Shown here piece after piece: positions 1 through 64,000 of a DNA stretch of 64,000 nucleotides. The notes under the pieces were generated by a model, which saw only the letters and a program-made list of their open reading frames with translations, was not told the origin of the DNA and did no database searches. Origin of the DNA: Actinomycetota bacterium (GTDB lineage Bacteria > Actinomycetota > Actinomycetes > Nanopelagicales > Nanopelagicaceae); assembly GCA_003569265.1 (NCBI GenBank), contig BGON01000001.1:1-64000 (forward strand). The letters are read 5' to 3'. Within the stretch, counting starts at the first letter, position 1. Every line of letters starts with the position of its first letter. The position numbers and the translations under genes were made by a program.

Positions 1-1104
1 ACGGCTATAGCAAGAGCACCATGACTGGAAAGACGTCAGTGATAAGTATCCTAAAGGATCAACAAGAAATATTTCTGTTACAAACCTGAAGCCAGGTTCG
101 TTGGTTTACTACAAGGTGAAATATGCACTCGGCGTGAGTCAAAATTTCGCATCTCTAGTTCAAAGAACCGTCCAAATCGCAAATGCTGAAGCGCTTTCTT
201 CGGCCACGTTTGCAATTCAAGCTGATCCCCACATGGATGAAAATTCAAGCGCAGAAGTGTATGAGGGAACACTTAAACAGATAGTTGCCGCTTCCCCTGC
301 TTTCCTAATGGATCTTGGCGATATCTTTATGGTCGATAAATTACCAAGTAAGACAGAGGCAAATATTCGAGGTCGATTTGAGTTAATGAAGGGGTTTTAC
401 CAAAAACTAGGAAGTATTCCTTTAAAGATTTGTTTGGGAAATCATGATGGTGAACTTGGATACAGCAACTTTAATACCAAGAATTATCGGAAAGAGTACT
501 TCCCTGAGCAACGGGAGAGCTTGCCTATTACTCATTTACTGGTCCAGACCAACTGCATGTGGTGCTAGATCCATTCACTTACACAATGAAGAATCCAACT
601 CCGGCGGGCTGGGAATGGACTTTAGGAAAGACGCAATACGACTGGCTGGTCGAAACGCTGAAGAATTCAGACGAAAAGCATAAATTTATTTACATTCACC
701 ATTTGTTAGTGGGTGACCCAACTTCTCGAGGAGGCGTTGAAATCGCCATGAAAAATGAATGGGGAGGCAAAACAACGACGGAACAGATGGATTTGAATCA
801 AATCGTCCAGGGTGGGGTAAGCCAATTCACCAGCTGTTACTAGATCATAAAGTTGGTTTTGTCTTCAAAGGACATGATCATCTTTACGTTAAACAGGAAC
901 TTGATGGGATTATTTATCAAACAGTCCCGCAACCAAGCCATCCTGGCAATAAAATTAATGTAAACCAATATGGCTATACATCCGGAAAGGGTGTCGGAGG
1001 ATCTGGATTTCTGAAGGTTTCTACAAGTAGAGATCAAGGCAAAAGTTGATTTCATTTTGTTTGATGGCCAAATGGGTGACACTTACACAAGGAGTGCTCA
1101 ATAA
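1..1104 (+). pseudogene. Metallophosphoesterase (purple acid phosphatase-like), 5'-truncated and frameshifted
   Basis: Calcineurin-like phosphoesterase whose motifs are all present but spread over three frames: D-P-H near 226, G-D near 315, G-N-H-D near 439, H-H near 700 and G-H-D-H near 870. The first ~190 bases read as the end of a fibronectin/PAP-like beta domain (VTNLKPGSLVYYKVKYALG). A stop at 8-10 in the main frame means another shift or the 5' end lies outside the window. Single-base shifts are inferred near 521 (base lost), 813 (base lost) and 1015-1040 (base gained). After repair the protein ends in GDTYTRSAQ at 1102-1104, where the stop overlaps the next ATG (TAATG). This is either real decay or sequence error. 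Metal-dependent phosphoesterase activity is inferred from the family only. Confidence 0.75.
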
Positions 1105-2252
1105 TGAGAAAAATTGCCCTACTCGTAATGTCGGTACTTGCTTTAGCATTGCCGACCTCATCACACGCCGTTGTGAGCAAGAGCATCGCATTTCAAGCCG
1201 AAGTATGGGCTGATAACTGGTTTGCGCTCTATGTAAATGGAAAGAAAGTAGGTGAGGACTCGGTCCCTATTACCACCGAAAAATCTTTTAATAGCGAAAA
1301 AATCAAGTTTTCAGCCATCTATCCATTAACTATTGCAGTAATTGCAAAGGACTTCACTGAAAATTCCTCAGGACTTGAGTACATAGGAAAACCTAATCAG
1401 CAGATAGGTGATGCGGGGATAATCCTGCAAATTCGAGAAGTTGTCTCTGATCGAGTTATTGCTCAAACGCAAAACGACTGGAAGGTCCTAACGGTAAATA
1501 AGGCTCCGCTAAACCCAGAGTGTGTAACATCAAATAATCCGGTCAATGACTGCAAGTCATCAAATACAAAGATTCCATCTACTTGGGCTGCTCCAAGCTA
1601 CAAAGACACAACATGGAAACTGCTACGGAGTTTTCTAAAGAGGCTGTTGGAGTAAAGGACGGTTACTTTGATTTCACGTGGACGCCCTCTGCCGCTTTGA
1701 TTTGGTCGTCGGATCTGAAGCTGGATAACACAATTCTTCTCCGCAAAGTTATAAAGACGGCACCAACGCTCGCGGCTTCAAAATCTCTTCTGTTAAGCAG
1801 TCCCGATTTCAAAGATGGCGGATCTCTTCCAAAAGAGTTCACCTGTGATGGGAAGGGAATATCACCATCATTGGGTTGGTCCAATGTTCCTGCCAGTACT
1901 GAATCCCTTGTGCTGATGATGGATACGACACCTGGCCCTCTACGCCCCGGCGAAGTAGATATTGGAAAACATTTTAATCTAACAGTTTTTAATATTCCAA
2001 AGACCGCCACATCAATATCTGCAGGCGCTACAAACGTCGGGACTCTGGGTCAGAATTTCCAAGGCAAAACAATTGGATATACGCCTCCATGCTCACAGGC
2101 CAGGCGCCAAGAAGTATTCGATTTATTTGTATGCATTGAACTCAAAATTGATGATTTCTCCGCAAGAGGCAACGGAGATAAATCTGCTGAATGCAATGTC
2201 AGGAAAGGTGATTTCCTCAGCACAACTGGATGTGTTCTATTCACGCGCATAA
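1104..2252 (+). pseudogene. Secreted PEBP (YbhB/YbcL)-family protein with N-terminal beta domain, frameshifted
   Basis: It starts at the ATG overlapping the preceding stop. A signal peptide (MRKIALLVMSVLALALPTSSHA) is followed by a ~160-residue beta-rich domain with the look of a galactose-binding-like fold (ADNWFALYVNGKKVGED), then a phosphatidylethanolamine-binding-protein domain (SPDFKDGGSLPKEFTCDG, ISPSLGW, and in the shifted frame KKYSIYLYALNSKL). Two shifts break it: one near 1615-1618 in an A run (one A lost restores TWKTATEF) and one near 2090. The repaired frame ends at the TAA at 2250-2252, giving about 382 residues. Bacterial PEBP proteins have no firm general function; the two-domain secreted form next to a phosphoesterase suggests a cell-envelope or extracellular role. 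No function is claimed for the N-terminal domain. Confidence 0.7.
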
Positions 2253-2343
2253 GTTGTTGGTTCACGATGTGTTATGAATTCTTTGGGGTCAAATCTGGGG
2301 GCGAATACAAGATTTATGCGTGCAATCACGTATAACAGTCTCG

Positions 2344-2370
2344 TCTCCGGCTTATAGGGCGACTCTTCTT
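2344..2370 (+). repeat. Near-identical 27-bp direct repeat, copy 1
   Basis: Matches 3018-3044 at 25 of 27 positions (differences only in the CTT/TTC trinucleotide after CCGG). The two copies bracket the GNAT gene at 2427-2990. Confidence 0.6.
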
Positions 2371-2426
2371 TAATTCAGGCTTGTCTCGGGCTGGGTAAAT
2401 ATTCTCCGACATACAAATCTAAGCAA

Positions 2427-2990
2427 TTATTGACCAGCACTGCCCCATTCACTCAAGAAATCTACTGCTGACATTTCATAGATATCTTCTGGACCATCTT
2501 CATCATCAATCTGTTGGCCAATATTCTTAAAGCCATAGCCGCAGATAATCTTCACTGAGGCAATATTTGTTGGACTGACGGTGTATCGAAGTGTCTTGAC
2601 TCCTGACTCGCGGCTGACCCAGTTCCACATTCCACCTAGAGCCTCCTTTGCGTATCCGTTATTCCAGAATTGCTCTTCGATGCGGATTCCAATTTCCACC
2701 ACTCCAGCATCATCAGGGATTCCATGAAAACTAACGCTGCCGATAATTTCAGAGCTTTCGCGCAAAACTATGAAACGTATAAACCATTTATTGGTTGAGG
2801 GATCTGCCTTTACCTGCGGAACTCGCCACCTAAGAGGCCCAGGGTGGGCAACAAGAACCTGATGTGGATTTGTAATTGATCGCTTGGCAAGTGCAAGCAA
2901 ATCTTTCTTCTCTTCAAAGAGAGATATCAGGCCGTCAGCAGGAATATGGTGTAATTCAAGACGTTCCGTTTTAATAAGTGGTTCATACAT
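2427..2990 (-). CDS. GNAT-family N-acetyltransferase (RimJ/RimL-like)
   Basis: A 187-residue single-domain acetyltransferase. Visible family features are the N-terminal strand IKTERLELHHI, the acetyl-CoA-binding region around EIGIRIEEQFWNNGYAKEAL, and the C-terminal NIASVKIICGYGFKNIG typical of Acetyltransf_3 proteins. The start chosen is the ATG giving MYEPLIKTERLEL; an in-frame upstream ATG at 3047 would add a basic stretch encoded by the flanking direct repeat and is unlikely. The substrate (an amino group on a small molecule or ribosomal protein) cannot be told from sequence. The gene stands alone between two direct repeats and next to broken genes, so it could be recently acquired. Confidence 0.8.
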   Translation of the reverse strand: MYEPLIKTERLELHHIPADGLISLFEEKKDLLALAKRSITNPHQVLVAHPGPLRWRVPQVKADPSTNKWFIRFIVLRESSEIIGSVSFHGIPDDAGVVEIGIRIEEQFWNNGYAKEALGGMWNWVSRESGVKTLRYTVSPTNIASVKIICGYGFKNIGQQIDDEDGPEDIYEMSAVDFLSEWGSAGQ

Positions 2991-3017
2991 AAAGCAAGTA
3001 TTCCACGAAAAATGTCT

Positions 3018-3044
3018 TCTCCGGTTCATAGGGCGACTCTTCTT
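3018..3044 (+). repeat. Near-identical 27-bp direct repeat, copy 2
   Basis: Second copy of the repeat at 2344-2370, upstream of the minus-strand GNAT gene. Both copies share TAGGGCGACTCTTCTT exactly. Confidence 0.6.
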
Positions 3045-3101
3045 CACAATTAGATACTCTGAGTAACATCGGTTTGTGCGATGATTCTTGCAACGATGGA
3101 G

Positions 3102-3146
3102 TGGTAGTAATTGGGACTTGGTTTATAACCAGGTCCCTTTTGCTTT
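3102..3146 (+). terminator. Hairpin repeat copy 1, terminator-like
   Basis: The arms GGGACTTGGTT (3113-3123) and AACCAGGTCCC (3127-3137) form an 11-bp stem with one G-U pair and a 3-nt loop, followed by TTTTGCTTT. The same 45-bp unit recurs at 3188-3232. No upstream plus-strand gene for it to terminate is visible. Confidence 0.6.
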
Positions 3147-3187
3147 AAAGCGTTTTTGTTTTGTGCCATACTTAAGGCTCAGATGCT

Positions 3188-3232
3188 TGGTAGTAATTGG
3201 GACTTGGTTAAATGCCAAGTCCCTTTTGCTTT
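3188..3232 (+). terminator. Hairpin repeat copy 2, terminator-like
   Basis: The arms GGGACTTGG (3199-3207) and CCAAGTCCC (3215-3223) form a perfect 9-bp stem followed by TTTTGCTTT. Relative to copy 1 the G-U pair becomes A-U, so pairing is kept while sequence drifts. The copies are 86 bp apart. Confidence 0.6.
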
Positions 3233-3308
3233 CCATTACATTTTATCCACAGATTCTTCTTCGCTTTGGTAACGACTAATCAATACTGCGTAACTTCACC
3301 CTCGTGAT

Positions 3309-3383
3309 GGGGGCGTGTTGTAATTGGCAGCCTAGTTATTTACCAAGCATCTGGAGCGGGTTCAAATCCCGTCGCCTCCGCCA
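3309..3383 (+). tRNA. tRNA-like sequence with degenerate anticodon arm
   Basis: It has a 7-bp acceptor stem (GGGGGCG with CGCCTCC, one G-U), a good T-arm (GCGGG, TTCAAAT, CCCGT), a D-arm like tRNA-Gln (GTTG/CAGC around TAATTGG), discriminator G and encoded CCA (3381-3383). The anticodon stem is poor: TAGTT/AAGCA pairs at only three of five positions, and position 37 would be C. The nominal loop would give anticodon UUA, which is not a normal tRNA identity. It is probably a decayed or unusual tRNA. Confidence 0.5.
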
Positions 3384-3448
3384 CAGTCATAACTATTTCA
3401 GCTCGATCTATTGGTAATGGTCAAAAGAGCTGCAGCAGTTTTGCATGA

Positions 3449-3478
3449 GAGGGGCCTCGAGAGATCGGGGCCCTTTCC
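3449..3478 (+). terminator. GC-rich hairpin with short T run
   Basis: GGGCC (3452-3456) can pair with GGCCC (3469-3473), extended by weak A-U and G-U pairs, and is followed by TTT. It may insulate the SMR gene from upstream transcription. The T run is short. Confidence 0.35.
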
Positions 3479-3532
3479 AATGCTTACGGTATGTAGGGCG
3501 GTTCTTGCTTCAATTAAGGTAATCTGCCCACT

Positions 3533-3856
3533 ATGGCCTGGTTCCTCCTCTCAATTGCAATTGTTGCTGAAATTGCAGGGACTTTATTTTTAAAGGCCAG
3601 CGATGGACTTAGTAAATTGTGGCCCTCTCTTGGAGTTGCAGTTGGCTATGTAATCGCCTTTTCACTCATGGCTATTTCCCTCAAGAAACTTGAAGTGGGT
3701 ATTACCTATGCCATCTGGTCTGGGGTGGGAATTATGGGAGCTGCCATTGGTGGGGCAATTTTCTTTGATCAGCAACTTTCCAGATTAAACATTATCGGTA
3801 TGGCAATCATTATTGTTGGCGTAGTAGTAATGAATCTCGGTGGAGTAGGTCACTAG
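3533..3856 (+). CDS. Small multidrug resistance (SMR) family transporter
   Basis: A 107-residue inner-membrane protein with four hydrophobic segments, the family's usual size. It carries the essential Glu in the first helix (AIVAEIAGTLFLKAS, about residue 13) and the third-helix WSGVG motif (residues 62-66) typical of EmrE/QacE proteins. SMR proteins act as small dimeric H+ antiporters for quaternary cations, guanidinium or similar compounds; the substrate cannot be told here. TAATCT ends 7 nt before the ATG, suggesting a leaderless or near-leaderless transcript. The downstream MFS gene has its own promoter-like hexamer. Confidence 0.85.
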   Translation: MAWFLLSIAIVAEIAGTLFLKASDGLSKLWPSLGVAVGYVIAFSLMAISLKKLEVGITYAIWSGVGIMGAAIGGAIFFDQQLSRLNIIGMAIIIVGVVVMNLGGVGH

Positions 3857-3904
3857 TTCTGCGTTTCCTGCTTTAAGAAAAGCTTTCCAAGATAGGCTTA
3901 AGTA

Positions 3905-5092
3905 ATGTCGATGCCAGCTATGACCAATCGTGAAGCGATTCGAGTCGGGCTACCTATCTTCATCACAGCAATCAATATGCGGGCTGGATTAACGATTATG
4001 AGCCCGCTCTATCCCATTCTTAAAGAGCAGTATAACTTGAGCTCTTTCCAACTCTCATTCCTAACTTCACTTTCAGTTCTTTGCTTTGCAGGCAGTGCCT
4101 TCTTAATGCCACTTGTGGGCAAGATTGGTGGAACCAACAAGGTTATTGCTTGGGCGTTGACGGTTTTATCTGCCGCAATTTTCCTTAGAACCGTTGGTAA
4201 TGTGCCAATGCTCTTTATTTCATCTATAACAGTTGGCATTGCTATTGCTGTTCTTAACTTTTCTATGCCAGTGTGGGTGAAGGAGAACGCTCCTGATCAT
4301 TCAGGGCTCTTAACTGGAATCTATATAACAATTATGGGTACTTTTGCCGCGCTCTCTGTGGCAGTGGCTGTGCCATTGGCTCAAGCAACATCCTGGGGTT
4401 GGCGCTTATCGATGATTCCTTGGCTAGTTATTGGTGTGATTTCATCAACGTGGTGGTTATTGAGAATTTCACAATCTAAGGATTCAGGGCATATGGAAGT
4501 CAGTTCGAAGTTTCATACAGCTCTTTTTAGAAAATCAGGCGCGTGGAGTATTGCAATATTCTTCGGACTGCAATCTATGCTTTTCTATGGCACAGCAACA
4601 TGGCTACCAACAATCTTGGTTTCTAAGGGTTACACCCTTAGTCATGCTGGATTAGTTGTCTCTATTACTGGCTTTCTTGGTTCTGCTATTGGTATTGCAG
4701 CTCCGCACTATGCATCCAAGTTAAAGAACATGCGAATGTTCTTATTCTGGATGGGCATCATGGTTGCACTTAGTTTTGCTGCGCTGATATTTGATAGTGG
4801 TTGGCGATTAATCATCTGGCTACTTATCTCTAATATCGGACTCTCAGTAACTTTCCCTCTTTCACTATTACTCACAGTTACACGCAGCATTGATGCGGGG
4901 GAGACTCGATCTCTCTCAATCATGGCTCAATCCATTGGTTATCTCATGGCCGCCTTTGCTCCAGGAATCGTTGGAGCAATCTTTGATTCAACCTTGAGTT
5001 GGAGCACAGCATTGCTGGTTCCAGTTGCACTTGGAATTGCCCTTGCTGTGGTTGGCTACTTCGCAGGAAAAGCCGAAAAGATAGAGATTTAA
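3905..5092 (+). CDS. MFS transporter, CynX/NimT-like
   Basis: A 395-residue major facilitator with about 12 hydrophobic segments. The N-terminal NMRAGLTIMSPLYPILKEQY followed by a leucine-rich helix resembles CynX/NimT-type carriers, which transport small organic or inorganic anions and some drugs. The substrate is unknown. TAGGCT lies 6 nt upstream of the ATG at 3905 with no Shine-Dalgarno between, so a leaderless mRNA is likely. It follows the SMR gene by 48 bp in the same orientation. A second ATG three codons in (MPAMTN) is a possible start. Confidence 0.8.
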   Translation: MSMPAMTNREAIRVGLPIFITAINMRAGLTIMSPLYPILKEQYNLSSFQLSFLTSLSVLCFAGSAFLMPLVGKIGGTNKVIAWALTVLSAAIFLRTVGNVPMLFISSITVGIAIAVLNFSMPVWVKENAPDHSGLLTGIYITIMGTFAALSVAVAVPLAQATSWGWRLSMIPWLVIGVISSTWWLLRISQSKDSGHMEVSSKFHTALFRKSGAWSIAIFFGLQSMLFYGTATWLPTILVSKGYTLSHAGLVVSITGFLGSAIGIAAPHYASKLKNMRMFLFWMGIMVALSFAALIFDSGWRLIIWLLISNIGLSVTFPLSLLLTVTRSIDAGETRSLSIMAQSIGYLMAAFAPGIVGAIFDSTLSWSTALLVPVALGIALAVVGYFAGKAEKIEI

Positions 5093-5146
5093 GGGCTATA
5101 GAAAGCTTGGCCAGTTACCATTGAGCATTAACAGCGGGATGAAAAG

Positions 5147-5989
5147 GTGTTCACTTTGTTTGAATCAATAGTTCTGGGGATCGTTCAAGGTCTTACAGAG
5201 TTTCTACCTATTTCATCGAGTGCCCACCAGCGCATTGTTGGAGAGTTCTTTAGCAATGCCCAAGATCCAGGTGCCCGCTTCACGGCCATTACCCAGATAG
5301 GCACAGAGTTAGCCGTTCTTATCTTCTTTAGAAATGACATCAAAAACATTCTCCTAGCCTGGTTTAACCAAGTTGTTCTGCGCAAAGATTTAGCGTCAGA
5401 TCAAAAACCGCTAGCTCGCATGGGTTGGCTCATTATCATCGGTAGTTTGCCGATAGGCATTCTGGGTTATCTGGGCAGTGACATCATCACTAATGATTTC
5501 CGCTCACTCTGGCTGATTGCTTCATCCTTAATTATCTTCGGTGTGATTCTTGGATTGGCAGATCACTACGGAAAGAAAGAAAGAAGCCTGAGTGAACTCA
5601 ATGTTAAACACGGCATTCTTTATGGGCTCGCCCAATCACTTGCTCTGATCCCAGGTGTTTCTCGCTCAGGTGCAACCATTGCAATGGGCCGCTACCTCGG
5701 TTACACCCGCGAAGCTGCGCTGCGCTATTCATTTCTCTTAGCTCTGCCAGCAGTCTTTGGCAGTGGTTTCTATCAACTCAAAGATGCTTTTGGTTCAGAT
5801 GCTTCTAATGTCTATAGCCTGCCGCAAACTTTCATTGCAACAGCAATTGCCTTTATTGTTGGCTACGCCGTTATTGCCTGGCTACTCAAGTTTGTAACAA
5901 CTAGATCCTTCATGCCTTTTATTATCTACAGAATCGCACTTGGAACAACGGTTTTAGTGCTGCTCAGCACAGGTGTCATTAACCCATAA
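5147..5989 (+). CDS. uppP: Undecaprenyl-diphosphatase UppP/BacA
   Basis: A 280-residue integral membrane enzyme that dephosphorylates undecaprenyl pyrophosphate, recycling the lipid carrier for peptidoglycan and wall polymers. The two BacA signatures are clear: GLTEFLPISSSAH (residues 15-27, with the conserved Glu and His) and PGVSRSGATIAMGRYLG near residue 170 with the catalytic Arg. The start is the GTG at 5147; no better ATG precedes the conserved N-terminal helix. It is complete and of family length. It lies in the same direction as the MFS gene with a 54-bp gap. Confidence 0.95.
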   Translation: MFTLFESIVLGIVQGLTEFLPISSSAHQRIVGEFFSNAQDPGARFTAITQIGTELAVLIFFRNDIKNILLAWFNQVVLRKDLASDQKPLARMGWLIIIGSLPIGILGYLGSDIITNDFRSLWLIASSLIIFGVILGLADHYGKKERSLSELNVKHGILYGLAQSLALIPGVSRSGATIAMGRYLGYTREAALRYSFLLALPAVFGSGFYQLKDAFGSDASNVYSLPQTFIATAIAFIVGYAVIAWLLKFVTTRSFMPFIIYRIALGTTVLVLLSTGVINP

Positions 5990-6011
5990 GTAGAGAACTA
6001 GGTGAGAAAGA

Positions 6012-7394
6012 TTAACTTCCTGGGCTCACCGTAGACATATTGAAATCTTTAATCACTAGTGGTGGAACTGCCATATTAGACATATCGCCAGCCCATTCAC
6101 GTGGTTGAGTCCATTCAGATGCACCAGCATGTGCGATGCGAGAGAGGGCTGAAACCGGTGAATCATTCCAACGGAAGTTATTGGTTGCACCAACTACTTC
6201 ACCATTCTTAACGTGATAAACACCGTCACGCGTTAAGCCGGTCAGAAGTAGTGAGTTGGGATCAACCATGCGGATATACCAGAAGGTTGTAAGAAGAAGT
6301 CCGTTATCAACTTTCTTCACGAGATCTTCCAATGACCCAGTAGCTCCATCAACGCTCATAACAAGGTTTTCACCGATTGGTGTGAAATCAAGGTTAGTCA
6401 GCTTTGCTGATGCTCGAGTTTGAACCAGAGATTGCAAGACGCCATCCTTGAGCCAATCAACGCGCTTAATTGGTTGACCATTATCAAATACTGATGAAAA
6501 TGGTGAGCTCACAGCAGTTGCTACGAAGTTAGAGGCAGGAAGTTGCTTGAACTCAGGATCGGTAAAGAACTGGAGAGAAAGATTAGAAAGCTTCTCACCG
6601 ATGCGAGTTCCCCCACCCTTTTTAGAAAAAACAGATTGACCTTCATGAGCATCACGAGCAGTTGATACCCACATCATGTAGGTGAAGAGATCTGCAACAG
6701 AGCCTGAAGGCAAGATGGTGTCATAGCGACCTGCTGGAAGATCTACTTTTGTGCCCTGCCAGGTTAAGCGCTGGCGAATCTGGGCATCTATGTTTGAAAC
6801 TGAGACATCTTTAAAGTCGCGAGTTTCAACACCGTTCCATGTGGAACGAGAGCGATCGTGGGACTTTCCAGTCATCTCTACGCGACCAACTGGTGAATCT
6901 TTGCGCAAGCGCAACCCACCCTTTGATCCAACCCAGGTTGTTTCATTAGTGTGTTCGGAATATCCAAAGAGTTCAATCTTGTCAGTCACTGAGCGTGAAA
7001 ACATGTCTCCTAACGCTGGAGCAAAAGTAGAAAATACTTCTGGTCCTGTTGGAATATGAGCGCCTGACCAATCACCAATAGATACATTTGTCGCAAGAGG
7101 TGCGTAGTCATCGGCTGGACCTGATGCCTTTGCTGCAGCAATTGCTTCTTCTAGCAGCTTTGGAACATCTGCAAGTGAGACATCTGTGCGGGAAACGCCA
7201 CCAGATGCCATGCCGCCATCAACGGCAACGAATGCAATAACTGTAACGCTGCGCTCTTGAATAACACCATTTGTGGTTAGCGTGCTGCCAGCCCACCGTA
7301 GGTTGGCTTGAGTCTTATCGCGCACAACAACAATGCAGTCATCACATGGTGCAGCCGATGTGATCTTTTCAATTAGATCTTGAGCAGAAATCAT
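6012..7394 (-). CDS. TldE/PmbA-family metalloprotease subunit
   Basis: The second subunit of the TldD/TldE pair, which forms a heteromeric protease that trims peptides (for example microcin or RiPP leaders and unfolded short peptides). The start chosen is the ATG giving MISAQDLIEKI because it overlaps the tldD stop (ATGA, 7391-7394); an in-frame start at 7454 would lie inside tldD. At 460 residues it has the usual length. It shows the family's GASH-like N-terminal fold but lacks the HExxxH zinc motif, as expected of the E subunit. It is translationally coupled to tldD. Confidence 0.9.
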   Translation of the reverse strand: MISAQDLIEKITSAAPCDDCIVVVRDKTQANLRWAGSTLTTNGVIQERSVTVIAFVAVDGGMASGGVSRTDVSLADVPKLLEEAIAAAKASGPADDYAPLATNVSIGDWSGAHIPTGPEVFSTFAPALGDMFSRSVTDKIELFGYSEHTNETTWVGSKGGLRLRKDSPVGRVEMTGKSHDRSRSTWNGVETRDFKDVSVSNIDAQIRQRLTWQGTKVDLPAGRYDTILPSGSVADLFTYMMWVSTARDAHEGQSVFSKKGGGTRIGEKLSNLSLQFFTDPEFKQLPASNFVATAVSSPFSSVFDNGQPIKRVDWLKDGVLQSLVQTRASAKLTNLDFTPIGENLVMSVDGATGSLEDLVKKVDNGLLLTTFWYIRMVDPNSLLLTGLTRDGVYHVKNGEVVGATNNFRWNDSPVSALSRIAHAGASEWTQPREWAGDMSNMAVPPLVIKDFNMSTVSPGS

Positions 7395-8893
7395 TTTCCA
7401 GCCTCCGCAACAGTGTTGAGAATATTTACTGTGTCGAAGATTGCCGCTGGGCAACCATGACTCACCGCTGCAATCTGACCTGGCTGGGCTTTACCGCAGT
7501 TAAAGGCACCGCCTAGAACATAGGTTGAAGGACCGCCAACAACCTTCATAGAGCCCCAGAAATCAGTTGTCGTTGCTTGATAGGCCACATCTTTGAGCTG
7601 ACCAACAATTGTGCCGTTCTTAACGCGATGGAACTGTTGACCAGTAAATTGGAAGTTATAGCGCTGCATATCAATAGACCAAGATTTATCACCCTTAATG
7701 ATGATTCCATCCTCCATTGAAGCAACCATCTCGTCATAGGTTGGACCTGTTGGATTTGGTTGCAAAGAAACATTTGGCATGCGCTGAATTGGAACGTGTG
7801 CTGGTGAATCTGCAAAGGCGCAGCCATTGCTGCGGTCGCGATTAACACGGGCAGCGATGCGGCGATCTAACTGATAACCAACAAGCACACCATCTTTAAT
7901 GATGTCCCAGCGCTGGGCTGCAACACCTTCATCATCAAAGCCCACTGTGCTAAGGCCATGAGGTGTGGCGCGATCGCCAGTGACATTCATGAGCTTTGAG
8001 CCATATTGGAGAGTATTTAACTTATCTGGTGTGGCAAAAGATGTTCCAGCATAATTTGCTTCATAACCAATGGCGCGATCGAGTTCAGTTGCATGGCCGA
8101 TTGACTCATGAATAGTCAGCCACAAGTTAGATGGATGAACTAATACGTCATAGCGACCAGGTTCAACTGAAGGTGCTGCAACCTTCTCAGCCAAGAGGGA
8201 GGGAAGTTCTGCAATTTCCTCATCCCATTTCCAATGGGAGTTACCCATCCACTCCCAGCCAAAGCCAGCAGGTTGGGCCAATGTGCGCATGGATTCAAAG
8301 CCATGATCGCCAATAGAGATTGCTTCAATCTGTGTTTGGATGCGCACACGTTGCTGTGTGGTGCTAGTGCCATATGAATCGGCGTAGTGCTTTTGTTCTT
8401 TAACAAACATAGTGTGGGCAGATGTGTGATTAACGTTTGCACTCTTAAGCAAGCGATTACTTAAATCTGCTAGGCGATCCTTCTTATCTGAATCAGATAC
8501 AGAGAAGGGATCGATTTCATACTCAGATACCCAGGTTTGGTTTGCATACACAGGCTCTGTTACAAGTGAGACTAACTCTGTTGAGAGTGGCTTTGAAGTT
8601 TTCGCCATTGCAACTGCAGTTAATGCCAGCTTTTTAGCAACATCGACAGAGATTTCAGGAGATGAAGCAAAGCCCCAAGCTCCATTGACGATAACGCGCA
8701 CACCTAAACCGGCATTGGTCTCATCACTTTGTGTCTCAGGACGAGCATCACGCAGCGAGAGCAAACCATTGCGCGTGCGCTCTATTCGCACATCAACATG
8801 GGATGCACCGGCATCTTTTGCGGTACTAATCGCGGCATCACTAACGGCTGTTAGTGGAAGGGCTAGGAAATCTGCATCAACGTTTTTATTCAC
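7391..8893 (-). CDS. tldD: TldD-family zinc metalloprotease subunit
   Basis: The catalytic partner of the downstream tldE. The zinc motif H-E-S-I-G-H (HExxxH) lies near residues 262-267, in a context (LTIHESIGHATELDRA) typical of TldD. The GTG start at 8893 has a G-rich ribosome-binding region just upstream (AAGGTTCGGGG). The length, 500 residues, is slightly longer than the E. coli enzyme (481). No RiPP precursor is visible nearby, so a general peptide-processing role is likely. A perfect 7-bp inverted repeat (ACCTTAT/ATAAGGT, 8900-8918) sits in the 5' leader. Confidence 0.9.
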   Translation of the reverse strand: MNKNVDADFLALPLTAVSDAAISTAKDAGASHVDVRIERTRNGLLSLRDARPETQSDETNAGLGVRVIVNGAWGFASSPEISVDVAKKLALTAVAMAKTSKPLSTELVSLVTEPVYANQTWVSEYEIDPFSVSDSDKKDRLADLSNRLLKSANVNHTSAHTMFVKEQKHYADSYGTSTTQQRVRIQTQIEAISIGDHGFESMRTLAQPAGFGWEWMGNSHWKWDEEIAELPSLLAEKVAAPSVEPGRYDVLVHPSNLWLTIHESIGHATELDRAIGYEANYAGTSFATPDKLNTLQYGSKLMNVTGDRATPHGLSTVGFDDEGVAAQRWDIIKDGVLVGYQLDRRIAARVNRDRSNGCAFADSPAHVPIQRMPNVSLQPNPTGPTYDEMVASMEDGIIIKGDKSWSIDMQRYNFQFTGQQFHRVKNGTIVGQLKDVAYQATTTDFWGSMKVVGGPSTYVLGGAFNCGKAQPGQIAAVSHGCPAAIFDTVNILNTVAEAGK

Positions 8894-8990
8894 CCCCGAA
8901 CCTTATGATGAATAAGGTACTTATGCATAGGTGGTACTTCATAAGAGATTGATTTGCTGTCAGGTAGGATTGCCTTTACGATTAACTTGT

Positions 8991-9077
8991 TTAAGGGGAG
9001 TACCTCACTACAGCTACCTCGTCATTACGGTGTAAAAACCCGGGGCGCTGGCCGTTTATTCGGTTAGGGAGACCTTG
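8991..9077 (+). promoter_or_regulatory. yybP-ykoY (Mn2+) riboswitch
   Basis: The sequence holds the recognisable parts of the yybP-ykoY aptamer: 5' AAGGGGAGTACC, the internal CGTCATTACG element, a CCCGGGGCGCTGGCC segment, and the closing GGGAGACCTTGA. AAGG at the start pairs with CCTT at the end as P1. It sits immediately upstream of a TerC-family gene, the most common partner of this manganese-sensing riboswitch. A short expression platform (9078-9113) follows with AAGGGAG as ribosome-binding site, suggesting control of translation or early termination. Confidence 0.85.
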
Positions 9078-9113
9078 ACCATGTTCTAGCCATGGCTATC
9101 AAGGGAGAAATTC

Positions 9114-10100
9114 ATGCAGGTATCAACACTCATCTGGTCAGTAACAATTGGCCTCATTCTTACTTTAATTTTAGTAGATCTACTGACTGCATCCCGCAAA
9201 GCCCATGATGTGAAGTTTGAAGAGGCCGTAGCCACAACATTGTTCTATGTCAGTATCTCAATTGGCTTTGGACTTTGGGTGTGGTTCTACTTTGGATCAA
9301 CCTATGGAACAGAATTCTTTGCCGCCTACTTAGTTGAATACTCACTCTCGATTGATAACTTGTTTATTTTCGTCATCATTCTGGCTCAGTTTGCTGTACC
9401 AAGTATTCATCACCAAAAAGTTCTACTCATTGGTGTGATGCTCGCCCTTGTCTTAAGAGCCATCTTCATCTCCATTGGAGCAGTTGCGATTTCTGCCTTC
9501 TCCTTCACCTTTGCAATATTTGGCGCCATCTTAATTTGGACTGGAATTGGACTGTTCAAGCATTGGGATGAAGATCCTGAACCAAATGATAATTTCATGG
9601 TTCGGACCCTGAGAAAACGTATGTCCATGGTCGATGAGTTTCATGGCTCAAAAATCTTTATAAAGGTGAGTGGTAAGCGCTTTGCAACGCCAATGTTCTT
9701 GGTAATTATTGCAATTGGATCAACAGACTTACTATTTGCTCTGGATTCAATTCCAGCCACTTTTGGCGTTACCTCTCAAACCTTCCTAGTCTTTACAGCT
9801 AATGCCTTTGCGCTCCTTGGTCTGCGAGCCCTGTATTTCCTCATAAAAGGCCTACTCGATAAGTTGATCTACCTCTCCCTAGGACTTTCGTTCATTTTGA
9901 TTTTCATTGGAATTAAGCTCATGCTCACATACGCCCATGAAATCTTTGATAGTGTTCCAAAAATTCCTACTCCTGTTAGTCTTGCGGTCATAGCGACGAT
10001 ATTGTTGATCTCAACAATTGCGAGCTTGATTAAGAGTAATAAGAATCCTGAAATGAAGGCCCACCCTGGGCGCGTTACTGGACATAAAGAAGAGGATTAA
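9114..10100 (+). CDS. TerC-family integral membrane protein (metal homeostasis)
   Basis: A 328-residue membrane protein with about nine hydrophobic segments. The two acidic signatures of the family are present: EYSLSIDNLFIF (about residue 75) and GSTDLLFALDSIPA (about residue 204). TerC/Alx/YkoY proteins export Mn2+ or help metallate exported proteins; the riboswitch directly upstream supports a manganese role. The ribosome-binding site AAGGGAG lies 6 nt before the ATG. A short PGPGW-like gene follows after 2 bp and is probably co-transcribed. Confidence 0.9.
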   Translation: MQVSTLIWSVTIGLILTLILVDLLTASRKAHDVKFEEAVATTLFYVSISIGFGLWVWFYFGSTYGTEFFAAYLVEYSLSIDNLFIFVIILAQFAVPSIHHQKVLLIGVMLALVLRAIFISIGAVAISAFSFTFAIFGAILIWTGIGLFKHWDEDPEPNDNFMVRTLRKRMSMVDEFHGSKIFIKVSGKRFATPMFLVIIAIGSTDLLFALDSIPATFGVTSQTFLVFTANAFALLGLRALYFLIKGLLDKLIYLSLGLSFILIFIGIKLMLTYAHEIFDSVPKIPTPVSLAVIATILLISTIASLIKSNKNPEMKAHPGRVTGHKEED

Positions 10101-10102
10101 TA

Positions 10103-10339
10103 GTGAAGAAAAATTGGTTGCTCTTGCCCAAGAGATTGAGGCAGATCATCGCTTTTTCTGTTGGTTCATTTCTAGTTCTAGCTGGCTTGGTTTTAATAGT
10201 CCTTCCAGGTCCCTTCACGATGCCTTTAGTAATAGCTGGGTTATTTATTCTTGCTGCTGAATTTGCCTGGGCTGAAAGGTTTTTAGCAAAAGCTAAAGTT
10301 CATGCAAACAAGATTGTGCCTAAGAAATTCAAGAAGTAA
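10103..10339 (+). CDS. Small membrane protein, PGPGW/TIGR02611-like
   Basis: A 78-residue protein with two hydrophobic segments separated by the motif LPGPFTMPLVIAGLFILA, like the 'PGPGW' family of putative membrane proteins. Both ends are basic. It starts with GTG 2 bp after the terC stop, so it is likely co-transcribed with terC under the manganese riboswitch. The function is unknown. Confidence 0.7.
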   Translation: MKKNWLLLPKRLRQIIAFSVGSFLVLAGLVLIVLPGPFTMPLVIAGLFILAAEFAWAERFLAKAKVHANKIVPKKFKK

Positions 10340-10357
10340 TTAAGGCATAATTGCCCA

Positions 10358-10858
10358 ATGCCTCACACCATCACATGCGTTGAATTACATGCTGATGATT
10401 GGGCAAGATTGCGCGATATCCGTTTAAAGGCGCTCGTTGATAGCCCTCATGCATTCGGGGGAACGTATGAAAATGAGAGCGCATTTGATGAAGATAGATG
10501 GCGCCTTGAATTCGTAAAACAAGCTTTTGTCATTGCATCAGTTGATGGTGTTGATGCGGCAATGGTGTATGTGGAAAATCTTGAAGGTGACTTTGGTGCC
10601 ACATGCTGGATTGGTGGATGTTGGAGTGATCCTGATTTTCGCGGCGTGGGCCTGATGCGAGCCATGTTTGAATTCTTAGATAAGCAAGCAGCATCACGAG
10701 ATTGGCTCATTCAAGGCCTTGGTGTGTGGACAGATAATGACTTAGCAATTACGGCTTATGAAAAACTAGGCTTTGTTGAAATGGGTGGACCACAAGCAAG
10801 CACGCGTCAGCCCGGAAAGTTTTATCAGCGAATGATTAGAAAAACGGCTTCAGCGTAA
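10358..10858 (+). CDS. GNAT-family N-acetyltransferase
   Basis: A 166-residue Acetyltransf_1-type protein. The central strands GATCWIGGCWSDPDFRGVGLMRAMFEFL carry the R/Q-x-x-G-x-G/A-like acetyl-CoA loop (FRGVGLM), and the C-terminal AYEKLGFVEMGGP is a classic GNAT ending. The substrate is unknown. CATAAT lies 6 nt before the ATG, so the message may be leaderless. Its 3' end overlaps the convergent enolase-superfamily gene by 9 bp. Confidence 0.8.
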   Translation: MPHTITCVELHADDWARLRDIRLKALVDSPHAFGGTYENESAFDEDRWRLEFVKQAFVIASVDGVDAAMVYVENLEGDFGATCWIGGCWSDPDFRGVGLMRAMFEFLDKQAASRDWLIQGLGVWTDNDLAITAYEKLGFVEMGGPQASTRQPGKFYQRMIRKTASA

Positions 10859-11962
10859 TTCTGAAAGTTGATACTTAGCTTTTGCTAACCATGCTGGGTT
10901 AATCTCAACGCCCCAGCCTGGACCCTGTGGAATCTGGACTTTCCCGCCTTCAATTGCAAAAGGATTTCCTAGAAATAGATCTTTTTGCCATGGGTAATAT
11001 TCAAAGCCCTCAATTGAAAACTCAAGATACTTTCCTGCATTAGGTATTGCTCCAAGAAGGTGCATGGTGGCGATAGTTACCAACGAGAGGTTGGCACTAT
11101 GTGGGGTAATTGGCATTCCTGCCTTTTTAGCCATTTCCACAACCTTTAACGTTCTCCAGATTCCACCCATATACATAATATCTGGCTGTAATACATCAAC
11201 AGCATGCATATCAATCATTCTCTTCCAGGTGACTAGATCCCAATCTTGTTCTCCGCCTGTGACATCAATACTCAACGCGTCAGTTACTTGTTTGGTCTCC
11301 TCAAGCTCCCAGTATTTGCAAGGCTCTTCAAAGTGACTAATTCCCTCTGCCTCTAAAAGTGCGCCAACTTCAATTGCGCGCTTAGGTGAAAAACCACTGT
11401 TGCCATCTACTAATTTAGAGATTCCATCTCCGAGTGCGCGAGAGACAATAGGAACAACTTCTTCTGTGCGCCCAGGCCACTCATCAATATCATTTCCGCA
11501 CTCTGCACCAACGCGCCATTTGAATGCATCAAAGCCAAACTCATCACGTAGCTTTACTAAGCGCTCTGCTTCATCTTTTGGCGTGATGTCACGTCGCATA
11601 GAGGATGCGTATGTGCGCAGTCTCTTAGCTGTGCCACCTAATAGCTCAACAACTGGTTTGCCTTCAACTTTGCCGCGCAAATCCCACAATGCGGTGTCTA
11701 AACCAGCATTTGCGCGAGCACGGTAGCTTCCTGGAAATTTATGTTCACGGGCTTCAACTAAGGTAACAAGTGCTCCAATATCGGAGGCATCTTTACCCAA
11801 TACCCATGGTGCTACTTGGCGATGAAAAATCTGGGCAGTGATGTCTGAGTGATAGTTAGAGGTTTGTCCCCATCCAATGTGTCCATCAGAAGTTGTAACT
11901 TTTACAAAGCAAACGAATTCATCAGTGAAAGTTTCTAGCTTTGTAATTGAGCCAAAGATCAT
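10850..11962 (-). CDS. Enolase-superfamily enzyme (mandelate racemase/muconate lactonizing type)
   Basis: A 370-residue enzyme with the full active-site set of the mandelate racemase group: K148-W-R150, metal ligands D186 (VDGN), E212 (EEP) and E238 (GGEQD), then D261 and H288 (TPHS), which form the usual His-Asp dyad. Such enzymes dehydrate or epimerise acid sugars or related carboxylates via an enolate; the exact substrate cannot be read. The start ATG overlaps the end of the ABC ATPase gene (ATGA), making it the last gene of the amine/ABC operon. That raises the possibility that the transported solute is a sugar acid rather than, or besides, a polyamine. Confidence 0.85.
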   Translation of the reverse strand: MIFGSITKLETFTDEFVCFVKVTTSDGHIGWGQTSNYHSDITAQIFHRQVAPWVLGKDASDIGALVTLVEAREHKFPGSYRARANAGLDTALWDLRGKVEGKPVVELLGGTAKRLRTYASSMRRDITPKDEAERLVKLRDEFGFDAFKWRVGAECGNDIDEWPGRTEEVVPIVSRALGDGISKLVDGNSGFSPKRAIEVGALLEAEGISHFEEPCKYWELEETKQVTDALSIDVTGGEQDWDLVTWKRMIDMHAVDVLQPDIMYMGGIWRTLKVVEMAKKAGMPITPHSANLSLVTIATMHLLGAIPNAGKYLEFSIEGFEYYPWQKDLFLGNPFAIEGGKVQIPQGPGWGVEINPAWLAKAKYQLSELR

Positions 11963-13008
11963 CCCGCAGCCTTCACGAAAACCGGCATATCTAGAAGTGA
12001 AACTGAAACTGTCGCGCCAGCTGCGATACCAGCAGCATCAGAGCTTGGAAGCTGAGCTGTAATTTTCGTTCCATCATTGATTGTGATGTTTAAGCGACAT
12101 GAGGCACCAAGAAAGCTTGCTGCTTCAACTTTTGCGTTGCCTGACTTACTTGCAACAACATCAATGCTCTCTGGGCGAATGAGAGCAATTCCTGTTCCAG
12201 AAGTTACAGAGCCTGGAAGAGTTTTAACTACGCTGCCTAGAATTTCAATTGAACCACCTGAAACTTTGCCAGAGATTGGATTGGTTAATCCAACGAACTC
12301 AGCAACAAAAGATGTCTTAGGGCGGTCATAGAGCTCTGACGGAGCAGCGATTTGTTCTAGTTGGCCATTGCGCATAACTCCCACGCGATCAGCGATACTC
12401 AACGCTTCTTCCTGATCGTGAGTAACAAAGAGAGTGGTAGTTCCAAGTTCCACTTGAATGCGTCGGATTTCTTCCCGCAACTGTGTGCGAACTTTTGCAT
12501 CCAGAGCTGAGAGTGGCTCATCTAAGAGCAAAACCTTTGGTGAAATTGCAAGTGCACGGGCCAATGCAACGCGCTGCTGCTGTCCACCAGAGAGTTGATG
12601 TGGAAAGTGGTTGGCGTGAGTTGATAGACCAACAAGTTCTAGGAGTTCAGCAGAGCGTGCTTTTCGCTTATCGCCAGCAGTCTTATGTGCTTTTAGCTTT
12701 AAGCCGTATTCAACATTTTCACGAGCAGTCATGTGTGGAAAGAGTGAGTAAGCCTGGAAAACCATTCCCATCCCGCGCTTGTTTGCGTTTTGGAAAGTCA
12801 CATCTTTGCCATCAACAATGAGTTGACCTCGATCTAACTCTTGCAAGCCAGCAAGGGCGCGAAGGGCTGTTGTCTTGCCACAACCTGATGGACCAAGCAG
12901 TGCCACGAGTTCACCTTGTGCGATGTCAAGGCTTAAGCCATCGAGTGCTCTGACCTTTCCAAAATGCTTGGCGAGATCAACTAGTTGTACATATGTCGAG
13001 GAGCTCAA
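11959..13008 (-). CDS. ABC transporter ATPase, PotA/FbpC-like
   Basis: A 349-residue ATPase with Walker A (GPSGCGKTTAL), Q-loop (FQAYSLFPH), signature (LSGGQQQRVALARAL), Walker B (VLLLDEPLSALD) and H-loop (FVTHDQEEAL). A C-terminal TOBE-like beta domain (about residues 245-345) is typical of spermidine/putrescine, iron(III) and sulfate importers. It powers the permease pair encoded just upstream on the same strand. Its stop overlaps the start of the enolase-superfamily gene by 4 nt. Confidence 0.92.
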   Translation of the reverse strand: MSSSTYVQLVDLAKHFGKVRALDGLSLDIAQGELVALLGPSGCGKTTALRALAGLQELDRGQLIVDGKDVTFQNANKRGMGMVFQAYSLFPHMTARENVEYGLKLKAHKTAGDKRKARSAELLELVGLSTHANHFPHQLSGGQQQRVALARALAISPKVLLLDEPLSALDAKVRTQLREEIRRIQVELGTTTLFVTHDQEEALSIADRVGVMRNGQLEQIAAPSELYDRPKTSFVAEFVGLTNPISGKVSGGSIEILGSVVKTLPGSVTSGTGIALIRPESIDVVASKSGNAKVEAASFLGASCRLNITINDGTKITAQLPSSDAAGIAAGATVSVSLLDMPVFVKAAG

Positions 13009-13025
13009 CTTATGGTCCTTTCGGT

Positions 13026-13820
13026 TCAGACGAGGTCAACGTCGAGTACTGCGCTTCGACGTTTCTTAGTAGGGATAGCTAGAAGTAGTACGAGTACAAA
13101 GAGAATTGAAGCCAGTGAAACTGCAACAGCCACGTTTCCATTGGTGCGACCGATTTGGGCGATTACTACCTGGAAAGTCTTGTAGTTGAGGATATTTGAA
13201 ATCGTAAATTCACCCATAACAAGTGCTATCGCAATGAATGAACCATTGACGATGCCAGTCTTAATAGTTGGCATGATGATTCCAAAGATTACGCGGGAAG
13301 TATTAGCACCAAGAGTGCGGGCAGCTTCTGCCAATGTGTGGATATCTACTGCATCAAGTGCGGCTGAGAGGGAACGATATGTGTAGGGCAAAATGAGCAT
13401 TGAATACACACCAGAGAGTGTGATGGGGGATTCAGTTAAGTGAATTGAAATCCAGCGATAAAGAGGTGCAATACCGACCACAATCACGATTGCTGGGATT
13501 GCAAGGGGGAGCAAACACAGAAGTTCAAATGGACGGCGCAGCAATGGCAGTTTCAAATGAACCCAAATTGCTGTTGGGACAATGAGAAATAAAATCAAGG
13601 ACATGACTATGCCGGCGGTTATGAGAGATCTTGCAATTGAGATCATTAAATCTTGTTGTGATGGGATGATTTGCCAGGCTCTAAGTGTGCGTCCTTTATC
13701 TTGAAAACCAAAAGGCTTAGTTGAGAAATCAAACATGGCATACAGAGGAACCAATAAGTAAGCGCCAACCACGGCAATTATTGACCAGCGCCAGATGCGA
13801 ACACCCCATGTCCTTTTCAT
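13026..13820 (-). CDS. ABC transporter permease, PotC-like
   Basis: An inner-membrane permease with about six helices and the EAA loop (EAARTLGANTSRVIFGIIMPTI) that contacts the ATPase. The start ATG at 13820 (MKRTWGVRIW) overlaps the stop of the upstream permease gene as ATGA. An ORF start 15 nt earlier is possible but would lie further inside that gene. The length, 264 residues, fits the second permease of a PotBC-type importer. Confidence 0.9.
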   Translation of the reverse strand: MKRTWGVRIWRWSIIAVVGAYLLVPLYAMFDFSTKPFGFQDKGRTLRAWQIIPSQQDLMISIARSLITAGIVMSLILFLIVPTAIWVHLKLPLLRRPFELLCLLPLAIPAIVIVVGIAPLYRWISIHLTESPITLSGVYSMLILPYTYRSLSAALDAVDIHTLAEAARTLGANTSRVIFGIIMPTIKTGIVNGSFIAIALVMGEFTISNILNYKTFQVVIAQIGRTNGNVAVAVSLASILFVLVLLLAIPTKKRRSAVLDVDLV

Positions 13821-14734
13821 CGACGCTGCTCCCATCTGCTAACACGGCGGCGAAGCAGGGCATAGAAAGTCATCGCGATAATCACCACGACAACCATGAA
13901 AAATGACAAGGATTTGGCCTCAGCTGGATTAGAGCCACCAGTCTCACTTGTTAGCGCAGTTGCGATCTCAAGGGGAGTCAGGAAATCCGTAAGATTAATA
14001 AGAGTTTGAGCTGTGGCGTAAGCAGAAAAAGAGTTAACAAAGAGAAGGAGAGCCGCTCCTGCAAATGAAGGGGTAAGAATAGGAATACCAATGCGCAGCC
14101 AGTATTCCCATACTTTTCCGCCTAGTGCATCAGATGCTTCGCGCCACTGTGGCTTTAAATTTTCAAGTGTTGGTAAGAAAACTAGAACCATCAGAGGGAT
14201 CTGGAAAAAAGTATAGAGAACGCTCAAACCCAGCATCCCATAGAGCCACGAGGATTCTGCAAGGAAAGAATTAGGCGCAACTTTGAGTGCAAAGTTTGCA
14301 ACAAGTCCATTAAAACCAAAAGTTGCTAAGAAAGCGAAGGTCAACATAACGCCACCGAACTGGGCGAGCACAGAGCTCAAAGCCACAGAGAATCGGTAGA
14401 AATATCCATCACGCTTGCCATTAACAATTGCCCAGGCAAAAAGGCCACCCATAATTGCACCAGCAATTGCTGTCTTAATAGAGATTTCGAGTGAGTTAGC
14501 AAATGCATGTCGTGCAACGGGGGAGTTAAAAACTTGCTTTAGTACAGAAGTACTAAATTTTCCATAATTATCTTGAAAAGCACCAGATGCGACATTCCAT
14601 GTTGGATAGAGAAGAAATAATCCACTAACAATCAAGAATGGGATTACACCTAGATATGCACTTTTACTGCGCCAATACCGAGAACCGGTCCTGCCAGTGG
14701 CAGAACCGGTTCCCTTGTATTGAAGCTGAGTCAA
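13817..14734 (-). CDS. ABC transporter permease, PotB-like
   Basis: A 305-residue permease with a basic N-terminal tail, six predicted helices and an EAA-type loop (EASDALGGKVWEYWLRIGIPIL). It forms the heterodimeric channel with the next gene. It lies 13 bp after the substrate-binding-protein gene, within one operon. Confidence 0.9.
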   Translation of the reverse strand: MTQLQYKGTGSATGRTGSRYWRSKSAYLGVIPFLIVSGLFLLYPTWNVASGAFQDNYGKFSTSVLKQVFNSPVARHAFANSLEISIKTAIAGAIMGGLFAWAIVNGKRDGYFYRFSVALSSVLAQFGGVMLTFAFLATFGFNGLVANFALKVAPNSFLAESSWLYGMLGLSVLYTFFQIPLMVLVFLPTLENLKPQWREASDALGGKVWEYWLRIGIPILTPSFAGAALLLFVNSFSAYATAQTLINLTDFLTPLEIATALTSETGGSNPAEAKSLSFFMVVVVIIAMTFYALLRRRVSRWEQRR

Positions 14735-14747
14735 TTGAATTGACTTC

Positions 14748-15878
14748 TTATTTTGTTCCTACAGCTGCAGGCCATGCAGTCTTTAGGTAGAGGCGAGCTT
14801 TGGCAGTTTGATCAGAAGTTGCTTTTTCAGCAACAACCTTGCTCACACCAATTGCTGCTTTACCTTCTGCAGAGGCACGCTTAGTCTTAAGTAGCCATAC
14901 CCATAGAGTAGGAGTTGCTCCACCCTTAGCCCAGACAGTTGCACCTGTTTCACCAAGTGTGTATTCCATCCATAGACGAGCACATGCTGGGTGTGGTGCC
15001 CATGCAGATACTGCGCTGTTGTATGTAGAACCAACTGCAGCAGGTGTGTACATCTTCCATACCTTGCCAGCAGCAGCCATTGTCTTAATGACGCCAGCTT
15101 GGATGTAACCGTTATCGATCACAACTGGAGTTTGGCCTGAAGCAATAGTTGCCTCTGTTGGGTTAACGTTGATGAAGTTTCCTGCTGCCGCGAGCTTTGC
15201 AAAGAATGCAACACCCTTTGTGACATCATCAAAAGTTCCACCCAGTGCCTTATTAATCATGAAGATACCGTTCATAGCCGCTGATGAACCTTGTGGATCT
15301 CCGTTAAGAGCAATCTTGCCCTTGAACTTTGGATCTAGAAGATCATCAAGCTTGGTGATAGTTCCAAGAGTTCCGCTGTAACCAATTGTCATCGTTCCTG
15401 TGTAGTTAGGTGTAACCTGAGCAGAAGGATCAACTGTTTGTGCGAACTGCAGATACTGCCACAGCTTGGTCTTGTATGGAGCAAAAGTACCTGTGTTGAG
15501 GTACTTCACTGCAACAGCTAGACCAATGTCGAATACGTCAGGTGAACGGTTAGTTCCCTTGTTTGTGACTGCGGCATCGATTTCTTCCTGTGAAGAACCC
15601 TCTGGGTTAGCTTCATCAATCTTGACGCCGTATGTCTTTTTGAATCCTTCAATCATCTCGCCGTAGTTTGCCCAATAAAGTGGCAAAGCGATTACGTTGA
15701 GTTGTCCTTCTTTCTTACATGCAGCTGCAAGACCGGCCATGCCGCCACCTTGTGAGGCGTTGGTGATCTTGGAATAGTCAACAGCAGCTGTTGCAGAAGA
15801 AGTACCTAGTGCTGGGATTGCAAGTGCAACAACAAGTGCTGCAGCCATAGATCCGCTAGTTAGTTTTGAGTACTTCAC
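14748..15878 (-). CDS. ABC transporter extracellular substrate-binding protein, PotD/AfuA-like
   Basis: The chosen start is the GTG at 15878 (MKYSKLTSGS), 6 nt after a strong AGGAGG; a longer reading frame to 15917 would put that site inside the gene. A Sec signal peptide (about residues 1-31, ending SATA) precedes a family-1 solute-binding protein of ~345 residues (DPKFKGKIALNGDPQGSSAA, and similar blocks). There is no lipobox cysteine, which is unusual for a Gram-positive binding protein. Family members bind polyamines, ferric iron, phosphonates or thiamine. The neighbouring decarboxylase, PuuC-like dehydrogenase and GABA-type aminotransferase favour an amine ligand. Confidence 0.88.
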   Translation of the reverse strand: MKYSKLTSGSMAAALVVALAIPALGTSSATAAVDYSKITNASQGGGMAGLAAACKKEGQLNVIALPLYWANYGEMIEGFKKTYGVKIDEANPEGSSQEEIDAAVTNKGTNRSPDVFDIGLAVAVKYLNTGTFAPYKTKLWQYLQFAQTVDPSAQVTPNYTGTMTIGYSGTLGTITKLDDLLDPKFKGKIALNGDPQGSSAAMNGIFMINKALGGTFDDVTKGVAFFAKLAAAGNFINVNPTEATIASGQTPVVIDNGYIQAGVIKTMAAAGKVWKMYTPAAVGSTYNSAVSAWAPHPACARLWMEYTLGETGATVWAKGGATPTLWVWLLKTKRASAEGKAAIGVSKVVAEKATSDQTAKARLYLKTAWPAAVGTK

Positions 15879-15987
15879 TATGTTCCTCCTAGTTGTAAGT
15901 GGTATGTGTTTTGTCATACATCCTTACCTCTTGCACCACACGTGTTGAGCGCAAGCGGTCTGGAATTTTGTACTTACCTAAAACGAA

Positions 15988-17088
15988 TCAGTCGAAGACC
16001 AATACGTTTCGCGCCCCTTCCCCAGCCCTTAGACGATCAAAGGCTGAGTTGAGACCTTCTAAACCTACCCGCTCAGATATGAGTTCGTCTAGGAATAGTT
16101 CGCCATTTAGATAACTTTTTACTAACGCTGGTACATCTTTTCTCAGGTTTGCTGAGCCAAAGTAGCAACCCTTGATTGACTGTTCATTGACAAAAGGGCC
16201 GGCATCGAGCGTGATGGTGGCGCCGTTTTTCATCAGGCCCACCAAAATCAGCGTTCCGTCCACACCGACTGTGCCCCAAGCCTGCTGGATGGTGCTCTCT
16301 CGCCCTAAGGCTTCGAAGGCATAGTCAACGCCGCCACAGATTTCCCTAACCATTGCCACAGGATCACTGGTTGCTCCATTGATGACATGGGTTGCGCCTA
16401 CCTTTTTGGCTAAATCAAGTTTTTCCTGTGTTACATCAACGGCAATAATTGTTGTTGCACCGGCCATGCGGGCACCTTGCACAATATTTAATCCAACACC
16501 GCCGCAACCAAAGATTGCAACAGTTGAACCAGGTTTTACTTTGGCAGTATTTATCACTGCGCCATAGCCGGTAAGAACTGCGCAACTAATCAAGGCTGCA
16601 CGATCAAGTGGCATCTCTTTAGGAATCACAACTGCGCCAGATGCCGGGACGACAACATATTCTGCAAAAGATGCAACAGTTAAAAAATGATTGAGTTTTT
16701 CACCATTGTGGGAGAGGCGTGAAGTGCCATCAAATAAACCGCCAACTGACATTGCATTTCCTGCAGTAGAACAATAGTTAGGACGCCCACTCTTGCAATA
16801 GTCACATGTGCCACAATTAGGAACGATTGACATGATTACGTGATCCCCAGCCACAACACCTGTTACATCAGGGCCAACTTCAACGACAACACCTGCAGCT
16901 TCATGACCAATGACTGCAGGAAATGGGACAAGCTTGCGCTTTCCATCAACGGCATTTAAATCACTTGCACACAATCCACTAGCTGCAACCTTTACAAGGA
17001 GTTCTCCAGATTTTGGCTTATCAAGTTCAACTTCGCGCACTTCAAACTTTGAACCGATGCCATCTAGAACCGCTGCCTTCATTTTCAC
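15988..17088 (-). CDS. Zinc-dependent medium-chain alcohol dehydrogenase
   Basis: A 366-residue MDR-family oxidoreductase. The catalytic-zinc region is C-A-S-D-L with G-H-E-A-A-G. A structural zinc site has four cysteines (CGTCDYCKSGRPNYC), and the nucleotide-binding loop is GCGGVGLN. The GTG start at 17088 sits 7 nt after AGGAG. It resembles class III/aryl alcohol dehydrogenases that oxidise primary alcohols with NAD+. In this operon it may interconvert an alcohol and aldehyde feeding the adjacent aldehyde dehydrogenase. The substrate is unknown. Confidence 0.88.
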   Translation of the reverse strand: MKMKAAVLDGIGSKFEVREVELDKPKSGELLVKVAASGLCASDLNAVDGKRKLVPFPAVIGHEAAGVVVEVGPDVTGVVAGDHVIMSIVPNCGTCDYCKSGRPNYCSTAGNAMSVGGLFDGTSRLSHNGEKLNHFLTVASFAEYVVVPASGAVVIPKEMPLDRAALISCAVLTGYGAVINTAKVKPGSTVAIFGCGGVGLNIVQGARMAGATTIIAVDVTQEKLDLAKKVGATHVINGATSDPVAMVREICGGVDYAFEALGRESTIQQAWGTVGVDGTLILVGLMKNGATITLDAGPFVNEQSIKGCYFGSANLRKDVPALVKSYLNGELFLDELISERVGLEGLNSAFDRLRAGEGARNVLVFD

Positions 17089-17141
17089 TGTATTACTCCT
17101 TAGATTTGGCGCAATGTGCGCAACGGTTGTCGTACGAACAG

Positions 17142-18626
17142 CTAGTTAAGATCCACCCACGTTGTTTTAAGCGCACTATAGGCATCAAGTGCATGTAGTG
17201 ACTTATCGCGGCCATTCCCTGATGCTCCAAAGCCGCCAAAAGGTGTGATGACATCGAGCATGTCAAAGGTATTGACCCAAACAGTTCCTGCGCGGAGTTT
17301 GCGAGCAAACTTATGTGCTCGAGCAACGTTATTTGTCCACACCGATGCGGCAAGACCATATTCAGTTCCATTAGCTAACTGCAAAGCCTCTGCTTCATCC
17401 TTTGCATCGATAGCAACAAGGACTGGTCCAAAGATTTCCTCTTGGGCAAGACGTGATCCAGGTTTGACGTTATCAATTAATGTTGGCTTGATAAGCAAAT
17501 CTTTTCCGGAAGTCTTTTGACCACCAAAAATTAGCTTTTCACCATCTTGGCCAATGAGATCAAGGTAGGCGTTAACGCGATCGCGTTGTAATTCAGAGAC
17601 AAGACCTGCCATCTGTGTTGCTGGATCAAATTGATTTCCAACAACAAAGCTCTCTAAGAATTTATGTAGGTGCGCGAATAACTCTTCTTTCACACCTTTC
17701 TCAACAATGATTCGAGATCCAGCGTTACATGTCTGACCTGCGTTGTAATAGATAGCCCAAGCAATAGTTGATGCAGCAGCTTCTAAGTCGGTGCAGTCAT
17801 TGAGGACAACCTGTGGGCTTTTTCCACCGAGTTCAAGTGAAACCTGTTTCATATTTGATTCAGCGGCGTATTGCATCATTTTGCGACCAGTTGGACCACT
17901 GCCTGTAAATGCAATCTTTGCAACATCCATATGACGTGCAAGTGCTTGTCCAGCCTCAGCACCTAAACCTGGTACAACGTTAAATACACCAGCAGGTAAT
18001 CCTGCTGCAACTGCCAGCTCTGCCATTTTTAGGGCACTCAAAGATGAGTTTTCTGCGGGTTTCACAACAATGCTGTTACCCATCGCGAGTGCTGGACCTA
18101 ATTTCCAACTAGTAATCATCATGGGATAGTTCCAAGGGACAACTGCTCCTATAACACCTAGAGGCTCGCGAGTGACCATGGCAAGTGCGTTACGTGGTGC
18201 GGGTGCAATTTCATCGTAAGTCTTATCAATTGTCTCTGCATACCACTGAATCACTCGAGCAGAGTTGGGAGCATCCACACTTAGGGCATCGCTAATGGGG
18301 CGTCCAGTGTCAATTGCTTCAAGTAGGGCTAATTCATCTCGGTGTTCATTTAGAAGTTGAGCCCAGCGCAACATGATCGCTTTCTTATCGCGTGGATTCA
18401 TCTCACTCCAGATACCAGAGTCAAAAGCCTTCTTAGCTGATGTAACAGCGCGATTTATATCTTCGCCATCACCTGATGCAATATTACAAATTAAATGTCC
18501 ATCACTGGGTGAGTGGTTCTCAAATGTTTTTCCACTAGCTGCATCAACGAATTTTCCATTGATGAAGATCTGTGATTGGGGCTTGAGATCAAGGGCGCGC
18601 TTCTGCCAAGTTTTTGTATCGGACAT
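17142..18626 (-). CDS. Aldehyde dehydrogenase, PuuC-like
   Basis: A 494-residue NAD(P)+-dependent aldehyde dehydrogenase. It has P-W-N-Y-P (oxyanion Asn), ELGGKSPQ with the general-base Glu, and the nucleophile Cys in NAGQTCNAGSR (near residue 296). Its N-terminal arrangement and its C-terminus (SGNGRDKSLHALDAYSALK) closely resemble E. coli PuuC, which oxidises gamma-glutamyl-gamma-aminobutyraldehyde in putrescine breakdown, and related aminoaldehyde dehydrogenases. It lies between the decarboxylase and alcohol dehydrogenase genes. No gamma-glutamylputrescine synthetase or oxidase is in the window, so the pathway variant is open. Confidence 0.9.
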   Translation of the reverse strand: MSDTKTWQKRALDLKPQSQIFINGKFVDAASGKTFENHSPSDGHLICNIASGDGEDINRAVTSAKKAFDSGIWSEMNPRDKKAIMLRWAQLLNEHRDELALLEAIDTGRPISDALSVDAPNSARVIQWYAETIDKTYDEIAPAPRNALAMVTREPLGVIGAVVPWNYPMMITSWKLGPALAMGNSIVVKPAENSSLSALKMAELAVAAGLPAGVFNVVPGLGAEAGQALARHMDVAKIAFTGSGPTGRKMMQYAAESNMKQVSLELGGKSPQVVLNDCTDLEAAASTIAWAIYYNAGQTCNAGSRIIVEKGVKEELFAHLHKFLESFVVGNQFDPATQMAGLVSELQRDRVNAYLDLIGQDGEKLIFGGQKTSGKDLLIKPTLIDNVKPGSRLAQEEIFGPVLVAIDAKDEAEALQLANGTEYGLAASVWTNNVARAHKFARKLRAGTVWVNTFDMLDVITPFGGFGASGNGRDKSLHALDAYSALKTTWVDLN

Positions 18627-18650
18627 GCCGCAGATGCTATCGGGTGAAGG

Positions 18651-20084
18651 TTAATTCTTAGTAACGCGATAGGTGGCAAGAGAAGGATCGGTGGCATAGG
18701 CAATGCGCACGCCAGCCTTCTTCGTTGTGGCCAAACCATCAAGAATCTGTGCGGTCAGAACTTCACCTGGTGCCACTACTGCTACTCCTGGGGGATAGGG
18801 AGCGATTAAGTCTGCTGAAACTCGGCCCACACACTCTTTGGCAGCCACCATCTCGGTATCGGCAAAGTATGCATCTCGCATCGAGATTGCAACTGTTGGA
18901 ACAACTGACCAGCTCAGTGAGGTTGCAGTGGGGCGAGGAGTCATTTGTTGAGATTTGAGAATAGGAACGAGGACGGCGGCCAATTGATCAAACTCTTCGA
19001 GTGAATCAGCCAGAGTTGCAATGAAGACAACAGTGTCACTATCTGCCATCTCAACACGGATGCCCTGTGCTTGTAATTTTTTCTCAATCTCAACCCCAGA
19101 TGCACCTAATTGATTAGCGCGCAGCACAATCTTGGCTGGGTCAAAGCGGCCAGGAGCAAAATCACTTGTATTTAAGAAAATTGGGAGATCAAAGTTGGAT
19201 TGAACAGAGTTCTTAAAACTATTCACCTTACTGACTAATTGTGAGATTAACTCTTCCCCACGAGTTTGCAGCAATGCCCGGCAACCATCAATTGATGCCA
19301 GGGGAGCACCTGCAGGTGAAGTGGTGTGAGTAGTTTCAAAACTTTGTTCAATGCGATCAAGGTTAAGCAACTTGCCTTGGGCAAGAAGTAATGCTGATGC
19401 GCTATAACCAGGAAGAGCTTTGTGAACACTAGTGATGAGTGCATCAGCACCCACCTGCAAGCAATGCTGAGGTGTTAAAGGCGAGAAACCAAAGTGGCCA
19501 CCCCATGCTGCATCAACAATGACTGGAATCGAATGTGAATGTGCACTTTTAACCAGTGCGCCTAAATCTGACAAAGTGCCTAGATAACCTGGTTCAGTAA
19601 GTAGTAGTGCAATTGGTTTTTGATTAATCACTTTTTCAAACTCAGTAACCGAGATTCCTGTTGGCACACCAGTTGCCGAATCAATTTCAGGTGATAACCA
19701 GATGGGTTCTAGGCCCGCTAATACAAGTGCGCTAAGAATTGAGCGGTGCGCTGTGCGAGAGAGTGCAACCTTGTCCCCGGGTTTACCTAAAGCCAAAATC
19801 ATTGCTTGATTGGCATGAGTGGAACCACCCGTTGAAAAGCGAGCAAAGTCGGCCTTCCATAACGTGGCAGCTAGCGCTTCTGCTTTCTTAAGCGTCTGGT
19901 TGGTTAACTTAATTTCATCTAAGCCACCATATAAAGGTGTGTCACCATCAACGACCACCCCTAAGCCGGCATCGAGGCGTGAAGCCCTCTGCTTGTGACC
20001 TGGGATGGTGAAAGGTGTGCGCTTGGTTTCAAAGTAAGAGAGGTAGGCATCTAGAAGCGGTGCCGAATCTCTCAGTGAACTCAT
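18651..20084 (-). CDS. Orn/Lys/Arg decarboxylase family protein (PLP-dependent, fold type I)
   Basis: A 477-residue PLP enzyme of the basic amino-acid decarboxylase family: N-terminal FTIPGHKQ motif, GSTHANQAMILALGKPGDKVA, the Asp pocket VIVDAAWGGHFGF, and the Schiff-base Lys in SVHKALPGYSA (near residue 220). It makes agmatine, cadaverine or putrescine from Arg, Lys or Orn; which one cannot be decided. The start chosen is MSSLRDSAPLL at 20084; a start at 20168 would overlap the divergent aminotransferase promoter and gene. It is first in the minus-strand operon, 24 bp before the aldehyde dehydrogenase. Confidence 0.85.
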   Translation of the reverse strand: MSSLRDSAPLLDAYLSYFETKRTPFTIPGHKQRASRLDAGLGVVVDGDTPLYGGLDEIKLTNQTLKKAEALAATLWKADFARFSTGGSTHANQAMILALGKPGDKVALSRTAHRSILSALVLAGLEPIWLSPEIDSATGVPTGISVTEFEKVINQKPIALLLTEPGYLGTLSDLGALVKSAHSHSIPVIVDAAWGGHFGFSPLTPQHCLQVGADALITSVHKALPGYSASALLLAQGKLLNLDRIEQSFETTHTTSPAGAPLASIDGCRALLQTRGEELISQLVSKVNSFKNSVQSNFDLPIFLNTSDFAPGRFDPAKIVLRANQLGASGVEIEKKLQAQGIRVEMADSDTVVFIATLADSLEEFDQLAAVLVPILKSQQMTPRPTATSLSWSVVPTVAISMRDAYFADTEMVAAKECVGRVSADLIAPYPPGVAVVAPGEVLTAQILDGLATTKKAGVRIAYATDPSLATYRVTKN

Positions 20085-20141
20085 AGCGCCAAGGGTAACT
20101 TCTAGGTCCCCTGATCGGAAATGAGGCCTTAGACTTTTGCC

Positions 20142-21482
20142 ATGAGCACACTTACTCATCTGACTCAAGAACGTCGTTTGGTTACCGCTATTCCGGGGCC
20201 AAAATCTACCGAGGCGCTCAAGCGCCGCACGGAAGCGACTTCTGGCGGATTGGGTATGGCAATTCCCGTTGTGATTGAACGTGCAAGTGATGCGATCTTG
20301 CTCGATATCGATGGCAACCAGATTATTGATCTTGGTTCAGGAATTGGTGTTACTGGAGTTGGTAACTCGGCTCAACGTGTTGTTGATCGCGTAATTGAGC
20401 AAGTGCAGGCTTTTACACATACCTGTTTCACTGTTGCTCCATATATGAACTACATCGAAGTATGCGAAAAGCTCAATGCAATGACTCCTGGTTCGCATAA
20501 GAAGAAGTCAATACTTGTTAACTCAGGCGCCGAAGCTGTTGAGAACGCAGTCAAGATTGCACGTCACTACACCAAGCGCCCAGCAATTGTTGTTTTTGAA
20601 CACAGCTATCACGGCCGAACTAATTTAACTATGGCGCTGACTGCAAAGAACATGCCATACAAAGAGGGCTTTGGTCCTTTTGCACCTGAGGTGTATCGCG
20701 TGCCAATGCCTTATTCATTCCATTGGGTAGGCGATCAAGCAACGATTACCGAAGATGCCATTGACATGGTCACACATAAAATTGATAAAGAAATCGGAGC
20801 ACATAACGTTGCTGCGATTTTGATTGAGCCAATCCAAGGAGAAGGTGGATTTATCGTTCCACCTAAGGGATTCCTACCTGCGCTGGCAAAATATTCAAAG
20901 GAGAACGGAATCGTCTTTATTGCAGATGAAGTTCAGACTGGCTTTGCCCGCACAGGACATATGTTTGCAGTTGAAGAAGAAGGCGTTGTGCCAGATATGG
21001 TTGTAACGGCTAAGGGAATTGCTGGTGGACTTCCACTTGCCGCAGTTACAGGTCGCGCCGAAGTGATGGATTCAGTTCATGCATCAGGTCTTGGTGGAAC
21101 ATATGGCGGAAATCCAATTGCATGTGCTGCTGCCCTTGGCGCAATGGAGACAATGAAAGAAGAAAACCTTGTTGCACGAGCACAACACATTGGTGAAATT
21201 TTAGGTTCATCACTTCGCGCACTTGCAAAGAAGTACCCAGTTATTGGTGAGGTCCGTGGACGCGGTGCTATGCAGGCAATTGAATTAGTAGAGCCAGGAA
21301 CCAAGAATCCCAACACTGCTGCAATGAACGCTGTTGTTAAGTACTGCCAGAGTCAGGGCGTGTTAGTTCTTACTGCTGGTACTTATTCAAACGTTGTGCG
21401 CTTCTTGCCACCACTTGTGATTACAGATGAGCTGCTCAAGGATGCCTTAAGCGTTCTTGATGATGCTTTTGCTTCTCTTTAA
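20142..21482 (+). CDS. gabT: 4-aminobutyrate aminotransferase (class III)
   Basis: A 446-residue class-III aminotransferase with INSGAEAVENAVK, the cofactor Asp region IADEVQTGFARTGHMFA and the PLP Lys in VTAKGIAGGLPLAAV (near residue 290). It closely resembles actinobacterial GabT, converting GABA (and perhaps 5-aminovalerate or diamines) with 2-oxoglutarate to semialdehyde and glutamate. TAGACT lies 6 nt before the ATG, suggesting a leaderless transcript. It is divergent from the decarboxylase operon across 57 bp, so the two units may share control. Its 3' end overlaps the convergent response-regulator gene by 4 bp. Confidence 0.9.
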   Translation: MSTLTHLTQERRLVTAIPGPKSTEALKRRTEATSGGLGMAIPVVIERASDAILLDIDGNQIIDLGSGIGVTGVGNSAQRVVDRVIEQVQAFTHTCFTVAPYMNYIEVCEKLNAMTPGSHKKKSILVNSGAEAVENAVKIARHYTKRPAIVVFEHSYHGRTNLTMALTAKNMPYKEGFGPFAPEVYRVPMPYSFHWVGDQATITEDAIDMVTHKIDKEIGAHNVAAILIEPIQGEGGFIVPPKGFLPALAKYSKENGIVFIADEVQTGFARTGHMFAVEEEGVVPDMVVTAKGIAGGLPLAAVTGRAEVMDSVHASGLGGTYGGNPIACAAALGAMETMKEENLVARAQHIGEILGSSLRALAKKYPVIGEVRGRGAMQAIELVEPGTKNPNTAAMNAVVKYCQSQGVLVLTAGTYSNVVRFLPPLVITDELLKDALSVLDDAFASL

Positions 21483-22165
21483 TTCTCTAACTTATAACCA
21501 AGACCGCGAATGGTTTGAATCAATACAGGATTAGCGGGATCTGCTTCAATTTTTGAACGCAAACGCTTGATGTGAACATCCAGGGTCTTTGTGTCCCCAA
21601 AGTAATCTCCGCCCCACACGCGATCAATGAGCTGTGAGCGAGTTAGAACACGGCCAGCGTTTCGCATCAAAAACTCTAGTAGTTCAAACTCTTTGAGTGG
21701 AAGACCAACAAGTGAGCCATTAATTGTTGCTTGATGGCGGGCAGTGTCTAATTTAATGGGGCCAACTGATACAACATCTAGATCACCATGCTCTTCACTA
21801 TCTGCAATCCCACGGCGCAGCACAGCTTTGATGCGAGCAATTAACTCGCGGGATGAATAAGGCTTAGTGACATAGTCATCTGCGCCAAGTTCAAGTCCAA
21901 CGACTTTGTCTATTTCTGCATCTTTTGCCGTCAACATAATAATTGGAACTTGTGAGGTTGTGCGAATTGTTCGGCAAACATCAACACCTGATACTTCTGG
22001 AATCATGAGGTCAAGAAGAATTAGGTCCGCACCTTCTTTTGCAAAGAGATTGAGCGCAGCCCTACCATCTTCGGCAACACTGACTTCAAAACCTTCTTTT
22101 CCAAGCAGAAAAGCTAAAGCTTCAGAAAATGATGACTCGTCTTCAACTATAAGTATCTTTGTCAT
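21479..22165 (-). CDS. regX3: OmpR/PhoB-family response regulator, RegX3-like
   Basis: A 228-residue two-domain regulator. The receiver has acidic residues E8-D9, phosphoacceptor D52 (LILLDLMIPE) and K in VTKPYSSREL. A C-terminal winged helix (LPLKEFELLEFLMRN through TIRGLGYKLEN) binds DNA. Its start overlaps the kinase stop (ATGA), so the pair is translationally coupled. Together with the kinase and divergent phoU this matches the actinobacterial SenX3-RegX3 phosphate system, which activates phosphate-starvation genes. Confidence 0.9.
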   Translation of the reverse strand: MTKILIVEDESSFSEALAFLLGKEGFEVSVAEDGRAALNLFAKEGADLILLDLMIPEVSGVDVCRTIRTTSQVPIIMLTAKDAEIDKVVGLELGADDYVTKPYSSRELIARIKAVLRRGIADSEEHGDLDVVSVGPIKLDTARHQATINGSLVGLPLKEFELLEFLMRNAGRVLTRSQLIDRVWGGDYFGDTKTLDVHIKRLRSKIEADPANPVLIQTIRGLGYKLEN

Positions 22166-23235
22166 TCAACGCTCTCCATAGGTGTTTCATAGATGGGTAG
22201 TCGGATTGAAAAAGTACTTCCGACGTTTTCGACGCTCCATACCTTTACTTCACCGCCATGCTTGGCTGCAACGTGCTTAACGATTGAAAGCCCTAACCCT
22301 GTTCCACCAGTTTGGCGAGAACGCGCTGGATCGACGCGATAAAAACGTTCGAAGATACGATCTTGTTCTAACTCTGATATCCCAATTCCTTGGTCTGTAA
22401 CGGAAATATCAATGATGCCAGATTCCGTAGCAGTGGTGACCGATACTTTGGTATTTTCAGGTGAATAGTTGATGGCATTCTCTATCAAATTGTGAACCGC
22501 CATAATTAATTGGTCACGATCACCCAGAACAACATCGTCACTATTCTCAAAGTGGCTCACGGTGATTTTGCGACTATCAGCTGTGATTTGACATTGATCT
22601 ATAGCTTCTCTGATGACATATTCAACGCTTACTTCTTGAGCAAGCTGTAGTGGGTCAGAATCTTGCACACGCGATAGATGGATGATTTCTTGGACTAAAT
22701 CAGTGAGGCGTTTTGCCTCTGATTGCATGCGGGTGGCAAATTTAACAACTGATTCGGGGTCATCCTTTGAACCCAGGACCGCTTCACTTAAAAGAGAAAG
22801 AGCACCGATAGGCGTTTTTAACTCATGGGAGATATTTGCAACAAAATCGCGGCGCACATCATGCACGCGCTGTGCCTCACTTTCATCGCTAATGAGAACT
22901 AAAACCAAATCATCTTTTGTTAGTGGGAGAACTTTTACAGTCAGCTCGTGCTTGCCTTCACCAATTGGACCTCTTGGGATTTCAATCATGCCAACTTGTT
23001 GGTTATGTGTTCGTCGAACAACACGAACTGTTGCCAGCAATTCAGAGCTTTGAATACGCCCGTCTTTTAGAATTCCAAGTGTCTCAACGCCAGGGGTGAT
23101 AAACAAAGGAATCTCACCAGGGGCCAGAATTATGGAATCGCCATCCATGAGATTGAGGGTTTCCAGCAGCATTTCAGGCAAGGCTCTAGGTTCTGGGGCC
23201 TCTAAATCTCGGCGCAAGAACTTCACAGGCCTCAC
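22162..23235 (-). CDS. senX3: Sensor histidine kinase, SenX3-like, without membrane segments
   Basis: A 357-residue kinase. An N-terminal PAS-like region (about 1-125) leads to the H-box FVANISHELKTPIGALSLLS (phospho-His near 140), then N-box (HNLIENAINYSP), G1 (DQGIGI), F (FERFYRVD) and G2 (GGTGLGLSIVKH). SenX3 orthologues normally start with two transmembrane helices. None is seen here, and the upstream sequence to 23316 encodes none in frame. The GTG start at 23235 is the longest supported; a second GTG (residue 4) is possible. It is divergent from phoU across a PHO-box-like site. Confidence 0.88.
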   Translation of the reverse strand: MRPVKFLRRDLEAPEPRALPEMLLETLNLMDGDSIILAPGEIPLFITPGVETLGILKDGRIQSSELLATVRVVRRTHNQQVGMIEIPRGPIGEGKHELTVKVLPLTKDDLVLVLISDESEAQRVHDVRRDFVANISHELKTPIGALSLLSEAVLGSKDDPESVVKFATRMQSEAKRLTDLVQEIIHLSRVQDSDPLQLAQEVSVEYVIREAIDQCQITADSRKITVSHFENSDDVVLGDRDQLIMAVHNLIENAINYSPENTKVSVTTATESGIIDISVTDQGIGISELEQDRIFERFYRVDPARSRQTGGTGLGLSIVKHVAAKHGGEVKVWSVENVGSTFSIRLPIYETPMESVE

Positions 23236-23255
23236 TCTATAGGCTCAAAACGCCA

Positions 23256-23299
23256 GTTTACCTTCCGTTCACCTAACTAATGGACTCTATTCATCACCT
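23256..23299 (+). promoter_or_regulatory. Candidate PHO box (11-bp direct repeats)
   Basis: GTTTACC at 23256, GTTCACC at 23267 and ATTCATC at 23289 start exactly 11 and 22 bp apart, matching the 11-bp direct-repeat layout of actinobacterial PhoP/RegX3 PHO boxes (G-T/G-TCAYC). The third unit (23278-23288) is degenerate. It lies between senX3 and phoU and would let RegX3 control both. Confidence 0.6.
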
Positions 23300-23316
23300 C
23301 CACATAGGTTTAGGCC

Positions 23317-23967
23317 ATGGCCCTCATTAGATCTGTATTCCAAGATGAACTAGACAACGTCTCGCAGACTCTGGTCGACCTTACTGCGATGGTTTCTACA
23401 TCAATGACAAAAGCAACGAGCGCGATTCTTTCCTGCGACTTAAAACTTGCTGAAGAAGTGATTGCAACCGATGTCAAGATTGATGAGTATCAGCACGAAA
23501 CTGATTCACGCATCATCGATATTATTGCAAGACAACAACCAGTTGCATCAGACTTACGGGCTCTCGTAACTGCACTACGTATGGGTTCAGATTTAGAGCG
23601 AATGGGCGACCTAGCTCACCACGTTGCCAAGATTGCTCGTATGCGTCATCCAAATGCAGCAGTACCGCCAGAGCTAGTTTCCATCATTCAAGCTATGGGA
23701 GTTACAGCTGTTGCAATCACCGAAAAGACTGGTGTTGTTATTGCTACGCGCAATACGCAAATGGCCCTTGAAGTCGAGCAGGATGATGATGTGATGGATG
23801 ATCTGCATCGTAAGTTAATCGCGGTCTTGATTGAGCCTACGTGGAAGCATGGAATCGAAACTGCAATCGACTTAACACTACTGGGCCGCTATTACGAGCG
23901 ATATGCAGATCATGCAGTATCAATTTCCCGCAGAGTTTATTTCCTTGTAACAGGAACGTATGCTTAA
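23317..23967 (+). CDS. phoU: Phosphate signalling regulator PhoU
   Basis: A 216-residue all-helical protein with two PhoU repeats. The metal-binding-type motifs E/DxxxD (DVKIDEYQHETDSRIIDI) and MGSDLERMGDLAHHVAKIA in the first half recur as RYYERYADHAVSISRRVYF in the second. PhoU links the phosphate importer with the sensor kinase and represses the regulon when phosphate is plentiful. TAGGTT lies 6 nt before the ATG, so the transcript is probably leaderless. It is divergent from senX3-regX3. No pst genes are in the window. Confidence 0.93.
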   Translation: MALIRSVFQDELDNVSQTLVDLTAMVSTSMTKATSAILSCDLKLAEEVIATDVKIDEYQHETDSRIIDIIARQQPVASDLRALVTALRMGSDLERMGDLAHHVAKIARMRHPNAAVPPELVSIIQAMGVTAVAITEKTGVVIATRNTQMALEVEQDDDVMDDLHRKLIAVLIEPTWKHGIETAIDLTLLGRYYERYADHAVSISRRVYFLVTGTYA

Positions 23968-23972
23968 AAATA

Positions 23973-24436
23973 ATGCCAACAATTACTGAGATTGCAGCAG
24001 CCTATGAAAAGGCAACGAATGAGTTTTTAGCTATTGCGAGCAATGTCCCAGAGTCAAAGCTAGATGTGTGTGTAGGGGAGGATTGGAGTTCTCGCCAAGT
24101 TATTCACCACTGCGCCGATAGTGAGGCTCAATCATTTGCGCGCTTGAAGCGCTTAGTCGCAGAACCTGGATCTGCTATTCAAGGTTATGACGAAGGCCTG
24201 TGGGCAAAAAACCCAACTCTTGGTTACACAGACATGCCTGTAGAGACATCGATTGCTGTTTTAAAGCAGTGCGTGCGGGTTCATTGGAAATAATCAAACG
24301 CCTTGCGCCAGAGCAGCTAAAGAACTTTTGTATCCACTCAGAAAAAGGTGAGTTCTCACTAGAGCAATGGCTCAAGGCTTACACCCGCCATGCTATTGAG
24401 CACGCAGATCAGATAACCAAGAACTTAGCTCTCTAA
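23973..24436 (+). pseudogene. DinB/maleylpyruvate-isomerase-like protein, one frameshift
   Basis: A ~153-residue helical protein of the DinB/YfiT-like metal-dependent fold. The visible metal-ligand pattern is a first His in VIHHCADSEAQ and late His residues in AYTRHAIEHADQI. The frame breaks near 24257-24261 (TTTTAAAGCAG); one extra A in the run restores VLKAVRAGSLEIIKRL. Either a real lesion or a homopolymer sequencing error. Members of this fold include bacillithiol/mycothiol transferases and many of unknown function. It lies 6 bp after phoU, so co-transcription is possible. Confidence 0.65.
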
Positions 24437-24736
24437 GTTCTGCCCCAAAGAATTCCCCCGCTTATCTCACCCCTCATGGGGAGATTTTGCCTTGTCGTTA
24501 GCAGCCCCGGCTGACTACTGCCAAAATCGAAGCAGCTCGCATGGCCGGCTAAAAATCACCCCTTCCCAGACCCACATACCTTCCTTATCACGACATCGTT
24601 ACAAATCCCACGCTCATGCAAACCATTCCCCTGTTGCGTTAATACGCTCAATTCGGGCAGACTCTCACCACCAAAAGCGCCTATGGGGCAGGTCGACTCT
24701 CCACAGACGCTTTTACTTATCCCTCGAGGAGGATCT
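24437..24736. other. 300-bp intergenic leader before the peptide-binding-protein gene
   Basis: No conserved coding region or recognisable RNA element is seen. The stretch is C-rich on the plus strand with several CCCC runs and ends in GAGGAGG, a strong ribosome-binding site 5 nt before the ATG at 24737. A promoter must lie here, but no convincing -35/-10 pair was found. Confidence 0.5.
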
Positions 24737-26581
24737 ATGAAGTTCACACGTAGCGCAAAGTTTGCGCTCGCAGCTGCAGCATCAGCGGCGTTGGCAGTTT
24801 CACTGCTTACACCAGCACAAGCTGCAACTCGTTCAACAGTTATCTTGCATGAAACTAACCCAATCACAGGTTTGAACTGCAGCCTCTCAGCTACAAACTC
24901 AACAACGTGTTCTGCAGTTGGTTACATACAAGGTGCTGGCTTTAACTATTACAACAACAAGAAAGAACTTGTTAAGAACACAGTTTTTGGTTCATACAAG
25001 ATCGTAAAGAACACAGCAACAGATTTCCGCACATCATGGACTGTTAATCCAGGCCGTGTGTGGTCAGATGGAACTCCAATTACTGGAGAAGATCTTCTTC
25101 TCTCACACGTCTTGAGTAGCGATGCTTATTCAAAGGCTGCAGGTTTGGGAGATCCAAAAGACAAGAAGGTTCCTCCTGCATTTAATGGCCTTGGATACTC
25201 AGGTGTCTATGCCGAGAACATCGTTGGAGAGCCAGTTCTCTCTGCAGACAAGATGACCGTCACTCTTCAGTTCAAGAAGAAGATTGCTAACTGGGATCTT
25301 TATGGTCCAGGACCATCACCAGTACACACACTTGTTTTGATGGCTGAAGGAGCGACCAAGCTTGGAACTGTTGCTGAAAACGTTGCAGCTCGTGATCGCT
25401 TTGTTAAGGCTTTCACAAGCAAGGACACAGCCCTACTTACAAAGATGGGTAAAGTCTGGACAAATGATTACACAATCACAACTGTTGACTCAAAGACAAA
25501 CCCATTGCTTCTAGTAGGTAACGGTGGATTCATCCTTGAGAGCGCAGTTGCAAAGACATCTGTAACACTTGTTAAGAACCCTAAGTACAACTCAGGCCCA
25601 GCCATGAGCGGAACAATCGATAAGGTTATTTTCAAGTTCATCGGTGATGGAACAGCTGCCGCACAGGCACTTGCAAACGGAGAGCTTGATGTTTACTCAG
25701 GTCAGGCAACTGCTGACGGTGTAGCAAAGCTCAAGGCAATCCAAAACGTTAACGTTGTTGGCGTGAACAATGTTGCTTATGAGCACTGGGATCTGCACTA
25801 TGACACTGTCCCTGATGAGGCACCTTACACAGGTCTGTTCTCAGTAAAGGATGGCGCTAAGTCATTAGCACTTCGCAAGGCATTCTTACTAGCTCTGCCT
25901 CGTAATGAAATCATGGAGAAGTTAATTGCACCAATTAATGGTGTCGCAACTCCAATTCAGTCAACTTGGATTTCTCCAGGTTCTGCTGCATATGACAAGC
26001 TCATTGCTGCAAACGGTTCTGCTTTCTACTCACGTGGAACTCAAGAAACTCGTAACGCAAGTGCACTTGCATTGGTACAGAAGTACTATCCAAATGTATT
26101 GAAGAGCCCACTAAAGGTTCGCGTACTTGTTCCAGGTAACAACCCACGTCGTGCTTCTGAATTTGCTCTTGCAAAGGCAAACATGGCAAAGGTTGGCTTT
26201 GATCTAGTTGGTGACGTTCGTACTGACTGGCCATCAAAGCTTGGTAACTCAGATTACGATGCTTACTTCTTCGCATGGGTTGCATCATCTGTAACTCAGC
26301 GTCAATCAGCTGAAGTTTTTGATACTAATGGTGGAAACAACATCCTTGGTTACAGCAACCCAGCAGTCGATGGAATCATTTCAACATTGGATGCTCCATT
26401 GTCAGAAACACTTCTAATCGCTAAGTACATTCAGATTGAGCGTCTCACAAATGCTGACGCAATCACAATTGGTGTGTTCATTCACCCAGGTGTTGTTGCT
26501 GTTAACAAGGACCTCAAGAATGTAAAGCCAGCTCCGCTATCACCACAGATGGTCTGGAACTACTGGGAGTGGACATACTAA
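24737..26581 (+). CDS. Peptide/nickel-type ABC transporter substrate-binding protein (SBP family 5)
   Basis: The start is fixed by GAGGAGG just upstream and the Sec signal peptide (MKFTRSAKFALAAAASAALA, cleavage after AQA near residue 29). An upstream in-frame ATG at 24683 would spoil the signal. The mature ~585-residue protein has the family-5 pattern: WTVNPGRVWSDGTPITGEDL near the N-terminus and a C-terminal lobe with ALRKAFLLALPRNEIMEKL. It binds oligopeptides or similar solutes outside the membrane for the downstream permeases. No lipobox Cys is present, as with the PotD-like protein. A strong hairpin follows the stop codon. Confidence 0.92.
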   Translation: MKFTRSAKFALAAAASAALAVSLLTPAQAATRSTVILHETNPITGLNCSLSATNSTTCSAVGYIQGAGFNYYNNKKELVKNTVFGSYKIVKNTATDFRTSWTVNPGRVWSDGTPITGEDLLLSHVLSSDAYSKAAGLGDPKDKKVPPAFNGLGYSGVYAENIVGEPVLSADKMTVTLQFKKKIANWDLYGPGPSPVHTLVLMAEGATKLGTVAENVAARDRFVKAFTSKDTALLTKMGKVWTNDYTITTVDSKTNPLLLVGNGGFILESAVAKTSVTLVKNPKYNSGPAMSGTIDKVIFKFIGDGTAAAQALANGELDVYSGQATADGVAKLKAIQNVNVVGVNNVAYEHWDLHYDTVPDEAPYTGLFSVKDGAKSLALRKAFLLALPRNEIMEKLIAPINGVATPIQSTWISPGSAAYDKLIAANGSAFYSRGTQETRNASALALVQKYYPNVLKSPLKVRVLVPGNNPRRASEFALAKANMAKVGFDLVGDVRTDWPSKLGNSDYDAYFFAWVASSVTQRQSAEVFDTNGGNNILGYSNPAVDGIISTLDAPLSETLLIAKYIQIERLTNADAITIGVFIHPGVVAVNKDLKNVKPAPLSPQMVWNYWEWTY

Positions 26582-26624
26582 GGATTAATCTCCTTAGTTA
26601 GCTTTACCTAGGCAGTCCTTTGGG

Positions 26625-26654
26625 CGCCCGGAGATCACTCTCCGGGCGTCCTTT
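26625..26654 (+). terminator. Strong hairpin between binding-protein and permease genes
   Basis: CGCCCGGAGA (26625-26634) and TCTCCGGGCG (26639-26648) form a perfect 10-bp stem with a TCAC loop, followed by TCCTTT. It probably stops or attenuates transcription, keeping the binding protein more abundant than the permeases. Confidence 0.75.
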
Positions 26655-26713
26655 GGCTGTATAGTCAGGCAATAATTTGTACGTTTGTTCATTGTGAGGG
26701 GAATACTCCAACT

Positions 26714-28258
26714 ATGGTGGCCTTTGTTCTTAGACGACTCGGCGTCCTCGGCGTCATCCTCTTCGGATCAAGTTTTATCCTCTATAACGTTGCCGCTATT
26801 TCAGGTGACCCAACGGCCGATCTGCGTCTGAGTACAGATCCCAACCGTGATTTTCTTATCGCTTCGTTGACCCGTGAACTTCAGCTAGATGTCCCACCTC
26901 CGATCCGTTATTTCTTATGGCTCAAAGGAGTATTTGGAATATTCGTTGGAAAACCAAATTTTGGTATGGGTCGCGATGGATCAGCAGTTGTTGACTCTCT
27001 AGCTCTAGCAATTCCCGTGACACTTCGATTGGTATTTGCAGCAACTTTATTTGCAGCCATCCTTGGAATCATGATCGGAATTGTTACCGCCCTTCGCCAG
27101 TACAGCCGCTTTGACTACTCAATGACATTTGTAGCTTTTCTTCTTTTCTCTCTTCCAGTTTTTTGGGTTGCAGTTCTCTTGAAGGAGTACCTAGCAATCT
27201 CATTTAATAACTTCTTACGAGAACCTCAGATTCCATTGGGTTGGATTATCGGAATCGGACTAGTGAGTGGGCTCTTTTGGGCTTCGGTTATTGGTGGATC
27301 CCGTAAAACGTATTGGGTTGCTTACGCTTGCGCCTTTGCGATCTCAAGCAGCCTTGTAGCAATTCTTGGGGCAACAGGTTGGCTTCTTAATCCATCTCTT
27401 GGCCCAATAGTAATTTTGGCACTTTCAATTGGAATCGCATTTGGTGTTACGCAGCTTTCAGTGGGACTTATTAATAAGGCTGCTCTGCGTGCTTCATTAA
27501 CTATGGCCGGACTTTCTGTGGTTGCTTTTTATCCAGTTAATTGGGTCTTTGATAACTATCCAGGTGCACTCAGCATCTTCCTTATGGCATGCGTTTTAAT
27601 CACCACTGCCGTCTTTGTTGGTCTTGCATTTTCTAAGATTGATCGAGCTCCAATTGTGCGAACCGCGATTATCACTTCAGTTCTTTCGGCTAGTTTGGTA
27701 CTACTTGATAAGTTCATGCAGACCTGGAAGCCATATATGGAGACAGATGCAATTAACTATCGCCCTGTTCCAACCGTTGGTCAGCGAAATGATATTTTAG
27801 AGAGTAAAGATTTTTGGATTTCAAGTTTAGATGTGGCCACACACCTAATTTTGCCAACCCTTGCATTAACTCTTATCGGCTTTGCTGGATACATCAGATT
27901 TGCACGTGGAACACTGCTTGAAGTTCTCAACCAGGATTACATTCGCACCGCCCGTGCAAAGGGGCTTTCAGAGCGAACAGTGATTATGCGCCATGCATTC
28001 CGTAACACAATGATTCCTATGGCAACGATCTTGGTGGCCGACTTTGCCGGTGTGATCGGTGGAGCTTTCATTACCGAGAGCGTGTTTGCTTGGTCTGGAA
28101 TGGGAACGTTGGCCCTTCAAGGAATTCGCGGTCAAGATCTCAACCTGCTGATGGGTGTTTTCTTTATTACGGCAACTCTTGCAGTTCTATCTAACTTCGT
28201 TGCAGATTTGTTGTATTCAGCCTTAGATCCACGCATTCGAGTAGGAAGTGGTGCGTAA
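26714..28258 (+). CDS. Oligopeptide-type ABC permease (DppB-like) with extra membrane block
   Basis: A 514-residue permease, against ~310-340 for typical DppB/OppB. The N-terminus (FVLRRLGVLGVILFGSSFILY), the TM2-TM3 region and the C-terminal half (HLILPTLALTLIGFAGYIRFARGTLLEVL, EAA loop DYIRTARAKGLSERTVI, near residue 408-425) are canonical. Between the third and fourth canonical helices, about residues 172-335, lies an insertion with five or six further hydrophobic segments. The frame is open throughout, so this is not an artefact of fusion by error. It pairs with the DppC-like gene, whose ATG overlaps this stop (TAATG). Confidence 0.88.
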   Translation: MVAFVLRRLGVLGVILFGSSFILYNVAAISGDPTADLRLSTDPNRDFLIASLTRELQLDVPPPIRYFLWLKGVFGIFVGKPNFGMGRDGSAVVDSLALAIPVTLRLVFAATLFAAILGIMIGIVTALRQYSRFDYSMTFVAFLLFSLPVFWVAVLLKEYLAISFNNFLREPQIPLGWIIGIGLVSGLFWASVIGGSRKTYWVAYACAFAISSSLVAILGATGWLLNPSLGPIVILALSIGIAFGVTQLSVGLINKAALRASLTMAGLSVVAFYPVNWVFDNYPGALSIFLMACVLITTAVFVGLAFSKIDRAPIVRTAIITSVLSASLVLLDKFMQTWKPYMETDAINYRPVPTVGQRNDILESKDFWISSLDVATHLILPTLALTLIGFAGYIRFARGTLLEVLNQDYIRTARAKGLSERTVIMRHAFRNTMIPMATILVADFAGVIGGAFITESVFAWSGMGTLALQGIRGQDLNLLMGVFFITATLAVLSNFVADLLYSALDPRIRVGSGA

Positions 28259-29349
28259 TGATGGCGCGTAAATCAAAGGCCAGCGTTGAGTCAACTGAGG
28301 TTCTTTCTGGTGAAAACGCAATTCAAAATAAAGAAATTGAAGGATTAAGCCAGGGACAAATTGTTCGCAAGCGCTTTTTCCGCCACCGCGCAGCAGTTAT
28401 CTCACTATTCACTATTATTGCAATTGTCCTGATGGCATTTACTGCATTGGACTTTAGATTATTTGGCATCTGGCGCATTCCTGGTTGGTGGAAGTGGACT
28501 CCTGAGGATCTGCCAGAGCTTCGCTTTGGTGATTGTCCAAATGACACTGTCGGTTGCCCAACAATTTCACTTCTTCCAAAGTCTTTAGGTGGACAGGGAA
28601 TTGGACTTGGAACACACCCATTTGGTCAAGATGACATCGGACGCGATTTCTTTGCTCTCGTCATGAAGGGCACACAACGTTCGCTCTCGGTAATGTTTAT
28701 TATCGGTGGAATGGCTGCAACTCTTGGAATCATTGTTGGATCGATCTCTGGTTTCTACCGCGGCCGCATCGATGCGATTTTGATGCGCTTTGTGGACTTC
28801 ATGATCACTATCCCAGTAATCATTATCGGCTCTGTTATCGGTTACCGTTATGGAAACCTCGGAGCAACATTCCTAGCTTTCTTACTTGGTCTATTTGCTT
28901 GGACTGGTCTTTCACGCCTTGTGCGCGGAGAGTTTCTTTCCCTGCGTGAGCGAGAGTTTGTCGATGCGGCCCGTGTTGCAGGAGCAACAAATAAGCGCAT
29001 TATCTTTAAGCACATTCTGCCTAACGCAATTGGCGTCATTATCGTTTCGGTGACGCTCTTGCTATCAGGTGCAATTTTGCTTGAAACTGCGCTGAGTTAT
29101 ATTGGCTTTGGTGTGGTTCCACCCGATGTTTCATTGGGACTTCTCATTAGCCAGTATCAGGACTCTTTCACAACGCGTCCATGGCTGTTCTGGTATCCAG
29201 GCTTGTTCATTATCTCTATCGCCTTGAGTATTAACTTTATTGGTGATGGTCTGCGTGATGCTTTTGATCCACGCCAGCGCCGTCGTATCTCGAAAAAAGA
29301 GCGCCAGGATTCAGCAACGGCTAGAAAGTTGGCACAAGCCGATGATTAA
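28258..29349 (+). CDS. Oligopeptide-type ABC permease, DppC-like
   Basis: A 363-residue permease. A ~45-residue cytoplasmic N-terminus is followed by the OppC_N helix (AVISLFTIIAIVLMAFTAL), a long periplasmic-type loop with HPFGQDDIGRDFFALVMKG, and the permease core with EAA loop (FVDAARVAGATNKRIIFKHILPN). Translation is coupled to the DppB-like gene by the TAATG overlap. The operon is then interrupted 4 bp downstream by an opposite-strand gene before the ATPase. Confidence 0.92.
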   Translation: MMARKSKASVESTEVLSGENAIQNKEIEGLSQGQIVRKRFFRHRAAVISLFTIIAIVLMAFTALDFRLFGIWRIPGWWKWTPEDLPELRFGDCPNDTVGCPTISLLPKSLGGQGIGLGTHPFGQDDIGRDFFALVMKGTQRSLSVMFIIGGMAATLGIIVGSISGFYRGRIDAILMRFVDFMITIPVIIIGSVIGYRYGNLGATFLAFLLGLFAWTGLSRLVRGEFLSLREREFVDAARVAGATNKRIIFKHILPNAIGVIIVSVTLLLSGAILLETALSYIGFGVVPPDVSLGLLISQYQDSFTTRPWLFWYPGLFIISIALSINFIGDGLRDAFDPRQRRRISKKERQDSATARKLAQADD

Positions 29350-29353
29350 TTCC

Positions 29354-29917
29354 CTAGATAACTGCGGCAGCGATACCGATACAAACCAGAGCCGCAAAGA
29401 TATAAAGACTGGTGTTATCGTTAATGATTTCAAACTCACTAGCGCTAACTCCAGTGAAGTTCTTTCTTCGAATGTTGGCCATGTAAGCACAGACACCCGA
29501 GTCACTTTGAAGCGAGTCACCCACACGTCTAGGAATATCGGCTCCGGGAAGAAGGTCAGTCTTGTTCATTCTTCTACTGTGTCGACCACTCGGCGCTGGA
29601 GCAGCCCAGGCGTAGTAAGTTCGATCATTAATCTGGATGGACATGCTGTATCTGGTCTCGATCTCTTCAACCAGATCCCACGTAGCGGTGATCTCTTTGG
29701 TTGGGTTAACAATCTTGATACCTTCATCAAAGAGCAGAACGTAGGGCTTAAGGAAGAGCAGATAAGCGCCAAATGCACCTGCGCCACAGATACCAATAGT
29801 CATCAGGATATCTCCGCCGTAGAAGAGGCTTTGAAGAATAAATCCAACAAAGAAAGCGATCAGAACCCATCCACTAGCAATGGCGCTGCCGGGCCGAAAC
29901 TTCTCACTCTTTGTCAT
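29354..29917 (-). CDS. Membrane protein with PH-like domain, unknown function
   Basis: A 187-residue protein with two N-terminal hydrophobic segments (VLIAFFVGFILQSLFYGG and MTIGICGAGAFGAYLLFL). A PH-like beta region follows (VLLFDEGIKIVNPTKEITATWDLVEEIETR and IQINDRTYYAWAAP), with one C-terminal hydrophobic segment (SLYIFAALVCIGIAAAVI). Actinobacterial membrane-anchored bPH proteins look like this. It fits exactly between the opp permease and ATPase genes on the opposite strand, so its transcript is antisense to any read-through. The reading frame on the other strand lacks such order and is rejected. Confidence 0.7.
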   Translation of the reverse strand: MTKSEKFRPGSAIASGWVLIAFFVGFILQSLFYGGDILMTIGICGAGAFGAYLLFLKPYVLLFDEGIKIVNPTKEITATWDLVEEIETRYSMSIQINDRTYYAWAAPAPSGRHSRRMNKTDLLPGADIPRRVGDSLQSDSGVCAYMANIRRKNFTGVSASEFEIINDNTSLYIFAALVCIGIAAAVI

Positions 29918-29949
29918 TGTGCAAGTTTCTCACAGATGGGGTCAACCAA

Positions 29950-31599
29950 ATGAGTAAGCCAGTCTTAGAGATCAAGGATTTTAATGTTGATTTCTGGGTA
30001 GATGGAGTGTGGTATCCAGCTGTTATTGGTATGAATCTCTCACTTGAGCCAGGAAAAGTAACTGCAATTGTGGGTGAATCTGGTTCTGGTAAATCAACTA
30101 CTGCCCTTGGTTTGATGTCACTTCTGGCTTCAAATGCCCGTATGTCTGGATCTGTAAAAGTTAAAGATCAAGAGATGCTCAACGCTAAAGCAGTGACTCT
30201 TCGCAGATTTCGCGGAAAAGAAGTTGCATATATTTTCCAAGAGCCAATGACTGCTCTTAACCCTATCTACACAATCGGTTTCCAGATTATGGAAACTCTT
30301 CGTAACCACTTTGATATGGGTCCAAAAGAGGCACATGCTCGCGCCGTTGAATTAATCACCATGGTTGATATTCCAGATCCAGAGAGATCAATCGATAAGT
30401 ACCCTCACCAACTCTCAGGTGGACAGCGCCAGCGCGCCATGATCGCTCAAGCACTTGCCTGCGACCCAGGACTTCTAGTTGCAGATGAACCAACCACAGC
30501 TCTAGATGTGACAGTTCAAGCTGAAATCCTTGATTTAATGCGTGGACTTAAAGACAAGCTCAACTCTGCCATTCTTCTGATCACTCACGACATGGGTGTT
30601 GTTGCAGATATGGCCGATCACATCCTTGTTATGAAAGATGGAATTACAGTTGAATCAGGAACAGCTGATCAGATTTTTAATAAGCCAACTCATCCCTATA
30701 CCCAGCAACTACTTGGAGCAGTTCCAAAGCTTGGATCTTCCAAAAAGCGCGAGCTTCCTTATAAGGAGAGTGCAAAGCCAGCACCGGTTTTGAAGTTGGA
30801 AAATGTCACTATTGAATATCCCAAGCGTGGGCGCATCCCAGCTTTTGTGGCCGTTAAGAACTTTAGCCTTGAGATCTACCCAGGTGAGATTGTCGGCCTG
30901 GTGGGTGAATCAGGTTCAGGAAAAACTACAGTGGGCCGCGCATCCATTGGTCTGCTTCCTATCAAGGAAGGCTCACTTGAGATTGTTGGCAAAGATATTA
31001 GCCATGCCACACAAAAAGAGCTTTTCACAATTCGCCGCCATACTGGAATCGTTTTCCAAGATCCTGCCTCATCCCTTAACCCACGCTTGCCAATCGGTGA
31101 ATCAATCGGTGAGCCTTTGTTCTTGGCAGGTCTTGCCAAGGGTGCTGAATTGGCACACAAAATTGAAGATCTACTTGATCAAGTAGAACTTCCACGCAGT
31201 TACCGAAACCGCTACCCACATGAGCTCTCTGGTGGTCAACGCCAGCGCGTGGGTATCGCACGTGCTCTAGCCCTAACTCCTGATCTACTTATTGCAGATG
31301 AGCCAACATCTGCCCTGGATGTTTCTGTGCAAGCAAGATTCCTTGACCTGCTGCAGGAACTGCAAGGCAAGTTGCACTTTGCCTGCCTGTTCATCAGCCA
31401 TGACTTAGCTGTCGTTGACATCTTGGCTCACCGCATTGCTGTTATGCAAGATGGATTGCTTGTTGAAGTAGGCGATCGTGATCAGATTTTGAAGCACCCT
31501 AAAAGTGATTACACCCGCCGCTTAATTTCAGCTGTGCCTGTTCCTGATCCTGCAGAACAACGCATCCGTCGTGAGGCCCGACTAGCTGCAAAGAAGTAG
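29950..31599 (+). CDS. Oligopeptide ABC transporter ATPase, OppD-OppF fusion
   Basis: A 549-residue protein with two complete ATPase halves. The first: Walker A GESGSGKSTTA, signature LSGGQRQRAMIAQAL, Walker B LLVADEPTTALD. The second: GESGSGKTTVG, LSGGQRQRVGIARAL, LLIADEPTSALD. Each half ends in the oligo-HPY zone (PTHPYTQQLLGAVPKL and KSDYTRRLISAVP). It energises the DppBC-like permeases. The start at MSKPVLEIKDFN is chosen over an upstream in-frame ATG at 29911. It is separated from the permeases by the opposite-strand PH-like gene, so it may need its own promoter. Confidence 0.93.
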   Translation: MSKPVLEIKDFNVDFWVDGVWYPAVIGMNLSLEPGKVTAIVGESGSGKSTTALGLMSLLASNARMSGSVKVKDQEMLNAKAVTLRRFRGKEVAYIFQEPMTALNPIYTIGFQIMETLRNHFDMGPKEAHARAVELITMVDIPDPERSIDKYPHQLSGGQRQRAMIAQALACDPGLLVADEPTTALDVTVQAEILDLMRGLKDKLNSAILLITHDMGVVADMADHILVMKDGITVESGTADQIFNKPTHPYTQQLLGAVPKLGSSKKRELPYKESAKPAPVLKLENVTIEYPKRGRIPAFVAVKNFSLEIYPGEIVGLVGESGSGKTTVGRASIGLLPIKEGSLEIVGKDISHATQKELFTIRRHTGIVFQDPASSLNPRLPIGESIGEPLFLAGLAKGAELAHKIEDLLDQVELPRSYRNRYPHELSGGQRQRVGIARALALTPDLLIADEPTSALDVSVQARFLDLLQELQGKLHFACLFISHDLAVVDILAHRIAVMQDGLLVEVGDRDQILKHPKSDYTRRLISAVPVPDPAEQRIRREARLAAKK

Positions 31600-31605
31600 A
31601 TCCGC

Positions 31606-32217
31606 ATGGATCTAGAACTACTAGTTTATTCACTCGACCTTGTCTCTACCTTTGCATTTGCATTAGTAGGCGCTCGCGTTGCAGCCAATAAAGGCCTTGA
31701 TTACGGCGGGATACTTCTGATTGCGGCCATTGCATCCATCTCTGGTGGAACGCTGCGCAATATCTTTATGGGACAGCGCCCACCCTGGATTCAATACCCG
31801 TGGTTATTTCTACCCATCATTGCCGCGGTTGTAATAACAATTGCAATTGGTAAGAAACAAGAAGTGGGGCGCTTTGCACTCTCGCTAGACACCTTAGGTC
31901 TTGCCGTGGCAACAGTCTCTAGTGCCCAGTTTGCACTCACCAATGACGCACCTGTTGTGGCAGCCCTTGTCTTAGCCATTGTTGGCGCTGTCTCTGGTGG
32001 ATTGTTTAGAGATATTTTGTGCCAAGTCCAGCCAGTTCTTCTTCACCGCGAAACTGTGGGCACGAGCGCTTTTGCTGGGGCTATTTGCTATATCGCCATG
32101 ACTTCCTTTGGTATCAATGAAGGCGTTACTGCCTTGGTTTCAGGCCTTGCTGTTGTGGCAGTACGCGAGATTTCAATTAAGTTCAATTGGAACCTGCCTA
32201 AAGTAATTTCTCGCTAG
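31606..32217 (+). CDS. TRIC/UPF0126-family cation channel-like membrane protein
   Basis: A 203-residue protein with about seven hydrophobic segments and the repeated glycine motif of the family (SISGGTLRNIFMGQRPPW in the first half, AVSGGLFRDILCQVQPVLL in the second). Bacterial homologues of TRIC channels form trimers conducting monovalent cations; their role is not settled. It lies 6 bp after the Opp ATPase gene and is probably co-transcribed. It converges on tgt with a 5-bp gap. Confidence 0.85.
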   Translation: MDLELLVYSLDLVSTFAFALVGARVAANKGLDYGGILLIAAIASISGGTLRNIFMGQRPPWIQYPWLFLPIIAAVVITIAIGKKQEVGRFALSLDTLGLAVATVSSAQFALTNDAPVVAALVLAIVGAVSGGLFRDILCQVQPVLLHRETVGTSAFAGAICYIAMTSFGINEGVTALVSGLAVVAVREISIKFNWNLPKVISR

Positions 32218-32222
32218 AGGAG

Positions 32223-33464
32223 TTAGTCGCGGGCCTGGCCACTGCGGTGTGTGTAGCGGCCTAAGAAATCAGCTTTCATCTCGGTGAAATTGCCATCCAA
32301 TAAGGCTTGTCGCATCTGATCAACCAAGCGCACGATAAAGCGCTCGTTATGGATAGTTGCAAGGGTTGAAGCGATGATTTCTTTGCCGCGGAATACATGG
32401 TGCATATAAGCCCGTGTGTAGTGCGTACACGTGTAACAGTCACATTCATCGTCAATGGCCGTGAAATCGCGTTTAAAGGCGCTATTAGATAGGTTAAAAC
32501 GCCCTTCCATCGTATACACAGCACTTGTTCGTGCAATTCTTGAGGCTAAGACGCAATCAAATGTATCAATGCCGTTTTCTACCCCCACAAAGAGATCTTC
32601 AGGGGCGCCAATACCCAATAAGTGCTTGGGTTTGTTTTCTGGCAGCACCTGATTGACCCAAGAAACGATTGTTCCCAGTGAATCTTTATCTAGCGCCCCG
32701 CCAATACCAAAGCCATCAAAGGACTGTCCGGATGATTCAAGGCCTCCCAAATCTCCAGCGGCTTTCTTTCGCAAGTCTTCATATTGAGCCCCTTGGATTA
32801 CCCCGAAAAGGGCCTGATAGGCCTTGGTGGATCGCTCGTCCGTTAATCGCTTATGTTCATCTAAACAGCGCACGGCCCAGGCCAGAGTTCTATCCATCGC
32901 TAACTCTTGATAGCCGCGGGTGTTATGCAAAGTGGTGCACTCATCAAAGGCAAAGATGATGTCGGCGCCGATTTCATGTTGAACCTTCATAGAAATCTCT
33001 GGGGTGAAGCGATGCATCGAGCCATCGATATGAGACTTAAAAGTCACGCCCTCATCATCAACATGGGCTAGGCGTTCTTTGTTATCTGCAATCACATCAT
33101 CTCGGCGAAATGTTTGGGCATCCATTGCCAGTACTTTTTTAAATCCCACACCCAGCGAAAGGACTTGAAAGCCGCCCGAGTCAGTAATTGTTGGCCCAGG
33201 CCAGTTCATAAATTGGGCAAGACCCCCGGCCTCATCTAAGACATCAGAGCCGGGTTGTAGATAGAGGTGGTAGGCATTTGCAAGGAGAGCTTGTGCACCC
33301 AAATCTGCCATCGCCTCTGGCAGAACAGATTTAACGGTGGCCTTAGTTCCCACTGGAATAAACGCCGGGGTTTGGATCTGGCCATGGGGAGTGGTGATTG
33401 TTCCAACGCGGGCCATGGAAGCTTCGTGGCTAGATTTAATCTCAAAGGAGAAACCCGTACTCAA
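32223..33464 (-). CDS. tgt: Queuine/preQ1 tRNA-guanine transglycosylase
   Basis: A 413-residue Tgt with catalytic Asp residues in TDSGGFQVLSLG and the later FDCVLASRIARTS, and the C-terminal zinc site C-D-C-Y-T-C with a distant His (TLATIHNERF). The enzyme exchanges G34 of GUN-anticodon tRNAs for a queuosine precursor; the tRNA-Asn (GUU) at 52.2 kb would be a substrate. No queC/D/E/F, queA or queG is in the window, so precursor salvage versus synthesis is open. The start is uncertain: TTG at 33464 follows GGTGAG, and an internal ATG (MARVGTITTPHG) would cut the conserved first strand. Confidence 0.92.
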   Translation of the reverse strand: MSTGFSFEIKSSHEASMARVGTITTPHGQIQTPAFIPVGTKATVKSVLPEAMADLGAQALLANAYHLYLQPGSDVLDEAGGLAQFMNWPGPTITDSGGFQVLSLGVGFKKVLAMDAQTFRRDDVIADNKERLAHVDDEGVTFKSHIDGSMHRFTPEISMKVQHEIGADIIFAFDECTTLHNTRGYQELAMDRTLAWAVRCLDEHKRLTDERSTKAYQALFGVIQGAQYEDLRKKAAGDLGGLESSGQSFDGFGIGGALDKDSLGTIVSWVNQVLPENKPKHLLGIGAPEDLFVGVENGIDTFDCVLASRIARTSAVYTMEGRFNLSNSAFKRDFTAIDDECDCYTCTHYTRAYMHHVFRGKEIIASTLATIHNERFIVRLVDQMRQALLDGNFTEMKADFLGRYTHRSGQARD

Positions 33465-33491
33465 TGGCTCACCTTCCTAAAAATTAAAAGT

Positions 33492-33507
33492 AGTTGAAGC
33501 TTCAACT
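33492..33507. promoter_or_regulatory. Perfect 16-bp palindrome, candidate MarR operator
   Basis: AGTTGAAGCTTCAACT is an exact palindrome of the TTGA-N-TCAA type bound by many MarR dimers. It lies 20 bp before the marR start, overlapping the expected -35 region for TAGACT at 33515-33520, and about 27 bp from the tgt start on the other strand. Autoregulation is likely. Confidence 0.6.
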
Positions 33508-33527
33508 GTTAGCGTAGACTTAAAACT

Positions 33528-34010
33528 ATGGCAGGTGAAAACGCTACCGCACCCCAGTGGCTCAATACTGCCGAAATGAAGGCCTGGCGCCGTTACATCA
33601 TCGCTAGCCGCCGCTTATTAGAGGCTTTGGACAGTGATTTAGATAGCCATGATTTATCAATGCCAGACTATGAAATCTTGGCTCTTCTTAGTGATGCTCC
33701 AGATCGCAAAATGCGAATGAGTGAATTAGCCGATATCGCCTTGCTATCGCGCTCGCGTTTATCGCATCGAATGAAAGTGATGGAAAAGGCTGGCTGGGTA
33801 AAGCGCGAGGCTTGCCCATCAGATAAACGTGGCTACTTTGCTGTGATGACAGCCAAGGGCTGGAAAGTAATTGTGGCTGCGGCCCCAGATCATGTGGAGA
33901 GTGTGCGCGCTAGATTTGTTGATCATTTATCTAAGGCGGATCTAGAAGTAATATCAACGATTTTTGCTCGGGTGGAAGAGTCACTGCGCAAAGATGCAAG
34001 TAATGACTAA
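33528..34010 (+). CDS. MarR-family transcriptional regulator
   Basis: A 160-residue winged-helix regulator. The DNA-binding core runs YEILALLSDAPDRKMRMSEL through LSRSRLSHRMKVMEKAGWVKREACPSDKRGYFAVM, including the wing with D-K-R-G. Helices at both ends form the dimer. The ligand is unknown. TAGACT ends 7 nt before the ATG, suggesting a leaderless transcript, and a perfect palindrome sits just upstream. It ends at a strong bidirectional terminator. No obvious target gene is adjacent besides divergent tgt and itself. Confidence 0.88.
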   Translation: MAGENATAPQWLNTAEMKAWRRYIIASRRLLEALDSDLDSHDLSMPDYEILALLSDAPDRKMRMSELADIALLSRSRLSHRMKVMEKAGWVKREACPSDKRGYFAVMTAKGWKVIVAAAPDHVESVRARFVDHLSKADLEVISTIFARVEESLRKDASND

Positions 34011-34022
34011 ATAAAACTGCAT

Positions 34023-34056
34023 AAAAAAACCCGCCACATATAGTGGCGGGTTTTTT
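34023..34056. terminator. Bidirectional rho-independent terminator
   Basis: ACCCGCCAC/GTGGCGGGT forms a perfect stem around ATATA, flanked by an A run on one side and six T on the other. It serves the convergent marR and histone-like genes. Confidence 0.9.
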
Positions 34057-34065
34057 AATTGCTAA

Positions 34066-34407
34066 TTACTTAGCTGCTGCCTTCTTACGACGGCGCTTCT
34101 TTGGAGCAGCTGCTGCTGCCTTCTTACGACGACGCTTTGGAGCAGCCTTCTTTGCGGCTGCCTTCTTACGACGACGCTTTGGAGCAGCCTTCTTTGCGGC
34201 TGCCTTCTTACGACGACGCTTTGGAGCAGCCTTCTTTGCTGCTGCCTTCTTACGACGACGCTTTGGAGCAGCCTTCTTTGCTGCTGCCTTCTTGCGGCGC
34301 TTCTTTGGAGCAGCTGCTGCTGCCTTCTTACGGCGCTTCTTTGGAGCTGCTGGAGCAGCTGCCTTCTTACGGCGCTTCTTTGGTGCTGCTTTCTTTGCTG
34401 CGGCCAC
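34066..34407 (-). CDS. Histone H1-like Lys/Ala/Arg-rich repetitive protein
   Basis: A 113-residue protein made almost entirely of Ala, Lys, Arg and Pro in repeats of the type A-P-K-R/K-R-R-K-K-A-A-A. The start is GTG at 34407, 6 nt after GGAG. It resembles the basic tail of actinobacterial HU (HupB) and eukaryotic H1 but has no globular HU or other domain. It probably binds DNA or RNA non-specifically and compacts the nucleoid. A strong terminator and a 226-bp very AT-rich upstream region with A and T runs mark it as a single-gene unit. Frames on the other strand here are repeat shadows. Confidence 0.85.
   Translation of the reverse strand: MAAAKKAAPKKRRKKAAAPAAPKKRRKKAAAAAPKKRRKKAAAKKAAPKRRRKKAAAKKAAPKRRRKKAAAKKAAPKRRRKKAAAKKAAPKRRRKKAAAAAPKKRRRKKAAAK
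34119..34286 (-). repeat. Four tandem 42-bp repeats inside the histone-like gene
   Basis: The block CCTTCTTACGACGACG recurs at 34119, 34161, 34203 and 34245, an exact 42-bp period encoding 14-residue units. Flanking units are diverged. Copy number could vary by slippage or recombination. Confidence 0.85.
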
Positions 34408-34633
34408 GTACTTCTCCTATCGGAATGGTTCGGATCCGTCACCCAAACCTTTTCGTGGATAAGCGTGACATCATTTAGGTAAAAATGCCATCATATTGTG
34501 GAAATTATTTAGGTGCGTGTCGCACATTCTTTTTAATTATTTTTTATGCATCTACGGAAAATCTCACTAAATAATTAATTTAAAATCAAAAAAAAATCGA
34601 AAAAATATAAAAAAAACGCTAATTTCTCCAAAA

Positions 34634-35926
34634 TCACGATATCTCTCCCTCGCCTTGAGGGTTTGAGCGTGATTTCTCACTCTCAGCGGCCTTTTCGAGG
34701 GCATTTTTATCGGTTTTTATGTCGAATTTTCGCAAAATTGGAAAAAAACCGGCCAGTAGGGCCACGCAAATGATGCAGATTATTCCGCCAGCGGTGACTG
34801 AAAAAGTTAAGGAAAATGCCGCGGCCATGGAAGCTGCGCGCATCTGTCCGGCTAAAGGTCCCAGTGAATATGACAATAATTCGATTCCGGCAAGGCGTCC
34901 GCGCAAATGATCGGGAATTGTTTGATTCCACATCGCTGATCGAAACAGGGCGCTGACCATGTCTGATGCTCCGGCCAAGGTGAGAAAAAGAAGTACCAGG
35001 GCTAGGTAATTAGTGGCACCGGCCAGAGCAATAGCTGCGCCCCAACCGATAGCTGCCCACATAATTGCTCGGCCATAGAAGCGAACGCTTTTAGTCCAGC
35101 CACTTGTGAGCACAATTGCAACAGCTCCAACGGTGCCAGCGGCATAGAGCAAACCAAGTGCCCATGGTGCACCTAACTGATCTGCCCAAAAAGGAATCAG
35201 GGCTGTGGGCATGGCAAAAAACATTGCAGCCAAGTCGATTAAATATGTGCCCAGTAAATCTTTACGGGCAAAGGAGTATTTGATTCCATCAAATAAAGCT
35301 GCCAGGGATGGCTTTTCCGCCTCTTTAGAGGGGGGAATATTGCTCATCATGGCCAGCAAAATAAGTGAGATACAAAAGGTTGCAATGTCTGCGGCATATC
35401 CCACGGCAACTGAATATGTTGCAATCAATACGCCGCCAATTGCTGGACCAACGATGACACCGGCCTGCCAGCGAAGACTCATCAACGCAGAGGCCGCTGC
35501 CATATCTTCATGATCGACAAGTCGGGGCAGGGCTGCAGTCATGGCAGGTTGTCGAAGGCCACTCACAGCTGCAAATAATCCAGCGACGACATAGATCACA
35601 ATAATGCTGGGGGAGGAACGCAGGGAGTTGATCAGAAGAATTCCGGTGAAAAACAGAGATAGGAATTCGGTAATCCAGATCAGTTTTTTGCGATCAATGG
35701 CATCGGCCAGGACCCCGCCATAGAGGCCAAAAATAATGAGTGGAAGGATCTCAACGAGCCCGCTGATTGCCACTGCCACGTAGGAGTTAGTGAGCTCTTT
35801 AATCTGAAAAGGAACGGCAACATAGGTGATCATGGAGCCAAAATAAGAGATTAGTTCGGCAGACCAAAGCTTGCGAAAGTCGGCAGATTTACGCAGTGGA
35901 GATAGATCTATTGCGTATTTAGCCAC
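34634..35926 (-). CDS. MFS exporter, EntS/MFS_3-like
   Basis: A 430-residue major facilitator with about 12 helices and a loop GVLADAIDRKKLIW after the second helix typical of MFS_3 exporters such as EntS. The C-terminus is charged (KTDKNALEKAAESEKSRS). The start is placed at the GTG giving MAKYAIDLSPLRKSADFRKLW at 35926, because a longer frame (to 35992) would run into the upstream panB gene. The ribosome-binding site is weak. It lies 10 bp after panB, so an operon is likely. The substrate is unknown. Confidence 0.8.
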   Translation of the reverse strand: MAKYAIDLSPLRKSADFRKLWSAELISYFGSMITYVAVPFQIKELTNSYVAVAISGLVEILPLIIFGLYGGVLADAIDRKKLIWITEFLSLFFTGILLINSLRSSPSIIVIYVVAGLFAAVSGLRQPAMTAALPRLVDHEDMAAASALMSLRWQAGVIVGPAIGGVLIATYSVAVGYAADIATFCISLILLAMMSNIPPSKEAEKPSLAALFDGIKYSFARKDLLGTYLIDLAAMFFAMPTALIPFWADQLGAPWALGLLYAAGTVGAVAIVLTSGWTKSVRFYGRAIMWAAIGWGAAIALAGATNYLALVLLFLTLAGASDMVSALFRSAMWNQTIPDHLRGRLAGIELLSYSLGPLAGQMRAASMAAAFSLTFSVTAGGIICIICVALLAGFFPILRKFDIKTDKNALEKAAESEKSRSNPQGEGEIS

Positions 35927-35936
35927 GAGGGTGAGA

Positions 35937-36749
35937 TTAGTTGAAAGTGTGTTCTGGCGCTGGAAATTGACCAGCTTTAACATCTGCGGCAAATTCGCCG
36001 GCCGCTGCCAACATCTCGGCCCTCATATCTCTATATGCCTTAGCTAGCTTCGGAGGGTTCTTAGTTATTCCCATCATGTCTGTCCAGACCAATACTTGGG
36101 CATCGCAGTCAACCCCAGCCCCAATACCAATCGTTGGAATCTTTAGGGCAGCCGTTATTTTTGCTGCTAATTCAGCAGGGACAAGCTCTAAGACAATGGC
36201 AAAGGCGCCAGCTTTTTCAAGAGCTAATGCTGCTTGCACAATGGCATCACCATCGGTGCGACCTTGGACTTTATAGCCACTTAATAAGTGGATGGCTTGT
36301 GGCGTTAAACCAACATGTCCCATCACTGGAATTCCAGAGGCCACTAGTTTCTCAACGGTTGCAATATGTGGGCCTTCAATTTTTACACCCATCGCCCCAG
36401 CCTCTTTAAAGAAACGAGTAGATGTTGCAAGTGCTTGTTCGGGTGAGGATTCATAAGAGCCAAAGGGAAGATCGGCTAGAACGAGAGCACGTTTGGAAGC
36501 TCTCACAACTGCGCGGGTCAATGGAATGAGCTCATCGACTGTTACAGGGATTGTGTTGGCTTCACCTAGAAAATTATTGCCGGCGCTATCGCCAACCAAA
36601 AGGACTGGGATTCCGGCCTCATCAAAAATCTCGGCAGTCATCTGCTCATAGGAAGTGAGCATCGCCCATTTTTCACCGCGGCTCTTAGCCGCTAGCAGAT
36701 CGGCGATTGTTACACGTCGGTGCAGCGCACCGCCATAAAGGCTTTCCAT
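35937..36749 (-). CDS. panB: 3-methyl-2-oxobutanoate hydroxymethyltransferase
   Basis: A 270-residue enzyme making ketopantoate for pantothenate and CoA from 2-oxoisovalerate and methylene-tetrahydrofolate. Family blocks are LTSYEQMTAEIFDEAGIPVLLVGDSAG, VKIEGPHIATVEKLVASGIPVMGHVGLTPQ in sections, and the late IGIGAGVDCDAQVLVWTDM. The ATG at 36749 follows GAGGAGAGG; the longer frame to 36800 is rejected. It is divergent from nadE across 75 bp containing an inverted repeat. Confidence 0.95.
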   Translation of the reverse strand: MESLYGGALHRRVTIADLLAAKSRGEKWAMLTSYEQMTAEIFDEAGIPVLLVGDSAGNNFLGEANTIPVTVDELIPLTRAVVRASKRALVLADLPFGSYESSPEQALATSTRFFKEAGAMGVKIEGPHIATVEKLVASGIPVMGHVGLTPQAIHLLSGYKVQGRTDGDAIVQAALALEKAGAFAIVLELVPAELAAKITAALKIPTIGIGAGVDCDAQVLVWTDMMGITKNPPKLAKAYRDMRAEMLAAAGEFAADVKAGQFPAPEHTFN

Positions 36750-36786
36750 TATTTTCCTCTCCTCGAGGCTGCGATAGGCAGTCCCC

Positions 36787-36808
36787 GGGTACAGGCACAA
36801 GGGTACCC
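36787..36808. promoter_or_regulatory. Inverted repeat between panB and nadE
   Basis: GGGTAC (36787-36792) and GTACCC (36803-36808) form a dyad with a 10-bp spacer, overlapping where the -35 element for nadE (TACACT at 36813-36818) should be. It is a plausible repressor site for one or both cofactor genes; the regulator is unknown. Confidence 0.4.
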
Positions 36809-36824
36809 CCGTTACACTTGAAAA

Positions 36825-38474
36825 ATGAAGTTGCGCGTGGCGCTAGCCCAAATCAACCCAACGGTTGGTGACCTTGCGGGCAATGCTGGGCTGATAGCGC
36901 AATCTGTAAAGAAGGCCCAAGAAAAGGCCGCCAATCTGATCGTCTTTCCAGAAATGATTGTGACTGGATATCCAGTTGAGGATTTAGCTCTTCGTCCATC
37001 CTTTCAAGCAGCCAGCATCAGAGCTATTGAAGAAATCGCTGCGGCAATCACAGGTGATGTGGTGGCAGTTGTTGGCTACCTAGATAAAGGCCCAAAAAAC
37101 TGCGTCGCAGTTATTCATGATGGAAAAATCAAGGCCAGATATGTCAAGCGCCACCTGCCCAATTACGGCGTCTTTGATGAGTTTAGAAACTTTGTAGCAG
37201 GGGATCAATCCCTGGTTGTTCGAATCCATGGAGTAGATGTTGCCGTTGCAATCTGTGAGGATATTTGGCATTCACTCGACTCGATTGCCGCAAGAACTCC
37301 AGGTCTATTGGTCGTTCCTAATGGATCACCCTTTGAGAGAAACAAAGATGACGTTCGACTAGCTCTTGTGCAAAAGCGGGCCAAGGAAATTGGCGCACCC
37401 GTTGCATACGTCAACATGACAGGTGGCCAGGATGATTTGGTCTTTGATGGCGACACAATTGTTGTTGGCAAAGATGCAAGCCTGCTTGCAAGGACTGCTC
37501 AGTTTGATGATGAGCTCATTGTTATTGATATTGACTGCATCCAAGGATCTTCAAAGCCTGATGTTGTTATTTCTCAAGAACCAGCGGTCCATGCAGATTC
37601 ACTCAAATCTTCAATTGCAACGCCCCTCTCAGATGAGGCAGAAATGTGGGCGGGCCTTGTCATGGGGCTTCGCGACTATGTTGGCAAGAATGGATTTAAA
37701 TCTGTAGTCCTTGGTTTATCTGGTGGCATTGATTCAGCTTTAGTTGCTGCCATTGCAATTGATGCATTAGGTGCAAAACGCGTTAATGGTGTTGCAATGC
37801 CAAGTAAGTATTCCTCTAGCCACTCTGTTGAAGATGCTCAGGGGCTGGCAGATGCCACAGGTATTCACTTCAGGATCACTTCTATTGCCCCCATGGTTGA
37901 TGCCTATATGGCCAACATGGTCCTTAAAGGTTTGGCTGAGGAGAATCTGCAGGCCAGAGTTCGCGGAACCACGTTGATGGGCATATCCAATCAAGAAGGA
38001 CATCTTGTTTTAGCAACTGGAAATAAGAGCGAACTAGCTGTTGGTTACTCAACTCTTTATGGCGATGCCGTTGGAGGATTTGCTCCGATAAAAGATATTT
38101 ATAAAACCGATGTGTGGGCGCTGGCAGCATGGCGAAATGCTCAGGCCGTTGCTTCAGGTCAAACCCCTCCAATTCCAGAGCGCTCTATTACTAAAGAGCC
38201 AAGTGCTGAACTGCGCCCTGATCAAAAGGATTCAGATTCTCTGCCTGACTATGCGTTACTAGATCAGATCCTTCGAGCCTATGTTGATGAAGATCATGGC
38301 TACCACGTCTTACTTGCAGATGGCTTTGATCCTGAACTAGTGCGCCGTGTTATTTCATTAGTTGATAAGGCTGAATATAAGCGCCGCCAATATCCACCTG
38401 GAACTAAAGTCTCAGGCCGTGCCTTTGGTAAGGATCGTCGCTTGCCAATGACATCACGCTGGAACGAGCACTAG
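36825..38474 (+). CDS. nadE: Glutamine-dependent NAD+ synthetase
   Basis: A 549-residue two-domain enzyme. The N-terminal nitrilase-type glutaminase has the Glu (VFPEMIVTGYP), Lys (YVKRHLPNYGVFDE) and Cys (VAICEDIWH) triad. The C-terminal synthetase has the P-loop LSGGIDSALVA near residue 298 and a late KSELAVGYSTLYGDAVGG block. It amidates nicotinate adenine dinucleotide with glutamine-derived ammonia. TACACT lies 6 nt before the ATG with no Shine-Dalgarno, so it is probably leaderless. Confidence 0.95.
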   Translation: MKLRVALAQINPTVGDLAGNAGLIAQSVKKAQEKAANLIVFPEMIVTGYPVEDLALRPSFQAASIRAIEEIAAAITGDVVAVVGYLDKGPKNCVAVIHDGKIKARYVKRHLPNYGVFDEFRNFVAGDQSLVVRIHGVDVAVAICEDIWHSLDSIAARTPGLLVVPNGSPFERNKDDVRLALVQKRAKEIGAPVAYVNMTGGQDDLVFDGDTIVVGKDASLLARTAQFDDELIVIDIDCIQGSSKPDVVISQEPAVHADSLKSSIATPLSDEAEMWAGLVMGLRDYVGKNGFKSVVLGLSGGIDSALVAAIAIDALGAKRVNGVAMPSKYSSSHSVEDAQGLADATGIHFRITSIAPMVDAYMANMVLKGLAEENLQARVRGTTLMGISNQEGHLVLATGNKSELAVGYSTLYGDAVGGFAPIKDIYKTDVWALAAWRNAQAVASGQTPPIPERSITKEPSAELRPDQKDSDSLPDYALLDQILRAYVDEDHGYHVLLADGFDPELVRRVISLVDKAEYKRRQYPPGTKVSGRAFGKDRRLPMTSRWNEH

Positions 38475-38534
38475 TTTTTGCGACAACTTGCTTAATGCAA
38501 ATCATTGGCAACTCGCACTTTTAATCATTCTCAG

Positions 38535-38540
38535 TAGAAT
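38535..38540 (+). promoter_or_regulatory. -10 element for the cysteine leader/cysK transcript
   Basis: TAGAAT ends 6 nt before the leader-peptide ATG at 38547, placing the expected transcription start at or next to the A of the start codon. Confidence 0.6.
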
Positions 38541-38546
38541 TGAGCT

Positions 38547-38624
38547 ATGAAATCAATCATCAACTGGTTATTCACGCGAAATCGCGTTGTTGATTTCTGC
38601 CTTTCCACATCCTGCAGCTGCTGA
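38547..38624 (+). CDS. Cysteine-rich leader peptide upstream of cysK
   Basis: A 25-codon reading frame starts at an apparent leaderless ATG and ends in ...DFCLSTSCSC then TGA; Cys codons are 18, 23 and 25. The middle NRVVDFC resembles the 'RR/H-V-D' core of short actinobacterial leader peptides found in front of sulfur-metabolism genes. Mycobacteria use leaderless poly-Cys leader ORFs as cysteine-responsive attenuators, so ribosome stalling at the Cys codons when Cys-tRNA is scarce could raise expression of cysK-cysE 60 bp downstream. It was found by reading the gap and is too short for routine gene calling. Confidence 0.7.
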   Translation: MKSIINWLFTRNRVVDFCLSTSCSC

Positions 38625-38684
38625 TTTTCTAGCCCGCTTTACCTGCAGTTTTAGAACATTCATTTTATTTATCTAGGGAGAATT

Positions 38685-39611
38685 ATGACTATTTATAACA
38701 ACATCACAGAAATTTTTGGAAACACACCACTACTGCGCATCAACAAGATTACAGATGGTGCTGCAGGAAATGTCTATGCCAAGCTGGAATTTTATAATCC
38801 AACATCCTCTGTTAAGGATCGCCTCGCTATTGCGATGATCGATGCTGCTGAGGCAAGTGGCGAGCTCAAGCCTGGCGGGACAATTGTTGAGGCAACATCT
38901 GGAAACACAGGAATTGCTGTGGCAATGGTTGCTGCAGCTCGTGGATACAAGTCGATTTTCACAATGCCCGAGTCGGTTTCAAAGGAGCGTCGTAAGCTCA
39001 TTCGTGCCTTTGGTGCAGAACTTGTGTTAACACCAGCAGCCGAAGGTATGAAGGGCGCCGTTGGCGCAGCTGAAAAGCTTGGAGATTCTGGCGCTGTATT
39101 AGTTCGCCAATTTGAAAACGAAGCAGGACCAGAGATTCACTACAAAACAACGGGTGCTGAGATTTGGCGCGATCTTGATGGAAAAGTCGATGCTTTTATT
39201 TCAGGAATTGGCACGGGCGGAACAATTACTGGCACGGGCCGTTACTTAAAAGAGAAAAACCCTGCAATTAAAGTCTTTGGTGTTGAACCCGCTGCATCTC
39301 CAATTCTCAATGGCGGTGAGCCAGGACCACACCCCATTCAGGGAATTGGAGCTAACTTCATTCCTAATGTTTTGGATCGCTCTGTCTATGACGAGATCCT
39401 GGATGCAAATGCGGCAGATGCACTTGAGTATGCACGCCGAGCAGGAGCAGAAGAGGGATTCCTTGCTGGGATTTCATCTGGTGCAACGTTGTGGGCAGCA
39501 TCAGAGATTGCAAAGCGCCGCGAGTTTGCAGGCAAGAACATTGTCGTTATCTGTGCTTCAAATGGTGAGCGCTATCTTTCAACAGTTCTATACGAGGACT
39601 TGGTTGACTAA
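38685..39611 (+). CDS. cysK: Cysteine synthase (O-acetylserine sulfhydrylase)
   Basis: A 308-residue PLP enzyme. The cofactor Lys is in NPTSSVKDRLAIAM (near residue 44), the phosphate/substrate loop is EATSGNTGIAVAM, and GTGGTITGTGRYLK holds the glycine-rich PLP-phosphate cup. It makes cysteine from O-acetylserine and sulfide. AGGGAG precedes the ATG by 5 nt. It is followed after 3 bp by cysE, giving a complete serine-to-cysteine pair in one operon behind a Cys leader. Confidence 0.96.
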   Translation: MTIYNNITEIFGNTPLLRINKITDGAAGNVYAKLEFYNPTSSVKDRLAIAMIDAAEASGELKPGGTIVEATSGNTGIAVAMVAAARGYKSIFTMPESVSKERRKLIRAFGAELVLTPAAEGMKGAVGAAEKLGDSGAVLVRQFENEAGPEIHYKTTGAEIWRDLDGKVDAFISGIGTGGTITGTGRYLKEKNPAIKVFGVEPAASPILNGGEPGPHPIQGIGANFIPNVLDRSVYDEILDANAADALEYARRAGAEEGFLAGISSGATLWAASEIAKRREFAGKNIVVICASNGERYLSTVLYEDLVD

Positions 39612-39614
39612 TTA

Positions 39615-40127
39615 ATGGCAATTCTAAAACGCATCATTGAAGACCTTGATAACGCAATCAGCCATGATCCGGCTGCGCGCAATCGCTTAGAGGTCGCTTT
39701 GGCATACCCAGGTGTGCACGCGATTTGGGGACATCGAATCTCACATTTTCTTTGGAAACGAAAGTTGAAACTTCTTGCACGCATTCACTCAAATGCTGTG
39801 CGCTTCACGACAGGAATTGAGATTCATCCAGCAGCAGTTATTGGGCGTCGATTTTTTATTGATCACGGCATGGGCGTTGTTATTGGTGCAACATCAATTA
39901 TCGGTGATGATGTGATGCTCTATCACGATGTAACTCTGGGAGCCCGCGGTATCGAAAAGGGTAATCGCCATCCCAGGATTGAAAATAATGTAATTATTGG
40001 CGCTGGTGCGCGCGTACTTGGAAATGTGACCATAGGCGAGGGATCGCGTATCAGTGCCAACGCTGTTATTACCAAGGATTTAGCCCCAAGAACCATGCTC
40101 GATCACGCTGACTTCTTTGTCATTTAA
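39615..40127 (+). CDS. cysE: Serine O-acetyltransferase
   Basis: A 170-residue short-form CysE. A helical N-terminus ([29 protein letters not shown]) is followed by a left-handed beta helix of hexapeptide repeats with [32 protein letters not shown] in segments, including the catalytic His residues. It lacks the long N-terminal extension of enteric CysE. It acetylates serine for CysK, which can bind its C-terminus (ending DFFVI, with the terminal Ile typical for cysteine-synthase complex formation). It is co-transcribed with cysK. Confidence 0.95.
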
Positions 40128-40163
40128 AGGCAGTTAACACAGCCGTAATCTGCATTTGTAACA

Positions 40164-41477
40164 ATGCCGACCATGAGCACCGAAATCAGCAAGCAAGAAG
40201 AGTTCGTTCTTCGCACCCTTGAAGAGCGCAATATTCGTTTTGTGCGTTTGTGGTTTAGCGATGTTTTGGGTTTTCTAAAATCTGTAGCTATCGCACCAGC
40301 TGAGTTAGAAAATGCCTTTGCTGAAGGTATTGGCTTTGATGGCTCTGCCATTGAGGGCTTTGCACGTGTGACTGAGTCGGATATGTTGGCAAAACCAGAT
40401 CCTGCAACTTTTTCTATCTTGCCTTGGCGCACTGAATCACCAGGTGCTGCCCGAATGTTCTGCGACATCGTGATGCCAGATGGAACTCCATCTCCTGCAG
40501 ATCCTCGCAATGTGTTGCGTCGTACTTTAGAAAAAGCAGCCAGCATGGGTTACACCTGTTACACCCACCCAGAGATTGAATTCTTCTTATTTAAAGAAAA
40601 GCCAGAATCAGGAAAAGCACCAATCCCTGTTGATCAAGGCGGATACTTCGATCACACACCAGCTGTTGTTGGACATGACTTCCGTCGCCAAGCAATTACA
40701 TTATTGGAAGCGATGGGAATCTCAGTTGAGTTTTCACATCATGAAGGTGCTCCAGGACAGCAGGAAATTGATCTGCGTTATGCCGATGCGCTAAGCACTG
40801 CCGATAACATCATGACTTTCCGACATGTGATTAAAGAAGTAGCAATGGATCAAGGCTTCCATGCCTCTTTTATGCCAAAGCCATTTACCGATCATCCAGG
40901 TAGTGGAATGCACACTCACGTATCACTCTTTAAAGGTGAAGAAAATGCTTTCTATGATTCAAGCGCAGAGTTAAATCTTTCTGCAGTGGGTCGCTCATTT
41001 ATTGCAGGTCTTCTCAAGCACGCACCAGAGATCACTGCAATTACAAATCAATGGGTTAACTCCTATAAGCGCTTACATGGCGGGGGAGAAGCACCAGCTT
41101 TTGTTAACTGGGGTCCAAGTGATCGTGGTGCATTAGTTCGTGTGCCTATGTATAAGCCAAAGAAAGAAAATTCAACACGTATTGAATTTAGATCACCAGA
41201 TACTGCATGTAATCCATATCTTGCATATGCAGTGATGTTGGCAGCGGGCTTAAAAGGCGTTGAAGAAGGCTATGTTTTGCAGGAATCAAAGGATCCAATT
41301 TCGCTGCCATCAAATCTCAATGAAGCCATTACAGAGATGGAAAAGAGTGAATTAGTGCGCCAAACTTTGGGTGAGCATGTATTTGAATATGTTTTGCGCA
41401 ATAAACGTGCTGAATGGCAGGACTATCGCCGCCAGGTCAGCGCCTATGAACTCGATCGTTATTTGCCAGTTCTTTAA
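40164..41477 (+). CDS. glnA2: Glutamine synthetase, GlnA2-type, lacking the adenylylation-loop segment
   Basis: A 437-residue glutamine synthetase very close to mycobacterial GlnA2 along its length (EEFVLRTLEERNIRFVRLWF, FSHHEGAPGQQEIDLR, NQWVNSYKRL, FRSPDTACNPYLA). It forms glutamine from glutamate, ammonia and ATP. Relative to my memory of other GS proteins, the ~18 residues normally after GYVL (the adenylylation-loop region, Tyr397 in E. coli) are absent: GYVLQESKDPISLPSNL runs straight through (about 41270-41310). The reading frame is intact. TAATCT lies 12 nt before the ATG. Confidence 0.92.
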   Translation: MPTMSTEISKQEEFVLRTLEERNIRFVRLWFSDVLGFLKSVAIAPAELENAFAEGIGFDGSAIEGFARVTESDMLAKPDPATFSILPWRTESPGAARMFCDIVMPDGTPSPADPRNVLRRTLEKAASMGYTCYTHPEIEFFLFKEKPESGKAPIPVDQGGYFDHTPAVVGHDFRRQAITLLEAMGISVEFSHHEGAPGQQEIDLRYADALSTADNIMTFRHVIKEVAMDQGFHASFMPKPFTDHPGSGMHTHVSLFKGEENAFYDSSAELNLSAVGRSFIAGLLKHAPEITAITNQWVNSYKRLHGGGEAPAFVNWGPSDRGALVRVPMYKPKKENSTRIEFRSPDTACNPYLAYAVMLAAGLKGVEEGYVLQESKDPISLPSNLNEAITEMEKSELVRQTLGEHVFEYVLRNKRAEWQDYRRQVSAYELDRYLPVL

Positions 41478-41486
41478 CCTGAGCGT

Positions 41487-41492
41487 TACCCT
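41487..41492 (+). promoter_or_regulatory. -10 element for the leucine leader/leuA transcript
   Basis: TACCCT ends 6 nt before the leader ATG at 41499, the same spacing as the cysteine leader, implying a leaderless start. Confidence 0.55.
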
Positions 41493-41498
41493 TTACTC

Positions 41499-41546
41499 AT
41501 GAACACACGCAGTCTCCTCCTTAGCTGCCGTGGCGGGGTCAAATAA
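41499..41546 (+). CDS. leuL: Leucine leader peptide upstream of leuA
   Basis: The 15-residue peptide MNTRSLLLSCRGGVK contains three consecutive Leu codons (CTC CTC CTT). It starts at an apparent leaderless ATG after TACCCT-N6 and its stop lies just before a GC-rich hairpin, the layout of actinobacterial leuA attenuators. Stalling at the Leu codons would favour the alternative RNA fold and allow leuA transcription or translation. Too short for routine gene calling. Confidence 0.75.
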   Translation: MNTRSLLLSCRGGVK

Positions 41547-41570
41547 CCGAACCCCTCGCTGCGGGGTTTG
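41532..41570 (+). promoter_or_regulatory. leuA attenuator: two mutually exclusive hairpins
   Basis: CCCC-T-CGC (41551-41558 region) can pair either upstream with GCGGGG at the end of the leader frame or downstream with GCGGGGTT (AACCCC...GGGGTT stem). The shared strand makes the folds exclusive, as in classical attenuation. The downstream stem is followed by TTGTCG, not a long T run, so control may be partly translational or Rho-dependent. Confidence 0.6.
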
Positions 41571-41607
41571 TCGTATCGGTAAAAAGACAAATTCCGCATA
41601 CTAATAA

Positions 41608-43335
<1,728 letters not shown>

Positions 43336-43357
43336 CCAACGCACTACCTTTGCCCGT

Positions 43358-44089
43358 ATGAGTTTGTACCGGGATGAGGCAGTAATCCTGCGCACCCAAA
43401 AACTTGGTGAAGCCGATCGCATTATCACGATGCTGACAAAAGATCATGGGCGCATCCGCGGAGTCGCAAAAGGTGTTCGTCGCACGATGTCTAAATTCGG
43501 TGCACGGCTTGAACCCGGCAGCCATGTGGAGCTTCAACTTCATGTGGGAAAAACCTTTGACACCATCACTCAAGTTGAAGCTCTGATGAATTATGGAGAA
43601 GCACTCACGCAGGATTATCAGCGCTGGACAGTGGCTTCAGCGATACTAGAAGCTGCTGAGCGCTTCTCACCTAATGAGCAAGAACCTGCGCTGCAAGAGT
43701 TTCACTTAGTTGTTGGTGGAATGAAAGCGCTGGCAGAAAATAGATATGAACCGCTACTCATTCTGGATGCGTTCTTGTTGCGCTCTTTAGCAGTTGCTGG
43801 TTATGCACCATCCATGACTATTTGTTCGCGGTGTGAAAAACCTGGCCCCCACAGATATTTCTCATTAGTTGGGGGAGGATCTGTCTGTAATGACTGCCGA
43901 CCATCTGCATGTGCAACCCCTGCCATGGAAACCTTGCAGTTAATGGGCGCACTTATTAGCAGTGATTGGGAGAGTGCCACTGCAAGTGAAGGAAAACATC
44001 GCCGCGAGGCTAGTGGATTAATCGCCGCCTATTTACAATGGCACCTTGAGCGCGGTTTAAGGAGTTTGCCGATGGTGGAGCGAGTATGA
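43358..44089 (+). CDS. recO: DNA repair protein RecO
   Basis: A 243-residue protein with N-terminal OB fold ([24 protein letters not shown]), helical middle, and C-terminal zinc site (two Cys in CSRCEKPG and two in VCNDCRP). RecO works with RecR to load RecA on gapped DNA. TACCTT lies 7 nt before the ATG, suggesting a leaderless start. It overlaps the uppS start by 4 bp. The leuA-recO-uppS order is common in actinobacteria. Confidence 0.95.
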
Positions 44090-44790
44090 CAATTCATATT
44101 CCCAATCACGTTGCCCTTGTCATGGATGGCAATGGCCGCTGGGCAAAACAAAGAGGATTACCTCGCACAGCAGGACATGAAGCAGGAGAGGCCGCACTTT
44201 TTGATGTGGTGCAAGGCGCAATCGAATTTGGTGTTAAAGAGTTAAGTGCCTATGCATTCTCCACTGAAAACTGGCGAAGATCACCGGATGAAGTTCGCTT
44301 TCTTATGGGTTTTAATCGTGATGTTATTCGCAGGCGACGTGATCAGATGAATGAGATGGGTGTTCGCATTCGCTGGGTGGGTCGCTCGAAGAGGCTATGG
44401 AGCAGTGTTATTAATGAGTTAGAAGAGGCTGAAGAGTTAACTGCTAAGAATAGAACTCTCACACTTAACATGTGTGTGAACTATGGCGGACGAGCAGAGA
44501 TTGTTGATGCAGCGGCAGAGTTAGCCCGCGATGTGAAGAGGGGCAAAGTAAAGGCTGATTCAATTACTGACAAAGTTTTTGCTAAGTATTTAGATTCACC
44601 CAAAATGAGTGATGTGGACTTGTTCTTGCGCTCATCAGGCGAACAGCGCACCAGCAATTTCCTGCCGTGGCAAAGTGTTTATGCCGAGCTTGTTTTTATG
44701 GATGTGTTGTGGCCAGATGTAACACGAAAGACTTTGTGGAAAGCGATTGAAGAGTATTCACTGCGTGATCGCAGATTTGGTAAAGCTTAA
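44086..44790 (+). CDS. uppS: Isoprenyl diphosphate cis-synthase (UppS family)
   Basis: A 234-residue cis-prenyltransferase with [20 protein letters not shown] (pyrophosphate-binding Asp), the [13 protein letters not shown] block and the C-terminal [19 protein letters not shown] with VYAEL. It makes the undecaprenyl/decaprenyl diphosphate carrier that UppP (5.1 kb) recycles; a short-chain Z-FPP type cannot be excluded. It is translationally coupled to recO and converges with the ZIP gene by a 4-bp overlap. Confidence 0.94.
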
Positions 44791-45521
44791 GAACCTGCAA
44801 CTACCGCCCACATCACCAGCACACCAACCGCAGTCATAACAAGAGTCCATCGTGATTCATGACGAGAGTGTGCTTCTGGCAAGATATGTGAAGTTGCAAT
44901 ATAAATAACAAAACCTGAAAAGAGTGCAAGGTAGAGCGCTAAGTACTTATCGTTAAGAGCTAGATAAGTTCCTAGAGTTGCGCCACCAATTCGAGCTACT
45001 GCATCTACTCCTAATAAATACTTACTTGATTTAGTCCAGTTTCCACTTTTAACTATCATTGAAACTGTATTTAGACCATCACTAAATGCATGGACAACGA
45101 CTGCCAGAAATACTGCAATACCTAGAGTAGTGCTCACTTGAAATGCAACACCTAAACCAAGGCCATCTAAAAATACATGTCCGCCCATAGCAAGTGCACC
45201 GAGGGTGCCAGAAATGGAGTGGTGCTCATGGTCGTGGCCGTAATCTGATTCAACTGGCTCATGTGAACCAAAAGAGCGCTCCAGAATATGGAGAAGTAGG
45301 AATCCACCAAGAATGGCAACAGAGACAACTGGCACGCCAGCTACAAGATCGGTGTTCATTTCGAAAACTTCAGGCAATAAATCAAAACCAACTAATCCCA
45401 GAAGAAGACCAGCTGAAAGCCCGAGAACTAAATGGAAGCGATCCCTTGACTTAAATGCCAAAATTCCACCTGCCGTGGTGGCAAGAACGGTGAAGACGGA
45501 GAAAATAATCGCTAAGTTCAT
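44787..45521 (-). CDS. ZIP-family metal transporter
   Basis: A 244-residue protein with about eight helices, a His-rich loop (GHDHEHHS) and metal-binding helices 4 and 5 ([29 protein letters not shown]). ZIP carriers import Zn2+, Mn2+ or Fe2+. TACGCT lies 6 nt before the ATG, indicating a leaderless transcript. Its promoter is back-to-back with that of the ABM gene: 32 bp separate the two start codons. Confidence 0.88.
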
Positions 45522-45553
45522 AGTTTTAGCGTATCGCGATTAGGCTAGGGCTC
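45522..45553. promoter_or_regulatory. Back-to-back leaderless promoters of ZIP and ABM genes
   Basis: For the minus strand, the -10 complement AGCGTA lies at 45528-45533; for the plus strand, TAGGCT lies at 45541-45546. The two -10 elements are only 7 bp apart, so each promoter's -35 region lies in or beyond the other's -10 and both cannot fire at once. Confidence 0.5.
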
Positions 45554-45838
45554 ATGATCGCAATCGCCCGCTTTAACGTTGTCCTGGGCAATGCCGCACA
45601 TTTTGAGGCAGAACTTTCGGTGGCCCTGGATGCATTGATGCAATGCGCCGGCTTCATCAAAGGTGAAATTGGCCAAAATCTAGATGAGAGCTCGCTCTGG
45701 ACATTGGTGACCCATTGGGAAAATGTGGGTTCATATCGCAGAGCTCTGAGCAATAACAACGTAAAGATGAATGCGATTCCACTTCTTGCACAGGCAATTG
45801 ACGAGCCCGGTGCATATGAAAGGCCGTATTCAGAGTAA
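45554..45838 (+). CDS. ABM (antibiotic biosynthesis monooxygenase)-fold protein
   Basis: A 94-residue small ferredoxin-like-fold protein: first strand [11 protein letters not shown], helix [29 protein letters not shown], then [19 protein letters not shown], the usual ABM pattern. Members range from small monooxygenases to heme-degrading and unknown proteins. TAGGCT lies 7 nt before the ATG. The function is undefined. Confidence 0.75.
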
Positions 45839-45900
45839 AATTTACCCACGGAAGTAACACCAGTTGCTTTTCGCCGACAGCCAGCCGGATGGAGAATATT

Positions 45901-47280
45901 GTGGCAACGGATCGTTTAGAAAATATCGTTGGATTATCAAAGCGTCGAGGATTTGTTTTCCCATCCTCTGAAATTTATGGCGGACTTCGTGCATCGTGGG
46001 ACTACGGCCCATTAGGTGTTGAGTTAAAAAATAACGTTAAGCGCCAGTGGTGGAAATCTATGGTCACAGGCCGCGAAGATGTTGTCGGTCTTGACTCATG
46101 TGTGATTTTGGCAAAAGAAGTCTGGGAAGCATCAGGACACGTTGCAACATTTAGTGATCCACTGACAGAGTGCACCGCATGCCACAAGCGCTATCGCGCA
46201 GATCACTTAGAAGAGGCATATGAGGCTAAGCACAAAAAAGCGCCGGCATCACTGGCTGAAATTAACTGCCCAGCATGTGGCAATAAAGGTCAGTTCACTG
46301 AACCTAAACAATTTAGCGGAATGCTCAAAACTTACCTTGGACCAGTTGAAGATGAATCAGGTCTTGCATTTTTGCGTCCAGAAACTGCTCAAGGAATCTT
46401 TATTAACTTTGATCAAGTAATGACGACCTCTCGCAAGAAGCCACCATTTGGTATTGGGCAAATTGGTAAGTCTTTCCGTAATGAGATTACTCCAGGAAAC
46501 TTTATTTTCCGCACACGTGAGTTTGAGCAGATGGAGATGGAGTTCTTTGTAGTTCCAGGAACTGATGAAGAGTGGCACCAGTACTGGATTAATACTCGCA
46601 TGGCTTGGTATACAGGTCTTGGAATTAATCCAGATCGCCTGCGAGTTTATGATCATCCAAAAGAGAAGTTGTCACACTATTCAAAGCGCACCGCAGATAT
46701 TGAATACAAGTTTGAGTTTGCAGGAACCGAGTGGGGCGAGCTAGAAGGTATTGCTAACCGTACTGATTTTGATCTCAAAGCACACTCTGCAGCATCTGGA
46801 AAAGACTTGTCCTACTTTGATCAAGAAAAGGGTGAACGTTGGACTCCTTATGTCATTGAGCCTGCAGCAGGTGTTGATCGCTGCACGCTAACGTTTTTGA
46901 TGGATGCATTCACTGAAGATGAAGCACCTAATAGCAAGGGCGAAATGGAAAAGCGTGCAGTTCTAAAACTTGATTACCGTTTAGCACCAATCAAGGTTGC
47001 TGTTCTTCCTCTTTCACGTAACGCTGATTTATCACCTAAGGCCAGAGATTTAGCTGCGCAGCTTCGAAAGAACTGGGCAATTGATTTCGATGACTCAGGT
47101 GCTATTGGTCGTCGCTATCGCCGTCAAGATGAAATCGGTACTCCCTACTGCATCACTATTGACTTTGAGACTTTAGAAGATCATGCAGTAACAATTCGCG
47201 ATCGCGACACAATGGCGCAAGAACGTATCGCCCTTGATCAGGTTGAAGCTTGGTTGGCACCGCGATTACTAGGCTGCTAA
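45901..47280 (+). CDS. glyS: Glycyl-tRNA synthetase (class II, alpha2 type)
   Basis: A 459-residue enzyme. The GTG at 45901 ([12 protein letters not shown]) is chosen because GGAG lies 7 nt upstream; the ATG at 45889 would include that site in the gene. It has motif 1 ([20 protein letters not shown]), motif 2 ([25 protein letters not shown]) and motif 3 ([14 protein letters not shown]). Four cysteines in CTACHKRY and CPACGNKG look like a zinc site. No T-box leader is seen upstream. Confidence 0.95.
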
Positions 47281-48416
47281 AACCCCTTCTCCTGCCACTA
47301 GCAAGTGGTGATCATTTAATTGATCCACCCGTTGTTCTAGCTCCAATGGCAGGAATAACTAATGCACCTTTTCGCACGCTCTGTCGTGAACAAGGTGCCG
47401 GTCTTTTCGTTTCCGAGATGGTTACAGCTCGCGCTCTAATTGAACGCCGCCCAGAGACAATGCGCATGATTGTTCCTGGAAAAGATGAATGGCCGAGATC
47501 TGTCCAGCTATATAGCGTGGATCCAACAACGATGCGGGCTGCTGTAACAATGCTGGGTAAAGAGAATCTAGCTGATCATATTGATATGAACTTTGGCTGC
47601 CCCGTTCCGAAAGTAACAAGAAAGGGCGGGGGAGCGGCCCTTCCCTATAAGCGCAAGCTTTTTTCAAATATTGTTCAAGCAGCAGTTGAAGCTGCACAAC
47701 CTTTTGGAATTCCAGTAACGGTAAAGATGCGCATTGGCATTGATACAGACCACCATACATATTTAGAAGCAGCGCAATCTGCTGCAGATTTAGGTGTTGC
47801 CTGGGTTGCACTGCATGCTCGCACCGCGGCGCAGATGTATGAAGGCAAAGCAGATTGGTCTGCAATAGCACGATTGGTAGAGCACTTAAAGCCAAGTGGA
47901 GTACCGGTTTTAGGCAATGGAGATATCTGGTCAGGCAAGGACGCCGTAGAAATGGTGAAGCAGACTGGATGCGCCGGTGTGGTTGTTGGTCGTGGTTGCC
48001 TGGGCAGACCCTGGTTATTTACAGATTTGGTAAGTGCACTTGAAGGTGGAGATAAAGAAAGCCTTCCTAATCTGCACCAAGTGCGCGAAGTGATGTTGAG
48101 GCATGCGAATTTGATTGTTGAGTATTTAGAGTCTGAAGATCGTGGAATGCGCGATATGCGAAAGCACATGGCCTGGTATTTAAAGGGCTTTAGAGTCGCC
48201 CGCGAAATTCGTCATGATTTAGGAATGGTTTCTTCATTAGCGGAAATGCGCATACTTCTAGATCAATTAGAAGATCAGCCATATCCAGTTGAAGTGGGTG
48301 ATAAACCACGTGGTCGCACAAGTCATGGCCGTCCACCAACTTTGCCCGATGGTTGGCTAGATGATCCCGATGAACTAGTTCATGTTGAACTAGAGGATGC
48401 ATTTTCTGGCGGTTAA
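47250..48416 (+). CDS. dusB: tRNA-dihydrouridine synthase B-type
   Basis: A 388-residue FMN enzyme that reduces uridines in tRNA D-loops. Family blocks are [20 protein letters not shown], the active-site Cys in [23 protein letters not shown], and [15 protein letters not shown]. The start is uncertain: the only upstream in-frame start is TTG at 47250, overlapping glyS by 31 bp; the first ATG is inside the conserved core. It is followed without a gap by the SanA-like gene. Confidence 0.92.
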
Positions 48417-49070
48417 ATGTTTCTCTTTAGATGGATTCGTCGCACAATCACAATCATTGTTGTTATCGCTTTGATTGCACCCGGCTATGCCGTTTCTCAA
48501 GTGTGGCGCGCTGCAAAGAATCCAATTGTGCGAAACGCTGATGTCATTGTTGTCTTAGGAGCTGCGCAGTTAAACGGTAAACCGGGTGAAGCTCTGGAAG
48601 CACGTTTGATTGAAGCAAAAAGAATCTTTGATTTAGGGTATGCGCCAACAATTATTACTGTGGGCGCAGGAGCACCAGGTGATCGCACAACAGAGGCAGC
48701 TTCAGGAAAATTCTGGCTTCGCACACATGGCATACCATCGAAGAAAATAACTGCAATTGAAGAAGGTAGAGATACTTTATTGAGCACTAAGGCTTATACG
48801 GCAGTCATGAAGAAACGATATGTCAGTGATGTCATCATTGTTACTGATCCTTATCATTGTAAACGTGCAATGACTATGGCAAATGATCAAGGGGTAGTCA
48901 GTACTTGTTCACCAGTTCAAAGTGGCCCCAATACGATTTCTGCCTCAAGTTATAAGTATTTACTGCGTGAAGCTGGAGCCTATTTGGTCTATATAACTGT
49001 GGGTCGGAGAGGCATTCAAGTCAGTGATCATTTACCCGGTGCTGACATCGTCACTAAGGTTATGCCGTGA
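48417..49070 (+). CDS. DUF218 (SanA/ElyC/YdcF-like) membrane-anchored protein
   Basis: A 217-residue protein with one N-terminal membrane helix (TITIIVVIALIAPGYAV) and a DUF218 domain: DVIVVLGAAQLNGKPGEALEARL, ITVGAGAPGDRTTEA, and VIIVTDPYHCKRAM. E. coli SanA and ElyC affect envelope permeability and lipid-carrier use. The ATG follows directly after the dusB stop and the 3' end overlaps dgt by 4 bp, so dusB, this gene and dgt are one unit. Confidence 0.88.
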   Translation: MFLFRWIRRTITIIVVIALIAPGYAVSQVWRAAKNPIVRNADVIVVLGAAQLNGKPGEALEARLIEAKRIFDLGYAPTIITVGAGAPGDRTTEAASGKFWLRTHGIPSKKITAIEEGRDTLLSTKAYTAVMKKRYVSDVIIVTDPYHCKRAMTMANDQGVVSTCSPVQSGPNTISASSYKYLLREAGAYLVYITVGRRGIQVSDHLPGADIVTKVMP

Positions 49071-50284
49071 CCTATAGCCAGCATGATCAAGAGCGATTTC
49101 TTGATGAACCAGCAAAGCGTGCTGGACGAACAGAGTTCATGCGCGATCGTGCACGAGTTATCCATTCAGCTGCACTTCGCCGATTAGCCGCAAAGACTCA
49201 GGTAGCTGTTCCTTGGGAAAATGATTTTCAACGCACACGTTTATCTCACTCATTAGAGTGCGCACAAATTGGTCGCGAACTCGGTGAATCACTAGGCGCA
49301 GATCCAGATTTACAAGACACAGCATGTCTTGCCCATGATTTAGGTCATCCACCTTTTGGTCACAACGGTGAAGAAGCGTTAGCCTCCATTGCAACAGAGT
49401 TTGGTGGCTTTGAAGGAAATGCCCAAAGTTTTCGTTTGTTGGTGCGTCTTGAAGCAAAGACAATTGATGGTGATGGAAAAAGCATGGGACTAAATTTAAC
49501 TAGAGCATCACTTGATGGGGCTACGAAGTATCCATGGCCACGTTCGCACAACCTGCGCAAGTTTGGTGTTTATGATGATGATGTTGCAGTTTTCGATTGG
49601 ATGCGCAAAGGGGCTCCAGTTCATAAGAAATGTATTGAAGCCCAGATTATGGATTGGTCAGATGATTGCGCCTATTCTGTGCATGATTTGGAAGATGCGA
49701 TTTTTGCTAATCAAATTTCAGTAAAGAACTTTGAAACTGACTTTGAGGATTTATATTCCGTGATGGTTCGTGACTATGGCAGTGATGCAAGCCAACAGGA
49801 AGCAGTAGATGCCCATAAGCGCTTGTCCGCACTATCTGCTTGGCCACATTATTATGATGGAACACTTCGATCACTTGCACGCCTGAAGGATTCAACAAGT
49901 CAGCTTATTGGTCGCTTTGTTTTAGCTGCAGAGTTAGAAACCCGCAAAGTTCATGGCGATGGTCCGCTCTCTCGCTATGGCGCAGATCTTGAAATCCCAC
50001 GTGAGCAGATTGTTGAAGTAGATTTCTTAAAGGCCATTGCAGGGCACTACTTAATCAATGCTGCGCACTCACAAGATCGTTATGCTAAACAGCAAGTAAT
50101 CATCAGCGAACTCGTTGAAATGCTACGCGCTCGTGCACCACGGGAGTTGGATTCCTTTTTCCTTAAAAGCTGGAATGAAGCAGGCGATGAAATCGCTCGT
50201 ATGCGCGTGATTATTGATCAAGTAGCAGCCTTAACTGACCCTGGTGCATACGCCCTCCACGCCCGTTTGTTAGCTTCTCGTTAA
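49067..50284 (+). CDS. dgt: Deoxyguanosinetriphosphate triphosphohydrolase-like protein
   Basis: A 405-residue HD-domain phosphohydrolase. It shows FMRDRARVIHSAALRRLAAKTQV, the HD motif in CLAHDLGHPPFGHNGEEAL, and the later DWSDDCAYSVHDLEDAI. It hydrolyses dNTPs to nucleosides and triphosphate. The GTG start overlaps the preceding stop (GTGA). Adjacent dnaG is the standard actinobacterial neighbour. Confidence 0.94.
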   Translation: MTYSQHDQERFLDEPAKRAGRTEFMRDRARVIHSAALRRLAAKTQVAVPWENDFQRTRLSHSLECAQIGRELGESLGADPDLQDTACLAHDLGHPPFGHNGEEALASIATEFGGFEGNAQSFRLLVRLEAKTIDGDGKSMGLNLTRASLDGATKYPWPRSHNLRKFGVYDDDVAVFDWMRKGAPVHKKCIEAQIMDWSDDCAYSVHDLEDAIFANQISVKNFETDFEDLYSVMVRDYGSDASQQEAVDAHKRLSALSAWPHYYDGTLRSLARLKDSTSQLIGRFVLAAELETRKVHGDGPLSRYGADLEIPREQIVEVDFLKAIAGHYLINAAHSQDRYAKQQVIISELVEMLRARAPRELDSFFLKSWNEAGDEIARMRVIIDQVAALTDPGAYALHARLLASR

Positions 50285-50293
50285 GATGAACCT

Positions 50294-52138
50294 ATGAGTG
50301 GTCGCATTCGGGATGAAGATGTTGCATACATCCGCGACCGTGCACCTATTGATGAAATCGTAGGGGAGTACGTTCAGTTAAAAAGTGCTGGCGGGGGACA
50401 AAAGAAAGGCCTGTGTCCTTTTCATGATGAAAAATCTCCTTCATTTCACGTAACACCCAGTAAAGGTTATTTCCACTGCTTTGGTTGCCAAACTGGTGGA
50501 GATGTCATCGCATTCTTAATGAAGATTGACCACCTCACTTTTACTGAAACTATTGAACGCCTTGCAGATCGCATGAGCTACACATTGCGCTATGACGAAG
50601 GTGGTTCATCCGCGCCAACATTTTCTGCCGGTGCTCGCTCACGTCTTATTGCCGCAAACACAGAAGCTGCACGTTTTTATCAAGAACAACTCAATACTTC
50701 TCCTGATGCCGCCCATGGTAGAGATTTACTTACTCAACGCGGCTTTGATAAAGATGCATGCATGCAATTTGGTGTGGGATATGCACCAGATGAGTGGGAT
50801 GCACTGACTAAGCACTTACGTGCTCAGGGTTACAGTATTGATGAACTCGAAACAGCTGGTCTTTCAAAGATGGGACAGCGTGGGCCCATAGATAGATTCC
50901 GTAACCGTTTAACCTGGCCAATCAGAGATATCTCTGGAGATGTTGTTGGTTTTGGTTGTCGAAAACTTGCAAGTGATGAGCAAGATCAAGGCCCTAAGTA
51001 CCTCAATACTCCAGAGACGCCTGTCTATAAAAAGAGCCAAGTTCTCTATGGTTTAGATGCAGCTAAAAAAGAGATTGCAAAGAAGCGCCAGGCCGTCATA
51101 GTTGAGGGATATACCGATGTGATGGCAGCTCAATTAGCTGGAATCACAACTGCGGTTGCAACCTGTGGAACAGCATTTGGTGCAGACCACATCCGCATCT
51201 TGCGCAGATTGCTGATGGATGATGATTCATTTAGAGGCGAAGTTATCTTCACATTCGATGGTGATGCTGCTGGTCAAAAGGCTGCTCTTCGTGCATTTAG
51301 TGAAGATCAAAAGTTTGTGACGCAAACATTTGTGGCCGTTGAGCCAGATGGTTTAGATCCTTGCGAGCTGCGCCAACAAAAAGGTGATTTAGCGCTGCGT
51401 GACTTAATTGCCCGCAGAGTTCCACTCTTTGAGTTTGCAATCCGCGCAGAACTTGCACATCACAAATTAGATAGTGCGGAGGGGCGTGTGAATGCCCTCA
51501 ATGCTGCAGCACCTCTTGTTGCACAGATTCGCGATAAATCTCTTCGTCCTGAATACACCCGTTTACTCGCTGGATGGCTAGGGACAGAAGTTGAAATTGT
51601 TTCAAAGGCTGTTGCCCAAGGTGTCAAGAGTCAACCTAAAGTGAGCGAAACTATTGAGCCAACAACACAAGAAAATAGTAATTGGCGACCTGATCCCAAT
51701 GAAGCACGTTTGATTTTAGAGCGCGAAGTATTAAAAGCCAGATTGCAAGAGGCTGCGCTCTTTACTGGAACTTTGTGGAGTGATATTGAACCAGGTGCCT
51801 TTACCCACCCTGCCTATAAAGAACTGCGTAAGACCATTGATGAAGCTCCTGCACTTTCCGCAGAAACCATTAGTGATGAGAGAATCAAAACTTTGTTTAC
51901 TGAGTTAACAGTTGAACCCATTCACGCCGACGGAAAACCAACCGCTACCTATGTTGAGAGCATCGTTGCGAGATTGCGTGAAGTTGCAATTTCTAGATCC
52001 ATCGCAGAACTTAAATCATCGCTCCAACGACTCAATCCTGTAGAAAATGAAATTGAATACAACGCAGCTTTTGCGCAATTAGTTGCCCTAGAAAGCGCCC
52101 GTAGAAATCTGCATGATTTGGCCCTCGGGGGCCTTTAA
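50294..52138 (+). CDS. dnaG: DNA primase
   Basis: A 614-residue primase: N-terminal CHC2 zinc finger (GLCPFHDEKSPSFHV with HCFGC), catalytic core and TOPRIM domain with VEGYTDVMAAQLAG and the metal Asp pair in TFDGDAAGQKAALRA, then a C-terminal helicase-binding region. It makes RNA primers for replication. TAAGAT, embedded at the dgt stop, lies 6 nt before the ATG, so dnaG may have its own leaderless promoter besides read-through from dgt. Confidence 0.97.
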   Translation: MSGRIRDEDVAYIRDRAPIDEIVGEYVQLKSAGGGQKKGLCPFHDEKSPSFHVTPSKGYFHCFGCQTGGDVIAFLMKIDHLTFTETIERLADRMSYTLRYDEGGSSAPTFSAGARSRLIAANTEAARFYQEQLNTSPDAAHGRDLLTQRGFDKDACMQFGVGYAPDEWDALTKHLRAQGYSIDELETAGLSKMGQRGPIDRFRNRLTWPIRDISGDVVGFGCRKLASDEQDQGPKYLNTPETPVYKKSQVLYGLDAAKKEIAKKRQAVIVEGYTDVMAAQLAGITTAVATCGTAFGADHIRILRRLLMDDDSFRGEVIFTFDGDAAGQKAALRAFSEDQKFVTQTFVAVEPDGLDPCELRQQKGDLALRDLIARRVPLFEFAIRAELAHHKLDSAEGRVNALNAAAPLVAQIRDKSLRPEYTRLLAGWLGTEVEIVSKAVAQGVKSQPKVSETIEPTTQENSNWRPDPNEARLILEREVLKARLQEAALFTGTLWSDIEPGAFTHPAYKELRKTIDEAPALSAETISDERIKTLFTELTVEPIHADGKPTATYVESIVARLREVAISRSIAELKSSLQRLNPVENEIEYNAAFAQLVALESARRNLHDLALGGL

Positions 52139-52193
52139 AACCCCTCAATTTCAGCCAAGGCCTGTGCGTGCGCTAGAGTTTGCGCTCTATTGA

Positions 52194-52265
52194 TCCCTGA
52201 TAGCTCAACGGCAGAGCAGTCGACTGTTAATCGACAGGTTCTTGGTTCGAATCCAAGTCAGGGAG
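52194..52265 (+). tRNA. tRNA-Asn (GTT)
   Basis: The acceptor TCCCTGA pairs with TCAGGGA and the discriminator is G. D-arm GCTC/GAGC, anticodon stem GTCGA/TCGAC with loop CTGTTAA (anticodon GTT at 52226-52228), and T-arm CTTGG/CCAAG with TTCGAAT are all intact. CCA is not encoded. It is a substrate for the Tgt at 32-33 kb. Confidence 0.97.
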
Positions 52266-52312
52266 CTTTTCTACTCGGCCTTTTCTCCGGCCAGACCTTT
52301 ACTATTCATCTC

Positions 52313-53209
52313 ATGAACATGATTCAAAGTTATGGGCGCACAGCCAGTTCCTCATGGCGCAACCAGGCACCTGCTTTGCAAGTGATGCGCCTGTGGCTTG
52401 GAATCACTTGGATTTATGCGGGTTGGGATAAGGCAAGTGATCCAGGTTTTCTAACTGCTGGCTCCTCCACATATATTGGAAGTCAACTATCTGGCTATTC
52501 AACACACTCCCCAGTTGGTTTTGCCTTTAATAAGCTAATTGAACATGCCACTGTAGTGGGCGCTTTTGTGATGATCTCTGAGTTTGCAATCGGACTTGCA
52601 ACGCTTTTATGGGTTGCGCCACGTTTGGCAGCGTTCGGTGGATTTTTGATGTCACTAGGCTTGTGGCTTGCTGATACTTTTCATGTCACTCCCTACTTCT
52701 TGGCAAGTAATACGGCATATGCGGTTTTATGGTTGACTTACTTATTACTCTTAATCGGAAATGGCAAACGAAAGGTTTTTACAATGTCATTAGAGCGTCG
52801 CAGCGTGTTACGCGTTGGAATTACTGGTGTATTAGCTGTTGCATTTGCAGGGGCAGGCAAGTTCTTTGCTAAAGCTGCACCTGCAACTAGTTCTTCTGCA
52901 GCAGGCAAAGGCACAAAGATTGTTAAATTGGCATCACTTAAAGTCGGGGCTTCCCGCAACTTTGTTGCCAGCAACGGCGCACCATCAATCCTTTTTAGAA
53001 CTAAGACCGGTGTTTTTGCTTATTCAGCTATTTGTACACACCAGGGCTGCACCGTTGCATATTTAGCCTCCAGCAAGACAATGAAATGTCCGTGTCATCA
53101 AGCTGAGTTTGATCCGTATAAATCTGCACAAGTTGTTAATGGTCCGGCAGTAAATCCGCTTGGAAAAGTGAAAGTTGCGATTAGCGGTGCTTGGGTTATC
53201 GAGGCGTAG
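52313..53209 (+). CDS. DoxX-like membrane domain fused to a Rieske [2Fe-2S] domain
   Basis: A 298-residue fusion. Residues ~20-150 form a four-helix DoxX/DoxD-like domain (MRLWLGITWIYAGWDKASDP near the start). Residues 158-185 contain an internal Tat-like segment (LERRSVLRVGITGVLAVAFAG). Residues ~205-298 are a Rieske domain: C241-T-H243 and C259-P-C261-H262 bind the cluster, with C246 and C261 as the usual disulfide. The start is the ATG at 52313, 7 nt after TACTAT; a longer frame would begin inside the tRNA. The role is probably membrane redox, with the Rieske domain outside. Thiosulfate:quinone oxidoreductase (DoxDA) is one relative of the DoxX half. Confidence 0.85.
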   Translation: MNMIQSYGRTASSSWRNQAPALQVMRLWLGITWIYAGWDKASDPGFLTAGSSTYIGSQLSGYSTHSPVGFAFNKLIEHATVVGAFVMISEFAIGLATLLWVAPRLAAFGGFLMSLGLWLADTFHVTPYFLASNTAYAVLWLTYLLLLIGNGKRKVFTMSLERRSVLRVGITGVLAVAFAGAGKFFAKAAPATSSSAAGKGTKIVKLASLKVGASRNFVASNGAPSILFRTKTGVFAYSAICTHQGCTVAYLASSKTMKCPCHQAEFDPYKSAQVVNGPAVNPLGKVKVAISGAWVIEA

Positions 53210-53243
53210 ATTGAAGCAAAGATTTTGGCGGTATTGTTAAGCC

Positions 53244-53483
53244 ATGGCTCTTTTTAGACTTAACGTCTCTCTTCCAGATCGTCCTGGTTCACTTGGTCTT
53301 CTCGCATCTGCAATCGGTGCTGCAGGCGGAGATATTCGTGGCTTAGTAGTTCTTAAATCTGAAGATGGACGCGGTTATGACGAGATTACTGTTGCAGTGC
53401 CAGGAAGTGATCCCACAGATTTACTCAATGTTTTAGGGGCAATTGGTGGCGTGGAAGTGGTTTCAATTACCCCCGCTGACTAA
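53244..53483 (+). CDS. Stand-alone ACT-domain protein
   Basis: A 79-residue single ACT domain: FRLNVSLPDRPGSLGLLASAIGAAGGDI is the classic first strand and helix with the ligand-binding DRPGSL turn. Such small proteins usually sense amino acids or regulate partner enzymes; the partner is unknown. TATTGT ends 6 nt before the ATG, suggesting a leaderless transcript. The 3' end overlaps convergent galK by 17 bp. Confidence 0.8.
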   Translation: MALFRLNVSLPDRPGSLGLLASAIGAAGGDIRGLVVLKSEDGRGYDEITVAVPGSDPTDLLNVLGAIGGVEVVSITPAD

Positions 53484-54603
53484 CCTCTGCACCTTGGCTT
53501 GGAAATGATGTAAAAAAGCGTGGTGACTTAAATCGTTTATCTGCAAAAGCCTTTTCAACTGCTGCAATTGTTTGCGCAGTATGTGAAGCTTTAATGAGCG
53601 CAATTGCACTTCCACCAAATCCACCACCCACCATGCGCGCACCTAATGCTCCCGCAGCAATTGAAGCATCCACTGCGCAGTTAAGTTCTGGGCATGAGAC
53701 GTTGTAATCATCTCGAAGCGATGCATGGGATTGATTGAGAAGTTGTCCAAGAGATATAAAATCCTTCTTTTCAAGAACCTCTACCGCATCCATAACACGT
53801 TTCATCTCAGTGACTGCATGGCGAGCTCTGCAGAATTCTGTTTCAGTAAGCAGATTGCGTGAAGACTCAAGTTGATCCAAAGTGAGTTCGCGCAAAGAAG
53901 CAATACCCAACTTGGCAACCACAGATTCACACGATGCTCGGCGCTGTGCATAACCACCATCGGTAAGTGAGTGATGGGCTTGAGTGTCTATGATGAGGAG
54001 TTCAAGACCACTAGATGCAACGTCAAAGGCGATATGTCTAGTTGTTAAGTCGCGGCAATCCAATAAAAGCGCAGAACCAGAGTGAGCCATGAGTGAAACT
54101 GATTGATCCATGATTCCGCATGGCACACCTACATAGTCATTTTCTGCTCTTTGAGTTAAGCGCGCTAAATCTTCTAATGAATGACCCAATGAAAAGAGAT
54201 GGTTAAGGGCGATAGCAACGCTGCACTCAAGGGCAGCAGATGATGAAAGACCGGCTCCGAGAGGAACATGGCCATCAATCATGATGTCTATGCCACTAGT
54301 TATTCCAAGAGACCAGATAACACCGAATGGATATCGCTCCCACTCACCTTTGAGCCCAGGCTTAATGGCATCAAGGTTTTGTTCTACAACTTTGTTTCTA
54401 CGCTGCATTGAGCTGATGCGCACTTTTCGATCATTGCGCACACGAATAGCAGCAAAAGTACGATCCTTGATGGCGAAGGGGAGGACGAAACCATCGCTGT
54501 AGTCGATGTGTTCTCCAATTAAGTTCACTCGGCCAGGTGCTGCAGCGATGATGTCTGGAGCAGCGCCAAATGCTTGTGCAAATCTCTTATCAATATCTGA
54601 CAT
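53467..54603 (-). CDS. galK: Galactokinase
   Basis: A 378-residue GHMP kinase with the galactokinase signature GRVNLIGEHIDYSDGFVLP (residues ~24-42), the ATP loop PLGAGLSSSAALECSVAI, and the C-terminal GARMVGGGFGGSAIAL. It phosphorylates galactose at C1. It is last in the operon galT-galE-galK, 7 bp after galE. Confidence 0.95.
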   Translation of the reverse strand: MSDIDKRFAQAFGAAPDIIAAAPGRVNLIGEHIDYSDGFVLPFAIKDRTFAAIRVRNDRKVRISSMQRRNKVVEQNLDAIKPGLKGEWERYPFGVIWSLGITSGIDIMIDGHVPLGAGLSSSAALECSVAIALNHLFSLGHSLEDLARLTQRAENDYVGVPCGIMDQSVSLMAHSGSALLLDCRDLTTRHIAFDVASSGLELLIIDTQAHHSLTDGGYAQRRASCESVVAKLGIASLRELTLDQLESSRNLLTETEFCRARHAVTEMKRVMDAVEVLEKKDFISLGQLLNQSHASLRDDYNVSCPELNCAVDASIAAGALGARMVGGGFGGSAIALIKASHTAQTIAAVEKAFADKRFKSPRFFTSFPSQGAEVSQRG

Positions 54604-54610
54604 GAATTAC

Positions 54611-55564
54611 CTAGCTAAGAGCTGCCAAAGTATCGGCAACCATGACATCAATTCCTCTAGTTGGGCTCCAGCCAAGTTTTGTCTTTGCTTTATTGATATC
54701 TGCAATTAGAACTGCAGGATCTCCGGCGCGACGAGGTGAATCAAGGGTTGGAATTTGATGACTGGTGGCCTTTGAGGCAGCAGCCACAACTTCTCGTACT
54801 GAATAGCCATCACCGCTACCTAAGTTATAGATCTCGTGGACGCCAGGTTGTAGTGATTCCAAAGCTTTGATGTGGGCATCGATTAAATCAACAACGTGCA
54901 CATAGTCGCGCACACAAGTCCCATCAGCAGTTGGCCAATCAGTGCCAAATATCTTTACTGGGTTTTCTTTGGTACTCCTTAAAACATTGGGAATCAAGTG
55001 TGTCTCTGGGTTATGGCGCTCAGATAACCAACCCCGCTTTGATTTAAGTGCACCAGCCACATTGAAATAACGCAGTGATGCAGCAGCAATCCCACGAGAG
55101 GCAGCCTCTGCAGTAATCATTTGATCAATCTCTAATTTAGTCGCACCGTATGGGTTAGTTGGCTTAGTAGGTGCGGTTTCTAGAATAGGTACGCGCTCAG
55201 GTTCACCATAAGTTGCAGCAGATGAAGAGAAAACTAACTTCGTCACTCCACTTTTGTGCATCTCATTGAGCAAATTACGGGAACCATCAACGTTTACTTG
55301 GTGATAGAGGTCAGGCTTTTCAACAGACTCACCCACAAGTGATTTACCAGCAAAGTGCATAACTGCATCAACACCAACAAGGGCTTGGGCTAAGTCACCA
55401 GAACTCAGCAGTGAGCCTTGAATAAAGCTCACATCTGCCGGGGCTGTGTCGGCATGGCCAGTACTGCAATCATCCAGGATAGAAATTTCGTAACCTAGCG
55501 AGAGCAAAACATCCACTGCAGTGGAGCCGATATAGCCAGTGCCACCAGTTACCAATACCCGCAT
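54611..55564 (-). CDS. galE: UDP-glucose 4-epimerase
   Basis: A 317-residue short-chain dehydrogenase-type epimerase: NAD-binding VTGGTGYIGSTAV at the N-terminus, the Tyr-x3-Lys pair in NPYGATKLEIDQM, and the RYFNVAGA and GDGYSVREVV blocks of GalE. It interconverts UDP-galactose and UDP-glucose. Its start overlaps the galT stop by one base. Confidence 0.95.
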   Translation of the reverse strand: MRVLVTGGTGYIGSTAVDVLLSLGYEISILDDCSTGHADTAPADVSFIQGSLLSSGDLAQALVGVDAVMHFAGKSLVGESVEKPDLYHQVNVDGSRNLLNEMHKSGVTKLVFSSSAATYGEPERVPILETAPTKPTNPYGATKLEIDQMITAEAASRGIAAASLRYFNVAGALKSKRGWLSERHNPETHLIPNVLRSTKENPVKIFGTDWPTADGTCVRDYVHVVDLIDAHIKALESLQPGVHEIYNLGSGDGYSVREVVAAASKATSHQIPTLDSPRRAGDPAVLIADINKAKTKLGWSPTRGIDVMVADTLAALS

Positions 55565-56676
55565 TACAAAACTACTTCACGCAGCTGCGCCGCTGATTGC
55601 TCAGGGCGCATATCCATAATGAATGCACCCATGGCAGATTCAGATCCAGCCAGATATTTCAATTTTCCAGGAGCGCGGCGCACGCTGGTGATTTGCCAGT
55701 GCAAGCGCAACACATCGCGACCAACACGAACAGGTGCTTGGTGCCATGCGGCGATATAGGCCATATCAATTCCAAAGACACCATCGAGGCGCTTCATTAC
55801 CTCAAGTGCAATAGGAGCAAATGCATCGCGGTCTTGATCTGTAAGCCCAGCTAAATCTGCAACTGGGTTAAGTGGTGCAACATGAATTTCAAAGGGATAA
55901 CGCGCAGCATAGGGAACAAATGCGATCCATCGATCATTGCGGGCGATGATGCGCTCTTCATCACGGATTTCACGAGCAACTACTTCATCAAATAAAACTT
56001 TTCCAGTGGAAGCTTTATATTTATTGGCTGCAGCTAACATTTTTTCAACGCGAGGTGGGATAAATGAATAGGCATAAATCTGACCATGTGGGTGCGTCAG
56101 GGTCACACCAATTTCTTCCCCGCGGTTTTCAAATGGTGCGATGTGCTCGATAAAGCTCTCTTGCGAGAGTTCGGCGGTGCGATCTATCCATGCTTCAAGT
56201 AGCACCCGCACGCGAGCAGGTGTTAAATCCTTAAATGCATTTCCATGATCTGCTGTAAAACAGATAACTTCACATTTTCCTGCAGCGCTTCCTAAATCAG
56301 TATCTGGCCCAACTTGATCCGGTAATGCCCAATCACCAGTTGGAGGGCGAAGAGAAGGGGAGCGGTTATCAAAGACAACTACTTCAAAATCAGATTCAGG
56401 AATTTCAGTTAAGAGTTCTCCTGTTGTTGGACAGAGCGGACAGAGTTCTTTGGGAGGTAAAAAGATTCTGCCTTGGCGATGAGATGCCATGGCAATCCAC
56501 TCATTAACCAGGGGATCGAGTCGAAGTTCGCCAATGGCTGGTTGTTCTTCCACAGGACGCGCATCTTTAGCACTACGGTTTTGGCCAGAAGTGTCGTAAT
56601 AGCGAATAGTGCGGCCATCGGCCATCTGGCGATCATTTCGAAGGATGCCAGCGCTTAGTTTTTTACTCTGCTCCAT
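55564..56676 (-). CDS. galT: Galactose-1-phosphate uridylyltransferase
   Basis: A 370-residue HIT-like enzyme. The N-terminal zinc-type LCPLCPTTGE and the catalytic His-Pro-His in VTLTHPHGQIYAYSFIPP are both present, as is HVAPLNPVADL. It transfers UMP between UDP-glucose and galactose-1-phosphate. It is first in the galTEK operon and divergent from the alpha-galactosidase gene with only 20 bp between the start codons. TAGAGT 9 nt before its ATG is a possible -10. Confidence 0.95.
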   Translation of the reverse strand: MEQSKKLSAGILRNDRQMADGRTIRYYDTSGQNRSAKDARPVEEQPAIGELRLDPLVNEWIAMASHRQGRIFLPPKELCPLCPTTGELLTEIPESDFEVVVFDNRSPSLRPPTGDWALPDQVGPDTDLGSAAGKCEVICFTADHGNAFKDLTPARVRVLLEAWIDRTAELSQESFIEHIAPFENRGEEIGVTLTHPHGQIYAYSFIPPRVEKMLAAANKYKASTGKVLFDEVVAREIRDEERIIARNDRWIAFVPYAARYPFEIHVAPLNPVADLAGLTDQDRDAFAPIALEVMKRLDGVFGIDMAYIAAWHQAPVRVGRDVLRLHWQITSVRRAPGKLKYLAGSESAMGAFIMDMRPEQSAAQLREVVL

Positions 56677-56696
56677 AGTGTCGTTACTCTACCTTT

Positions 56697-58799
56697 GTGA
56701 CTAAGCAAACTGCACTTCTGAGCGCTCCAACTTCCTCGTTGCTTATTGAGGTTGTTAATGGGGCCTTGGTAATTCGCCACTGGGGAGCCCCAATTCTTGG
56801 GGAAAACCATGACATCGCACTAGCTAGTCGAGTATCGATTGCAAATAGTTCATGGGATGAACCGCAGCTGCCAGGTTTGATGCGCGAGAGTTCACGTGGT
56901 TTCTTAGGCCGTGGATCATTATCTGGTCACCGCAACGGAAAAGCATGGTCAACTAAATTTGAAGTAACAGATTTTCTCCACCAAGGTAATCACTGCGTGG
57001 TAACTCTGAGAGATTTTCATGCTGAATTAGAAGTTGCAGTAAGTTTTGATTTAGATGCTTATGGAGTTCTTATTCAAAAGGCAACAGTTAAAAATATTGG
57101 AAACTCTGATTACATTCTCAATGAATTTATTCACTGGTTGCCATTGCCGCAAGAGGCAACTCAGACTTTAGATTTTGCAGGGCGTTGGTCTAATGAGCGC
57201 CAACCACAACGACGTGAGATTCAAATTGGCACATGGGTGCGTGAATCACGCGAAGGCAGAAGTGGTCACAACTTCTCTATTGCAGATATTGCTTTAACTG
57301 CGCAAACATCTTTTCAAACTGGAAGTGCTTGGGCGACAAGCATTGCATGGAGCGGTAATTCACATTATTTAGTTGAGCGGGGTTTTGATGGCCAACAATC
57401 AATTGGAGCTGGTGAACTCTTGCTTGCCGGTGAAGTGATTCTTAAGGCTAATGAGATCTATGAAGCCCCAGCTTTATATGCTGTGTATTCCAATCAAGGT
57501 TTAGATGGCATCAGTGCGGCTTTCCATTCACATCTTCGTGCACGTGAATTTCACCCAAAGCGTCCACGTCCACTGACTTTAAATATGTGGGAAGCGCTCT
57601 ACTTTGATCATAATGAGGCAAAGATAAGGGAGCTCGTTGATGTTGCTGCCGAAGTTGGTGTTGAACGCATTGTTTTAGATGATGGCTGGTTTCACTCTCG
57701 CCGCAATGACCGCTCGGGCTTAGGGGATTGGGTTATTGATCCTGCCGTGTGGCCTAATGGATTAACGCCAATCATTGAATACATCAATAGCAAGGGAATT
57801 GAGTTTGGTCTTTGGTTTGAAGGCGAAATGGTTAACCCTGACTCTGATTTATATCGTGCTCATCCTGAGTGGATATTGCATGAAGGTGATCGAACTCCAC
57901 CGCTTTGGCGCCATCAACTCGTTCTAGATCTTGGGCATGAAGATGCATATAAGCATGTCTTGGAACAAACCACTGCTGTGTTAGCTGCTCACAAGATTGC
58001 TTACATTAAGTGGGATCACAACCGTGTATTAGTTGATGCAGGGCATTTAGGTGTTGCTGGTGTGCGCCGCCAAACACAAGGGATTTATCGTTTGTTTGCT
58101 GAGTTAAAAAAGCGCCACCCTGGACTTGAAATTGAATCATGTGCTTCTGGCGGAGCGCGAATTGATTTAGGTGTTATTGATTATGTGGATCGCTTCTGGA
58201 CTAGTGATAACAACGATGCGCTAGAGCGCCAAACTATTCAGCGCTGGACATCCCAAGTTATCCCACCTGAAATGCTGGGAACACACATTGGACCAACTCA
58301 TGGACATCAAACTGGGCGCACATTAGAACTCTCAATGCGCGCAATAACTGCACTCTTTGGACATGCTGGTATTGAATGGAACATAACGCAAGCAACTGCC
58401 GAAGAGCGGGCAAATCTTGCTTCTTGGGCCACGTACTATAAAGACAATCGCGCTGTATTACACAGTGGAAAATCTGTTCGCGTTGATTATCCAGATGAGC
58501 ATGGATATCTATATGGAGTTGTTGCTGGTGATACAAAGAAATCAATATTTGCCTATGTTCAACTCACTCCAACTGTGGCAATTCACCCGGCACCACTTAA
58601 GTTTACTGGATTGAATGCAGCTGCCAATTATTCTATTAAGGTTGTATACCCAGCAGGCAAACCACGATTCATGTTAATCACCCCACCGCAGTGGATGGAT
58701 GGCATCACCATGTCAGGATCAGCACTTGCAACTATTGGAGTCAGTGCACCGATTCTTGCACCTGCTAACGCGGTACTGATCGAAATTACAAAGCTTTAA
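56697..58799 (+). CDS. Alpha-galactosidase, GH36
   Basis: A 700-residue GH36 enzyme: N-terminal beta-sandwich, TIM barrel with [19 protein letters not shown], nucleophile Asp in AYIKWDHNR, and acid/base Asp in [13 protein letters not shown], then a C-terminal beta domain. No signal peptide is seen, so it acts inside the cell on imported melibiose/raffinose-type galactosides, feeding galTEK. The start is GTG, 6 nt after TACTCT (leaderless). Confidence 0.94.
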
Positions 58800-60283
58800 T
58801 CGACCCAATTCAAAGTTCGCTCAACTGCTTTCTTCCACTGCTTATAGCCGGCTTCGCGCACTTCTAGCGTTGAAGTGGGTGACCAGCGTCGTGATTGTTG
58901 CCATTGTTTTTTAACTTCATCTTGAGAACTCCAATAACCAACAGCAAGTCCAGCTGCATAGGCCGCACCGAGGGCAGTCGTCTCACCGATCAGTGGGCGA
59001 GTGATTTCAATTCCCATGATGTCGGCCTGCATCTGCATACACAAAGAGTTAGCAGTGATTCCACCATCAACTCTCATTTCATGCATTGGAACACCGCTGT
59101 CAGCAACCATTGCATCCATAACATCGCGAGTTTGATAACAAATTGCTTCAAGGGCAGCGCGGGCAAGGTGGGCTTTTGTCGCAGCCCGAGTTAATCCAAC
59201 AATTGCACCGCGTGCATCGCTGCGCCAATACGGTGCAAAGAGGCCTGAGAATGCGGGCACAAAGTAAACCCCTGCAGTATCAGTCACAGAAGATGCAAGG
59301 TTTTCTGTTTCTGCAGCGTTAGTAATGATGCCTAATTGATCACGCAGCCATTGGATTGCCGAGCCAGTGACGGCAACCGAACCCTCCAAAGCGTAATGTG
59401 CGGGCTGATTACCAAATTTAAAACAGAGGGTTGTGAGCAAACCATTTTTAGATCGCACGATCTCCGTACCAGTATTTAACAGAGCAAAGTTTCCAGTGCC
59501 ATAGGTTGTTTTAGATTCACCGCGTTTAAAGCAGACTTGCCCAACCATTGCAGCTTGCTGGTCTCCTAAGATTCCAGCGATGGGGATTGCTGTCCCAAAT
59601 GGGCCGTGAGGATCGGTGGATGCATACAGTTCAGAGGAAGATTTAATCTCTGGAAGTAAACTACGGCTTACTCCAAAGATATCTAGAAGCTCTTGATCCC
59701 AATCAAGGGTTTCAAGGTTCATGAGTAATGTGCGACTGGCATTTGTTACATCAGTGAGATGGACGCCACCACGAACTCCACCTGAAAGATTCCAGAGCAA
59801 CCATGAATCAATTGTTCCCATTCGGGTATTTTCACTATTTGCAGCAGGAACATTGTTCAAAAACCAGTTCATCTTGCTTCCAGCAAAATAAGGAGCAATC
59901 GTTAAGCCAGTCTTAAAGCGGATTGTCTGCTGTTGGGCATCAGTTAATGTTGAGAGAAAATCTGTTGTTCGAGTGTCCTGCCATACGATGGCATTGGATA
60001 GAGGTTGCCCAGTGCTTACATCCCAAACCACTGTGGTTTCGCGTTGATTGGTGATTCCAATAGCTGCTAAATCAGAGCCCAAGATGTCGGCCTGCTTGAG
60101 TGCGCCAGCGATAACTTCTTGAACGCGCTGCCAAATTTCAGCTGCATCATGCTCAACCCACCCGGGGTGAGGCATTATTTGGCGATGTTCGAGTTGGTGC
60201 TGGCCAATAACTTTGCCCGAGTGGTCAAAGATCATGAAACGAGTACTTGAAGTCCCTTGATCCAAGCTGCCGATATAAGTCAC
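58796..60283 (-). CDS. glpK: Glycerol kinase
   Basis: A 495-residue FGGY kinase: N-terminal [19 protein letters not shown], the [13 protein letters not shown] block, [12 protein letters not shown] and the C-terminal [17 protein letters not shown] with [13 protein letters not shown]. It makes glycerol-3-phosphate. The GTG at 60283 is preferred (GAAAGG upstream, family-like N-terminus); a GTG at 60301 would add six residues. It converges with the GH36 gene by 4 bp and is divergent from glpD. Confidence 0.94.
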
Positions 60284-60349
60284 AAAGAGAAAACCTTTCA
60301 CAATTAAGTTAGGCTTACTCTACCCAGATGCAATGGAGAATCAACGCTT

Positions 60350-62023
60350 ATGTTCCTGTCACAGCTAAGCCCCCAGCAGCGTGATAGCGCCATTGCACAA
60401 TTATCGAGTGAATCCTTTGACATCTTAGTTATAGGCGGGGGAGTCACAGGCGTTGGGGCGGCCCTTGATGCAGCATCGCGTGGTCTGAAAGTAGCTCTAA
60501 TTGAATCCCAAGATTTAGCTTCTGGAACTTCGAGTCGCTCTAGCAAACTTATTCATGGTGGCCTGCGATATCTAGAACAATATGACTTTAAGTTAGTTCG
60601 TGAAGCACTCCATGAGCGCGAACTCATGGTTTCCACTTTATCTCCACACCTAGTTAAGCCAGTTGGATTCTTATTTCCGCTGACAGAAAAATTCAAAGAA
60701 CGCACATACGTTGGCGCTGGTCTTGCACTCTATGACGCCCTTCGGGGTTTTCAACGCGCCCTTCCTTGGCACAAACACATTGGTCAAAAGCAGATTAATG
60801 AGATTGCACCATCTTTGCGCCCGGATTTAATTACTGGAGCAATTAAGTATTTTGATGCACAGGTAGATGACGCACGGCACACAATGACTATCGCGCGCAC
60901 AGCTGCCCGCCATGGCGCAGTGATTGCAACACGAGTGAGTGCGCAATCTCTTTTGCGTGAAGGCAAGCGCGTTGTAGGAGTGAAAGCTAAAGATTTAGTC
61001 TCAGGAAAAACAATTAATATCACTGCAACAGCAACAGTCATGTGTGCTGGTGTTTGGAGCGATGAGCTGCATGCAAAGTTTGAATTAAAGCCAGGCTATG
61101 GCGTGACCATGAGTAAGGGTGTTCATATCGTTCTACCAGGCTCAGCAATTAAATCTAACGCAGGAATTATTCTCAAGACTGCGGTTTCAGTTTTGTTCTT
61201 GATTCCATGGGGAGATAAGTGGATTGTTGGAACTACAGATACTCCATACACCGGAGATCGAGCAGAACCTTATGCAAGTCGCGAAGATGTTCAATACATT
61301 TTGGATCAAGCCAATCGTGTACTCTCTCCTAAATTAGATGTTTCCCAAATAATCGGTGTTTATGCGGGCTTGCGACCACTGGTAGCAAACAACAAGGACT
61401 CCGCAACAACCAAACTCTCACGCGAACACACAGTTGATCGACCAGCGCCAGGATTTGTGAGTATTGCCGGTGGTAAATACACCACCTATCGAGTGATGGC
61501 TAAAGATGCAATTGATCGCGCGGTCATTGAACTTCGCGCCATTAAGCCTGAGTCTGTTACAGAAAAGCTTCCTTTAGTTGGTGCTGATGGCTACTTTGCA
61601 TTAGCGCAACAAATAGAGCGCTTAAGTGAATCTAGTGGCCTTGATGCCGACACTATTAATCATTTGCTCAATCGCTATGGGTCCATGATTAGCGAAGTTC
61701 TGGCACTTATCGAGGCAAATCCAAAGCTTGCAGCAAAAGTTGATAAGGATCTGCTTTATATAAAGGCTGAGATTGAATATGCGGCAAGTTATGAAGGAGC
61801 TCGAACAGTTGATGATGTTATTTCGCGCCGAACTCGCATTGCCTTTGAAGCCAGTGATCACGGTGTGCACTTAGCAGATGAGATTGCCGCAATTATTGCG
61901 CCAGTGCTTGGGTGGAGTGCAAAAGAGCAAAAAGCTTCCGTTGCTGCCTATGAGGAACTTGTGGATCGCGAACTTGAGGCACTGGATCAACTATTAGAGG
62001 AGCAGGAAAGCGTTAGTTCTTAA
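60350..62023 (+). CDS. glpD: Glycerol-3-phosphate dehydrogenase (FAD)
   Basis: A 557-residue aerobic-type GlpD: FAD-binding ILVIGGGVTGVGAALDAASR near residue 26, the SGTSSRSSKLIHGGLRYLEQ signature, and PWGDKWIVGTTDTPY. The C-terminal helical domain is complete. It passes electrons from glycerol-3-phosphate to quinone. GGAG precedes the ATG. It is divergent from glpK across 66 bp and forms with it a complete glycerol pathway. It converges with the GH25 gene by 11 bp. Confidence 0.95.
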   Translation: MFLSQLSPQQRDSAIAQLSSESFDILVIGGGVTGVGAALDAASRGLKVALIESQDLASGTSSRSSKLIHGGLRYLEQYDFKLVREALHERELMVSTLSPHLVKPVGFLFPLTEKFKERTYVGAGLALYDALRGFQRALPWHKHIGQKQINEIAPSLRPDLITGAIKYFDAQVDDARHTMTIARTAARHGAVIATRVSAQSLLREGKRVVGVKAKDLVSGKTINITATATVMCAGVWSDELHAKFELKPGYGVTMSKGVHIVLPGSAIKSNAGIILKTAVSVLFLIPWGDKWIVGTTDTPYTGDRAEPYASREDVQYILDQANRVLSPKLDVSQIIGVYAGLRPLVANNKDSATTKLSREHTVDRPAPGFVSIAGGKYTTYRVMAKDAIDRAVIELRAIKPESVTEKLPLVGADGYFALAQQIERLSESSGLDADTINHLLNRYGSMISEVLALIEANPKLAAKVDKDLLYIKAEIEYAASYEGARTVDDVISRRTRIAFEASDHGVHLADEIAAIIAPVLGWSAKEQKASVAAYEELVDRELEALDQLLEEQESVSS

Positions 62024-63626
62024 TCTGATTCGCACAACCATCTGCTGAAGGTTTTTTCGTTGGCTTCTTGGTTGGCTCTGGTGTAGGTGTTGGCCCTTGA
62101 ACTACGGTGAAAGTTACTGCTTGAGAGCTCTGCGCATGTGTTTGGGAAATATCGGTATAAACAACTGTTCCACTATAAGTTCCAGCAGGAACTCCCTTAA
62201 TAGCCAAAGTCCACTCACCACTTGTGGCGCGCACAACGGTTTGAACTGGTTTAGCTTTTGGCTCAGTTGCAGCGTCAAAGACAAGTTTTACCGCACCAGT
62301 CACAACAGGTGTTGAGTCAGGCCGCGTGACAGTTGTTTTAAAGGTCACCAATTTGTTTGTTGTGCTCGCCGATTGTGCATTGATAACCAGCTGAGTCGGC
62401 TCATTATTTGGCATCAAATCTACTAATGCCGGTGCCCAACTACCCTTAGAGAGATTGAGGAAATCTGATGCACTTCCTCTGAATATATTGAGATCCAGTC
62501 GAGTTCCTGGCACACCATATTTAGGTGCAATTCCACAGGATGTGTATTGCCAGATAGTCCATTGCGAATCACAGTTAGCGCCAGTCCATGAGTGAACAAA
62601 ACAACCGCCAGCTTTAATGCCTGGTTGATTGATGGGATTAAAGGGATCAATTGCATACTGTGCAAGCCAGAGAGGATATTGGGATAATTTGGCGCTCTTA
62701 TTCATTGAACTCTCTAGAAAGTTTGAATAGGAATAAATAATTGGAGTTCTTCCAGTCTTTTCTTTGAGAATTCCTAAGAATGTTTCTGCCCATAAAGTCA
62801 CTGCAGCGCGAGTGGCATATTTCTGGCACGCACCAGAAGAAGATACGCGCACACAATTATTCTCAAGATCGAGGGCATAGGAAAGATCTCTTTCGGTGTA
62901 ACCACCGATAGCAGCTAATCTCCACAACACTTTTTGGGCTTGGGCAGTTGCATCGCGGATAATTGCATCTGGATCAGTGACATCAGGCAAAATCGCATAG
63001 TGATAAAAGCCTGTGTAGAGACCAGCAGCTTGTGCTGCTGAATGATCCATAACAAGGTATTTAAGTGAGAGCGCATCTGCTTCATCTCTAGTATCAGAGG
63101 CTTTAATCATCACGAAGCGAAGTCCAGAGGCATAAGCAACTGAGAAATCAATAGCTTTGTCATTTGGATGTTGCCATCTGCTTACATCGGCCCCGTGAAT
63201 ACGACCACCAGGACCTAAGGATTCAACAACCAAGGAAGGATCAATAGTTGAAATCTGTGGCAGTTTCTTCATTGTGATAGTACGAATGGGGGAGTTTGTA
63301 ATCTTGCCTGAGATATTTACTTGAGCACGATACTTAATAGGAATATCAAATGAAGTTGCAACAGCCACAATTTTCCACGTTCCAGCTTTTGTCGTCTTAG
63401 TCATAAAGCGCGTGGTCTTCCATGCACCTGAGGTATTACCCTGGATTTTAACGCTTAAGCCTGAACGAGCCGGCTTTATGGTTCCGTAGAAGGTAACTAC
63501 TGATTCAGTAGCCGATGGAGTTTGTCGCAAGGAAAGAGTGAGTAAGCTAGTTGCCGCCTGAACCTGTGGCACATGTATTAGTAATAGGGTCAGTGCAATA
63601 GCGGTGATTGCAGCACGAATCTTCAT
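62013..63626 (-). CDS. Secreted GH25 lysozyme-like protein with Ig-like domain
   Basis: A 537-residue exported protein. A signal peptide (1-24, ending VQA) and an N-terminal beta domain (25-135) precede a GH25 muramidase domain (about 145-395). The latter has HGADVSRWQHPNDKAIDF, VMIKASDTRDEADAL, the catalytic-type ALDLENN, and TIWQYTSCG. A C-terminal Ig-like repeat (about 415-510) and a Pro/Lys/Thr tail with a terminal Cys pattern follow. It should cut or bind peptidoglycan outside the cell. Its ATG overlaps the stop of the upstream small gene (ATGA). Confidence 0.88.
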   Translation of the reverse strand: MKIRAAITAIALTLLLIHVPQVQAATSLLTLSLRQTPSATESVVTFYGTIKPARSGLSVKIQGNTSGAWKTTRFMTKTTKAGTWKIVAVATSFDIPIKYRAQVNISGKITNSPIRTITMKKLPQISTIDPSLVVESLGPGGRIHGADVSRWQHPNDKAIDFSVAYASGLRFVMIKASDTRDEADALSLKYLVMDHSAAQAAGLYTGFYHYAILPDVTDPDAIIRDATAQAQKVLWRLAAIGGYTERDLSYALDLENNCVRVSSSGACQKYATRAAVTLWAETFLGILKEKTGRTPIIYSYSNFLESSMNKSAKLSQYPLWLAQYAIDPFNPINQPGIKAGGCFVHSWTGANCDSQWTIWQYTSCGIAPKYGVPGTRLDLNIFRGSASDFLNLSKGSWAPALVDLMPNNEPTQLVINAQSASTTNKLVTFKTTVTRPDSTPVVTGAVKLVFDAATEPKAKPVQTVVRATSGEWTLAIKGVPAGTYSGTVVYTDISQTHAQSSQAVTFTVVQGPTPTPEPTKKPTKKPSADGCANQIKN

Positions 63627-63880
63627 CGCTCACTAATTTCAACATCAATAGCCAGCACGGATTTAATCGTTTGAATGAGAATCTGCTGTTGTTTTAGTCT
63701 TGTCTGTGAAAATTCATGAGAGTTTGAAAGTTTACGGGCATCTGAAAAATCTAAAGTAAGGGTCCTACCATCAAATTCAGCCAAGCGAGCATCAAAGAAA
63801 GCTAGCCATGAAATTCGATCTACTTCTAGAACTGCATCGAGGACTTCGTTCCATCGATGACGTATTTCTTGCAGTTCCAT
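63623..63880 (-). CDS. Small protein resembling the C-terminal domain of DnaX (gamma/tau)
   Basis: 85 residues: IRHRWNEVLDAVLEVDRISW, then an FDGRTLTLDF strand and a helix ending in IKSVLAIDVEISER. This pattern matches the small domain at the C-terminus of actinobacterial DNA polymerase III gamma/tau subunits (RWxxVLxxV...W...LTLAF). It stands alone here, coupled to the GH25 gene. It may be a split or duplicated DnaX domain or a paralogue with another role. No experimental function is known to me. Confidence 0.6.
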   Translation of the reverse strand: MELQEIRHRWNEVLDAVLEVDRISWLAFFDARLAEFDGRTLTLDFSDARKLSNSHEFSQTRLKQQQILIQTIKSVLAIDVEISER

Positions 63881-63912
63881 AGGCGCAAACTTTACCGATT
63901 AACTCTGCGCTG

Positions 63913-64000
63913 TTAGTGGTGTGGCGCGCCTAACCATCGAAAATATTCACCAACAAGTTGAACTCTCATATTCATATTGCCATCTGGTTGCACATTCAAC
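63913..64000 (-). CDS. C-terminal end of an unrecognised protein (cut by window edge)
   Basis: The minus strand is open from the window edge to a TAA at 63913-63915, encoding ~28 residues ending YFRWLGAPHH. Too little is visible to name a family, and it could be a chance frame, though it sits where the next co-directional gene is expected. Confidence 0.35.
   Translation of the reverse strand, partial: LNVQPDGNMNMRVQLVGEYFRWLGAPHH

Follow-up and report, generated by a model that had tools for sequence, protein, structure and literature searches.

A short open reading frame with three Cys codons lies ahead of cysK in the window, the term used here for the whole 64,000-nucleotide stretch of DNA that was analyzed. 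The frame has 25 codons, encodes the peptide MKSIINWLFTRNRVVDFCLSTSCSC, and ends with a TGA stop at 38622–38624, leaving a spacer of 60 nt before the cysK ATG at 38685. Its Cys residues, at codons 18, 23, and 25, are separated from one another and form no contiguous Cys run. The frame is the first ORF of a cysteine/sulfur operon in which cysK and cysE follow (Table 1). An initial annotation of this DNA had described a TAGAAT followed after 6 nt by an ATG, a 25-codon frame with a terminal Cys cluster 60 bp ahead of cysK, and a downstream cysK-cysE pair. All of these elements were found as claimed, and the identities of the two genes were borne out by the NCBIfam models TIGR01139 and TIGR01172.

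Table 1. Features of the cysK leader region in the window
Feature	Position	Strand	Basis or remark
17-bp palindromic operator-like site ATGCAAATCATTGGCAA (consensus TTGCRARNNNYTYGCAA, 2 mismatches)	38495–38511		35 nt from its end to the leader start
−10 box TAGAAT	38535–38540	+	6 nt from its end to the leader ATG
Leaderless leader ORF, 25 codons, TGA stop (predicted)	38547–38624	+	Frame, conservation, promoter spacing
Small hairpin ACGCG-AAAT-CGCGT within the leader ORF, codons 10–14	38574–38587	+	Pair counts over loci
Predicted anti-SD segment TTCTGCCT, codons 17–19	38595–38602	+	RNAalifold consensus pair and duplex with SD
Cys codon 18 (TGC)	38598–38600	+	Cys in 40/58 aligned cores
Cys codon 23 (TGC)	38613–38615	+	Cys in 51/58 aligned cores
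Cys codon 25 (TGC)	38619–38621	+	Cys in 57/58 aligned cores, all TGC
cysK Shine-Dalgarno (SD) AGGGAGAA	38675–38682	+	Predicted pairing with 38595–38602
cysK, cysteine synthase A	38685–39611	+	NCBIfam TIGR01139, 429.1 bits
cysE, serine O-acetyltransferase; start 3 nt past the cysK stop	39615–40127	+	NCBIfam TIGR01172, 219.7 bits

An Rfam scan of positions 38300–38900 gave a sole match, to a hammerhead model, which was sub-threshold (16.6 bits; gathering score 52). Elsewhere in the window, both strands carry long repetitive frames at positions 34043–34478; that of the minus strand (34066–34407) encodes MAAAKKAAPKKRRKKAAA..., which we take to resemble a Lys/Ala/Arg-rich repeat protein of the histone H1 type.

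Conservation of the leader frame and its promoter

Loci for comparison came from two CysK searches, leader searches, and other searches, and were limited to the 135 with a CysK at least 60% identical and with its N-terminus present; the same genome was often represented more than once. A recognition motif that takes in part of the peptide core (FT/R/D) identified a leader in 113 of these loci, amounting to 67 distinct sequences with the window's own counted, and left 22 without one. The near clade consists of 39 sequences with CysK identity of at least 81%, and the far clade of 28 loci. The leader sequences are mutually related, so that the counts over loci given below are not independent events.

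In the 39 near sequences, the leader frame had a pN/pS of 0.097, compared with 1.66 and 2.75 for the two alternative frames; the numbers of differences at codon positions 1, 2, and 3 stood at 1341:226:5378. Over all 58 leaders that align without gaps, a set that excludes 9 of the 67 leaders because they end one or two residues later, pN/pS was 0.25. The assigned start codons were ATG in 56 leaders and GTG in 11. A Cys was present within the last four residues of all 67 distinct leaders, and the last codon was Cys in 57 of the 58 gap-free ones, always as TGC. The preference for TGC extended to the leader Cys codons as a whole (TGC:TGT of 157:23, and 108:8 in the near loci) compared with 7:15 in cysK, where all 22 codons were from near loci; the leader Cys codons thus seem to be constrained as nucleotides. 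The pattern foreseen in the initial annotation for relatives, with a conserved start, Cys cluster, and stop accompanied by third-position changes, was therefore seen in these 67 loci. Loss or frameshifting of the frame had been named there as evidence against a leader; this held for a few close relatives only (L023/L109, L110, and L054), in which leader and spacer are deleted together.

Among the 22 motif-negative loci, L024 and L049 have a diverged yet open frame that the motif missed, L052 has just 45 nt of upstream sequence, and L023 and L109 are one and the same locus; the remainder include more distant lineages. Within the genus, CysK at more than 80% identity was present in 39 of 101 genomes, the gene being partial in three. 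Many of the other genus genomes show just a 41–45% identical relative, and many genomes are incomplete; loss or replacement of this cysK is only a suggestion.

The promoter spacing was equally regular. A TANNNT hexamer ends 6 nt (48 loci) or 7 nt (16 loci) before the leader start in 64 of the 67 distinct loci. L034, L038, and L050 depart from this spacing; L034 and L050, but not L038, have an in-frame ATG farther upstream that is preceded at six bases by a TANNNT. No SD-like motif was found within 16 nt before the leader start in any of the 67 loci, and an SD precedes cysK in 64. A sigma-70 scan called no plus-strand promoter here; that scan demands a −35 element, and the −10 box is present with no −35 consensus. 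From the promoter spacing, we infer that transcription starts at or beside the leader ATG. The predicted anatomy is that of a leaderless leader followed by a leadered cysK, which supports the leaderless arrangement proposed in the initial annotation.

Short frames are common, and the window contains 1596 ATG- or GTG-started frames of 12–38 amino acids when both strands and nested starts are included. Ten of them have at least three Cys in their last nine residues, and 20 have a TANNNT 6–7 nt before the start. Both properties coincide in a single frame, that of the cysK leader, where about 0.13 would be expected if they were independent. A chance origin is refuted by the 67 distinct loci, the frame-specific pN/pS, and the fixed promoter spacing, and we give it practically no weight; judged by these sequence comparisons, the leader frame is a conserved translated element. 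The strong purifying selection on the peptide would also be expected if the frame encoded a small protein with a function of its own and not a cis-acting sensor. We consider this very improbable, because the product has 25 amino acids, is encoded immediately ahead of sulfur genes in the inspected loci, carries the near-terminal Cys in every leader, and has been lost together with the spacer in some relatives.

Leader RNA folding and the conserved peptide core

The best explanation for the locus, and one that we consider fairly probable, is a leaderless, ribosome-sensed cysteine attenuator that acts by translational attenuation. Because transcription would begin at or beside the leader ATG, a ribosome would load on the 5′ end of the message and translate the leader. 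With sufficient Cys-tRNA, it would reach the leader stop and leave, after which leader codons 17–21 would pair with the cysK SD and keep translation of cysK-cysE low. With Cys-tRNA in short supply, it would stall at Cys codon 18, 23, or 25 and cover the anti-SD segment, and a ribosome held over codons 17–21 would leave the cysK SD free. Both the stalling and the cysteine response of the leader are presumed here.

Pairing between leader and SD was predicted by several methods. RNAalifold analysis of 37 near sequences paired TTCT-CCT (codons 17–19) with AGG-AGAA of the cysK SD, with a weak energy of −3.9 by default scoring and −25.7 with RIBOSUM scoring. In a duplex test, the last 12 leader codons were paired with the SD region and compared with synonymous recodings. 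The near sequences had a mean z of −0.99, with 33 of 39 at or better than the median and 13 in the best tenth; the window itself had a z of −1.19. The far sequences had a mean z of −0.53, with 22 of 28 at or better than the median and 5 in the best tenth.

Access to the SD was then calculated from partition-function folds with a ribosome modelled at Cys 18, 23, or 25 or at the stop. In the near clade, the unpaired fraction of the SD core was 0.24 in free RNA, 0.36–0.39 with the ribosome at Cys codons, and 0.34 with it at the stop; recoded leaders gave 0.30, and the real value was below the recoded one in 26 of 39. The effect was modest in the window itself, where the corresponding values were 0.17 free, 0.30–0.37 stalled, 0.26 at the stop, and 0.27 recoded. 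In the 28 far loci, which have longer spacers, the modelled stall had no effect on SD opening (0.31 free, 0.29–0.31 stalled, and 0.32 recoded, with the real value below the recoded one in 17 of 28). Sequestration of the SD in the far clade is thus unsupported by either the duplexes or the partition-function folds, and these models give modest support, confined to the window's clade, to an SD that is sequestered and freed by a stall. A ribosome on the stop also raises SD access in the near clade; therefore, such a switch would need prompt release.

The in-frame hairpin at codons 10–14 has all 5 pairs in 26 of the 39 near sequences and in 18 of the 28 far ones. Its middle pair, which is synonymous, was a standard pair in 28 of 39 near sequences, compared with a mean of 17.1 and a maximum of 25 in 5000 shuffles. 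In the far clade, the 18 of 28 observed were unexceptional (shuffle mean 13.6, maximum 22); in both clades, the shuffle statistics ignore kinship among the loci. A second hairpin, between the Cys codons and a downstream CTGCAG, appeared in single folds of part of the near clade only and was not relied on.

Classical amino-acid leaders follow another logic, under which the leader ribosome would determine whether transcription ends early, by intrinsic or Rho-dependent termination, or continues into cysK; the title of one M. tuberculosis paper does refer to Rho-shaped premature termination with translated uORFs. However, terminator-like hairpins were found in the spacer of 1 of 67 loci, compared with 1.2 expected from composition shuffles, and the single terminator-like match in the window lies inside the leader ORF, with none in the spacer. 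An intrinsic terminator between leader and cysK, as in a trpL-type transcription attenuator, is thus not enriched, and we regard transcription attenuation of any kind as rather unlikely.

The peptide itself may take part in the response. A core of the form W-x-F-T-R-x-R-V-[VI]-D-F could contact the exit tunnel and make the ribosome pause at the Cys codons near the C-terminus; sensing would then depend on both peptide and Cys-tRNA. Residues W7, F9, T10, R11, D16, and C25 were invariant in 24 leaders picked for diversity, pN/pS is low across the core, and a related core, T-[KR]-R-R-x-[VI]-D-[LFY], is found again ahead of different sulfur genes and in further families of the class. The core is 7–18 residues ahead of Cys 23/25, a distance that would fit the exit tunnel. 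However, the invariance is partly due to selection, because the recognition motif contains FT/R/D; two loci missed by that motif keep an open frame with a variant core (L024, FIHDRIVDF; L049, FTRCRVVDF), and R13 varies in L033, L035, L036, and L068. Because the Cys codons alone do not explain the conservation of the core, a peptide role in the stall can be proposed: the conserved non-Cys core hints that the nascent chain may help to set it. We hold nascent-peptide-assisted arrest as a tentative alternative to attenuation by Cys-tRNA supply and SD pairing.

The upstream palindrome and natural leader deletions

A 17-bp palindrome upstream of the promoter was found, at no more than 2 mismatches from a consensus (TTGCRARNNNYTYGCAA) derived from the same loci, in all 67 distinct cysK-leader loci, whereas shuffled regions (10 each) never came below 3. 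It ends 35–36 nt before the leader start in 63 of them. At the same threshold, and in counts without a shuffle control, it precedes 23 of 23 DUF4395-type and 10 of 17 rhodanese-type leaders, which are described below. Exact matches occurred in 23 of 61 genus genomes, compared with 5 for a reversed-pattern control; there was none in the window's own genome, where the site has 2 mismatches. Inspection of 21 exact-match loci showed that 10 were sulfur-linked, comprising three cysK leaders, four DUF4395 loci, and three like the Cys/Met PLP enzyme of L244, and that 11 were not, many of these being inside long frames. Loci with the palindrome were noted at 38495–38511 of the window and in L243, L244, L247, L251, L296, L297, L299, L306, and L308. 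It is possible that the palindrome is a sulfur-regulon operator, and a putative common sulfur regulator likely acts beside the leaders.

Natural deletions separate the two elements. In L023/L109, L110, and L054, neither leader nor spacer remains beside the retained promoter, whose −10 box ends 6–7 nt before the cysK ATG, so that cysK itself looks leaderless there. The palindrome persists where the leader has been lost. No leader match at an E value of 0.01 was obtained in the L110 genome (G040). A similar situation was seen at the DUF4395 operon: G067 (L242) keeps the palindrome without a leader, the related G097 (L243) has a leader, and in G049 the palindrome is directly ahead of DUF4395 (L308). 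Because three loci with the same promoter are without it, the leader is evidently dispensable; by comparison of these loci, it is a removable module.

The presence of the palindrome at every cysK leader, its retention where the leader is lost, and its occurrence before other sulfur genes would also be expected if a regulator bound there mainly controlled the operon and the leader were a small correction. The strong long-term selection on the leader peptide argues against so minor a role, and we think this explanation unlikely; joint control by a palindrome regulator and the leader is possible.

Other arrangements were seen ahead of cysK in some loci. In L057 and L076, cysK appears leaderless, with TAAACT or TAAAAT six bases before the ATG, and no leader peptide was found. 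In L073 and L078 (Trueperella), the short frame ahead of cysK is a different one, rich in Met and Cys (MNMMTAMMCCCMCL in L073), with a GGTGGCA...TGCCACC inverted repeat after it; this frame looks like an independent leader.

Paralogous leaders and known leader families

With an alignment of 24 leaders as the query, a match at an E value of 0.01 was obtained in 76 of 101 genus genomes. No leader besides that of cysK was found in the genome of the window, which is 42% complete. Forty of the non-cysK matches were taken for inspection of their neighborhoods. Seventeen of these leaders (e.g., MFTKRRVIDFCRVNTSAC) precede the same type of rhodanese gene, by inspection, with a transporter-like gene next where the stretch is long enough. 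The other 23 are of the type MFRIETSYFTKRRVLDYGRLAGSMCRA; a DUF4395-like gene is next in 21, and in L195 and L207 the sequence stops short of a next gene. In several loci of this type, rhodanese and SseC genes follow the DUF4395-like gene. Pfam analysis of one representative each gave Rhodanese and Sulf_transp for L172, and DUF4395, Rhodanese, and DUF1416 for L184. The leader of the DUF4395-rhodanese-SseC operon looks like the counterpart of that at the mycobacterial cysA2/Ms5788A locus. New here are the paralogous leaders before rhodanese/sulfur-transport and DUF4395-rhodanese-SseC operons, along with the shared 17-bp palindrome, the natural clean leader deletions, and the conserved non-Cys core.

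A relationship to catalogued leaders was found at the profile level. When the 24 lineage leaders were compared by hhalign with 13 class leaders, chosen from matches over the cut-off of NF042933 (leader_Ms5788A) in other families of the class, the probability was 94.6 with an E value of 6.6e-8 over 20 columns, at low Neff. In an NCBIfam scan at E values up to 10, leader_Ms5788A matched 10 of the 24 (best 4.9e-5), leader_Ms4527A 5 (best 0.015), and cis_reg_atten 4 (best 7.9e-5). The window peptide had no NCBIfam match at E values up to 10 and no Pfam family; Pfam gave one irrelevant match among the 24 leaders (CHZ, E value 0.082). An L040-type cysK leader scored 15.6 bits against NF042933, whose curated cut-off is 45 bits. 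The existing NCBIfam models thus miss part of the leader family. At E values up to 1, leader_Ms5788A matched in 276 of 296 class genomes, 39 of them over the cut-off, and also in 6 of 14 control genomes, always below the cut-off; because of these control matches, only the strong matches count. The profile homology upholds the likeness to mycobacterial Cys-rich leaders drawn in the initial annotation, and the window peptide looks like a distant cousin of the mycobacterial leaders that tune sulfur genes to cysteine supply.

A broader proposal, which is speculative, is that the lineage leaders and the Ms5788A-type leaders of the class form one ancient arrest-peptide family. The chain (W-x-)[FL]-T-[RK]-[RN]-R-x-[VI]-D-[FLY] would prime a pause at the terminal Cys codons, and cysteine would be sensed by peptide plus tRNA. 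In the window's lineage, this sensor would be combined, operon by operon, with a regulator at the shared 17-bp operator, and the leader could be cleanly deleted to give a leaderless gene with the operator only.

The initial annotation had presented the locus as mycobacterial logic carried into a distant, genome-reduced lineage and applied to the core cysteine operon. The position before cysK-cysE stood. In a sample of the class, 28 cysK-like loci were kept, of which two belong to the window's family, both with a leader. The other 26 were 44–66% identical, including six at 44–45% that are probably paralogues, and an RR-x-VD frame with Cys was found within 350 nt upstream in three of these 26 (L222, L228, and L232). 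The L232 leader was closest to NCBIfam leader_Rv2334A, at a sub-threshold E value of 0.39. A class search with that model at E values up to 0.5 matched 59 of 246 genomes and 5 of 14 controls, with one match over the cut-off (L264); L264 and L265, the latter below the cut-off, were the two strongest. In both, a 460-aa thioester-domain (TED) gene lies between the Rv2334A-type Cys leader and cysK. The L232 leader is directly before a CysK close to PDB 3zei/2q3b, and the CysK proteins of L232 and L227 (from the L265 genome) are very close to 3zei/2q3b and 3rr2. We take these entries to be mycobacterial cysteine synthases, and Rv2334 and 3zei/2q3b to be M. tuberculosis CysK1; the genomes of L232, L264, and L265 are called mycobacteria-like because the CysK proteins of L232 and L227 are near those entries. 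A Cys leader at a cysK operon is therefore already catalogued, in the Rv2334A family and by its position in these three mycobacteria-like genomes, and the window is not the first such case. Nor is its lineage an isolated one, because Ms5788A-type leaders are spread over the class. Rv2334A was ruled out as the family of the window leader: its model matched none of the 24 lineage leaders at E values up to 10, and nothing in the window's genome at E values up to 0.5.

Polycysteine leaderless short ORFs of mycobacteria, and an attenuation mechanism for them, were reportedly described by Canestrari et al. in 2020. Complete genomes of the genus are about 1.3–1.5 Mb, and our analysis would extend a regulatory mechanism known from mycobacteria to this small-genomed lineage, which suggests that ribosome-based sensors are retained in a reduced sulfur regulon. 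It also identifies a peptide core conserved beyond what the Cys codons alone explain. A literature search that covered the lineage and cysK leaders narrowly found no paper on the cysK leader of this lineage and none naming the catalogued Rv2334A-type cysK leader. Among the sources found, each taken from the part of its text available, one describes leaderless uORFs rich in Cys ahead of cysA2, Rv0485, and nirA, for which it proposes attenuation by cysteine (PMC4633059), and another places M. smegmatis cysteine genes under translation attenuation, citing Canestrari 2020 (PMC13236596). A third treats six predicted regulatory Cys-rich sORFs (PMC9094748), and the available part of a fourth gives eight leader peptides of Streptomyces lividans and calls none of them cysteine-dependent (PMC8079986).

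In the available text on the uORFC-8-2 motif before cysS in Rhodobacterales (PMC8632094), a uORF with Cys codons is likewise proposed to sense Cys-tRNA; that motif, likened here by description only, differs in belonging to another phylum and in having tandem Cys codons and an intrinsic terminator in its model. The cis_reg_atten family (NF042934) shares with the lineage a short RR-x-VD-L leader and matches some lineage leaders as given above, whereas the window peptide has no match and an L040-type leader scores 18.4 against a cut-off of 27. The Rv2334A family (NF042939) is alike in that a Cys-rich leader stands near cysK, ahead of the gene or its operon, and in having RR-x-AVD or a similar core ahead of the Cys cluster, whereas its model fails to match any of the 24 lineage leaders. 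The Ms5788A family (NF042933), like the window, has a short ORF that ends in Cys codons and stands first in a sulfur operon, and shares the common core T-[KR]-R-R-x-[VI]-D-[LFY] with the lineage leaders. In contrast, the window leader precedes cysK-cysE, has separated Cys codons rather than a Cys run, has an extra conserved Trp-x-Phe, and encodes a peptide that the model does not detect. We conclude that the leader is real and conserved and belongs to a known kind of regulator, of which a parallel at cysK is already catalogued.
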